Below, in pieces: positions 1-37,046 of a DNA stretch of 37,046 bases. Every line of letters starts with the position of its first letter. Positions within the stretch are counted from its first letter, which is position 1. The notes beneath the pieces are model-generated. The model was not told where the DNA came from. It saw only the letters and a program-made list of their open reading frames with translations, and did not search any database. The stretch is from a virus, in IMG/VR virus record IMGVR_UViG_3300000128_000008, positions 1 through 37,046 of that record; one strand, written 5' to 3'. The position numbers were made by a program, and so were the translations under genes.

Positions 1-347
1 GTTGGTATGACGTCACAATCAAATATGGCTTCAAAATCTAAAGTACTACAATCTACTGCTGAAGTTGGTGATGGGGTAGGTGTTGGACACGTCCCCGTTG
101 AGAAATAAAAGTTACTCAAATCAGGACAATCAGGTGCTCCCGGGGAATCTCCTGACATTATACAACTACCATCTAAGGCTGTTGATAAACACCACTCATC
201 ATTAGATGACGAATAATAAATAAATAAGTTATTTGAGACACCGGTATAGTATAGGTTCCCATTATGGGTTCCTCCGCTAAGATAGTTATCGTTAATTGAA
301 TTATTTCCTGTATTACTTAAACAGTATGTACTTCCTGTGCAACTCAT
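1..347 (-). CDS. Cys-rich virion appendage-like protein (partial, 3' end outside window)
   Basis: Open reading frame on the minus strand from an ATG at 345-347 to the left edge, 115 codons with no stop. The visible protein is rich in Cys, Ser, Thr, Asn and Gly, and runs into a Pro-Thr linker (CPTPTPSPTS) followed by another Cys-containing block, so it probably continues as repeated Cys domains. Such secreted-looking, Pro-Thr-linked Cys modules are common in structural or tail-fibre proteins of large Bacteroidetes phages; this is by resemblance only. The start codon lies one base after the stop of the upstream minus-strand gene, so the two are cotranscribed. A precise function cannot be given. 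Confidence 0.6.
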   Translation of the reverse strand, partial: MSCTGSTYCLSNTGNNSINDNYLSGGTHNGNLYYTGVSNNLFIYYSSSNDEWCLSTALDGSCIMSGDSPGAPDCPDLSNFYFSTGTCPTPTPSPTSAVDCSTLDFEAIFDCDVIP

Positions 348-348
348 A

Positions 349-564
349 TTAAGGGGTTAATGTTTCTGTTATAATACAATCATTATCGTCAATGACCTTC
401 AATATGTACGAAGGTTGTCCATCTATTAATGATGGTACATCAAAACTATAAGGTATTAATGTGATTGTATCGATATAAATACAGGTGGATGACGGATTTG
501 AACAAACATATACGTCATATGGTGTTGCACCTGATATGTTATTAATTGTTATTGTTGTTGGCAT
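349..564 (-). CDS. Small beta-rich structural-type protein (71 aa)
   Basis: A 71-residue protein of alternating hydrophobic and polar residues with three Cys (VYVCS, TCIYID, DDNDCI), which looks like a single small beta-sandwich domain. It resembles the Cys-containing repeat modules seen in appendage proteins of Bacteroidetes phages and precedes a larger Cys-rich gene by one base. A TATTTATA element lies 26 bases upstream (583-590 on the other strand), matching the motif found before several putative virion genes. Function not known; tail or fibre accessory protein is the best guess. Confidence 0.6.
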   Translation of the reverse strand: MPTTITINNISGATPYDVYVCSNPSSTCIYIDTITLIPYSFDVPSLIDGQPSYILKVIDDNDCIITETLTP

Positions 565-582
565 TTTATTTATTATTATTAC

Positions 583-590
583 TATAAATA
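583..590 (-). promoter_or_regulatory. TATTTAT-type putative phage (late) promoter for the minus-strand appendage genes
   Basis: Reads TATTTATA on the minus strand, beginning 26 bases before the ATG at 564, with a pure A/T leader after it. The same element sits at similar distance before genes at 12699, 17444 (minus), 18541, 25521, 30020 and 35076. Promoter role is inferred. Confidence 0.45.
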
Positions 591-615
591 TAAAGACTTA
601 ATAAAATCAGTAAAG

Positions 616-646
616 TTTGTATTTTAAAAAAAAAACATTATATTTG
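616..646 (+). promoter_or_regulatory. Bacteroidetes-type promoter before the primase gene
   Basis: TTTG at 616-619 and TATATTTG at 639-646 are separated by 19 bases, a full match to the known Bacteroidetes consensus (TTTG / TAnnTTTG). The ATG at 653 is only 7 bases past the -7 element, so the mRNA would be leaderless or nearly so. Confidence 0.75.
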
Positions 647-652
647 TAAAAT

Positions 653-1552
653 ATGGATGAGACTAAAGAAATACTTTTAGAGATATTGGAAGATATGTTA
701 GGTAAGCCTGAAAAGGTTTACGATAGTAAGTTACAGTATGGGTATAATTGTCCTGAATGTGATGATGGTAAAAAGAAAGGTAATTTAGAAGTTACCCTTG
801 AAAAACACCTATTTCATTGTTGGAGTTGTGGGGCTAATAACGGTACTCACGGAAGCCTATTTAAACTTATAAGAACATATGGTGATAATGGACAGCTTAA
901 AGTTTATAAGGTCCTACAACCGGAAGAATTTAAACCGGTTGAAAAGAAGAGAAAAGATTTAAAGTTACCTGAGGGATTTACCTTGATAAAGGATGGTAAC
1001 CCTAAATATCCGGTATTTAAACAAGCATTGAGGTACTTGAGGGATAGAGGTGTTACTGACCAAATGATTATTGATAATAATATTGGGTTTTGTGGTGTTG
1101 GGTCTCATATTAGTAGAATTATAATACCATCATATGATGAAGTGGGGATTTTAAATTATTACATTGCTCGTAGTTGGGTACCTAATACTAGAGCGAAATA
1201 TAAAAACCCGGAACAGGAGAAGGATAAGATAATATTTAATGAATCCCTGATAGATTGGGATGAGGACATATATCTAGTGGAAGGTGTATTTGATTCGATA
1301 TTTCTACCAAATAGTATTCCTATGTTAGGTAAACATATGAGTGAATTATTATTTAATACTTTATATGAAAGGGCTAACAAAAATATTATATTGGCTCTCG
1401 ATGGTGATGCTTGGAAAGATTCTGTTAGATTGTACCATGAATTAAATGGGGGTAGGTTATATGGTTCTATTAAAGTAATCAAAATGCCTGAAGATAGAGA
1501 TATTGCGGATTTAAGAGGTGATATTGAGGAGTACCATTATGAAATAAGATAA
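653..1552 (+). CDS. DNA primase (DnaG/TOPRIM type, T4 gp61-like)
   Basis: Synthesises RNA primers for lagging-strand replication. An N-terminal CHC2-like zinc finger is visible: C33-x2-C36 and H55-C56-x2-C59 (CPEC ... HCWSC). The TOPRIM catalytic domain shows the Glu motif LVEG (E210) and the D-x-D pair LALDGD (D250, D252). At 299 residues it is short, like phage primases without the helicase-binding domain of bacterial DnaG. It is the first gene of the plus-strand replication and recombination block and directly follows a strong host-type promoter. No helicase gene is in the window. Assignment is firm at the domain level; whether it is gp61-like or DnaG-like cannot be settled by eye. Confidence 0.85.
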   Translation: MDETKEILLEILEDMLGKPEKVYDSKLQYGYNCPECDDGKKKGNLEVTLEKHLFHCWSCGANNGTHGSLFKLIRTYGDNGQLKVYKVLQPEEFKPVEKKRKDLKLPEGFTLIKDGNPKYPVFKQALRYLRDRGVTDQMIIDNNIGFCGVGSHISRIIIPSYDEVGILNYYIARSWVPNTRAKYKNPEQEKDKIIFNESLIDWDEDIYLVEGVFDSIFLPNSIPMLGKHMSELLFNTLYERANKNIILALDGDAWKDSVRLYHELNGGRLYGSIKVIKMPEDRDIADLRGDIEEYHYEIR

Positions 1553-1563
1553 AATAAAGAAAT

Positions 1564-2433
1564 ATGATAAATTTAGAAAAAGTTGCTGAGGAGATAAGGA
1601 CCATTGTTTCAAATAGACAAAAGGAGTTAAGTCTTACGTTTGAAGAGGAAAGCCATACATATACGATGAAAGATTCGGATGGTAATCTTTCATCTGAGTG
1701 GCCATCGGTTTCTACGGTCCTCAAAACCTTTTATACTCCATTTCCGGCTGATGAAATTGCTGAGAAAAAAAGTAAGGGTGATTTGGAATATAAAGAACAA
1801 TTGTTAAAGGAGTGGTCAGAGGCTGGAAGTTACGCAACAAACTTAGGTTCTAGAGTTCACTTCATTCTTGAAAAAGACACCTTAGAAATGTTTAACGTTG
1901 ATAAAGAGGTTCGTGAACCAATTTTCGACTGTGATTTTACACAAATTTTAAAGGGTGATGCTATGATTAATGGAGGTAGGGACTTTTTAAAAATAATGAA
2001 GGAGAGAGGTGCGGTCCTATTAGATACTGAGATGGTGTTAGGTGACCCGGAATTAGGGTATACCGGCCAACCGGATAAGATGTGGCTAATATATAATCCT
2101 AAATTGGAAAAGATTGGATTAGTTATTTCAGATTGGAAAAGTAATAAACCGAAAAATTTTGAAAGTACATATTGGACTAAAGATATGTTACCACCATTTA
2201 CCAATCTACCTGACAACGCCTTGGGTCACTACTATTGTCAACTACCATTTTACTGTAAATTACTACTTAAGATGTTGGAAGGTAGTGAATATGGAGATAT
2301 CTCAATATTTGGGGGTATCGTTGTGTTGGTCAAAGAATCTGGTGAATTTGAAGAGTTTAGAGTACCTAAGAAAACTCAACAAACTATTCTAGATATGAAT
2401 ATGTCAAAGTATTTGACTAAATCGAAAAAATAG
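1564..2433 (+). CDS. PD-(D/E)XK exonuclease, RecB/Cas4-like
   Basis: A 289-residue nuclease of the PD-(D/E)XK superfamily. Visible motifs in order: GSRVH (H99), LDTEMVLG (E156), YTGQPDKM (D171), VISDWKSNK (D190, K192) and a downstream GHYYCQLPFY with Q226. This H-E-D-DxK-Q pattern fits the RecB/Cas4/AddB nuclease family. No iron-sulfur Cys cluster as in Cas4 is evident, and no helicase domain is present. It likely processes DNA ends in phage recombination or degrades host DNA. It starts 11 bases after the primase stop and is in the same transcript as the gp47/gp46 pair. Confidence 0.8.
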   Translation: MINLEKVAEEIRTIVSNRQKELSLTFEEESHTYTMKDSDGNLSSEWPSVSTVLKTFYTPFPADEIAEKKSKGDLEYKEQLLKEWSEAGSYATNLGSRVHFILEKDTLEMFNVDKEVREPIFDCDFTQILKGDAMINGGRDFLKIMKERGAVLLDTEMVLGDPELGYTGQPDKMWLIYNPKLEKIGLVISDWKSNKPKNFESTYWTKDMLPPFTNLPDNALGHYYCQLPFYCKLLLKMLEGSEYGDISIFGGIVVLVKESGEFEEFRVPKKTQQTILDMNMSKYLTKSKK

Positions 2434-2455
2434 ATTAAGTTTAATAAAAAAATAT

Positions 2456-2692
2456 ATGGATAATTTAACGACCGGTTTACCAAAACCACAAATAGATTTA
2501 AAAAAACAACCAAGCTTAAAATGTGAAGAGTGTGGGAGTTTTAGGTTTAAAGAGATAGTTTTAATTAAGAAAGTATCTAAGTTATTAACGGGAAGTCCTG
2601 AAGATACTATAGTTCCCTTTCCAACTTACGTATGTGACGATTGTGGACATATGAACGAAGATTTTAAGTTATTTGGTGATGAAGGTAATTAA
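2456..2692 (+). CDS. Small zinc-ribbon protein (78 aa)
   Basis: Two CxxC knuckles, C23-x2-C26 (CEECG) and C60-x2-C63 (CDDCG), separated by a short beta-type segment: a classic zinc ribbon. It lies between two nuclease genes in the replication/recombination block, so a nucleic-acid-binding accessory role is reasonable, but nothing in the sequence defines a target. A-rich leader, no Shine-Dalgarno. Confidence 0.7.
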   Translation: MDNLTTGLPKPQIDLKKQPSLKCEECGSFRFKEIVLIKKVSKLLTGSPEDTIVPFPTYVCDDCGHMNEDFKLFGDEGN

Positions 2693-2725
2693 GAGAGATG
2701 GTGAATGTTTATTAAATAAAAAAAA

Positions 2726-3505
2726 ATGATAAAAAAAATAGTACATTTTTCGGATTTACATATTCGACTTTTCAAACACCACGACCAATATAAAAGTATT
2801 GTTAGTAGTATGTTAGAAAAGTTTAGAGAAGTTAATCCCGATAGAATTGTCTTTAGTGGTGATTTAGTACATTCTAAAAATCAAATGACCCCTGAACTGA
2901 TTGAGATGGTTTCATGGGTTTTAACTGAATGTTCTAAGATAGCTAAAACTGTTTTAATAATTGGGAATCACGATTTTCTTGAGAGTAATATGTCTCGATT
3001 AGATGCGTTAACACCGATAATCGATTCTCTTAAGAATGATAATGTGGTTTATTATAAAAACAGGGGTGTTTATATTGATGATAATATTGATTGGGTTGTC
3101 TATTCATTAGTTGACCATAACATCCCACCCGAGATTGAGACCTCAGATAATTTAAAGATAGGTATATTTCATGGACCTGTCCAAGGGTTAACTACAGATA
3201 TTGGATATAAATTCGAAACGGGTTTTGATTCTGATAAGTTTAGCGGTTGTGATTTAGTTCTTTGTGGTGATATACATAAAAGACAAATATTTGATATCCC
3301 TAGTGGGAAGAAAGCGTATATGGTAGGTTCTACTATACAACAGAACTACGGTGAAAGTATAGGTAAACACGGATTTGGTATATATGATATTGAAAAAGAT
3401 GATTACCAATTTGTAGATTTGGATAACCCAAAACCATTCCTTTCATTTAAAATGACTTCATTTGAGGATATTGAGAATGGTTCTGAAATTTTAAAAAATG
3501 GTTAA
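2726..3505 (+). CDS. Recombination endonuclease subunit, SbcD/Mre11 family (T4 gp47-like)
   Basis: A calcineurin-like metallophosphoesterase. Metal-binding motifs in order: FSDLHI (D10, H12), FSGDLVH (D46), IIGNHD (N81, H82), IFHGP (H149) and CGDIHKRQ (D182, H184). Length of 259 residues matches the core nuclease without the long C-terminal cap, as in phage gp47 proteins. It works with an SbcC/Rad50 ATPase, here at 4838, in resection of DNA ends during recombination-dependent replication. Unlike T4, three other genes separate the two subunits. Its stop abuts the next ATG with no gap. Confidence 0.88.
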   Translation: MIKKIVHFSDLHIRLFKHHDQYKSIVSSMLEKFREVNPDRIVFSGDLVHSKNQMTPELIEMVSWVLTECSKIAKTVLIIGNHDFLESNMSRLDALTPIIDSLKNDNVVYYKNRGVYIDDNIDWVVYSLVDHNIPPEIETSDNLKIGIFHGPVQGLTTDIGYKFETGFDSDKFSGCDLVLCGDIHKRQIFDIPSGKKAYMVGSTIQQNYGESIGKHGFGIYDIEKDDYQFVDLDNPKPFLSFKMTSFEDIENGSEILKNG

Positions 3506-4144
3506 ATGGTCTTATCTCAAAAACAAATAAAGAATGTTCAGGAATATTGTCGGTTAAATGATATTAAAGATATTGATGACTTTATAATACGATGTTTTAC
3601 TGAAGGGTATAACATTAAAAAATATGGGTTGTTAGGTGTTAATAATGAGCCACAAATTATTGAGAAGGAGGTTGAAAAAATTGTTGAGGTCGTTAAAGAA
3701 GTTGAAGTCCCTGTTGAAAAGATAATTGAAGTAGTTAAAGAAGTTCCCGGTCCAATAAGGGAAATTGAGGTTATTAAATATGTTGATAGGGACGTAGTTA
3801 GAGAGATAAAAGTGGAAGTCCCTATTAAAGAAGTTGTCCCAAATATCGACAATAATTGGGACAAACTTAAAAATGAACATTTAATAAACATCGACAAATT
3901 AAATAATGACTTTAAAAAAGAACGAGAAGAATTTATTGAAAAGTTGAATAATTGTGAAAAAACAACTACATTTGATTCCGAGGGTAAACAGAAACAACTT
4001 CAAGATACTTTGAACAAGTTAAGAAGGGAATTGTCTGAAAAAAATAATAAAATAAATAAATTAGAAAAAACAATTGAAGAATCTGAAACAAATAGTAAAC
4101 CGGTAGGTGCTGTTTATATGAAAGGTTCTAATTTAAATAATTAA
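3506..4144 (+). CDS. Repeat and coiled-coil protein between gp47 and gp46
   Basis: 212 residues. N-terminal 45 residues look like a small helical domain (ending in VNNEPQ). Residues about 50-115 form degenerate repeats of the type VEVPVEKIIEVVKEV, very like the long VEVIKE repeat of the membrane protein at 8952. The C-terminal third is a charged coiled coil (KLNNCEKTTTF, ELSEKNNKINKLEKTIEE). No catalytic motif. Its place directly after gp47 and before gp46 suggests a structural or scaffolding partner, but that is inference. Unrecognised family. Confidence 0.65.
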   Translation: MVLSQKQIKNVQEYCRLNDIKDIDDFIIRCFTEGYNIKKYGLLGVNNEPQIIEKEVEKIVEVVKEVEVPVEKIIEVVKEVPGPIREIEVIKYVDRDVVREIKVEVPIKEVVPNIDNNWDKLKNEHLINIDKLNNDFKKEREEFIEKLNNCEKTTTFDSEGKQKQLQDTLNKLRRELSEKNNKINKLEKTIEESETNSKPVGAVYMKGSNLNN

Positions 4145-4148
4145 AAAT

Positions 4149-4484
4149 ATGGAAATTTTAGTATGGTCTTTTTTGAGTTACGGACTTATGAATATTGTGG
4201 TCTATAGCTCGATATTCGAGGGGTTAAGAAACTTCTTTCTTAGATGGGGAGAAAATAATTTAAATGTTTTCCACGGAATTGGAAAATTTATATATGGGGT
4301 AATATCTTGTCCAATGTGTTTTAGTACTTGGGGTGGATTTTTCCTAAGTTTGGTGATATTTTCACCTATGAATGAATTATACGATATTCCGATATATTAT
4401 AGTTGGTTCTTCGACGGTGTGTTATCATCGGGTATTGTATGGACAATCAACGCGATAGTTGAATGGTTCGAAGAAAAAAAATAA
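4149..4484 (+). CDS. Small membrane protein with CPMCxSTW motif (DUF1360-like)
   Basis: 111 residues with hydrophobic segments near residues 1-20, 45-80 and 85-103. The central segment carries SCPMCFSTWGGFFLSL, which resembles the CPxCxGFW signature of the DUF1360 membrane protein family. Function of that family is unknown. It starts 4 bases after the previous stop and is followed by a pure TAA(A) leader. Family assignment is by eye and moderate. Confidence 0.6.
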   Translation: MEILVWSFLSYGLMNIVVYSSIFEGLRNFFLRWGENNLNVFHGIGKFIYGVISCPMCFSTWGGFFLSLVIFSPMNELYDIPIYYSWFFDGVLSSGIVWTINAIVEWFEEKK

Positions 4485-4512
4485 TAAATAATAAATAAAT
4501 AAATAATAAATT
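4485..4512 (+). repeat. (TAAA)n-like simple A/T repeat leader
   Basis: The whole gap between two genes is an irregular run of TAA and TAAA units up to the ATG at 4513. It acts at most as an A-rich translation leader. Confidence 0.5.
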
Positions 4513-4830
4513 ATGCCAAAATCAAAATTGAGAGGTGGAAAAAAAGCCCACAACAAACGTGTTAAATTGAGAAACAATGATATTACTACTCAACGTAGTC
4601 GAATACAACAAGAATATGAAACCATGATGAAGACTAATTACGAAGAGTTTTTAAAAAATAACGGTGGTGAAATCATGTCCGGAGAAACGAAAGAAATTGA
4701 AAATAATGAAGGCGAAGGATTAACTATTAAATCTGATGGAAAGATTAACGATGTCATTGAAAGTGAGTCACCTGTTGAGATAAAAATGGATTATAAGCCG
4801 ACAAATCCTACTGAAGGTTTATTAAAGTAA
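4513..4830 (+). CDS. Hypothetical protein with basic N terminus (105 aa)
   Basis: The first 35 residues are strongly basic (SKLRGGKKAHNKRVKLRNN), and the remainder is acidic and probably disordered. The basic head could bind nucleic acid or an acidic partner. It sits immediately before the gp46-like gene, with 7 bases between. No known domain seen. Confidence 0.55.
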   Translation: MPKSKLRGGKKAHNKRVKLRNNDITTQRSRIQQEYETMMKTNYEEFLKNNGGEIMSGETKEIENNEGEGLTIKSDGKINDVIESESPVEIKMDYKPTNPTEGLLK

Positions 4831-4837
4831 AAAAAAT

Positions 4838-7210
4838 ATGGATTTATTTAATCCACCACCAAATTTTAATCTAAATAAAATGAGTAAAAAATTAAATATT
4901 GAAAAATATGATAACCCTAATGTACAAGTTGTATGGGAGGATTTTTCTGAAAATTTTACGCAGGAAAAAATAAAGAGTGTTAAACACTATTTTCAAAAAA
5001 AGTATCAGACTACTAATGTTAATATAATTACAAAAACTAAGGTAGGTGATGATGTTGAAAATAATGTGGATATCTCTTTTAATCTATTAGATGGTAATTA
5101 CCAAGTACAACTAATAAATGATTTCTTAAAGGTTAAAGGTTATGAGAGTTATGTTGATGATGTGATTGAATTAAATACTGTTGTAGATAATCAATTAATG
5201 TCTGAGAATGATGATGTAACACCATTTAAAAAATGGTTCATTAAAAATATTGAATTTTCTAACTTTCTATCATATGGCCAGAATCAAAAAATTGATTTTG
5301 AGAAATGTGATGGGATTTCGGTGGTGGAATCAAACCCACCTAACTTTGGGGGTAAAACAGTTTTAACTGTGGATTTATTATTATTTCTCTTTTTTAACGA
5401 AACGACTAAATCTTCTAAGGCTGAAGAGGTGTTCAATAGATTTACCGATAAGAATAAGGTAATGGTTAAGGGTGAGATATTAATTGATGGTGAAGAATAT
5501 ATTATTGTTAGGACCATCGAGAGAAAACTTTCTAAAAAGAACGAGTGGACTGTTAAAACTAATTTAGATTTCTATAAAAGGTTTTCTGATGGTAGTCTAC
5601 AAAGTTTCACCGGAGAACAGAGAAGAGAAACTGAAGATTTTATTAAAAAGTCTATTGGTACGAAGGACGATTTCTTAATGACTATCCTAACTACCTCCTC
5701 AAACTTAGAAGGTTTAATAGATGCTAAACCAACTGCTAGAGGTCAGGTTGTATCTAGATTTATGGGGTTGGATTATCTCAAAAGAAAAGAGGAAGTTGGT
5801 AAGACGATTTACTCTCAATTTTCTAAGGGTATGATGTCCAACATTTACAATACGGAACAAATAAAGAGTGATAATCAAGTTTTAACTGATGAAATATTGC
5901 AAGTTAAGGTGGGAAATGAAACACTTAATGAGGAGTTGGTGGTTGTTCAGAATAGAATGATTGAGGGACAGAAATATCGTGACAGTTTATTAAAAGAAAA
6001 GTTTAATGATATTGATGGTGAGATAAGTAAATTGGTACCTAGTAAGTTAGAGGTTCAAATTAACGAATATAGTGTAGATAGAAAAAGTTTAGTTAGTCGA
6101 TTACAGTCGGTTAATGTTGTTGAACCTTCGTCGTTCTATCATGAGGATGAACATGATAAAGCTAAAGAGGAGGTTAAGTCTGTATATGAAGAGACCGTTA
6201 GATTAGATACTAAGATAAGTGAAATAAAAGAACTTAAGAGTTCGGTGGGTGATGGTATTAAATGTGAACATTGTGGTATTGAATTAATGAACGCCTCGAT
6301 TACTCAGAAAAAGATATCTGAATTTGATGGGTTAAACCATCAAAGAGATGAATTAACTGAAGTAATGATAGGAAAAACCAACATTGAAAAATCCTTTGTC
6401 CAACTTAAAGGGGAATTTATTGAGTATGAAAAAAATAAGTTAATCAAGGAAAAGTATGAGGTTAGTTTGGAGAGTTTAGATTTAAAAGTCCAAAGTATTA
6501 AGGATAAACTTAAAAAGTATTTTGAAATTCAGGATAAAATATCTAAAAATAATGAGGTTGATAGTAAATTAATTAAAGCGGATATATTAATGGATAATTT
6601 AGATATTGATAAAACTAAAATTACCGATAATATCTCTAACAATAAATTTACTATTGAAAGTAAGACTGAAAAAATTAATAATAACAAATCTATAATTGAA
6701 AAAATAACCGAAGAATCTAAGAAGGAGAAGATTTATAAAATATATTTGGAGATTTACGGTAAAAATGGTATTTCTAAAATGATTATGAAGACTATGATGC
6801 CATTAATTAATTCTGAGTTACAAAGATTGTTAGAGGATGGTTGTCACTTTAGGTTGGAGGTTAAAATAAACCAAAAAAACGAAGTTGAATTTATTATGAT
6901 TGATAATAATACTCAGATAGGTAAAGATATGTCATCAGGTTCCGGATTTGAAAGAACTATAGCATCATTAGCTCTTAGGTCTGTATTAAGTAAGATATGT
7001 TCTTTACCGAAACCAAATATAGTGGTTTTTGATGAGGTGTTCGGTAAAGTGTCTAACGAGAACTTAGATATGATTGGAGGTTTCTTTGTTAAGATAAAAG
7101 ACTATTTTGAAAAAATATTTGTAATAACACACAACCCGTTAGTTAATAATTGGGCGGATAACGTTGTTCAGATAAAAAAGGAGGATAACATTAGTTATGT
7201 GTCTCAATAA
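4838..7210 (+). CDS. Recombination endonuclease ATPase subunit, SbcC/Rad50 family (T4 gp46-like), with N-terminal extension
   Basis: SMC-type ATPase partner of the gp47-like nuclease. The ATPase N lobe starts near residue 133 (WFIKNIEFSNFLSYG) with a divergent Walker A, SNPPNFGGKT, at about 165-174. Long coiled coils flank a zinc hook CEHCG at about residue 476. The C lobe shows the signature SSGSGFERTIASLAL (near 698), Walker B IVVFDEVFG (near 728) and the His switch ITHNP. The first ~130 residues are an extra N-terminal segment not usual in gp46; it contains a compact 30-110 region with no recognised motif. The 790-residue length reflects that addition. Confidence 0.87.
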   Translation: MDLFNPPPNFNLNKMSKKLNIEKYDNPNVQVVWEDFSENFTQEKIKSVKHYFQKKYQTTNVNIITKTKVGDDVENNVDISFNLLDGNYQVQLINDFLKVKGYESYVDDVIELNTVVDNQLMSENDDVTPFKKWFIKNIEFSNFLSYGQNQKIDFEKCDGISVVESNPPNFGGKTVLTVDLLLFLFFNETTKSSKAEEVFNRFTDKNKVMVKGEILIDGEEYIIVRTIERKLSKKNEWTVKTNLDFYKRFSDGSLQSFTGEQRRETEDFIKKSIGTKDDFLMTILTTSSNLEGLIDAKPTARGQVVSRFMGLDYLKRKEEVGKTIYSQFSKGMMSNIYNTEQIKSDNQVLTDEILQVKVGNETLNEELVVVQNRMIEGQKYRDSLLKEKFNDIDGEISKLVPSKLEVQINEYSVDRKSLVSRLQSVNVVEPSSFYHEDEHDKAKEEVKSVYEETVRLDTKISEIKELKSSVGDGIKCEHCGIELMNASITQKKISEFDGLNHQRDELTEVMIGKTNIEKSFVQLKGEFIEYEKNKLIKEKYEVSLESLDLKVQSIKDKLKKYFEIQDKISKNNEVDSKLIKADILMDNLDIDKTKITDNISNNKFTIESKTEKINNNKSIIEKITEESKKEKIYKIYLEIYGKNGISKMIMKTMMPLINSELQRLLEDGCHFRLEVKINQKNEVEFIMIDNNTQIGKDMSSGSGFERTIASLALRSVLSKICSLPKPNIVVFDEVFGKVSNENLDMIGGFFVKIKDYFEKIFVITHNPLVNNWADNVVQIKKEDNISYVSQ

Positions 7211-7214
7211 GTTG

Positions 7215-7222
7215 TATATTTG
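7215..7222 (+). promoter_or_regulatory. TAnnTTTG promoter element (-7) before 7242 and the sigma factor
   Basis: TATATTTG, 20 bases before the ATG at 7242. The expected -33 position (about 7191) holds TTAG, a weak match, so this may be a weaker or regulated promoter driving the 7242 gene and the sigma factor. Confidence 0.55.
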
Positions 7223-7241
7223 TGTAAATTAAAAAATAAGA

Positions 7242-7781
7242 ATGGTAAAAGAAGAACTTAATTATACGTTAATAATTTTAAATAAAGGAATTGAAAAAAA
7301 TGTCGTAGACATTGCTGAGGATATTTCAGTTATTGCTAATTCAGAAAAAGTAAAATATTTTTTTAATGATACTCATCACATATATACTTTTAAATCTAAT
7401 GAAAGTTTTAATATAATAAAAGAGTGGTCGGAGATGATGTTAGCCGATTTTAAATCCGGTTATTTATTATTACCTTATGATGTTGAAAATAGTTTAATTG
7501 AATTACCTAAAGATGTTAAAACACATCTTTTTGAGAGTAATGTGGGTGAGATAAATGAAAAAGAAATTATTGAAAATATAAATGACAAATTAAAAGACGA
7601 ATTTCAATTATTAATCGAAGAAAATATTAACTTTGAAGAAGAAGATGAAATAGTTAATATCAGAAACAAAAAACGTAAAAAATCACTTAACGAAATTTTA
7701 GATAAAATCTATGATAAAGGTATAGATTCGATAAGTGAGAATGAAAAACAAATTTTAAAACAAATATCAAATAAAAAATGA
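7242..7781 (+). CDS. Hypothetical protein upstream of the sigma factor (179 aa)
   Basis: N-terminal ~85 residues look like a mixed alpha/beta domain; the middle is acidic; the C terminus SLNEILDKIYDKGIDSISEN resembles the short helical DUF6576-type tail found on Bacteroidetes rhomboid and other proteins (by eye). Its TGA overlaps the sigma factor ATG (ATGA), so the two are translationally coupled; a role as partner or modulator of the sigma factor is possible but unproven. Confidence 0.6.
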   Translation: MVKEELNYTLIILNKGIEKNVVDIAEDISVIANSEKVKYFFNDTHHIYTFKSNESFNIIKEWSEMMLADFKSGYLLLPYDVENSLIELPKDVKTHLFESNVGEINEKEIIENINDKLKDEFQLLIEENINFEEEDEIVNIRNKKRKKSLNEILDKIYDKGIDSISENEKQILKQISNKK

Positions 7782-8578
7782 AATCAAAAAACACTAGTGC
7801 GCCAATCAATCAAGACGAAGTACAACACTATTTAAAAGACATTCGAAAGATTAAAGTTATGACTCCGGAAAGGGAGAGAGAACTTTCTAAATTAATGTGT
7901 TCTAATGAGTTAACTGAGTTTGAAAAAGATAAAGTAAATAAAGAACTATTGGAAGGTAATTTACGTTTTGTCATTACAATTGCCAAACAGTATCAAAATC
8001 AAGGGTTAGATTTATCAGATTTAATCGCTGAGGGTAATTTAGGTTTGATGAAAGCTATAAAAAACTTTGATTGGACTAAGAAACTTAGATTTATTTCATA
8101 CGCCGTTTGGTGGATTAAACAATCAGTTTTACAGTCTTTAAATGATAACTCTAGAACTATTAGACTCCCGGTTAATGTTGTCCAAGACTTATTCAAAGAA
8201 AAAAGAGAAATTGAGAAAACAGGTAAACAACTTAGTCCTAAATTTGCTTCCTTACCTAATATTATTGATTTAGACCGTAATATTAATGAGGATGGTGATA
8301 CTTTAGTTGACATAATTAAAAATCCTGATGCTGATATGCCAGATGCGGGGTTATTAAGTGAAGATATGTTAAAACACAAATTACTTTCACTTTTAAATGT
8401 TTTAGATGATAGAGAAAGGATAATTGTAACCGATTACTTTGGTATGGATGGTTGTAATAGAACATTGGAAGATATTGGTGAAGATTTTAACTTAACTAAA
8501 GAACGAGTTAGACAAATAAAACAGAAAGCACTACGAAAACTTCGAAATGAAAGTTCTATCTTATTTGATTATATGTAA
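7778..8578 (+). CDS. RNA polymerase sigma-70 factor, primary-like, with reduced region 3
   Basis: Directs host RNA polymerase to promoters. Region 1.2 is at about 15-40 (VQHYLKDIRKIKVMTPERE), region 2 at 55-122 with NLRFVITIAKQYQ, DLIAEGNLGLMKA and FISYAVWWIKQSV, and region 4 at 195-258 with TLEDIGEDFNLTKERVRQIK. Between them, residues 130-190 hold only a short linker: the helical region 3 (sigma-3 domain) of Bacteroidetes primary sigma factors seems mostly missing, while the 'DGDTLVDII' loop before region 4 is kept. The gene is coupled to the one before and ended by a perfect 12-bp terminator. It may serve the TATTTAT class of promoters; that link is inferred. Confidence 0.9.
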   Translation: MKSKNTSAPINQDEVQHYLKDIRKIKVMTPERERELSKLMCSNELTEFEKDKVNKELLEGNLRFVITIAKQYQNQGLDLSDLIAEGNLGLMKAIKNFDWTKKLRFISYAVWWIKQSVLQSLNDNSRTIRLPVNVVQDLFKEKREIEKTGKQLSPKFASLPNIIDLDRNINEDGDTLVDIIKNPDADMPDAGLLSEDMLKHKLLSLLNVLDDRERIIVTDYFGMDGCNRTLEDIGEDFNLTKERVRQIKQKALRKLRNESSILFDYM

Positions 8579-8585
8579 AAACTTT

Positions 8586-8619
8586 AAAACCTTCTATTTA
8601 TTATGATAGAAGGTTTTTT
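8586..8619 (+). terminator. Rho-independent terminator after sigma factor gene
   Basis: Perfect 12-bp stem AAAACCTTCTAT / ATAGAAGGTTTT (8586-8597 with 8606-8617), 8-base loop, continuing in T residues. It closes the replication and transcription block. Confidence 0.85.
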
Positions 8620-8640
8620 AAATTTATAAAAAAAAGTATT

Positions 8641-8952
8641 ATGGGAAAAGTAAACAAATTTTTTACAAATCACGGTTCTAAAGTGATTGTAGGGCTCTTA
8701 GTTTTAATTTATTTTAAATCTTGTGGGGTTGACAACGAATTAAATAGAGTTAAGGATAACGTCATTCAACTTCAATTAGATATTGATTCGGTTAATGTTA
8801 ATGTTGGTAACTTACCTACCGACACCGATATTGAGATTGAGGGGTTAAAGGCGGAAAAAAGAATGATTCAAGCAACAGATAGAAAAATATTTGATGTTAA
8901 TCGTCAAAATCAAATTGAGACACAAATAAAAGTTTTAGAAAAAAATAAGTAA
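8641..8952 (+). CDS. Small single-span membrane protein with coiled coil (103 aa)
   Basis: One short transmembrane segment at about 15-27 (VIVGLLVLIYF) followed by Cys-Gly, then a charged heptad-like helix to the end. N-in, C-out topology would place the coiled coil in the periplasm. It is the first gene after a terminator and overlaps the next gene by one base (TAATG). It could belong to the lysis or envelope-interaction block; no family recognised. Confidence 0.6.
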   Translation: MGKVNKFFTNHGSKVIVGLLVLIYFKSCGVDNELNRVKDNVIQLQLDIDSVNVNVGNLPTDTDIEIEGLKAEKRMIQATDRKIFDVNRQNQIETQIKVLEKNK

Positions 8953-9887
8953 TGGGTAATATATGGAAATGGGTAAAAGAAAACCCTAATAGGTTTATGT
9001 TTTTAATACCAATTATTTTAGTTGGTGTAATTTCTATATCTCATGTTGTTTCTTGGTATGAGTTAACTAATCCCCTTAGTTGGGCAATATATTTATCTAT
9101 CGCGATTGAAATTGGCGCTATGACCGCTTTAATTGCGACTACTAATAGAATTAAAGGTGGTGTGTGGTTTATGTTTGGTTTAGTGACTTTAATACAAATG
9201 ATTGGTAATATATTTTACTCTTATAAAGAAATTGATACTGATGGGGAATTATTTAAATCTTGGGTTGAGTTGACATTACCTATATGGGAATCTATTGGTA
9301 CGGAGGCCGATGATATTGTTGGATTAAAAAGATGGTTGGCGTTTTTAACTGGTGGTTTATTACCTGTAATATCTCTAACTTCTTTACATTTTTTCATTAA
9401 TTATCAAAAAGAAGATGAGGTTAAGTATGAAAAAATTGAAGATGAAACATTAGTAAACCATAAGGTTGATGAGGTAGAAGAATCTATGTATAATTCTATG
9501 GTAGAACACCCTAAAGAAGAAATTAAAGAAGTAGAAATACCTATTGAGGTGATTAAAGAAGTTGAAGTAATTAAAGAAGTTGAAGTAATTAAAGAAATTG
9601 AAGTAATTAAAGAAGTTGAAGTACCTATTGAAGTCATTAAAGAAGTGGAAGTAATTAAAGAAGTGGAAATAATTAAAGAAGTGGAAGTACCTATTGAAGT
9701 CATTAAAGAGGTTGAAGTCATTAAAGAGGTTGAAGTCATTAAAGAGGTTGAAGTCATTAAAGAGGTTGAAGTACCTATTGAAGTAATTAAAGAAGTTGAA
9801 GTAATTAAAGAAGTGGGGGATATTACTCAAGAAACTACAACTACAACAATTCCGGGTGGTAAGGTTTTGGAATATAAAAAGTTTTAA
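8952..9887 (+). CDS. Four-helix membrane protein with VEVIKE repeat tail
   Basis: 311 residues. Four hydrophobic segments at about 14-34, 40-60, 70-88 and 120-143. From residue ~190 to ~288 the protein is almost only repeats of VEVIKE, broken at four or five points by VEVPIEVIKE, followed by a Thr-rich GGKVLEY tail. The repeat is alternating hydrophobic and charged and would form an extended rod or coiled coil. The DNA repeats are near-identical 18-mers, so copy number may vary between strains. A similar but more diverged repeat is in the protein at 3506. It precedes the amidase; a membrane anchor or envelope-spanning role is possible, function unknown. Confidence 0.65.
   Translation: MGNIWKWVKENPNRFMFLIPIILVGVISISHVVSWYELTNPLSWAIYLSIAIEIGAMTALIATTNRIKGGVWFMFGLVTLIQMIGNIFYSYKEIDTDGELFKSWVELTLPIWESIGTEADDIVGLKRWLAFLTGGLLPVISLTSLHFFINYQKEDEVKYEKIEDETLVNHKVDEVEESMYNSMVEHPKEEIKEVEIPIEVIKEVEVIKEVEVIKEIEVIKEVEVPIEVIKEVEVIKEVEIIKEVEVPIEVIKEVEVIKEVEVIKEVEVIKEVEVPIEVIKEVEVIKEVGDITQETTTTTIPGGKVLEYKKF
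9529..9816 (+). repeat. In-frame tandem repeat, 18-base unit (VEVIKE coding)
   Basis: About sixteen copies of an 18-base unit such as GAAGTAATTAAAGAAGTT, with several 30-base variants encoding the extra PIEV. Neighbouring copies share synonymous sites (GAAGTCATTAAAGAGGTT occurs in a block near 9715-9765), which suggests recent duplication. Confidence 0.85.
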
Positions 9888-9896
9888 TTTTTTTAA

Positions 9897-10493
9897 ATGT
9901 TAGATTTTATTGAACATGATGGTTTTAATTTTATTAATGCTGATGAGGTTAAAAATAAAATTGTTTTAACCCACACATCAAGAAATTTATCTGACTACTT
10001 AATTTCCTTAAAAAATAGAAAATACGGTCAAAACTATAAAATACCGCATTATATTATAGGTAGAGAAGGTTTAATACATAAATTAGTTGATGAAAGAAAT
10101 ACAACTAATTATTTATCAAATTTAGAGTTAAATAAAGAATCTGTAGTGGTTTCTTTAGAAAATTTAGGGTGGTTAGAGAAAGAACCTTTAAAAAAACATT
10201 ACCTTAACTGGATTGGTGATATTTATAAAGGTGACGTGTTTGAGAAAAAATGGAGAGACAGATATTATTGGGAACCTTATAAGGAGAAACAAATATTTTC
10301 ATTACTTAAGGTTTTAAATTATTTAACCGAAAAAATGAACATTCAATTTAATGTTGTTGAACACAACACTTTGATTAAAGAAATAAATAAATATAAAGGT
10401 GTGGTTACGAGAAGTAATTTTAGTGATAAGTTTACTGACCTCAACCCCTCTTTTAACTTTGAAAGAATTTTAAAAAAAATAGAAAATGAGTAA
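9897..10493 (+). CDS. N-acetylmuramoyl-L-alanine amidase-like endolysin (Amidase_2, divergent)
   Basis: 198 residues resembling the Amidase_2/T7-lysozyme fold, which cleaves the lactyl-amide bond of peptidoglycan. Visible: LTHTS with H26 (first zinc His), PHYIIGREGLIHKLVDE with H51, VVVSLENLGWL in the place of the 'IgIElvn' strand, and KFTDLNPSF near residue 180 matching KTDPGP, whose Asp/Cys is a zinc ligand. The His normally 8-10 residues before that Asp is not seen (VTRSNFSD there), so activity may be altered. Neighbouring membrane and spanin-like genes support a lysis role. It overlaps the next gene by 8 bases. Confidence 0.7.
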   Translation: MLDFIEHDGFNFINADEVKNKIVLTHTSRNLSDYLISLKNRKYGQNYKIPHYIIGREGLIHKLVDERNTTNYLSNLELNKESVVVSLENLGWLEKEPLKKHYLNWIGDIYKGDVFEKKWRDRYYWEPYKEKQIFSLLKVLNYLTEKMNIQFNVVEHNTLIKEINKYKGVVTRSNFSDKFTDLNPSFNFERILKKIENE

Positions 10494-11088
10494 CTCTCAC
10501 GATGAAATTAAAAAACTAATTAAAGCCTCACAAAATATGTTTCAGACAGATTCTATTAATGAGGGTATTGTTGATATAAAACAACAATATGGAATAATTA
10601 ATGAGCAGTCTATTAATTTAACTGATACTGAAAACTATGATAAAATAGATGTCGGACAGGATGTTGAGGATGAAATAGAATTTGAAACTAAACCCCAAAA
10701 AGATAAAAGACAAGCCTATCGAATTTCCGGTGGTATAATTGTTTTACATGGTAAAGAAAAAAAAGATTTGGAATTAACCACCGACGAAAAATTGGCATTT
10801 CAAGAGACGATGGATGAGTTTGTGATTGAAGTTTCTGATTTAGTTGATTTTAATAAGTTAAATGTATACCCAAACAATGTTGAATGGTCTGGAAAAATAA
10901 TAGACGGTGATTTAGACTTCTTTTTCTCTATTGGTGAGGATAATGGTGTTTATTTTAATGGGGAAATGATTAAAGCGGACGATGAATTCTTAGAAAGTAT
11001 TGGTAAATTAAAAAACTATTATAATAAGTTTAAATCCAAATGGTCTAAAATCATTGCGTCACGTAAAAAAACAACACAATCTAATTAA
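10486..11088 (+). CDS. Hypothetical acidic phage protein (200 aa)
   Basis: The first 70 residues are polar and probably disordered; residues about 75-190 form a domain with KQAYRISGGIIVLHGKEKK near its start and a C-terminal basic helix (FKSKWSKIIASRKK). No recognised motif or membrane segment. It begins within the last codons of the amidase gene and its stop abuts the next ATG, so it belongs to the same operon. Confidence 0.6.
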   Translation: MSNSHDEIKKLIKASQNMFQTDSINEGIVDIKQQYGIINEQSINLTDTENYDKIDVGQDVEDEIEFETKPQKDKRQAYRISGGIIVLHGKEKKDLELTTDEKLAFQETMDEFVIEVSDLVDFNKLNVYPNNVEWSGKIIDGDLDFFFSIGEDNGVYFNGEMIKADDEFLESIGKLKNYYNKFKSKWSKIIASRKKTTQSN

Positions 11089-11439
11089 ATGAGAGCGACC
11101 TTTAATAATAGTAATTTACAAACAATCCTACTAATTTTATTGGTAGGTTTTATTGTTTATAATTTCTTTTATAGTCAAACTATACAAACTGATATTAATG
11201 GTTATAAAGATAGAATTGAATCGTTAAGTAATCAGATTGACAATGTAAAATTAATTAATGATAAAATAGATATTAAACTAGTTTCGGTTGATGAGCATAT
11301 TGAAAAAATAGATGAAGATATAATTAACGTTGGTAGAAACATAAAAAACTTTAAACAAAAAACAAATGAGAAGATTAATTCTGTTGATGATTATACTTAC
11401 AACGAGTTGGAACTGTTTTTCACAAATAGATACGACTAA
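11089..11439 (+). CDS. Membrane-anchored coiled-coil protein, possible inner spanin (116 aa)
   Basis: One N-terminal transmembrane helix (about 11-29, TILLILLVGFIVYNFFY) and then a long coiled coil to residue ~105. This is the architecture of an inner-membrane spanin (Rz-like), which bridges to an outer-membrane partner at the last step of lysis. The next gene starts inside its 3' end in another frame, as in classic Rz/Rz1 pairs. The function is inferred from topology and context, not from sequence similarity. Confidence 0.55.
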   Translation: MRATFNNSNLQTILLILLVGFIVYNFFYSQTIQTDINGYKDRIESLSNQIDNVKLINDKIDIKLVSVDEHIEKIDEDIINVGRNIKNFKQKTNEKINSVDDYTYNELELFFTNRYD

Positions 11440-11812
11440 AATTTCTGACACTACTAAAGTTTCTTCTGATACTACTAAAGTTGTTCTTTCATACAAAGTG
11501 GCTAAGTTGGTTGCTAAAGATTTAATTGCTGGTGATTCTTGTAAAAAAGAGGTCGAACTTCTTAATTTAAAAACTTTAATGATATTAGAGAGAGAAAGAC
11601 AAAAAGATAGTACAATACTGTTGTTAAATAAGAAAAGTATGAATTTTGAGACTATATTGGGTAAAAAAGACGAACAATTTAATCAATATGAAGAATTAAA
11701 TTTAGATTTAATAAAAGAATTAAAAATTGAGAAACGGAAAACGGGATTATATAAAACTGTTTCTATTGTTGGGGGTGTTATAATAGGAATACTACTAATA
11801 AATAATAATTAA
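11366..11812 (+). CDS. Secreted coiled-coil protein with C-terminal membrane segment, possible spanin partner
   Basis: 148 residues. An N-terminal signal peptide ending in CFSQ (residues 1-20) is typical of Bacteroidetes. A Thr-rich stretch (DTTKISDTTKVSSDTTK) follows, then a coiled coil around residues 60-125, then a hydrophobic end (VSIVGGVIIGILLI). It starts 74 bases inside the previous gene in a different frame. The type is common next to endolysins in Bacteroidetes phages. The cysteine at residue 17 is not in a good lipobox, so it is probably not a lipoprotein. A spanin or envelope-disruption role is plausible. Confidence 0.6.
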   Translation: MRRLILLMIILTTSWNCFSQIDTTKISDTTKVSSDTTKVVLSYKVAKLVAKDLIAGDSCKKEVELLNLKTLMILERERQKDSTILLLNKKSMNFETILGKKDEQFNQYEELNLDLIKELKIEKRKTGLYKTVSIVGGVIIGILLINNN

Positions 11813-11828
11813 TAATAACTAAATAAAA

Positions 11829-12074
11829 ATGGCGTTTACAGCAACTGAAAAACGAGAAATTGAAGTTATGATTCGTAAAGAAGTAAAGGTCTTTATGGGT
11901 AATAATACTATAAATCAATTTGAAACAAAACTAATTGATTTAATTAAGAAAGAAATTTCTAATGGAAAAATAAAAGGTGATGTGAAAGAAATAGTTCTTA
12001 AAATGTTTAGGGAATTTTATAATTTCATGTGGACACAGAGAGGATACTGGGAGCCAAGAATAAGAAATGCTTAA
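11829..12074 (+). CDS. Conserved-type phage hypothetical protein (81 aa)
   Basis: An all-helical small protein (TEKREIEVMIRKEVKVF, IVLKMFREFYNFMWTQRGYW). Aromatic C terminus with Trp residues suggests packing against a partner. No known domain recognised. It overlaps the next gene by 8 bases. Confidence 0.6.
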   Translation: MAFTATEKREIEVMIRKEVKVFMGNNTINQFETKLIDLIKKEISNGKIKGDVKEIVLKMFREFYNFMWTQRGYWEPRIRNA

Positions 12075-12666
12075 TAATAGTTTTATGAAAGAAAGTTTTG
12101 GAAGTGATTTAAAAAAAGAAATGTCTAATCAGGTAATGAATATAGATTCGTTTAATGTTGACCCGATAGAGTCGATTAAAACAATGAATAAATTGACTAA
12201 TTCTATATCCGAGGAAGATGACGAAGATGACGACGACACCAACTCAGAAACTACTGAGGCAACGTCTGCCGGTGGTGGTTCGGGTCAATACTCAGAACCA
12301 TTATTCTCAACTACTAAAAGAGAAATGGAAAAGGGAGGTTCAAAATTAAATAAAGTCGAAGCGACTGAAGCGACCTCATCAGCTTCTTCAGGTCAATATT
12401 CAACTCCGGCGTTTGTGGCTAAAGATAGTAAGAATTGGAGGGGTAATAAAAAACCTCAAATTCCCGGAGGTAAGTTTGTAAAAATAAAGGACAAGTGTAG
12501 GAAGTTTCCGTACTGTAATCAAGGTGATATAAATGCTCTTAAAATATTTGAAAATAAAAGTGTTAAAAAGGCGATTAAGACTATATGTGAAAAGTACGAT
12601 GTGAGTGAAAATGTGGTAAAAAGTATTATTGTTCACGAATATGAGAGTAAAATTCTAAACAAATAA
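12067..12666 (+). CDS. Low-complexity protein with duplicated TEATS...SGQYSxPxF element (199 aa)
   Basis: An acidic stretch (EEDDEDDDD) precedes two copies of a short element, at about 63-80 and 100-116, each reading TEATS, Gly/Ser, then SGQYS, x, P, x, F. The C-terminal ~75 residues form a basic, Cys-containing helical domain (KDKCRKFPYCNQGD, KAIKTICEKYDV). Two starts are possible: 12067 (overlapping the previous gene) or the ATG at 12085 (MKESFGSD). Similar Ser/Gly-rich elements occur in large-phage virion-associated proteins; function unknown. Confidence 0.6.
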   Translation: MLNNSFMKESFGSDLKKEMSNQVMNIDSFNVDPIESIKTMNKLTNSISEEDDEDDDDTNSETTEATSAGGGSGQYSEPLFSTTKREMEKGGSKLNKVEATEATSSASSGQYSTPAFVAKDSKNWRGNKKPQIPGGKFVKIKDKCRKFPYCNQGDINALKIFENKSVKKAIKTICEKYDVSENVVKSIIVHEYESKILNK

Positions 12667-12677
12667 AATAATCAACA

Positions 12678-12690
12678 TATTTATAATAAA
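12678..12690 (+). promoter_or_regulatory. TATTTATAATAAA element, putative phage promoter
   Basis: Identical 13-mers occur at 25500 and 30000. Each begins 20-21 bases before an ATG. Here it precedes the gene at 12699. Late-promoter role is inferred. Confidence 0.5.
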
Positions 12691-12698
12691 ATAAAAAG

Positions 12699-13925
12699 AT
12701 GAAAAAGACAAATAATACATATATTAACAACCTATTCAATAAAATATTGAGTGAGAGTTTAGATGAAAAGGTCGATGAGATAGTGAATAAAATCAATGGT
12801 GAAAACGTTGATGAAGTAATGAATACCCCAATCTCTGAAGGTTCTGAAACGTGTGAAGGTTGTGGTTCCGAAATGACTGAAGGGTCAAGTGGTCTTTGTG
12901 AACAATGTGGTTCTAAAATGGACGAAGGTGTTTATGAAGAATTTAACGAAGAATACGATGAGTTAAAATGTGACTACCATAAGGAAAACTTCGGGGAGGA
13001 AGATGAAAGAACAATTCGTTTTTGTAATAGTAAATCTGAAACAACTGAATCTTTGACTAAGGGCCAAAAGAAATTAGATAAAAATAAAAACGGTAAAATT
13101 GATTCTGAAGATTTTAGTATGATGAGAAATAAAAAGAAAGAATCGAAAGAAAGTAAAGACTATAGAAGTAAATTCGATGGTAGAAAATCGAGAGTTATAG
13201 GTGTCGATTCTGATATTGATGACCAAAGAATGGAGGAGTCTAAAAAAAGTACATTAAAACTTACTGAAAGTGAATTGATTTCATTAATTGAAAATATTGT
13301 AAAAGAAAATAAAAAAGGTTCAAACATTAAACAAGGTAAATCCGCAGGACAAAGTGAATATAACACAATTCATAAGGAGTCTGGTAAAGAAAATGAGGAT
13401 TATATTAAAGATGTTACTAAAAAGATGCAAGACTACCTAAAAAACGGTTCTAAAGGGGATTATTCTATGGACCCAAAAATGTTTCCTCAGGGTAATGGTG
13501 AGATAGCTAAGATGGAAAAAATGGCTTACGTACCATCTGAGGATGTACGTGATTATATTGAGGCGTTTACAGGTGCAGGGATGGAGAACTTGGATTATGA
13601 TGAAATTAAACCTAATGAAGAGTGGGTTGAGAAAAATATTGTTGGTTCATCTGAAACAGGTAATAATCCTGAATGGGCAAACGCTGTTGAGACACCGGTT
13701 AATAAAAGACGTAATAAAATTAGGAAAGATAATTTATTAGCTAAGGCTAAGAGAAAGGCTTATAATAAAGCTGAACAACCTGTAGTACAAGATAAAACAG
13801 GTGAAGGTAAAGTTGATAAGATAATGAATCAATTAGAATCTACTACATCTAAATCTAAAGATAAATTAAATGAGGAGTTTGGTAAAATGAAGGATTTAAT
13901 ATCTTACAATAGAAAGACTCAATAA
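12699..13925 (+). CDS. Multi-module acidic protein: N-terminal tag, zinc knuckles, EF-hand-like loop (408 aa)
   Basis: Residues 1-20 (MKKTNNTYINNLFNKILSE) resemble the N-terminal tag of other TATTTAT genes. Residues about 47-75 have two CxxC knuckles (CEGCGSEM, CEQCGSKM). Residues about 123-140 contain LDKNKNGKIDSEDF, a dockerin/EF-hand calcium loop with D1, N3, N5, G6, I8, D9 and D12. A motif TLKLTESELISLIENIVKE lies near 185-203. The rest is polar and probably disordered. This composition fits a head-core, scaffold or packaged protein of a large phage. No enzyme motif. Confidence 0.55.
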   Translation: MKKTNNTYINNLFNKILSESLDEKVDEIVNKINGENVDEVMNTPISEGSETCEGCGSEMTEGSSGLCEQCGSKMDEGVYEEFNEEYDELKCDYHKENFGEEDERTIRFCNSKSETTESLTKGQKKLDKNKNGKIDSEDFSMMRNKKKESKESKDYRSKFDGRKSRVIGVDSDIDDQRMEESKKSTLKLTESELISLIENIVKENKKGSNIKQGKSAGQSEYNTIHKESGKENEDYIKDVTKKMQDYLKNGSKGDYSMDPKMFPQGNGEIAKMEKMAYVPSEDVRDYIEAFTGAGMENLDYDEIKPNEEWVEKNIVGSSETGNNPEWANAVETPVNKRRNKIRKDNLLAKAKRKAYNKAEQPVVQDKTGEGKVDKIMNQLESTTSKSKDKLNEEFGKMKDLISYNRKTQ

Positions 13926-13953
13926 TTTACAAACTAAATATTGGTACTATCAT

Positions 13954-13991
13954 TTCCCCATAGACAAACTTAATCTATGGGGAATTTTTTT
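13954..13991 (+). terminator. Terminator-like hairpin covering the start codon of 13977
   Basis: Perfect 11-bp stem TTCCCCATAGA / TCTATGGGGAA (13954-13964 with 13974-13984), 9-base loop, then seven Ts. The ATG at 13977-13979 lies inside the right arm, so the structure could both end upstream transcription and hide the start codon. Confidence 0.75.
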
Positions 13992-14444
13992 AATTATATT
14001 ACAAAACCAATTAAACCTGAAGAAGTGGATATACTTTTCAGGGCTAATAACGTTATTCGAGAAAAAATGGAATTATATTCCGACTTTACATTGACGTTAA
14101 ATATATTAGTGGTTAATACGTACTTGGGTGAAATCGATACCCCTAAAGAGACTAAAATCAATCTAACTGACGAAGATAACCAAAAACACTTTGAATGGTG
14201 CTGGGGTAAGGTTATAGATATATTCCAAGAGGAAGGTGTTAAATTTAATCGTGAGGGGGAACATTTAGATTATTTTAAAAAGTTTTTTAATGAGGTATTT
14301 TACAGTCGAACTGATAAGGTATCTCGTGAGTCAGTTGAGAAATTCTTTACTGATTTATTTGAGATGTCTAAAACAAATACCAAAGCGGATTTAGATACTC
14401 TAATTTCAATCTATAAATTAATGGACAATTCTATTGAAAATTAA
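13977..14444 (+). CDS. Hypothetical phage protein whose start lies in a hairpin (155 aa)
   Basis: A helical cytosolic-looking protein (NFFNYITKPIKPEEVDILF, KMELYSDFTLTLNILVVNTYLG). The start at 13977 is preferred because the residues before the next Met (residue 32) look like part of the folded domain. No function recognised. The overlap of start codon and terminator hairpin is described separately. Confidence 0.6.
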   Translation: MGNFFNYITKPIKPEEVDILFRANNVIREKMELYSDFTLTLNILVVNTYLGEIDTPKETKINLTDEDNQKHFEWCWGKVIDIFQEEGVKFNREGEHLDYFKKFFNEVFYSRTDKVSRESVEKFFTDLFEMSKTNTKADLDTLISIYKLMDNSIEN

Positions 14445-14445
14445 A

Positions 14446-14463
14446 AAAGTGTCGTTACACTTT
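14446..14463 (+). repeat. Small perfect hairpin AAAGTGT / ACACTTT
   Basis: 7-bp stem with tetraloop CGTT just after the stop of the previous gene. It lacks a following T run, so it is an RNA-stabilising hairpin or weak terminator at best. Confidence 0.4.
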
Positions 14464-14536
14464 ACAATATAGGTATAAAAATCTATAATTAGATTAACAT
14501 ATTAAAATAAACATAAACAGAAAAAAAGAAAAAAAA

Positions 14537-14707
14537 ATGGAAACATTAGAACAAATCAGGTCTTTATCGGAAGAGTTATCGATAAACACTACAAAGTTTT
14601 ACGAAGGTAATAAGAGTGCGGGTACTAGAGCTAGAAAAAACGCTCAGGACTTAAAAAACTTTTTACAGATTTTAAGAGGGGAAATCCTTGAAGAGAGAAA
14701 AAAGTAA
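14537..14707 (+). CDS. Histone H1-like (Hc1-type) DNA-binding peptide, 56 aa
   Basis: A short gene between 14444 and 14710, preceded by a long A-rich leader. The protein begins METLEQIRSLSEEL and contains EGNKSAGTRARKNAQDLKN, the hallmark of the bacterial histone H1-like Hc1 family: a helix, then K-(S/A)-A-G-T-R-A-R-K, then a second helix. Such proteins are common in Bacteroidetes and Chlamydiae and bind DNA non-specifically. It lacks the Lys/Ala-rich C-terminal tail of longer Hc1 proteins. In a phage it might compact phage DNA or remodel the host nucleoid. Stop is 2 bases before the next ATG. Confidence 0.7.
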   Translation: METLEQIRSLSEELSINTTKFYEGNKSAGTRARKNAQDLKNFLQILRGEILEERKK

Positions 14708-14709
14708 AA

Positions 14710-14892
14710 ATGGTAGAACCAATAATTTTTTTTATATTAATTCTCTCAATATTAAATTTAGTATATGTGGGAATTAATTTTTTAAGAGCTCTATTACACA
14801 GTCCACCCAAGAGGTTAGTCCTGAGTAGTGGAGCTATTATATTACTAGGTTTATCAATATCCTACATTTTAACATTTATATTTAAATTATGA
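14710..14892 (+). CDS. Two-span membrane protein, holin-like in size (60 aa)
   Basis: Two hydrophobic helices, about 4-28 and 36-58, joined by a short basic loop (HSPPKRL). Size and topology fit a small class II holin, but it lies away from the amidase gene and many phage membrane peptides look alike, so I do not call it a holin. Overlaps the next ATG by ATGA. Confidence 0.6.
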   Translation: MVEPIIFFILILSILNLVYVGINFLRALLHSPPKRLVLSSGAIILLGLSISYILTFIFKL

Positions 14893-15362
14893 GTCTATAC
14901 ACAGAAATTTTTAAAATACATCCTTATTTAAAATCTATTAGAACACTAGAAGAGAAATACTTTTCAATTGACATTAAATTCTCTAAAACTTGGAGATTAC
15001 CTAAAGAATATGTTAATGAAAGTAAAGTTCTTGAACACCAAAGTGATGAGCCTAACAAAAGATATATTTCTTTTGTCTCTAAATTAGAGGAATCCGATTT
15101 AAACGAAACAATCAATAACATCGAAAAAATTATTGATTATAATATAGAAAGAGAAGAAAAAGAAAATCTTTTTAAGGTTAAAATTAAGGATTTAAAAGAA
15201 GTGTTTGAAAAAGAAAGGTTAGAAGATTTAAGAAATTTGGAATTTGATATACCGTCTTATGAGGAGGAATTACCTGAAGAAGAATATACGTTAAATAGTA
15301 TTGAAGATAATGAACAAAGAGAAACAGATAGATTGGTATCAGAAGGAGCTAACAAAGGATAA
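14889..15362 (+). CDS. Hypothetical protein (157 aa)
   Basis: N-terminal alpha/beta region (YTEIFKIHPYLKSIRTLEEK) followed by an acidic helical second half (KENLFKVKIKDLKEVFEKE). No recognised family. Translationally coupled to the membrane peptide before it, and its 3' end overlaps the next gene by 53 bases. Confidence 0.6.
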   Translation: MSLYTEIFKIHPYLKSIRTLEEKYFSIDIKFSKTWRLPKEYVNESKVLEHQSDEPNKRYISFVSKLEESDLNETINNIEKIIDYNIEREEKENLFKVKIKDLKEVFEKERLEDLRNLEFDIPSYEEELPEEEYTLNSIEDNEQRETDRLVSEGANKG

Positions 15363-15492
15363 ACAACAACTTGAAAGAAGCAAGAATAAGATAATAATGG
15401 GTTTAACCGGTTTATCTAAAGAAGATATACTTCCAAAACCAATTAAAAAAATTAATATATGGCAAAGACTGAAGAAGGTGATATTGGGGTAA
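15310..15492 (+). CDS. Small basic helical protein in overlap (60 aa)
   Basis: Starts at an ATG (MNKEKQIDWYQKELTKDK) within the previous gene in another frame; a TTG nine bases earlier is a less likely start. Helical with a hydrophobic C terminus (INIWQRLKKVILG) and a short GLSKEDILPKP motif. Its 3' end overlaps the next gene by 34 bases. The amino acid pattern looks protein-like, and similar small genes end the same way in related phages as far as I recall, so I keep it. Function unknown. Confidence 0.55.
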   Translation: MNKEKQIDWYQKELTKDKQQLERSKNKIIMGLTGLSKEDILPKPIKKINIWQRLKKVILG

Positions 15493-15683
15493 TTGAGAAG
15501 TTAGCGGTAATTGCTGACGCTATGGAGGATTTATTTTCTGACGGTAAAATCATTGGTGTTTTTGAACTTAAAAAAAAAGAATTTAAAAAAGTTCAAAAAA
15601 ACTTTAGGGATATAGACCGAAGTCATACCAAATTTAAAATCGACATTTCAGGTATTGAATTTGTTTTTATTTTGGATGAGTAG
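15459..15683 (+). CDS. Hypothetical protein (74 aa)
   Basis: A compact alpha/beta protein (VIEKLAVIADAMEDLFSDGK, ISGIEFVFILDE). It starts in the 3' end of the gene before and converges on a minus-strand gene, overlapping its end by 17 bases. No known family. Confidence 0.55.
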   Translation: MAKTEEGDIGVIEKLAVIADAMEDLFSDGKIIGVFELKKKEFKKVQKNFRDIDRSHTKFKIDISGIEFVFILDE

Positions 15684-16305
15684 TTGATAGTCTAATTAGA
15701 TAATCTTTTGGATATCCTTCTTTAACCAAAATATCATATAAATATTTTCTATGAGTGGTTGTATAATCTTTAACGAACATACAGTCACTTTTTTTTGTGC
15801 TTTTAAAATGGTCCGTTAAGGAATCAATCAATCGATTGGCGTCTTCAGATGTTTTAAGTGTGAACAGATTAAAGATATTATCATTCTGTACCACTATTTT
15901 ATTATTTAATTTCGAAACTAATTTTAATCCTGTGACAGACAAGTATTTTTTAGTTAGATAGTCAACAGAAATTTTTTCCTTAGTTTGGTAATCTAAAATA
16001 GATTCTTCAACCAAATAAGGATTAATGTTTATTATTGAGAATTTACCACCTTCAACGATTATTTTATTATGTCTACCAAATTCATCTTTAGAATATAAGT
16101 CTTTACCGTCGTCACCAACTTCAACTAAAGCTAATTCATATTCACATTTAACCCCATTTTCGTAATTTCTACTAAAAATAACATTAGAAGATTCTTTAAT
16201 TTTAGATTTGTAAAATAATTTAGCTCTTTTACGCGTCTTAAATTTCTTGATTATTCGTTTTTTTACGTTATTTTTAAATAAAACTATTAAATAGTTGTGA
16301 GACAT
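15667..16305 (-). CDS. Hypothetical phage protein (212 aa)
   Basis: N-terminal 60 residues are basic and beta/alpha (LIVLFKNNVKKRIIKKF, TRKRAKLFYKSKI), followed by an alpha/beta domain. No catalytic motif or membrane segment. It is divergent from dnaJ with only 32 bases between start codons; the gap contains A/T-rich promoter-like sequence in both directions but no exact consensus. Confidence 0.6.
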   Translation of the reverse strand: MSHNYLIVLFKNNVKKRIIKKFKTRKRAKLFYKSKIKESSNVIFSRNYENGVKCEYELALVEVGDDGKDLYSKDEFGRHNKIIVEGGKFSIININPYLVEESILDYQTKEKISVDYLTKKYLSVTGLKLVSKLNNKIVVQNDNIFNLFTLKTSEDANRLIDSLTDHFKSTKKSDCMFVKDYTTTHRKYLYDILVKEGYPKDYLIRLSTTHPK

Positions 16306-16337
16306 AGTTATATGTTTTATCTAAATATAATACATTT

Positions 16338-17249
16338 ATGAATAATTTCTACAATACATTAGGTGTTAATGAGAACGCCACAAAAGAAGAGATAAAAAAA
16401 GCTTATAGAAAACTTGCGGTTAAGCACCATCCTGATAAAGGGGGTGATGAGAGTATGTTTAAAAATATAAATGAGGCGTACGGTACGTTAGGGGATGAAA
16501 GTAAAAGGGCTCAATATGATAATCGTCATAACAACCCATTTGGAGGTCAATCTGGTGGTCAAGACCCATTTGGAGATTTCTTTAGAGGGTTTACTCAGAG
16601 AAGAAAAAAACCTACGGCACCTGAGACCATAGTTAATGTTGATGTTGGGGCTGTTGAATCTTACTTAGGTTCTGAAAAAATAATAACTTATAATAGAAAA
16701 GATAAATGTGGCACTTGTAGTGGTTCAGGTGGTAATAAAAATAAATGTGGTACTTGTAACGGTGATGGGTTTAGAACAATTAACGTCGGTAATGGATTAT
16801 TTAGTCAGGTTGTTAGACAAACTTGTCATGTGTGTAATGGTGAGGGACATATATTTATAAAAAGATGTGGTGGTTGTAATGGTAGTACAACTAATACTAA
16901 AACCGAAAGTATTAAAATAAAAGTCCCCGTTGGTATAGATAATGGACAATTTCTTAGGTTACAAGGTAAAGGTGATTATTTCAAAGGTCTTTATGGTAAT
17001 TTGGTTATTAAGGTAAATTTAATACCGGAAAATGGTTTTGAGAAGAATGGTGATAATTTAATATATGATGCGGTGTTTAGTAAAAATGATTTGAGTAAGA
17101 GTACGTATTCCGTACCTCACCCAACAGGGGAGTTATTGGTCACTATGCCTAAAATATTTGATACACTTAAACCCCTAAGGGTTAAGTCTAAGGGGTATAA
17201 TGGTGGGGACCTATATGTTAATTTGGTTGTTCGGTTTGAACGAAATTAA
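16338..17249 (+). CDS. dnaJ: DnaJ-family co-chaperone
   Basis: Hsp40 that stimulates host DnaK. J domain at 3-62 with the HPD triad at 31-33; Gly/Phe-rich linker at about 66-85 (NNPFGGQSGG); four-fold zinc region with C124/C127, C137/C140, C163/C166 and C177/C180 (CGTCSGSG, CGTCNGDG, CHVCNGEG, CGGCNGS, the last without the closing Gly). The substrate-binding domain is shorter than in bacterial DnaJ (303 versus about 375 residues) and the dimerisation tail is missing. A phage copy likely supports folding or assembly of virion or replication proteins, or redirects host DnaK. Confidence 0.88.
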   Translation: MNNFYNTLGVNENATKEEIKKAYRKLAVKHHPDKGGDESMFKNINEAYGTLGDESKRAQYDNRHNNPFGGQSGGQDPFGDFFRGFTQRRKKPTAPETIVNVDVGAVESYLGSEKIITYNRKDKCGTCSGSGGNKNKCGTCNGDGFRTINVGNGLFSQVVRQTCHVCNGEGHIFIKRCGGCNGSTTNTKTESIKIKVPVGIDNGQFLRLQGKGDYFKGLYGNLVIKVNLIPENGFEKNGDNLIYDAVFSKNDLSKSTYSVPHPTGELLVTMPKIFDTLKPLRVKSKGYNGGDLYVNLVVRFERN

Positions 17250-17444
17250 TTAAAAGATAAGTTTAATTAATTGTATTGTACCGTAAATTGACGCGAATAA
17301 CATATAAAAACCAAGGAAAACCATTCCCCAATGACTAATTTTTAGTCCCGGGTTTTTACAAGACTTACAGTCTTTTGATTTTTTACCTTTAGTTAATGGT
17401 ATGTTTTTAATAACTTCAACGTCTTCAAATTCAATATCTTTCAT
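17250..17444 (-). CDS. Small single-span membrane protein with CKSC (64 aa)
   Basis: A hydrophilic N terminus (VEVIKNIPLTKGKKSKDCKSC) and one C-terminal transmembrane helix (WGMVFLGFYMLFASIYG). This arrangement recurs in large Bacteroidetes phages. It is convergent with dnaJ, their stop codons touching. A TATTTATA element lies 24 bases upstream on the minus strand. Function unknown. Confidence 0.6.
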   Translation of the reverse strand: MKDIEFEDVEVIKNIPLTKGKKSKDCKSCKNPGLKISHWGMVFLGFYMLFASIYGTIQLIKLIF

Positions 17445-17460
17445 AACTTTTTTATTATAA

Positions 17461-17468
17461 TATAAATA
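17461..17468 (-). promoter_or_regulatory. TATTTAT-type element before the 17444 gene
   Basis: Minus-strand TATTTATA starting 24 bases upstream of the ATG at 17444, followed by an A-rich leader (TTATAATAAAAAAG). Same layout as the plus-strand copies. Confidence 0.45.
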
Positions 17469-17556
17469 AAGTTTAAAGTAAAAACAATAGTAACCGAGTT
17501 GATTATTATGATGATATTGATTATAATTAAGTAATAAAATAAAAATACAGAAAAAA

Positions 17557-18405
17557 ATGATAAGTTATATTGGAGGTAAGAGTAAGATGAAAAATTTCAT
17601 TGTACCATTTATACCTAAAGACATGGAGACATACGTAGAAGGATTTGGAGGAATGTTTTGGATATTCTTCGGAATGAAGTTGGAGAATTATCCCAACCTA
17701 AAGAGAGTTGTTTATAATGACTTTAACCCGTTAAACTATAATCTATTTCGTTGTGTAATTGACCACCAACGATTATTAGAAGAGTGTAATAAATTGACAG
17801 TTCAAGAGAAAGGGGTTGTACCAACTAAACCTATTTGTTTAGAAAACTTCAACAAATTTCAGGGGGAAATTTATTCTGATGATTTAGTAATTGGTGATGA
17901 ACCTAATTATGTGGTTGCGGCTAAATATGTGTACGTATTAACCCAAGTTTTTTCAGGGGCGAACCCTGGTAAGTCTAAATTTATTGACTTAAAAGGTAAG
18001 TACCATTCAAAATTCACATCATTTAAGAATAAATTAGGTAAGTCTGAATATCAAAAACTTTTTGAATCAATAACTCACGTTGAAAACTTAGATTTCCAAG
18101 ATGTTATTGAAAAGTATGATAGTCCTACCACATATTTCTATATGGACCCACCTTACTATATTGTTGGGGAGGGTAGTTATTATTCTAATCACGACTTTGG
18201 TAGAGAAGACCACGAAAGGTTATCTAATTCATTAAAAGAGGCTGAGGGTAAATTTAGTTTATCTTATTATGATTTTGATTTATTACATGAGTGGTTCCCT
18301 CAAGATGAGTACACTTGGAAGAGAAAGGAATTTGTTAAAGCGGCTGCTGCTAAAAAGGGTAAGAAACAAACTAAGGGTGAGGAGTTATTAATTATGGATT
18401 ATTAA
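17557..18405 (+). CDS. dam: DNA adenine methyltransferase, Dam/D12 class
   Basis: Transfers methyl from SAM to N6 of adenine. Features: SYIGGKSKM at the N terminus, motif I region YVEGFGGMFW (28-35), motif IV DPPYY at 197-201, and a C-terminal GEELLIMDY typical of D12-class enzymes. Length (282) is normal. The target site cannot be read from sequence. No restriction endonuclease is adjacent, so it is an orphan enzyme that probably protects phage DNA. A leader of about 110 bases without a clear promoter precedes it. Confidence 0.88.
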   Translation: MISYIGGKSKMKNFIVPFIPKDMETYVEGFGGMFWIFFGMKLENYPNLKRVVYNDFNPLNYNLFRCVIDHQRLLEECNKLTVQEKGVVPTKPICLENFNKFQGEIYSDDLVIGDEPNYVVAAKYVYVLTQVFSGANPGKSKFIDLKGKYHSKFTSFKNKLGKSEYQKLFESITHVENLDFQDVIEKYDSPTTYFYMDPPYYIVGEGSYYSNHDFGREDHERLSNSLKEAEGKFSLSYYDFDLLHEWFPQDEYTWKRKEFVKAAAAKKGKKQTKGEELLIMDY

Positions 18406-18479
18406 TTAAATTACTTTTCATTAATTAATTATATTTATAGTGAGAAGGATATGTATTATGTTAATTTAAAAATAAGTGT

Positions 18480-18487
18480 TATCTTTG
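18480..18487 (+). promoter_or_regulatory. Candidate TAnnTTTG element upstream of 18541
   Basis: TATCTTTG, 53 bases before the ATG at 18541. No good -33 element is seen, so it is weaker than the others; the TATTTAT element at 18516 lies downstream of it. Confidence 0.35.
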
Positions 18488-18515
18488 TTAAACTTAATAT
18501 TTCGAGAAAGTGAAG

Positions 18516-18529
18516 TATTTATAAATAAA
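18516..18529 (+). promoter_or_regulatory. TATTTATAAATAAA element, putative phage promoter
   Basis: Starts 25 bases before the ATG at 18541 and also contains the exact T4 late-promoter octamer TATAAATA at 18520-18527. Another TATTTATAG is at 18432-18440. Confidence 0.5.
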
Positions 18530-18540
18530 TTAAAAAATAT

Positions 18541-19917
18541 ATGAGAGCGACAAAAATTTTAAGCCAATTAATAGTTGAAAATTCTAGATTTCAAGTACTT
18601 TATAATAAGCTAGTGGCCCCTAAACAAAAAAAAGGTGATGAATCAGGTAAACCTAAAAAGGGAATTATGGATTTTGAAGTTTTAAAGGCGATTATTCTTG
18701 CCGACCCCACAACTAAGGCTCCTGAAGGTTATGATATTGATACCTTATCTTTAGAAGATATGGATAATGTTAAAGTTGGGAAATATTCTCAGTGGTTACT
18801 AAAGAATTTTGTTAATTCACCTCTTACTCAAGAGGAGAAAGAATATGATTGGAAAAGTCGTGAATATAAAAATGCTGTTCAAAGGGCTAAAGACCTTTTT
18901 ATGGAGGATTTATATAAAACGACGGATGACCTTAAAAAGTTCGACAAGTTTAAACAATACCTACCTCAAGAGGAAAGAGATATTAATAAATTTACAGTAG
19001 ATTCGTTATTTCAAACTATGGATAATTTCGTAATCCCTGAGAAATTTAAAAAGGCTCAAGATGAGAAAACGGCTAAAAAATCGAGAGACGGTTTTAATCA
19101 TGCTGGTGGTGAGATAGTTTTTGAAGGTCCTAATTGGACTATGATTAGAATTAAAGATTCAGGTCAGATAGGTAAAGATGCTGCCATTTATTATGGTGGT
19201 TTTCACGACCATGAAAATGGAGAGACAAGATGGTGTACATCAAGTCCGGGGTTAAGTTATTTTGATAGTTATATTAAAAATGGTCCTCTTTATGTGATAT
19301 TCCCTAATGATGATAAAGGTGAATTAGGTGGTAGGACAGGTTTACCTAAAGAGAGATATCAATTCCACTTCCCATCTAACCAATATATGGATAGAGATGA
19401 TAGGTCAGTTAATTTAGTTGAGTTGTTAGGTGGTAAAATGTCTGAGTTAAAAGATTTCTTCAAACCGGAATTTGCTAAAGGGTTGACTAGCCCCACTGGT
19501 GAAAAAGTTGAGGTTAATTACCCTGATTCGGCAGCGGGTAAGTTCATCGCTCTTTATGGGTTTGATGAATTATTCACATCTCTACCTGAAAACATTGAAA
19601 GGTTATTTGTTTCTAATAAGTCTAAAGAAAAGATTGCGTTAATAGTTCCATCTACTATAACTAGATTTAAGAATCTATCGGTATTATTATTTCAAAATAT
19701 AGTTAAAGAGTTACCTGAGAATTTAGGTGAATTATCAAAACTTACAATAATTTCACTACCTGATAATAAAGATTTAGAATCGTTACCGGAAAGTATTGTT
19801 GATTTAGATGATTTATCTTTCATTCAATTGAAAGGTTCTAACCCTAACCTAAAAATACCTGAAAAATTATTAGAGAATTTGGATGATGTGGGTAATGGGT
19901 TCTATTATAAAGTTTAA
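18541..19917 (+). CDS. WCT-motif protein with C-terminal leucine-rich repeats (458 aa)
   Basis: Short N-terminal tag (MRATKILSQLIVENS), a helical part to ~170, then a domain around 190-320 with RWCTSSPG (W231, C232, T233), GPLYVIFPND, YQFHFPSNQYMDRDD and NLVELLGG. This WCT/YQFHF/MDRDD pattern recurs in large phages, but I know no experimental function. Residues about 370-455 hold leucine-rich repeats (KELPENLGELSKLTIISLPD, LESLPESIVDLDDLSFIQL). LRRs usually bind proteins. The tag and the TATTTAT promoter suggest a virion-associated or injected protein. Confidence 0.6.
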   Translation: MRATKILSQLIVENSRFQVLYNKLVAPKQKKGDESGKPKKGIMDFEVLKAIILADPTTKAPEGYDIDTLSLEDMDNVKVGKYSQWLLKNFVNSPLTQEEKEYDWKSREYKNAVQRAKDLFMEDLYKTTDDLKKFDKFKQYLPQEERDINKFTVDSLFQTMDNFVIPEKFKKAQDEKTAKKSRDGFNHAGGEIVFEGPNWTMIRIKDSGQIGKDAAIYYGGFHDHENGETRWCTSSPGLSYFDSYIKNGPLYVIFPNDDKGELGGRTGLPKERYQFHFPSNQYMDRDDRSVNLVELLGGKMSELKDFFKPEFAKGLTSPTGEKVEVNYPDSAAGKFIALYGFDELFTSLPENIERLFVSNKSKEKIALIVPSTITRFKNLSVLLFQNIVKELPENLGELSKLTIISLPDNKDLESLPESIVDLDDLSFIQLKGSNPNLKIPEKLLENLDDVGNGFYYKV

Positions 19918-19918
19918 A

Positions 19919-19950
19919 TTGGGTTATTCCAATAATATTCTTTATATTTG
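19919..19950 (+). promoter_or_regulatory. Bacteroidetes-type promoter
   Basis: TTG at 19919-19921, 21-base spacer, TATATTTG at 19943-19950. The ATG at 19978 is 28 bases on. Confidence 0.65.
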
Positions 19951-19977
19951 ATAATAATAAATACTAATTAAAATAAT

Positions 19978-20262
19978 ATGGGGATAGTAGAGGTGGATAT
20001 GTATGTTAATCAATTTAAGGTGTTTTTTGACAAGAACCCAGATGACTTAACAGAATTAATAGGGGATATATTGGTAAGTGATTTCTATAATGAGGTTAAA
20101 ACTCAATCATCATTAAATTATGAAAATGGGGATGAGGTTTCTCTAACACAAAAACAAATTATTAACATTGTAATTAAGTTAAAGTCGCCAAATAAAGAAA
20201 TTGAAGACAAAGTTTATAATATATTTCAAAATACTAATTTTGGAAAAATATGTTTAAATTAG
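19978..20262 (+). CDS. Hypothetical protein (94 aa)
   Basis: A small acidic helical protein (QFKVFFDKNPDDLTELIGDI). No motif recognised. It has its own host-type promoter and is followed immediately by another host-type promoter, so it appears to be a single-gene unit. Confidence 0.55.
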   Translation: MGIVEVDMYVNQFKVFFDKNPDDLTELIGDILVSDFYNEVKTQSSLNYENGDEVSLTQKQIINIVIKLKSPNKEIEDKVYNIFQNTNFGKICLN

Positions 20263-20263
20263 A

Positions 20264-20295
20264 TTTGTTAATCTTAAAAAAGTTCCATATATTTG
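20264..20295 (+). promoter_or_regulatory. Bacteroidetes-type promoter inside an inverted repeat
   Basis: TTTG at 20264-20267, 20-base spacer, TATATTTG at 20288-20295: a near-ideal match. The -7 element overlaps the left arm of the inverted repeat at 20281-20316. Confidence 0.75.
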
Positions 20296-20316
20296 TAAAA
20301 ACAAGTATATGGAACT
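20281..20316 (+). repeat. Perfect 10-bp inverted repeat over promoter and start codon (possible operator)
   Basis: AGTTCCATAT (20281-20290) and ATATGGAACT (20307-20316) with 16 bases between. The left arm covers the 5' part of the -7 element and the right arm covers the ATG at 20309. It could be a repressor site, or a hairpin if transcription starts upstream. Confidence 0.65.
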
Positions 20317-21982
20317 TTTATTTAAAGACGTTTTTAATTTATATTCTACGGACATTTATCTACCGTATAATAATATAAATAGTGTTGACAAATCAGAATG
20401 GTGTCATGATGTTAATCTCAAAGATTTTGATTCTTATATTAAAAATTATGGTAATCCATGTTCGAAATTAAACCACATAAGGTTTACGGTGGTTCTTGAA
20501 AGAAATGAAGAGAAAATATGTTTAAAAATTTTTTACTTAGAAAAAAATAGACGTTTATCTAAAAAATTCTTCAAAAAGACAACTCGAATTCAATTTATCA
20601 CATACAGGATTAAAGATAGTGCGGTGTTTTATGGGTCGGTCGATAATTACCATAGAAAAAGGGGGAGTTCAAAATATTTACGAAGATTTGTGTTTGGCCA
20701 AAAAGACATTATAATGGATATGGTTCGTGAATTAAGATATGTTCATGGGAGAAAAGAAGTTGTTGATGAAATAAATTTAATTAAAGACGTTGAAAGACCT
20801 GTTAAAAAATTTATCGAAATTATTAGCGAAGGTAAAGGTAGTGATTCGGAAACATTATATAAGTTTATATTAGAAAAACAAGGGGTAAAATATCCCAATA
20901 ATGTAATGTCATTCGTAGATTCCCAAAGCCCGACCGTTAATAAAAAAAATAGGGAAACTTTTGGGGGGAAGTATATTGATGCTTTTATGAGTCTTAGAGG
21001 TTATAAAGGTAAAAAGATAAAGAGAGTCTTACATAGTGTTAATTCATTTAATTCTCAAGCGTTTAACAATTTAATAGACTTTTTTGGGTTAAGTTATGTT
21101 CTTGATACCTCTACAGATGAAGAATTAAGGGATATATTTCAATATAAAGATTTAAATAATTTCCTTGTTAGGAAACCTTTTAAATCAAATTTTAATAGAA
21201 TTGAAAAACTTAATATTTTTAAAATATGTTTATTAGGTGTTAAAGGTTCGTTAGATAGTATATCTATTATGGACCATTTAAATTTTCATAGTAGGATAAA
21301 TAAATTTGAAAAATGTAAGTGGCTATCTAAAGACGTTAATGGGTTTATGTCTGAGCATATTTTATGGTCTGATAAAGTTTCCTCATATGATAATGGGGAT
21401 TTTAATAGGGTTTATAGTAAAAATTTTATTATAGGTGTTGAAAATATTATAAAGGGTGATAAGACAAAATTCTTACCCGTGGTATTAAAAAACAGTGAAG
21501 AATATAATGAAGAATCTATAATCCAAAGTAATTGTGTTAGAACATATGTTAAACGACCTGAATCTTTAATAATATCATTAAGAGATGTGGGGAACAGTAA
21601 TGAGAGGGTTACCATAGAATATAGGATAAAGTTTGATGGTAAAATTTTGGAATTGAATAGGGTGCAATCTTTAGGTAGGTTTAATAGTCGTTTAGATGAT
21701 TATTGGAATTATCCGATAAAACTATTAGACGACCGGATTTATAATATGGTTAAAGATGGGTTATTTACTGACTTGGGTGTTGAGGTTAATTTTAATAATG
21801 TTAAAATTAAAAGTGGATACAAGGTAAATGAGGTTACTATTTCCAAAGTTTTACCAATGAATAATGATGTTTCGATTACTAACTATAAAATTGAATGGGA
21901 GTACGATGAAAAAATTAATGCGATTGGTTATAAATCAAATGAATTCAATATTTATGTTAACGATATAGATATGGATTTTTAA
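20309..21982 (+). CDS. PcfJ-like protein (557 aa)
   Basis: A large basic protein. Residues about 400-470 contain SIIQSNCVRTYVKRPESLII (C409), ISLRD, ERVTIEYRI and LNRVQSLGRFNS, in the order of the PcfJ-like family motif (a Cys-Val-Tyr block, 'SLR', 'TIEY', then Q..G..N). PcfJ-like proteins occur on plasmids, phages and mobile elements; their activity is not defined. The first 400 residues are not recognised. Its promoter and start codon lie in an inverted repeat, so expression seems controlled. The family call is by eye. Confidence 0.5.
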   Translation: MELLFKDVFNLYSTDIYLPYNNINSVDKSEWCHDVNLKDFDSYIKNYGNPCSKLNHIRFTVVLERNEEKICLKIFYLEKNRRLSKKFFKKTTRIQFITYRIKDSAVFYGSVDNYHRKRGSSKYLRRFVFGQKDIIMDMVRELRYVHGRKEVVDEINLIKDVERPVKKFIEIISEGKGSDSETLYKFILEKQGVKYPNNVMSFVDSQSPTVNKKNRETFGGKYIDAFMSLRGYKGKKIKRVLHSVNSFNSQAFNNLIDFFGLSYVLDTSTDEELRDIFQYKDLNNFLVRKPFKSNFNRIEKLNIFKICLLGVKGSLDSISIMDHLNFHSRINKFEKCKWLSKDVNGFMSEHILWSDKVSSYDNGDFNRVYSKNFIIGVENIIKGDKTKFLPVVLKNSEEYNEESIIQSNCVRTYVKRPESLIISLRDVGNSNERVTIEYRIKFDGKILELNRVQSLGRFNSRLDDYWNYPIKLLDDRIYNMVKDGLFTDLGVEVNFNNVKIKSGYKVNEVTISKVLPMNNDVSITNYKIEWEYDEKINAIGYKSNEFNIYVNDIDMDF

Positions 21983-21991
21983 AAAAATATA

Positions 21992-22330
21992 ATGGAAAAA
22001 AATAAAATACCTGATGAGATTATTAAAATAATCTTTCAACAAATTAATAACGTACCTTCACAATTTGATATTGATTTTGATATTAAATTATTGAATGAGT
22101 CTATTAAAAATAAAAAAAGACTTTGGTATTATGATAGATGTGATGATTTTGGTAATTCATCATACTTCGAAAGTTTAGTGGAGTATGACCATAATGGTAT
22201 TTATATTTATGTGACTTCTAATAAAATTAGTTTATTGTATTTGACTTCGTTAAAATCGAACGTTGACTTTATGGTTGATTCATTATATCGAGTAAATAAA
22301 ATTAAAAAAAATAAAAAAAATGGAAATTAG
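21992..22330 (+). CDS. Hypothetical protein (112 aa)
   Basis: Mixed alpha/beta (PDEIIKIIFQQINNVPSQFD; VEYDHNGIYIYVTSNK), basic C terminus. No known family. It follows the PcfJ-like gene by 9 bases and overlaps the thioredoxin gene by 11 bases. Confidence 0.55.
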   Translation: MEKNKIPDEIIKIIFQQINNVPSQFDIDFDIKLLNESIKNKKRLWYYDRCDDFGNSSYFESLVEYDHNGIYIYVTSNKISLLYLTSLKSNVDFMVDSLYRVNKIKKNKKNGN

Positions 22331-22643
22331 TGAAAAAGAATTAATTGAGAAAATTGACAATGGAGATAATGTTGTTGTAGATTTTTGGGCGGAATTTTGT
22401 GGTCCGTGTAAAGTGATGAAACCATCTTTTGATAAGGTATCAAAAGATTATAGAGAAAGTGGTTCTAATGTTGAGTTATATACGTTAAACTTAGGGAAAT
22501 ACCGTGATTTAGCAACTAAACATGGAATTAGGTCAGTACCGACTATTAAATCATTCAAGGGGGGTGAGGTTTTTCATAGTACAATTGGTTTACAAACAGA
22601 GTCTCAAATAAAAGAATTAGCTCAAAACTTATTGGATGTCTAA
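22320..22643 (+). CDS. Thioredoxin
   Basis: A thiol-disulfide reductase or electron donor. Active site FCGPCK with C27 and C30 (the usual Trp before CGPC is Phe), VVDFWAEF strand before it, and the cis-Pro loop RSVPTIKSF. Length (107) is normal. It overlaps the genes on both sides and is followed by a glutaredoxin-like gene, so the two form a redox pair, perhaps serving a phage ribonucleotide reductase outside the window. Confidence 0.9.
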   Translation: MEISEKELIEKIDNGDNVVVDFWAEFCGPCKVMKPSFDKVSKDYRESGSNVELYTLNLGKYRDLATKHGIRSVPTIKSFKGGEVFHSTIGLQTESQIKELAQNLLDV

Positions 22644-22923
22644 GATAATTATATTGTTTACCATGAAAGGATGTCCATTCTGTGATATGATGAAGGATAA
22701 ATTGAATGAAAATGAAATTGAATTCCATATTAGAGATATTGATGATTATAAAGATGAATACGATTTATTTGTTGAACTGACTGATAATGAATTTGTACCT
22801 TCGTTTATGATTATTAATACTCCTCCTGATTCTCCGGACCCAAAATTATTTGCTCCGGAAAGAGATTTTGATGAAATTGACGATGGTATCAAAATAATAA
22901 AAAAGGAATTAGGTAAAAAATAA
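22636..22923 (+). CDS. Glutaredoxin-like protein
   Basis: Glutaredoxin fold with active site MKGCPFCDMM (C13, C16) after an N-terminal beta strand, and the cis-Pro loop FVPSFMI (P55). An insertion rich in Pro and Asp (TPPDSPDPK) follows and may change partner specificity. The 95-residue length is normal. The gene ends at a strong terminator. Confidence 0.85.
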   Translation: MSKIIILFTMKGCPFCDMMKDKLNENEIEFHIRDIDDYKDEYDLFVELTDNEFVPSFMIINTPPDSPDPKLFAPERDFDEIDDGIKIIKKELGKK

Positions 22924-22928
22924 TTTAT

Positions 22929-22955
22929 AAGGGACTTGTGAGAGTCCCTTTTTTG
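22929..22955 (+). terminator. Rho-independent terminator after thioredoxin/glutaredoxin genes
   Basis: AAGGGACT / AGTCCCTT stem (22929-22936 with 22943-22950), 6-base loop, followed by Ts. The -33 element of the next promoter is within its loop. Confidence 0.85.
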
Positions 22956-22966
22956 TTTTATATTTG
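22936..22966 (+). promoter_or_regulatory. Bacteroidetes-type promoter overlapping the terminator
   Basis: TTG at 22936-22938, 20-base spacer, TATATTTG at 22959-22966. The ATG at 22971 is 5 bases from the -7 element, so the mRNA would be leaderless. Confidence 0.7.
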
Positions 22967-22970
22967 TAAC

Positions 22971-23180
22971 ATGATAAAGAATAAAGATATAAACGGTACA
23001 CAAATTTCTATGTTTTCACCACTTACTAACTTAGTTGGTGAAGATGCGTGGATAGTCTCTAAAAAAGTTTCAATGGGTGATTTGTCTTATGACGAAGGTA
23101 AATGTATGGTTAAGGATGTTAATCAGTTAGACGAGGATTTAAGATACATTGAGGGTTTTGTTCAATCTTATTCATATTAG
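22971..23180 (+). CDS. Hypothetical protein (69 aa), likely leaderless
   Basis: Start set at the ATG 22971 rather than an upstream GTG at 22938, because the latter lies in the terminator and upstream of the promoter -7 element. Protein begins MIKNKDINGTQISMFSPLTN and contains an acidic helical C terminus (VNQLDEDLRYIEGF). Family not recognised. Confidence 0.6.
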   Translation: MIKNKDINGTQISMFSPLTNLVGEDAWIVSKKVSMGDLSYDEGKCMVKDVNQLDEDLRYIEGFVQSYSY

Positions 23181-23208
23181 TCGAATTATTTACTAAAAAA
23201 TAAAAGTT

Positions 23209-23385
23209 ATGAAAACAACAGGGAAATATTCAGAACACGAAGAACTTGAAAGAGCACCGGAAAAACCATTTTTGGAAGATTTATCAAAAGATATGGTAAG
23301 GATTGAGACTCATTATAATAGAAAGACTTCAATCGAGATTAAAAAGAAAATGATAGCGTTTATATTAGGAAATATTAATCATTAA
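23209..23385 (+). CDS. Small hypothetical protein (58 aa)
   Basis: Short ATG-initiated frame with an A-rich leader (AAAAAATAAAAGTT) between two genes on the same strand. Protein begins MKTTGKYSEHEELERAPEKP and ends in a hydrophobic helix (KKMIAFILGNINH). Codon use and spacing match its neighbours, so I consider it real. Function unknown. Confidence 0.5.
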   Translation: MKTTGKYSEHEELERAPEKPFLEDLSKDMVRIETHYNRKTSIEIKKKMIAFILGNINH

Positions 23386-23396
23386 ATTTAAAACAA

Positions 23397-23582
23397 ATGA
23401 AAAGGAAATTTACTTACTTAATCTTAATCCTCTTTATTGTAGGACCAGTATTACAATCTTGTGGAACACAACGTGGATGTAAAAAAATGAGAAAATATAG
23501 AAAATATACACAGACAGGTAATACTATTTATAAATCTAATTATTTGATAACCTATGAAAACAAAAACATAGATAACACATAG
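23397..23582 (+). CDS. Small lipoprotein (61 aa)
   Basis: A type II signal peptide: basic start (MKRKF), hydrophobic core (YLILILFIVGPV) and lipobox LQSC with C22, followed by a basic mature part rich in Tyr and Lys. It should be anchored in the host envelope. Possible roles are superinfection exclusion or an outer-membrane spanin; the sequence does not decide. It sits in a tight plus-strand run, 4 bases before the next gene. Confidence 0.6.
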   Translation: MKRKFTYLILILFIVGPVLQSCGTQRGCKKMRKYRKYTQTGNTIYKSNYLITYENKNIDNT

Positions 23583-23586
23583 AACT

Positions 23587-24312
23587 ATGAAAGGATATGT
23601 GTACATCGCAAGAATTATTGACCATGGGGGTAAGTTTGTAAACGGATACCACAAGATTGGTCTATCAAAACAATATAAAGTACGTGAGACTCAGTTAAAC
23701 TCAACTCACCTACCTTTTGATGTTATGATGGTTAGAGTCTTTGAGACCGAAGATATGGGAAAATTGGAGGGTATTCTTCACGTATGTTTTGAGGACTATC
23801 GAGTTATAAAGGAATATGATGACCGTAGAAATATTACAACTGAGTGGTTTGATGTTTCAGACATTGATACGTTTCATACCCGATTAGATAAGATGGTATC
23901 GTACCTATCAGTTGAAGAATTGGATTTGGGGATTAGTGTCGATAACGACGATACGTTAACCGATGAAGAAAAAGTTGATGTTAAGAAAAAAATAGGTAGA
24001 GCGAAATCCACAAACCTAAAAGTGACGATTGGGGATAAAATATTTTTTAATAAAACGGCTAAAGAAACTTATGTGTCGGTTATTAATGAATTAATTGGTT
24101 GTCACTCTAAAGAACAAATGTTAGAATCTTTTTCATCCTTCTTTAAGGAAACTCCGGATGAATTTAGAGATTCGTTGGGAGAATTTAATAAGGTTAAGAT
24201 GGTTAACGGTCTATTTATGTCGACTTGGGGTTCTAACATTACAAAAGTAAAACGTATTAAAAGTATATGTGACAAATTTAAGTTTAATGACGTTATTTGT
24301 GAAATTATGTAA
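23587..24312 (+). CDS. GIY-YIG-superfamily protein, T5orf172/MUG113-like
   Basis: The N-terminal ~100 residues match the T5orf172 type of GIY-YIG fold: KGYVYIARI, HKIGLSKQYKVRETQLN, LPFDVMMVRVF, KLEGILHVCF and TEWFDVSD. The second half (about 130-241), starting around VTIGDKIFFNKTAKETYVSV, is an extra domain I do not recognise. GIY-YIG proteins are often nucleases, but T5orf172 members lack known function. Ends at a strong bidirectional terminator. Confidence 0.65.
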   Translation: MKGYVYIARIIDHGGKFVNGYHKIGLSKQYKVRETQLNSTHLPFDVMMVRVFETEDMGKLEGILHVCFEDYRVIKEYDDRRNITTEWFDVSDIDTFHTRLDKMVSYLSVEELDLGISVDNDDTLTDEEKVDVKKKIGRAKSTNLKVTIGDKIFFNKTAKETYVSVINELIGCHSKEQMLESFSSFFKETPDEFRDSLGEFNKVKMVNGLFMSTWGSNITKVKRIKSICDKFKFNDVICEIM

Positions 24313-24326
24313 TAATATTCATAACT

Positions 24327-24354
24327 AAAAAAACCACCCGATGGTGGTTTTTTT
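24327..24354. terminator. Bidirectional Rho-independent terminator
   Basis: AAAAAAACCACC, loop CGAT, GGTGGTTTTTTT between convergent genes. A-run on the left and T-run on the right make it work in both directions. Confidence 0.9.
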
Positions 24355-24362
24355 GTTTATGG

Positions 24363-25178
24363 TTAAAATATTATCAGCCCCTTTGTTTTATCTTTAACTA
24401 ACCAAGGTTTATCACTTAAAGGGTTTAATATGTCATTTAATAAATTATAACCTGACATATTTTCTTTTAGTGAAGTGATATTAAAGTTGAAGTTATCTAA
24501 AATCATGGACACTATAGTTTTTTCTGAATAAATAGAATCTGAAATAACTCTTATTTTAAAGTCATCGTTTTTATCTTTTAAAGTTGAAAATTTGAAAAGT
24601 AATTCCTTAACTCTAATAACGTTAAATAATTGGTTACAAATATATTCACTGTAATATAAATTACCTCTACCCATTTCCCAACTATACCCATGAGGAAATT
24701 CTGAAGTAATATTTATTGGTGAATATTTAAATTGTTCCAAATCCGTTGTTTTTTCTTCAGAGTAATCTAGTTCTATAAAACCTAAATTTGAAAATGATTG
24801 GTAAGACAAGTCAGTTGTTTCTGATGTGAAATCGATAACCTCTTTACTAAATATCGGTCTTTTTGTGTGGTAAAAGTTAAATGATTGTTCATCTTTTGTG
24901 GCAAGTTCCACATCGTATGTTATTGTATCGACAACATTTATTTGTTCGTACCCTAAATCCTTAAGTAAAGATTCGTATTCTTTATAGAAATCTTCTTTTA
25001 TTATGTGTAGGGACAATATTTTTTTTGAGTTTGTAAGTCCGTTAACTAAGAAAAATTTCCCGCAGTTAGTAACCTCGATAGTTGCTTCTATCGTTACGTC
25101 GGTAATTAATTTATTCAGTATGTAATCGGCGAGTAAATTAACAACTCCCCTATGTGATTTTAAATTGATATAATCCAT
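24363..25178 (-). CDS. Hypothetical protein, possible degenerate SAM-synthetase (MetK)-like fold (271 aa)
   Basis: No firm family. By eye its order of elements parallels MetK: SHRGVVNLLADYILNKLI in the place of 'EGHPDKxxDQISDAxLD'; VTIEATIEVTNCGKFFLVNG in the place of 'xxVACETxVxTGxVxVxGE'; LLKDLGYE for 'IxxIGY'; and later YSEYICNQLFNVIR ... FKIRVISDS ... KTIVSMI for 'LAxxLxxxR ... QVTVxY ... DTVVxS'. The catalytic HPDK Asp/Lys are not conserved, so if related it is not a normal SAM synthetase. Two SAM-using DNA methyltransferases and an FkbM enzyme are in the window. Treat as unknown until a profile search is done. Confidence 0.35.
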   Translation of the reverse strand: MDYINLKSHRGVVNLLADYILNKLITDVTIEATIEVTNCGKFFLVNGLTNSKKILSLHIIKEDFYKEYESLLKDLGYEQINVVDTITYDVELATKDEQSFNFYHTKRPIFSKEVIDFTSETTDLSYQSFSNLGFIELDYSEEKTTDLEQFKYSPINITSEFPHGYSWEMGRGNLYYSEYICNQLFNVIRVKELLFKFSTLKDKNDDFKIRVISDSIYSEKTIVSMILDNFNFNITSLKENMSGYNLLNDILNPLSDKPWLVKDKTKGLIIF

Positions 25179-25230
25179 ATATTATTTTTATGTAATGATA
25201 TAGATTCGTAATTGCAATTTAAAGTCTTAA

Positions 25231-25267
25231 ATCAAAAAAAGGAATCTTTTAGGTTCCTTTTTTTGAT
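25231..25267. terminator. Rho-independent terminator (perfect 14-bp stem)
   Basis: ATCAAAAAAAGGAA / TTCCTTTTTTTGAT (25231-25244 with 25254-25267), 9-base loop. It ends the small minus-strand gene 25269-25406 and would separate it from the next minus-strand gene. Confidence 0.85.
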
Positions 25268-25268
25268 A

Positions 25269-25406
25269 TCATTTATTCTTATAATACTTTTCAACTACTT
25301 TTTTAATTGATTCCTGAACTGAAGCCGGTGTGGCTTGTTGAGGTGGTGTTGCCCCCTGTTTAACTTGTGAGGCTTGATTTTGTTTCTTTTTGCATCCGCA
25401 ACCCAT
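25269..25406 (-). CDS. MGCGC peptide (45 aa)
   Basis: Minus-strand ATG at 25404-25406. Protein begins MGCGCKKKQNQASQ, has a Gln/Pro/Thr linker and ends in an amphipathic helix (SVQESIKKVVEKYYKNK). The N-terminal Gly-Cys-Gly-Cys could bind a metal or be modified. It is followed by a perfect terminator, which supports it as a real unit. A TATTTATA element is at 25447-25454 on the same strand, 48 bases upstream of the start. Function unknown. Confidence 0.55.
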   Translation of the reverse strand: MGCGCKKKQNQASQVKQGATPPQQATPASVQESIKKVVEKYYKNK

Positions 25407-25499
25407 AATTTTCGTTATCTTTTTTAGTTTATTGTTGGCTTTCAAGTATAAATATGTGGTAAAGTTAGATTATGTCAATATTTTAATTATCTTTCGTGG

Positions 25500-25512
25500 T
25501 ATTTATAATAAA
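25500..25512 (+). promoter_or_regulatory. TATTTATAATAAA element, putative phage promoter
   Basis: Identical to the copies at 12678 and 30000, starting 21 bases before the ATG at 25521. The preceding GGT is shared with the copy at 30000. Confidence 0.5.
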
Positions 25513-25520
25513 AAACATTG

Positions 25521-26852
25521 ATGAAGAAAGTAACTTTAAAATATGGAGACGTTGTTAAGATTATAAAAGAACAGGTCGAAGGTGAATATTATGAAATAAC
25601 CCCTGAAAAGTATCTAGAAATTATGTTACTGGCATCTTATGAGGGTAAATCATTGTCTAAAATAAAAATGTTTAAAGGATTACCTTTAAAAATAACGGGT
25701 TCGTTAGACATTAGTGGTAAACCGGTTACTGATTTGGGTAATATTGGTGTGATTGAGGGTAGTTTAGATATTTCAAATACTAATGTTATGAGTGTTGTTG
25801 GTATCGATATAAAAGGTACTGTTCGAGATTGGAACTCCGGAGCCTATAAAGCTAGAATGAGAAAGATTCAGTTAGCTAAGATAGCTAATGCTGAAAGTCT
25901 AAGGGAAAGTGGGGTATGGTCTCTAACTAGTGATGATATTGACGAGGAAGGTGAAAAGGCGAACGCTTTATTTGAATTTTTAGTTAATGAGGGTATTTTT
26001 ACAACGTTGGATGATGAAGATATTGAAGAGGTTAGTAGGTTAAAGTCTCAGATAGAAGGTTTGACTAACGACTATGATAATGAAGATGATATTGAAGTTT
26101 CAAATGTGTTGTACGACGAAATTTCTGAATTAGAAGAAGAACTATCAGATTTACAGGGTGACAAATATGATGTGTATAACTTAAGTCCAAATGACTATGG
26201 TTCATATGGGATGACTTCGTTTGAAATTTTAGAGGGTGATGACGGTGAATATTCCGTTGGGACTGAGGAAGAAATGGATGATGGGGCAAAAGAACAAATA
26301 CGTGATTTTATTGACGATTCAGGTTTAGAGGGTTTTAGAGAAGGATATGTTGAAAACTATATTGATATGACGTATTTCAGAGAATATGTTGACCAATATT
26401 ATACTGATGATATTGGTTATAGTCCTGAATCTTACTTTGATGAAGATGATTATGAACTCACGACAGAACAAGACGAAAGGATAAGTCAAATTGAAAGTGA
26501 AATTGAGAGGTATACAAATGAGCAATCTGAATCGGAGGAAGATGATTACGACGAGTATGAAGAACTTATTGATGGATTACAAGAGGAGTTAGATGATATA
26601 ATTCCTGATACGGATAACCCTACTGACGATATGATTGAGAATAAAGTTAACGATTTAGTAGGAGATGCCGCTAACGACCCTGTGCAATGGATGACTGAAA
26701 ACGGTATAGATATTAAAGATTTTATAGACGAGGAAGATTTAATTGAAGGGGTGTTTAATGACGATGGATATGACGGTATACTTTCATACGATGGTACGTA
26801 TGAGGTTGTAACTATAAATGATACCGATTATTACGTATTTAGAACTAACTAA
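25521..26852 (+). CDS. Very acidic phage protein with tag and LRR-like repeats (443 aa)
   Basis: Start set at ATG 25521, not the TTG three bases before. N-terminal tag MKKVTLKYGDVVKIIKEQVE. Residues about 50-100 contain two LRR-like units (ITGSLDISGKPVTDLGNI; IEGSLDISNTNVMSVVGIDI). The rest is highly acidic with coiled-coil segments (SRLKSQIEGLTNDYD, DERISQIESEIERY) and many DD/EE runs. An acidic, probably DNA-mimicking or scaffold-like character is visible, but no enzyme motif. The TATTTATAATAAA promoter and tag suggest a virion-associated protein. Confidence 0.6.
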   Translation: MKKVTLKYGDVVKIIKEQVEGEYYEITPEKYLEIMLLASYEGKSLSKIKMFKGLPLKITGSLDISGKPVTDLGNIGVIEGSLDISNTNVMSVVGIDIKGTVRDWNSGAYKARMRKIQLAKIANAESLRESGVWSLTSDDIDEEGEKANALFEFLVNEGIFTTLDDEDIEEVSRLKSQIEGLTNDYDNEDDIEVSNVLYDEISELEEELSDLQGDKYDVYNLSPNDYGSYGMTSFEILEGDDGEYSVGTEEEMDDGAKEQIRDFIDDSGLEGFREGYVENYIDMTYFREYVDQYYTDDIGYSPESYFDEDDYELTTEQDERISQIESEIERYTNEQSESEEDDYDEYEELIDGLQEELDDIIPDTDNPTDDMIENKVNDLVGDAANDPVQWMTENGIDIKDFIDEEDLIEGVFNDDGYDGILSYDGTYEVVTINDTDYYVFRTN

Positions 26853-26888
26853 TATAGATAATATTTGGTAAACACCTATAATATTACT

Positions 26889-27641
26889 ATGGTAACATCA
26901 AAAAATAAAAATGAATATGAATTTATTCTAGATACCGATTGGTTATTTAATGGGTATATGGATGTTGAACATAGAAGATATGTTCTTTTAGATTATTTTG
27001 CAAAAATGGGTAAGCATCTTGAGGAGATAAAGTTATATCCTATGTTTTTGGAGTTGTCGATTCATTTAGGTAATGTTCATACATTACTTAAAGATAAAAA
27101 AATGTTATATGTCGATAAAGTTATACCAACTCCAGATTACGAATTACTTCCATCTGACTTAAAAATGAAAGACATACCGGTTCTAACTGTTGAGGAAGAA
27201 ACCGAGTTATATAAGATTTTAAATGAAAGTCAAATTTTAATAAGAGATTATTTCAACTTCGCTAAATCATTATGGTCTTTAGTTTATGAATCGATAGATA
27301 TTAAAGTTAAACATAATAAAAAAAATATTCATTCTAAAAAAGGTTTTTTTTATTATAAAAGAGACGGTGATGTATATGTTTGGAAATATATAACTAAAAA
27401 AGTATATAAAGTTAAAGACCAATATAGGACTTCATTAGATTTGATTTATCAAGGGGATATAGGTGGTTTAACTATTAATACTATTTTAACTAAGTTTTCT
27501 AAAACATATGAAACTAAGGGTGAATCTAAATTACCTGTATTTGAAATGTTTTGTGATGATAAATTTCCAATCGATGAAACTTTAGCCCCATTATTTAAAA
27601 GAAAATTGATTTCATTTGTAAGTCTTAAATTAAATGATTAA
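26889..27641 (+). CDS. Hypothetical phage protein (250 aa)
   Basis: Start chosen at ATG 26889; an in-frame TTG at 26865 is unlikely in this A+T-rich, ATG-using genome and overlaps AATATTTG (26860-26867), a 7/8 match to the host -7 element. The protein is helical at the N terminus (YVLLDYFAKMGKHLEEIKLY), with a basic middle (KVKHNKKNIHSKKG) and a beta-rich region (FFYYKRDGDVYVWKYITKK). No recognised domain. Confidence 0.55.
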   Translation: MVTSKNKNEYEFILDTDWLFNGYMDVEHRRYVLLDYFAKMGKHLEEIKLYPMFLELSIHLGNVHTLLKDKKMLYVDKVIPTPDYELLPSDLKMKDIPVLTVEEETELYKILNESQILIRDYFNFAKSLWSLVYESIDIKVKHNKKNIHSKKGFFYYKRDGDVYVWKYITKKVYKVKDQYRTSLDLIYQGDIGGLTINTILTKFSKTYETKGESKLPVFEMFCDDKFPIDETLAPLFKRKLISFVSLKLND

Positions 27642-27662
27642 TTTTATAAAAATTATTATAAA

Positions 27663-27851
27663 ATGGGGTTCACTAAAAGATTTTTAAACGAAGAATTTAT
27701 TAAAAAATTAGTTAATAATGGGACTACGATTTCCAAAATATTTAACGTAGATGCTCTCATATTTGAAGATGAGATTTCGTCAAAAATTTACAAACTACAT
27801 ATGGAAGGTTATGAGGATAATGAAATATTTAAAATCATTTACAAAAAATAA
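27663..27851 (+). CDS. Hypothetical protein (62 aa)
   Basis: Short helical protein beginning MGFTKRFLNEEFIKKLVNN, with a C-terminal helix (MEGYEDNEIFKIIYKK). It has an A-rich leader and neighbours on the same strand on both sides. No function recognised. Confidence 0.5.
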   Translation: MGFTKRFLNEEFIKKLVNNGTTISKIFNVDALIFEDEISSKIYKLHMEGYEDNEIFKIIYKK

Positions 27852-27923
27852 TTAATTAATTGGGTGTAATAGTTGAAAATGTTGATTTAAAGAACTATTA
27901 TAACACTATAAAATTATAAAATT

Positions 27924-28625
27924 ATGGGGGTAAAATTAGATGGGTTTGACTGGGGTGAAGACAATGGTGTAATATTCTCAATGCAGTTTAGAGATACACT
28001 AATGAGAGAATTCTTCAACGGAAGTAAAAATATATATGAGACTGTTTTTCAGGTAGAAGAAAATGATATTGTTATGGATGTGGGAGCTAGTATAGGTCCA
28101 TTCCCATACTCTTTAAAAGATAGAAACATTAAACACTTATACGTTATAGAACCGTCAAAGGCCCAAATTGGGATATTATCTAATAATATCAAAGGAATAC
28201 CAAACACGATTATCCCTTATGTTATTAATGATAAAGATTTATTTATACACGAAACCTTTGGAAGTAGTACTAATCAGGAATTAGTTAAGTCAAAAAAATT
28301 TATGCAGGTTATTGAAGAGAACAATATTGAAAAAATTGATTTTTTAAAAACCGATTGTGAGGGAGGTGAATATGAGATATTTAGTATTGAAAATATCTGT
28401 TGGTTAAAAGATAATGTTGGTAAATGTGCTGGTGAATGGCATTTAAATAACCCTGAAACAAAACAAAAATTTAGAGAATTTAGAGATGTATTCTTAAGAG
28501 TGTTCCCTAATCATGAGGTTTATTCTGTAGATGGGTTAAATATTAAGTGGGATTTATGGAATGACCACTTTATCGAATACTATAACGAAGTAATAATACA
28601 TATTGATAATAGAAGAAATGGATAA
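27924..28625 (+). CDS. FkbM-family SAM-dependent methyltransferase
   Basis: Class I methyltransferase: motif I MDVGASIGPFPYSL (D52-G58), acidic strand-2 end LYVIEPSKAQ, and the FkbM signature IDFLKTDCEGGEYEIF. FkbM enzymes usually O-methylate sugars or other small molecules. Length of 233 residues is normal. In phages they tend to be near sugar-nucleotide or glycan genes; rmlB and rmlA are about 7 kb away here. It overlaps the DUF3310 gene by 8 bases. Confidence 0.8.
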   Translation: MGVKLDGFDWGEDNGVIFSMQFRDTLMREFFNGSKNIYETVFQVEENDIVMDVGASIGPFPYSLKDRNIKHLYVIEPSKAQIGILSNNIKGIPNTIIPYVINDKDLFIHETFGSSTNQELVKSKKFMQVIEENNIEKIDFLKTDCEGGEYEIFSIENICWLKDNVGKCAGEWHLNNPETKQKFREFRDVFLRVFPNHEVYSVDGLNIKWDLWNDHFIEYYNEVIIHIDNRRNG

Positions 28626-28845
28626 AGAAATGGTAAATCACCCGGAACATTACGGGGGTAAAGAAAATGTTTATGAAGTCGTTAAAGTATGCGAGGCTTG
28701 GGGTTTAGATAGAGATGCTTATCTATTCAACGTTGTTAAATATGTTGGGAGAGCAGGTAAGAAAAATTCGGATAAAGAAATACAGGACCTTACTAAAGCT
28801 TTGTGGTATTTAGAAAGAAAAATTAATAATTTAAAACAAAAATAA
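28618..28845 (+). CDS. DUF3310 protein (T7 gp1.7/SaV-like)
   Basis: Motifs VNHPEHYGG, YEVVKVCEAWGLDRDAYLFN, VKYVGRAGKK and LTKALWYLERKI match the DUF3310 family; T7 gp1.7, a nucleotide kinase, belongs to it. A nucleotide-metabolism role is therefore possible. Start set at ATG 28618; the TTG at 28603 is less likely. 75 residues, normal for the family. Confidence 0.85.
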   Translation: MDKEMVNHPEHYGGKENVYEVVKVCEAWGLDRDAYLFNVVKYVGRAGKKNSDKEIQDLTKALWYLERKINNLKQK

Positions 28846-28846
28846 T

Positions 28847-29119
28847 ATGATTGATTATATTGATGAAAACGCGGAAGGTGCCGTAATTTTATCAGACTTA
28901 GACGATGCTATTATTGGTGTCGTCGAAGAGTTTGGTAACGGACCAAGAATTTTATATTCGACTGAAAAAATCATTCAAATTCTGATTGATAGAGATGGTA
29001 TGTCTGAGGAAGAGGCTGTAGAATATTATGGGTTTAATATATTAGGTATGTTTGCCGGAGAACAAAATCCGGTATTTTTAGTTAAAGAGTTTGAAAAAAA
29101 AAATAAAATAAATGATTGA
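28847..29119 (+). CDS. Conserved-type phage hypothetical protein (90 aa)
   Basis: Begins MIDYIDENAEGAVILSDLDD, then GPRILYSTEKIIQILIDRDG and EEEAVEYYGFNILGMFAG. The pattern is common in phages next to DUF3310-like and methyltransferase genes; no function known to me. Overlaps the methyltransferase start by 8 bases. Confidence 0.6.
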   Translation: MIDYIDENAEGAVILSDLDDAIIGVVEEFGNGPRILYSTEKIIQILIDRDGMSEEEAVEYYGFNILGMFAGEQNPVFLVKEFEKKNKIND

Positions 29120-29966
29120 AAGTCAAAAAATAATTACGGGTGATTGTGTTGATGTTATGAAGACATTACCTGATGGGTGTATTGATTTGTTAGTAACATC
29201 ACCACCGTACTCGGTTAATATAAAATATGACGTGTATGATGATTCAATCTCGATGGAAGATTATTGGGAGTTTACTAAAAATTGGTTATCGGAATCTTTT
29301 AGAGTTCTTAAAGATGATGGGAGGGTTGCTATCAACGTTCCTATCGAAACTAATGTACAGGAAAGAGGGGGTAGAATTTTATTCAACGCAGAATTTTGGA
29401 TGAGGATGAAAGAAGTTGGGTTTCAGTTCTTTGGGATGGTAGACCTAATTGAGGATTCCCCACATAGAGTTAGACAAACGGCGTGGGGTAGTTGGATGAG
29501 TGCGAGTAGTCCTTATATATATAACCCAAAAGAGTGTGTCATTTTAGCGTATAAGAAAAGTAAAAAGAAACTCAAAAAAGGTACGTCCCAATGGGAAGGT
29601 GAACTAACTAAAGTTGAGAAAGAAGATGGGACTTTTAAAAATAAGATGATATATAAGCCTGAGGATAAAAAAGACTTTATGAATTTAGTTTTTGGTAGGT
29701 GGGAATACTTTCCGGATACTAGGTCATTAACTAAAGCAACGTTTTCAATGGATATACCAAGTAAGGCGATTAGGATTCTTTCATATAAGGATGACTTAGT
29801 TTTAGACCCCTTTATGGGTAGTGGTACATCCGCGGTGGCCGCTGAGACATTGGGTAGAAGATGGTTGGGGATTGAAATAAGTGATAATTATACTAAAATA
29901 GCGAATGAAAGAATAAAGGTTTTTAGGGAGGAACAATTACAAATAAAGTTAGAATTTAAAGAATAG
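29112..29966 (+). CDS. DNA methyltransferase, beta class (N4-cytosine or N6-adenine)
   Basis: Motif IV TSPPY at 29-33 comes before motif I DPFMGSGT at about 232, the beta-class order. LGIEI follows as in the family. The central target-recognition region is about 100-200. SPPY (rather than DPPY) is more usual in N4-cytosine enzymes but is also seen in N6-adenine enzymes such as beta-class ones. No nuclease partner is present, so it probably protects phage DNA or overlaps a host modification. It ends at a terminator. Confidence 0.85.
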   Translation: MIESQKIITGDCVDVMKTLPDGCIDLLVTSPPYSVNIKYDVYDDSISMEDYWEFTKNWLSESFRVLKDDGRVAINVPIETNVQERGGRILFNAEFWMRMKEVGFQFFGMVDLIEDSPHRVRQTAWGSWMSASSPYIYNPKECVILAYKKSKKKLKKGTSQWEGELTKVEKEDGTFKNKMIYKPEDKKDFMNLVFGRWEYFPDTRSLTKATFSMDIPSKAIRILSYKDDLVLDPFMGSGTSAVAAETLGRRWLGIEISDNYTKIANERIKVFREEQLQIKLEFKE

Positions 29967-29988
29967 GGTTGATTACCCTATTTTTTTT
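29962..29988 (+). terminator. Rho-independent terminator after the methyltransferase gene
   Basis: AATAGGGT / ACCCTATT (29962-29969 with 29975-29982), 5-base loop, T run. The start of the stem overlaps the stop codon. Confidence 0.85.
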
Positions 29989-29999
29989 GTTTTATATGG

Positions 30000-30012
30000 T
30001 ATTTATAATAAA
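30000..30012 (+). promoter_or_regulatory. TATTTATAATAAA element, putative phage promoter
   Basis: Third exact 13-mer copy. Starts 20 bases before the ATG at 30020 and follows a terminator, as expected of an independent promoter. Confidence 0.55.
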
Positions 30013-30019
30013 ACAAAAA

Positions 30020-31132
30020 ATGGAAATAATTTTAACTGAAAAACAATATGTCCATATACAAAATAATATTGATGTAGAAAAAACTAAAAAACACTTAACC
30101 GAGAAATGGGAAAACTTTAACGAAGAAGAAAAAAGTTTTATAGTTGAGATGATAAAAGTCATGAACCCTAATCAAGTTAAGACATTAAATGAGTCTTGGT
30201 GGAATACTATTGGTGATGTCATTGGGATATTTGACCCAACAGGTTTGGTTGATTTATTTAACGGACTTGATTATATGAGACAAGGGGATTACTTCTTTGG
30301 TATGTTGTCTATGGTTTCGGTAGTACCTTATGTTGGTGATGCGGTTGCTAAACCAATTATGTTTGGTAGTAAAGCTAGTAAAGGTTTTAAAGCGGCTAAT
30401 TCAGCTATGAAAATGGTTAAAAAAACCGGTGATGTTGCTGAGGGTAGTAAACTTTTATCTTCGGCGGCTAAGACTTCTCCTGCTATGAGTAAATTCGTAA
30501 ATACGTCTATTAGTTGGGGAGGTAAATTAAAATCACTTATTAATAAGATACCAGGTGGTAAAATGACGTCAGGATTTAGAAAAACACTCACTGATTGGAT
30601 TGATATGTTTACTATGGCTGCTAGAAATCAAAAGGTGTCCGGTAAAATCATGGGTAAATATGCTAAAAAATTAGGTAAGACTGACCCTAAATTAGCTAAA
30701 GAGTTAATGGGTCAGATGAAGAAAGAATTGTCGGGTAAAAATAAATTCTTTAAGAATTTTAAAGCTAATGACCCGACGTGGATGGCTAAGAATGTATGGC
30801 CCGGATTTTCCGTGAAGTTAATTAGGAATAGAGATTTAACTAGTTTAATGAGAAGAACTAAGTTTTATGCCGGATTATTAGATTATTTAGGTGTTGCTAA
30901 TTTTGTTGGTCCAGATGAGTTGGTAAAAGAAATGGGTAATAAAGCTTTTGATAGTTCTATGTCGGCATACGCGACTACACCTGAGGGTGAAAAGTATTGG
31001 TCGGAAGATATGTCAGGTGTAGGAGGTGAACAACAACAAATGAATAATACTCCACAACCACCACAGTCTCAAGTTAAAACTAAGGCTAAAGGATTCGCAA
31101 CAGATTTCATAAAAGATATAATAGGATTTTAA
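30020..31132 (+). CDS. Tagged protein with hydrophobic Gly/Ala-rich domain (370 aa)
   Basis: Start set at ATG 30020; the upstream in-frame TTG at 29969 lies in the terminator and before the promoter element. N-terminal tag MEIILTEKQYVHIQNNIDVE. Residues about 60-125 read WWNTIGDVIGIFDPTGLVDL, then YMRQGDYFFGMLSMVSVVPY and VGDAVAKPIMFGSKASKGFK. This looks like hydrophobic pre-toxin or membrane-active modules of polymorphic toxins. The rest is basic and helical and ends in a Pro/Gln linker. A virion protein that is ejected and acts on membranes is possible; function unproven. Confidence 0.55.
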   Translation: MEIILTEKQYVHIQNNIDVEKTKKHLTEKWENFNEEEKSFIVEMIKVMNPNQVKTLNESWWNTIGDVIGIFDPTGLVDLFNGLDYMRQGDYFFGMLSMVSVVPYVGDAVAKPIMFGSKASKGFKAANSAMKMVKKTGDVAEGSKLLSSAAKTSPAMSKFVNTSISWGGKLKSLINKIPGGKMTSGFRKTLTDWIDMFTMAARNQKVSGKIMGKYAKKLGKTDPKLAKELMGQMKKELSGKNKFFKNFKANDPTWMAKNVWPGFSVKLIRNRDLTSLMRRTKFYAGLLDYLGVANFVGPDELVKEMGNKAFDSSMSAYATTPEGEKYWSEDMSGVGGEQQQMNNTPQPPQSQVKTKAKGFATDFIKDIIGF

Positions 31133-31136
31133 AAAA

Positions 31137-33554
31137 ATGAGTTTAATTAACGAAGGTGGGGTAAGAGATATAAATAAATTATCCAAAAGATACGATAAAG
31201 CTAAAATTTATTTTCATCAAGACCTTGATGGGGTAACTACGGCTTTAGCTATGAAAAATTACTTAGAGGACAATGGTATTGAAGTTGTGGATTCTGAGAT
31301 AATACAATATGGGGATAAGGAATTCGCTATTAAAAAATCGGATGCTGAAGGAAATGTAATGCCTGTGTTAGTTGATTTTGCACATGGAAAACCAATGTTT
31401 ATAATACATACTGACCATCACGATAGTCAGGCTGGTGCTGATGAAACGGGGGCCACATCATTTAGACAATCCCGTTCAAATGTTGAGACAATATCTCAAG
31501 TATTGTCACCTAAAGACATATTTCCTAACGAAGATATTAAATTAATTTCAACTGTTGATTCTGCGGATTATTCAAGAAACGAGATTGATGTTGATAAAGT
31601 GATTAACTATTTATTCAAAATAGATACTGACTTACCGGTATTCAAAAATAAAATGTTATTAGGGTTAGTGATTAACAAATTATTATTGGCCTTTAAAAAC
31701 AAACCCGGTTTCTTGGAGGAGTTAGTTATGAACTCGACACCATCGCTTATGAATATTCTACAGAATATTAAAAGAATAATGAAGGAGAAGAATTTTCCTG
31801 ATGTTGATATATTACAAAGAAACGCCGATGACTATGTAAAACAAATGAAGACAAGTCCAAATGTAAAAGTTGACGACGGTATTATTGTTCAGTATGGTGG
31901 CGGAAGTATGTTTAAACCGGGTTCTTATGATAGATATACCCCATTTAAAAATAATCCTGATGCGGACTTTATCGTTATTGCTTGGCCATTAGGGTTAGTT
32001 CAAGCGTCTTGTAACCCATTTAAAAAAGAACGTGAACTTAAAGGTGTTAATTTAGGGGAATTGGCTCAAGAAGTTTTATCTAGGTGGGAGTCTCAGTTGA
32101 AAGAAAAAGAAATACCGTTATCGACAATTAAGTGGGTATCTGAATCCGGAAAAGGATTTGGACCTGAATCGGTAGGATTTACATTTAAAGATTTTGTTGC
32201 TTTATATGGTAAAAATTATAAAGATAAACAAGATGGTAGAGAAGATTTGTTAAACATTGGAGAAATGATGGAAACACCATTTGAAGACCTATCTGAAGAA
32301 GATAGAGATTACTTGGATGATATATCAGTAAATGCTTGGGATTTCATTCAAGCGGGTAGTGGGGGACATAAATGTATAACAAATATTGCCGGATTAAATT
32401 ATATGGGTAAGGGTACCAGACCACCTAAGGGTAAATACAAGTATAATAAAGATTCAGGTGACGCCCCATACATTAAATTTACTAAAATGATTCAACAAGA
32501 ATTCGTTAAAAAGTTAAGAGAAAAAATTAATGATTCGAAAGATATTCAGGAATCGTATGTAAAACAAATATTTAAATTAAAAGAATCTAAAAAAGCCGAA
32601 ATTATAAAATCTGACAGTAAAGAATTTATTGATAATTTAGAGAAAATTGATGGTGAAATTAGACAATCTGATAGTAAAACAATGACATTTAAAAAAAAAG
32701 TTGAGACATTTCAAGTCGCTTTAGAGTTGTTAGGTTATAATCTTATTCAGCATGGTGTTGACGGTTTATTTGGCCCTGAAACAGGTGAGGCTCTTAACAA
32801 ATTTAAAAAAGAAAATGGTGTTGAGTTAAGTAATAGTGGTACTTCGACTTTTGATGGTAAAACAAAAGAAGTTATGGTTGAAAAAATTAAAGATTTAAAT
32901 ATAACTGATGAAGATATTAAAAAATATATAATGCCTTCTAAAGAGTTTACATCATTAGACGGTAAAATAACTCATAAGTATAGTGGGAAAGCAGCTCAAA
33001 ACATCCAACGATTAGTTGATAAAATGATAGAGTACGGAGTTACTGATGTTGCATCTCAAATAGGTATGTTAGCGGTGATAGGTAAAGAGACTCATTTTAT
33101 AAATAAAAAAGAAAAAGGTTACCAAGGAACGTCTAACAGTAGAATAAGAAAAATATTTTCGAGGGCTAGAAAATTATCTGACGATAAACTAAATAATTTA
33201 AAGAAAAATTACGATGAGTTCTTTAACTTTGTATATAATGGTAGGATAGGTAATGACAATAATAATGATGGTTCTAAATATATTGGTAGAGGATTTAACC
33301 AATTAACGGGTAAATCTAACTATAAGAAGTATGGAAGTCAGGTTGGTATGGATTTGGTGAGTAATCCTGAAGTTATGTTAGATGATGACGTTGCCGCTGA
33401 AGTGGCGGTTAAGTTTTTAACTAAAAAGGGTTTACGTAATTTTTCAGACCCTAACGAAGCTACAATATATTATGCGGATATTAATTCCGGTAGCCCAAAA
33501 AAACGAGCTAGAGAAAATTCAATGAAAGAACTACAGAAATTTGATATTGCTTAA
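31137..33554 (+). CDS. DHH phosphoesterase fused to peptidoglycan-binding and GH19 lysozyme/chitinase domains (805 aa)
   Basis: One uninterrupted frame. N-terminal DHH domain: YFHQDLDGVTTALAMK (H27, D29, D31), HTDHHDSQ (D93-H94-H95), STVDSADYSRN, and a later GSGGHKCITNIAG (H411) like the DHHA1 GGGH motif; this is the RecJ/NrnA type of nuclease or phosphoesterase. Residues about 517-585 form a PG_binding_1 domain (VETFQVALELLGYN, GVDGLFGPETGEALNKFKKE). Residues about 618-805 form a GH19 domain: QIGMLAVIGKETHF (E651), KKEKGY (E659), YIGRGFNQLTGKSNYKKYGS and NPEVMLDDD. Similar DHH proteins usually stand alone in phages. No signal peptide. Confidence 0.85.
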   Translation: MSLINEGGVRDINKLSKRYDKAKIYFHQDLDGVTTALAMKNYLEDNGIEVVDSEIIQYGDKEFAIKKSDAEGNVMPVLVDFAHGKPMFIIHTDHHDSQAGADETGATSFRQSRSNVETISQVLSPKDIFPNEDIKLISTVDSADYSRNEIDVDKVINYLFKIDTDLPVFKNKMLLGLVINKLLLAFKNKPGFLEELVMNSTPSLMNILQNIKRIMKEKNFPDVDILQRNADDYVKQMKTSPNVKVDDGIIVQYGGGSMFKPGSYDRYTPFKNNPDADFIVIAWPLGLVQASCNPFKKERELKGVNLGELAQEVLSRWESQLKEKEIPLSTIKWVSESGKGFGPESVGFTFKDFVALYGKNYKDKQDGREDLLNIGEMMETPFEDLSEEDRDYLDDISVNAWDFIQAGSGGHKCITNIAGLNYMGKGTRPPKGKYKYNKDSGDAPYIKFTKMIQQEFVKKLREKINDSKDIQESYVKQIFKLKESKKAEIIKSDSKEFIDNLEKIDGEIRQSDSKTMTFKKKVETFQVALELLGYNLIQHGVDGLFGPETGEALNKFKKENGVELSNSGTSTFDGKTKEVMVEKIKDLNITDEDIKKYIMPSKEFTSLDGKITHKYSGKAAQNIQRLVDKMIEYGVTDVASQIGMLAVIGKETHFINKKEKGYQGTSNSRIRKIFSRARKLSDDKLNNLKKNYDEFFNFVYNGRIGNDNNNDGSKYIGRGFNQLTGKSNYKKYGSQVGMDLVSNPEVMLDDDVAAEVAVKFLTKKGLRNFSDPNEATIYYADINSGSPKKRARENSMKELQKFDIA

Positions 33555-33580
33555 ATAACTTTAACTATAATAGTAGTAAT

Positions 33581-33606
33581 AAAAAAGACCTAATTAGGTC
33601 TTTTTT
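33581..33606. terminator. Bidirectional terminator, perfect 26-base palindrome
   Basis: AAAAAAGACCTAA and its exact complement, between convergent genes. It overlaps the last codons and stop of the minus-strand DUF192 gene. Confidence 0.85.
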
Positions 33607-33944
33607 ATTTTAATGGTATCTCCTACATTACACCCCATCTTATCGCAGGACCCTGAAGGTAGTTCTAAAACCATATTACCTTTACCACAAAAATTATCGC
33701 AATCTTTTGTTTTACAAGGTTGACAATCTTTATGTATTTTAGTGATTACTTTATCTTTAATAAATATAATGTCCAAAGGTATGATACAGTTCTTCATCCA
33801 AAAACAATGTTCGTTACCACCCATCAAAAATAACATACCACTAAAGGTCGAATCAAATTTCTTCCCCATCATTCCTTTTTGGATATCAGTTGGTTTGTCG
33901 ACTATTTTAACGTTGAATCCGTAGTTATTTATTATTACTTTCAT
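33594..33944 (-). CDS. DUF192 protein with extra cysteines (116 aa)
   Basis: DUF192 signatures: IQKGMMGKKF, GMLFLMGG, FWMKNCIIPLDIIFI and MVLELPSGS followed by VGDTIKI. DUF192 proteins are usually secreted and of unknown role; this copy has no signal peptide. The loop between the last two motifs holds four Cys (CQPCKTKDCDNFC), with two more at SCDKMGC, absent from typical members, so a metal site is possible. Short A/T-rich upstream region; TATTTATC lies 11 bases before the start. Confidence 0.8.
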   Translation of the reverse strand: MKVIINNYGFNVKIVDKPTDIQKGMMGKKFDSTFSGMLFLMGGNEHCFWMKNCIIPLDIIFIKDKVITKIHKDCQPCKTKDCDNFCGKGNMVLELPSGSCDKMGCNVGDTIKIKKT

Positions 33945-34033
33945 AATGATAAATATTAGGGTAATTGATAAATTAAAAAATAACTTTATTAAATATATTT
34001 TATATTGATATTGGCTTTTACTAAAAAACGAAG

Positions 34034-34135
34034 TATTTATGGTTTATATACAGCCCAACAACCCTTTCTTTAATTAAATAAGTTGGTTTAACATTAGAAA
34101 ATCTCATTAATTAAAATTTTTGAGGTTTTTTTTTT
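34034..34135 (+). ncRNA. Possible small non-coding transcript in the 244-base gap
   Basis: Speculative. TATTTATGG at 34034 (context GAAGTATTTAT, as at 18513) is followed by no good ORF but by a small stem CCAAC / GTTGG (34055-34059 with 34082-34086) and a weak terminator-like stem (34098-34106 with 34121-34129) before a T run. No known RNA family recognised; the gap 33945-34188 has no other feature except the next promoter. Confidence 0.2.
34098..34134 (+). terminator. Weak terminator-like hairpin
   Basis: AAAATCTCA pairs with TGAGGTTTT (one U-G pair) around a 14-base loop, with a long T run. The T run also supplies the TTTG of the next promoter. Confidence 0.35.
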
Positions 34136-34165
34136 TGTTTTATTGAAAAATGTTTAGTATCTTTG
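34134..34165 (+). promoter_or_regulatory. Bacteroidetes-type promoter
   Basis: TTTG at 34134-34137, 20-base spacer, TATCTTTG at 34158-34165, 24 bases before the ATG at 34189. A full consensus match. Confidence 0.75.
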
Positions 34166-34188
34166 TATAAGAAATAAAACGAGATATT

Positions 34189-34458
34189 ATGACAAAAAAT
34201 TATTCAATCGTGATTCAACACGAAACTTACGGGAAATTGTTAAATGAGGTATTCATTGATGGGATACAGTTTAAAATATTTCTTAAGATGGTTCAGGGAT
34301 GTATTGAATTAAAAAACGATTTAAGTTTCTTCAACGGGATTGATTTCTTAGTACATATACCTTATAAACATTTGGTTGAATGTATTATTACAACTTCGAA
34401 TGTTGAATATACGTTAGCTGACCACATGAGAAGTAAAATAGAGTCTGAAATAAGTTAA
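34189..34458 (+). CDS. Hypothetical protein (89 aa)
   Basis: Begins MTKNYSIVIQHETYGKLLNE and has mixed beta/alpha pattern with VHIPYKHLVECIITTSN. No family recognised. Own host-type promoter; next gene 10 bases on. Confidence 0.55.
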   Translation: MTKNYSIVIQHETYGKLLNEVFIDGIQFKIFLKMVQGCIELKNDLSFFNGIDFLVHIPYKHLVECIITTSNVEYTLADHMRSKIESEIS

Positions 34459-34468
34459 GAACAAAAAA

Positions 34469-34957
34469 ATGGGAACAAATTACAGAAGAATTCCTAAGTC
34501 TGAGGTGATAAGGAATAAACAAGTAAAACTAACCGAAAGGGTGGTCAAGTTAGATACGTCGGAACTATCAGATATTGGTGCAGGGTTTAGAACTATCGGA
34601 AAAGGTTGGGATATGATGTCACCGTGGGATGAATTTATTGAAGGGATGGATATTCATTTAGGTAAACGTAGTTCGGGTTGGAAGTTCTGTTGGAATTTTC
34701 ATGAGAATAAATATTACAGTAATAAAGATGAATTGATTGAGTTTATTTTATCTGGTAGGGTTGTAAATGAATACGGTGAAGAAATAGAGTCACAAGACTT
34801 TTTAGATATGGCGTTTGAGTGGGGACAACCCGATGGTTTATCCGTAAACGAGGAATATTATAAAAGTAATGAACAGGACTCATTTTTTAATGACCCAAAA
34901 CACTATGACACAATAATTGATGGTCTTCGTGTGTCATCGACAACTGAGTTTTCCTAA
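34469..34957 (+). CDS. Conserved MGTNY...HxGKxSxGW family protein (162 aa)
   Basis: The start MGTNYRR and the block IHLGKRSSGWKFCWNFH, followed by NEYGEEIESQDFLDMA, match a small protein family common in phages and bacteria that typically starts MGTNYY and has a CxxC pair plus HIGKSSxGW. This copy lacks the CxxC pair and has an extended N-terminal loop. No function is known to me. Confidence 0.6.
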   Translation: MGTNYRRIPKSEVIRNKQVKLTERVVKLDTSELSDIGAGFRTIGKGWDMMSPWDEFIEGMDIHLGKRSSGWKFCWNFHENKYYSNKDELIEFILSGRVVNEYGEEIESQDFLDMAFEWGQPDGLSVNEEYYKSNEQDSFFNDPKHYDTIIDGLRVSSTTEFS

Positions 34958-34980
34958 TTCTCAATAAAAAATAGGATGGT

Positions 34981-35043
34981 GGGGTTGACCGGTAATTTAA
35001 ATCAATCGGTCCCAATAAAAAAGGAGGTTAACCCCTCCTTTTT
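34981..35043 (+). promoter_or_regulatory. Possible transcription attenuator (alternative hairpins)
   Basis: A terminator stem AAAAGGAGG / CCTCCTTTT (35019-35027 with 35034-35042) plus T run is preceded by GGGGTTGACC (34981-34990), which can pair with GGTTAACCCC (35026-35035; nine Watson-Crick pairs and one G-U) and so break the terminator. A third stem GACCG / CGGTC (34987-34991 with 35007-35011) would in turn block that pairing. This is the classic three-element design; function is inferred. Confidence 0.45.
35019..35043 (+). terminator. Rho-independent terminator after 34957 gene
   Basis: 9-bp stem around the loop TTAACC, followed by T residues. It may be conditional (see attenuator entry). 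Confidence 0.8.
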
Positions 35044-35054
35044 CTTTTTCTCGA

Positions 35055-35068
35055 TATTTATTAATAAA
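35055..35068 (+). promoter_or_regulatory. TATTTATTAATAAA element, putative phage promoter
   Basis: Starts 21 bases before the ATG at 35076, just past a terminator. Confidence 0.45.
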
Positions 35069-35075
35069 TTATAGA

Positions 35076-35387
35076 ATGATGAAAAAAAATATTATAGTAT
35101 CTGAAGAGCAATTAAGAATGTTATCCGATAAGGTTAAAACGGTTAAAGAAGATAAGCATAGTCATTCTATGGCTAAGAAACAATTATTTACTATATCTAC
35201 TTTAGCGAATAAAATGTGGGAAGAAATGGACGATAACGAACAATTAGAGGATTGGCAAGAAAGTAAAATAGCACAAGCGGAACAAAGTATTATTGCCGTT
35301 GTTAAATCATTTATGTATGATGAATTCATTGAAACACCTCAAGGTTTAGAGGGTATTAATTTAGATGATATTGTTATTGGACAATAA
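35076..35387 (+). CDS. Tagged small phage protein (103 aa)
   Basis: Begins MMKKNIIVSEEQLRMLSDKV, similar to the N-terminal tag of other TATTTAT genes, then KHSHSMAKKQLFTISTLANK and EQLEDWQESKIAQAEQSIIA. The LEDW-x3-KIAxAEQ block is recurrent in small structural proteins of pelagic and other phages. Either of two consecutive ATGs (35076, 35079) may be the start. No enzymatic motif. Confidence 0.6.
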   Translation: MMKKNIIVSEEQLRMLSDKVKTVKEDKHSHSMAKKQLFTISTLANKMWEEMDDNEQLEDWQESKIAQAEQSIIAVVKSFMYDEFIETPQGLEGINLDDIVIGQ

Positions 35388-35411
35388 TTTGTAATAACAT
35401 TTTACATTTAG

Positions 35412-35446
35412 AAATCTTTATCTTATTATTAGGTAAAGATTTTTTT
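35412..35446 (+). terminator. Terminator-like hairpin touching the rmlB start codon
   Basis: 12-bp stem AAATCTTTATCT / AGGTAAAGATTT (one U-G pair; 35412-35423 with 35431-35442), 7-base loop, then a T run whose end touches the ATG at 35447. Confidence 0.75.
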
Positions 35447-36358
35447 ATGTCAAAAATTATAGTAACAGGAGGTTTTGGGTTTATTGGTTCCCATTTCGTA
35501 AATTATGTTTTAGAAAATACCAAACACGAGGTTATGATTATTGATAACCTTACTTACGCGTCTAACTTAAATAATGTTAAGGGTGATGTCGAATTCTTAA
35601 AAAAAGATATTTGTAATATTACTGAAGAAGATTTAGGTGAGTATGAGTATATTGTTCATTTCGCGGCTGAATCACACGTAGATAATTCGATTAAGAATGG
35701 GTTACCATTTGTTAAGACAAATGTTGAGGGAACGTATAACCTATTGGAAGTTTCTAGAAAGAATAAAAACCTCAAAAAGTTTTTTCATATCTCAACAGAT
35801 GAAGTTTACGGGGATATGGATGATTATGAAGGTTTTAAAATAAGTGATGAGGACTTTAATCTTGTTGGTAGTTCTTATTATTCAGCAACTAAAGTAGGTT
35901 CAGATATGTTAGTTATGGCGGCTGGAAGGACTTTTGGATTACCATATTTGATTAGTAGAACCTGTAATAATTATGGTGAGAATCAACATGATGAAAAATT
36001 CTTACCTAAAATTATTAAATCGATAAAAGAAGGTAAAGAAATACCGGTATATGGTGATGGTGAACACATTAGAGAATGGATACACGCTGACGATAACTCT
36101 AAAGCTATTTATACTTTATTGACTTCAGATAAAGTAAAAAAGGTTTATAATATTGGTACCGGAGAATTATATACTAATAATGAGATAATATCGATGGTAG
36201 GTGACATCTTAGGTGAAGAAGTAAAATTCAAATACGTTGAGGATAGATTAGGTCACGATAGAAGATATACCTTAGATAGTGGTAGATATATAAACGAGTT
36301 TGGAGATATTCAAAATACAAGATTAAAAAATTGGTTAACAAAAAGAATTAAAGGATGA
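35447..36358 (+). CDS. rmlB: dTDP-glucose 4,6-dehydratase
   Basis: Short-chain dehydrogenase/reductase that converts dTDP-glucose to dTDP-4-keto-6-deoxyglucose. NAD-binding TGGFGFIG at 7-14; [11 protein letters not shown] with the catalytic T117-D118-E119; YSATK with Y145 and K149; then [20 protein letters not shown] and the sugar-nucleotide segment [12 protein letters not shown]. At 303 residues it is somewhat shorter than the usual ~340-360. It is coupled to rmlA (ATGA overlap), giving the first two steps of dTDP-deoxysugar synthesis, likely for virion or DNA glycosylation or host-surface change. Confidence 0.92.
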
Positions 36359-37046
36359 AAGGAATTGTTTTAGCGGGTGGGTTAGGAACTAGGTTATTCC
36401 CACTTACGGTATCAATATCTAAACAGTTACTACCTGTTTATGATAAACCTATGATATATTATCCAATATCGACACTAATGTCTATGGGTATTCAAGATGT
36501 CTTAATAATAACTTCGGAACATGATAATCAATTGTTTAAGAACCTTTTAGGTGATGGAAGTCAATTTGGATGTAGATTCGAATATAAAATACAATATAAC
36601 CCAGTTGGACTAGCGGACGCTTTTATTTTAGGGGAAGACTTTATTGGTGAAGATAGTGTATGTTTAATATTAGGGGATAACATATTCTCCGGAATTGATT
36701 TCTCTAAAACTAAAAAAAGAATTAGGTCCCTTAAAGGGGGTATGGTCTTTGCTTACGAAGTTAATGACCCTGAAAGATATGGTGTTGTTAGTTTTGATAA
36801 GGATAATAAAGTTACGAGTATTGAGGAAAAACCTACAATGCCTAAGTCAAGATTCGCGATACCCGGACTATATTTTTACGATAATACGGTTATTGAGGTT
36901 GCTAAAAATATCAAACCTTCAAGTCGAGGTGAGTTGGAAATAACTGACGTCAATAAGGTTTATTTAGAAAAGGGTGATTTACAGGTTCAAAGATTAAAAA
37001 GGGGTGTTGCTTGGTTAGATACCGGCACATTCGAGTCACTAACACA
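36355..37046 (+). CDS. rmlA: Glucose-1-phosphate thymidylyltransferase (partial, 3' end outside window)
   Basis: Starts [18 protein letters not shown], the nucleotide-binding signature of the RmlA family, followed by [61 protein letters not shown] and VAWLDTGT. Makes dTDP-glucose from dTTP and glucose-1-phosphate. The frame is open for 230 codons up to the window edge and should end about 55-60 residues later. Overlaps the rmlB stop (ATGA). Confidence 0.92.

Follow-up and report, generated by a model that had tools for sequence, protein, structure and literature searches.

The heads of phage T4 pack small proteins, Alt, and test enzymes. We know of no established case of a wall hydrolase packed in a T4-type head. 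The motif of the T4 protease gp21 is L/I-X-E, and the propeptides are capsid-targeting sequences, which can bring foreign enzymes into heads and from there into cells (PMC9026906). Amongst the DHH enzymes, Bacteroides fragilis NrN degrades SAM-AMP, and its closest reported fold match is PggH (PMC10600005). A passage of a jumbo-phage survey proposes a role for phage DHH enzymes against nucleotide-based immunity (PMC7824862).

Here we describe a phage gene that joins a DHH phosphoesterase to wall-hydrolase domains behind a leader resembling the T4 capsid-targeting sequences. The gene is in a 37,046-nt stretch of viral DNA (IMG/VR record IMGVR_UViG_3300000128_000008, positions 1 to 37,046), which we call the window. 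Its features are collected in Table 1, where, as in the text, an arrow marks a cleavage point (putative except in T4).

Table 1. Features of the DHH-GH19 gene and its upstream region, in window coordinates.
Feature	Coordinates	Strand	Basis or comment
805-aa ORF: leader, DHH-DHHA1 phosphoesterase, linker, peptidoglycan-binding domain, GH19 lysozyme	31137..33554	+	translation, Pfam, structure model and fold searches, other contigs
N-terminal leader MSLINE, L/I-x-E then GG	31137..31154	+	putative prohead-protease site E6↓G7
DHH-DHHA1 phosphoesterase domain, about residues 9-468	31161..32540	+	Foldseek to RecJ; VIA-align
Motif I, H27-x-D29-x-D31-G	31215..31232	+	invariant in 14-homologue alignment
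Motif III, D93-H94-H95	31413..31421	+	invariant in 14-homologue alignment
DHHA1 motif, G409-G410-H411	32361..32369	+	invariant in 14-homologue alignment
Linker with two [IL]-x-E↓S sites, I470-Q-E472↓S and L481-K-E483↓S	32541..32633	+	junction motif test
Peptidoglycan-binding domain, about residues 500-586	32634..32894	+	PF01471; fold match to SleB
GH19 lysozyme domain, residues 607-805	32955..33551	+	PF00182; 4ok7 alignment; fold matches
GH19 catalytic candidates E651, E659	33087-33089, 33111-33113	+	both Glu invariant among aligned GH19 rows
Upstream gene, same putative operon, unknown family	30020..31132	+	long N-terminus ending TLNE58↓SWWN
TATTTAT element, promoter-like	30000..30006	+	20 nt upstream of ATG 30020
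Terminator-like hairpin between the operon and the upstream methyltransferase gene	29958..29986	+	similar hairpins before many relatives

One reading frame with three domains

The gene is a single stop-free frame of 805 codons. A first-pass annotation of this DNA had claimed a DHH domain, a PG_binding_1 domain and a GH19 domain in this one frame; translation, Pfam and fold comparison confirm it, and the residues it had named as catalytic (H27, D29, D31, D93-H94-H95, H411, E651 and E659) are all at their positions in the translation and in the alignments. The fusion is real. Contigs of other samples in IMG/VR have a DHH domain upstream of the same GH19 module, which rules out an assembly join or a frame error.

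The wall-hydrolase part is recognised by profiles. The GH19 family (PF00182) scores 29.4 bits, above its Pfam cut-off of 25.5. This part matches the SPN1S endolysin 4ok7 in a PDB sequence search (4e-15), with E651 and E659 aligned gap-free to two glutamates of 4ok7, and in a second structural aligner the GH19 domain reaches Z of about 10-11 against GH19 endolysins. PG_binding_1 (PF01471, cut-off 23 bits) scores 22.8 bits in the whole protein and 25.1 in the C-terminal part, and the domain matches the N-terminal domain of SleB with Z 10.4. A separate lysin made from an internal start at M516 is not supported: this methionine is invariant in five GH19 rows, but the lysozyme-like variant has no methionine there and no Shine-Dalgarno sequence is evident.

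Fold and candidate substrates of the DHH domain

The DHH assignment comes from motifs and fold. PF01368 scores 18.3 bits, under the curated cut-off of 28.1, which is an annotation threshold and no defining property of the DHH superfamily. The profile thus falls short for the DHH half of the earlier claim, and the metal-ligand motifs and the fold carry it: H27, D29 and D31, D80, D93-H95, D141 and G409-H411 do not vary among 14 homologues with identities down to 42%. NCBIfam gives weak matches of the 805-aa protein to RecJ and SleB. A PDB sequence search with a DHH-weighted profile returned no convincing match, and matches came from fold comparison alone. The AlphaFold2 model of the 805-aa protein, of moderate confidence (mean pLDDT 62), matches RecJ and SPN1S GH19 endolysin structures with Foldseek probability 1.00, and its DHH region matches RecJ, NrnA and PAP-phosphatase structures, also at 1.00. 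Modelled on its own (pLDDT 67.6), the DHH part gives VIA-align Z values of 11.9 to the pGpG phosphodiesterase PggH, 9.3 to PAP phosphatase, and 8.3 to both RecJ and NrN. In the second aligner, residues 8-467 match DHH-DHHA1 phosphodiesterases, residues 500-585 the peptidoglycan-binding domain of SleB, and residues 607-805 GH19 endolysins. By modelled fold and motifs, we place the DHH part as a divergent member of the DHH-DHHA1 superfamily.

In the model, this enzyme is close in fold to enzymes for short oligonucleotides, dinucleotides or single-stranded DNA, and it may degrade a nucleotide signal or a nucleic acid. A counter-signal activity and a single-stranded DNA or RNA exonuclease activity are equally plausible to us, each with somewhat less than an even chance, and nucleotide salvage is a further possible role. 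For a phosphodiesterase of the NrN type (SAM-AMP) or for another signal, the DHH part offers a structural similarity.

A conserved phage family with exchangeable wall hydrolases

An IMG/VR scan finds 80 loci related to the DHH protein, most of which encode it alone, in about 470 aa. The extension with a peptidoglycan-binding and a GH19 domain is present in the window and in L005 and L007-L009; L008 and L009 are complete DHH-GH19 fusions, L005 is open at its 3' end, and L007 has a frame break near the N-terminus. In other relatives the extension is M23 plus peptidoglycan-binding (L054, L057-L062, L076), M23 plus two peptidoglycan-binding domains plus GH19 (L045, L050, L052, L103-L105; 1075-1080 aa), an M15-like metallopeptidase plus peptidoglycan-binding (L022, L024, L056; assigned by eye from an HxxxxxxD and HxH pattern, with no Pfam match), or peptidoglycan-binding plus a lysozyme-like domain (L010, L011; assigned by eye). 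Scanning with just the GH19 part yields seven loci. In five, DHH lies upstream in the same frame; the other two (L108, L109) begin inside the protein.

Frames are broken in a few relatives. The DHH-M23 fusion at L055:3776-6041 is frameshifted in the region after the DHH domain, by sequencing error or in reality, and L007 and L069 have in common an out-of-frame start just before motif I (EISESQNLLSSGPLTLDGVTTA), which suggests indels or a real frame break.

The first-pass annotation had called the fusion one of no described kind. We find no description of it in the literature, and no record of the INPHARED phage collection covers 80% of the 805-aa protein, so none there has the full fusion; among the INPHARED matches listed, the DHH half is found in uncultured huge phages only. 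It is, however, no one-off, and the IMG/VR relatives together with a tree rule out that it is unique to this phage. In the tree of 62 DHH sequences the label "alone" changes ten times, at least nine of them on well-supported branches, counts that are approximate because some labels come from truncated or frameshifted contigs. GH19 fusions occupy separate places: the window with L005 and L006 beside the standalone L013-L029, L008 and L009 beside the standalone L070, and the tandem forms. The fused state thus appears to have changed approximately nine times or more, with four types of wall hydrolase (GH19, M23, M15-like peptidase and lysozyme-like). The modules are homologous to each other, and these changes would therefore be exchange, gain and loss, not repeated invention. 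Judged from these comparisons, the DHH protein is a conserved phage family, mostly standalone, that repeatedly gains or loses wall hydrolases of several types.

This turnover bears on one alternative, in which the protein is a RecJ-type nuclease of DNA metabolism (replication, recombination or host DNA breakdown) and the lysin fusions are short-lived recombination accidents between neighbouring genes. RecJ is among the top structural matches, the fusion is often gained or lost, and lysozyme genes adjoin the DHH gene in many relatives. Against it, four hydrolase types are joined to one protein at one position, and the scanned GH19 modules all sit behind DHH, directly or after M23, wherever the contig is long enough to tell. 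We consider this alternative improbable.

A scan of genome_contigs for a cellular origin found no relative, a weak negative because its two peptide patterns are narrow. The nearest isolates, by the primase and by a relative's capsid protein, include Flavobacterium phages, and therefore the host of the phage is likely a member of the Bacteroidota. By primase, Flavobacterium phage immuto is closest among isolates (33% identity); it is absent from the DHH matches listed, as are all other isolates of the collection.

N-terminal leaders

Homologues with an intact start begin with a short stretch, of 6 to about 14 residues, whose last residue is a Glu shortly ahead of G-[LIVF]-[RK]; in the 14 aligned homologues E6 and G8 never vary, despite leaders of different length. 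In the main group the leaders are like MKKLIKE↓S or MSLINE↓G. The huge-phage orthologues begin with MKKYTEFVNEEVG, MKKFQSFVNEEVG or MQNYNSFINEEVG, some with Val or Thr as the P3 residue, and one such start, MKKYTEFVNEE, resembles the T4 capsid-targeting sequence MKTYQEFIAEA with which IPIII and IPII begin (NC_000866). Starts of this T4-like kind are found in 26 of 366 proteins of these huge phages and at none of their 1491 internal methionines, for a pattern chosen after looking. A distant DHH homologue (profile E 2e-13) with a leader-like start, IKEFHNFALNEEA, is found in the 735-kb uncultured phage LR756501 (L003:19893-21341).

Relatives encode a protease of the gp21 type. The 261-kb relative G002, with a standalone DHH protein, encodes an S77 protease (E 2.4e-24), clustered with the portal, an acidic scaffold-like protein and the major capsid protein, which has SFLINE60↓A where T4 gp23 has SFLTE65↓A. 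The 169-kb relative with an M23 fusion, G001, has the first part of a gp21 homologue (71% identical) where its contig ends. In Flavobacterium phage immuto the gene order is similar to this head cluster, and the capsid protein has QIVSE↓A; the sites in G002 and immuto are predicted. The window, a 37-kb fragment, contains no recognised head genes, so its prohead protease is assumed from these relatives.

The motif is short and common. In G002, [IL]-x-E[SAGN] is only about two-fold denser within the first 12 residues of proteins than in the bulk, which makes L-x-E weak taken alone. Leader swaps and the upstream element described below are stronger support. In three unrelated protein families the leader is of type A in some phages and of type B in others, both ending in [ILV]-x-E. 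Type A occurs on upstream neighbours of the DHH gene, as in MRPYRINESEKRRILNLHETATKNVYLSE↓Q, and type B of the same three families is MKKVIRLTESQLENIIRKVISE↓. A signal for targeting and processing would be expected to take this form, with exchangeable leaders that share their end.

The swap can be followed on the same mature domain in L023 and L035 versus L039, L044 and L048, in L074 versus L065, and in L056 versus L053, where type A reads RINESEKRRIL...YLSE↓Q and type B MKKVIRLTESQLE...VISE↓E. Many unrelated small proteins of G002 (L090-L102) carry leaders of the families MKKVIRLTESDL, MNLQENIQRI and MKxLIxESQ, and are a candidate ejected set. One leader-bearing protein of G002 (L093:16565-18019) is a multi-domain wall hydrolase with PHROG matches including "internal virion protein with endolysin domain". 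The window gene at 12699-13925, a candidate core or internal protein, gives zinc-ribbon-like and EF-hand-like matches that fall below cut-off, and its N-terminus contains ILSE↓S; a similar start is found in G002 (L100:4057-5355).

Domain junctions

The same kind of site recurs between the domains. The DHH domain has a conserved end, KEKIxxSK. Beyond it, each of the 12 fusion junctions examined has [ILV]-x-E within 8 residues (sites DIQE↓S, NLNE↓E, NVNE↓Q, GLNE↓Q, SLNE↓S-VINE↓S, TIKE↓N and VVKE↓D). Shuffled linkers have a mean of 2.4, and 0 of 20,000 shuffles reach 12/12, with related rows that are not independent; when one takes five representatives of four module classes, all five carry the junction motif (P 0.0003 by shuffles). 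The test was designed after the pattern was seen, and the linkers may share ancestry.

These sites and the leader bear on how the protein would be delivered. The first-pass annotation had proposed a bifunctional virion protein that opens the wall at entry and carries a nuclease into the cell, or a protein cleaved after synthesis. The leader and the junction [ILV]-x-E sites agree with delivery and with cleavage, but delivery probably runs through the head, by way of the prohead core and then ejection, and not through a tail enzyme. As an entry enzyme of the tail or baseplate, the protein would open the wall from the tail tip with its GH19 domain, the DHH part being an anchor or injected. Some tail proteins do carry GH19 domains (phrog_3201, "tail fiber protein"), and T4 gp5 is annotated as a tail lysozyme; the 805-aa protein, though, has no baseplate or tail domain that we could find, its neighbours are no recognised tail genes, and its leader resembles head-targeting sequences. 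Of the alternatives, this is to us the least probable.

Upstream gene and TATTTAT element

For the gene upstream of the fusion, the ATG at 30020 is preferred to a TTG at 29969. Against its TLNE↓SWWN, L013 and L015 have ILKE↓ARWWN at the same place, in L013 after a different N-terminus. In 62 of 75 loci the gene before DHH has a TATTTAT no more than 80 nt upstream (mostly 20-26 nt), and a terminator-like hairpin usually stands ahead of the element. In G002 it is also found before the portal gene (gp20), gp21, the scaffold-like gene and one neighbouring gene. Counted over the window and three relatives, it stands at -16 to -29 before 38 of the 130 genes that have an [ILV]-x-E leader, versus 48 of 510 others (Fisher P 6e-8), and a control motif shows no enrichment before leader-like genes in the same set. 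Most leader-like genes are without TATTTAT, and it is present before some others. The element appears to tie the leaders to a head-gene-like regulon, which may be a late one.

TATTTAT is the reverse complement of the T4 late-promoter core. It is strongly over-represented before genes: it lies within 80 nt upstream of 95 of the 340 G002 genes (6 expected), and upstream of many genes in G001 and G004. The T4 late-promoter sequence TATAAATA is not clearly enriched in the window (20 occurrences versus a chance mean of 13.4, with 4 of 100 shuffles as high).

In most relatives the neighbours upstream of DHH are leader-bearing wall hydrolases. GH24 lysozymes predominate (PF00959 E 4e-24 in one); others are SleB-like hydrolases and LysM-like proteins (LysM by eye). 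One could propose a lysis-time endolysin with a DHH passenger, which works earlier (in nucleotide salvage or DNA turnover, for instance) or is merely tolerated. GH24, M23, and GH19 with peptidoglycan-binding modules are typical of endolysins (PHROG "lysis" matches), and the frequent GH24 neighbour fits as well. Against this, both genes have leaders, a separate Amidase_2 gene of the window (9897-10493), which has no leader, could serve lysis, and most relatives have DHH with no fused lysin, so that lysis cannot depend on the fusion there. We regard a lysis endolysin as unlikely, if less so than the other two alternatives.

Elsewhere in the window, the gene at 8952-9887 has a hydrophobic N-terminal half and a long EVIKEVEV/PIEVIKEVEV repeat, with a shorter such run in 3506-4144.

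A proposed ejection protein

The reading that we favour, at about an even chance, is a head-packaged and probably processed multi-enzyme ejection protein of a T4-like phage. The two genes would be expressed as an operon from an upstream element common with head genes. The short leader, by its likeness to T4-type capsid-targeting sequences, would build the protein into the prohead core, where an S77/gp21-type prohead protease would cut after E6 and probably at E472 and/or E483, freeing inside the head a DHH phosphoesterase and a peptidoglycan-binding GH19 lysozyme. Both enzymes would be ejected with the DNA. The lysozyme would help locally with the cell wall. The DHH enzyme would work in the cytoplasm, and its phosphodiester substrate would most likely be a nucleotide immune signal or a short or single-stranded nucleic acid. 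We infer packaging, cleavage and substrate from the leader, the junctions and the fold.

A bolder generalisation, which we offer tentatively and hold to be rather doubtful, is that these genes encode head-targeted polyproteins of an immune-signal phosphodiesterase and exchangeable wall hydrolases, cut apart by the prohead protease, and that [ILV]-x-E leaders mark a large ejected arsenal. If so, a single gene would supply both wall entry and counter-defence just as infection begins, and a phosphodiesterase that could destroy defence signals would already be in the cell at the very start, ahead of phage gene expression. T4-like phages of Bacteroidota would pack enzyme combinations as polyproteins that the head protease separates, and [ILV]-x-E leaders would predict from sequence alone which unknown phage proteins get injected.

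Comparison with known systems

The closest parallel is with IPI, IPII, IPIII and Alt of T4, whose capsid-targeting sequences are processed by gp21: there too a short N-terminal leader stands near an L/I-x-E site, in T4-like phages with variable cargo and an S77 protease, which is found here in relatives. Here the cargo is a DHH phosphoesterase joined to wall hydrolases, and packaging and cleavage are putative. With internal virion or ejection proteins that have lytic domains (phrog_342, "internal virion protein with endolysin domain"), the protein would have in common a wall hydrolase possibly inside the virion, a likeness of proposed role only; the 805-aa protein does not match that family. 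RecJ, NrnA, PggH, GdpP, PAP phosphatase and B. fragilis NrN share the fold and the catalytic motifs of the DHH part, PggH being the closest fold match, but at about 10-15% identity, and the phage protein is under the Pfam DHH cut-off and has C-terminal lysin modules. The jumbo-phage DHH phosphodiesterases are also phage enzymes of the DHH superfamily with a proposed counter-defence role, and the passage of the survey that treats them describes no wall-hydrolase fusion or leader (PMC7824862). Finally, GH19 endolysins of the SPN1S type (4ok7, 8p8e, 9eoi) share the GH19 fold with the phage domain, and 4ok7 also has both candidate catalytic glutamates; they stand alone, whereas here the GH19 domain is the C-terminus of a DHH protein.
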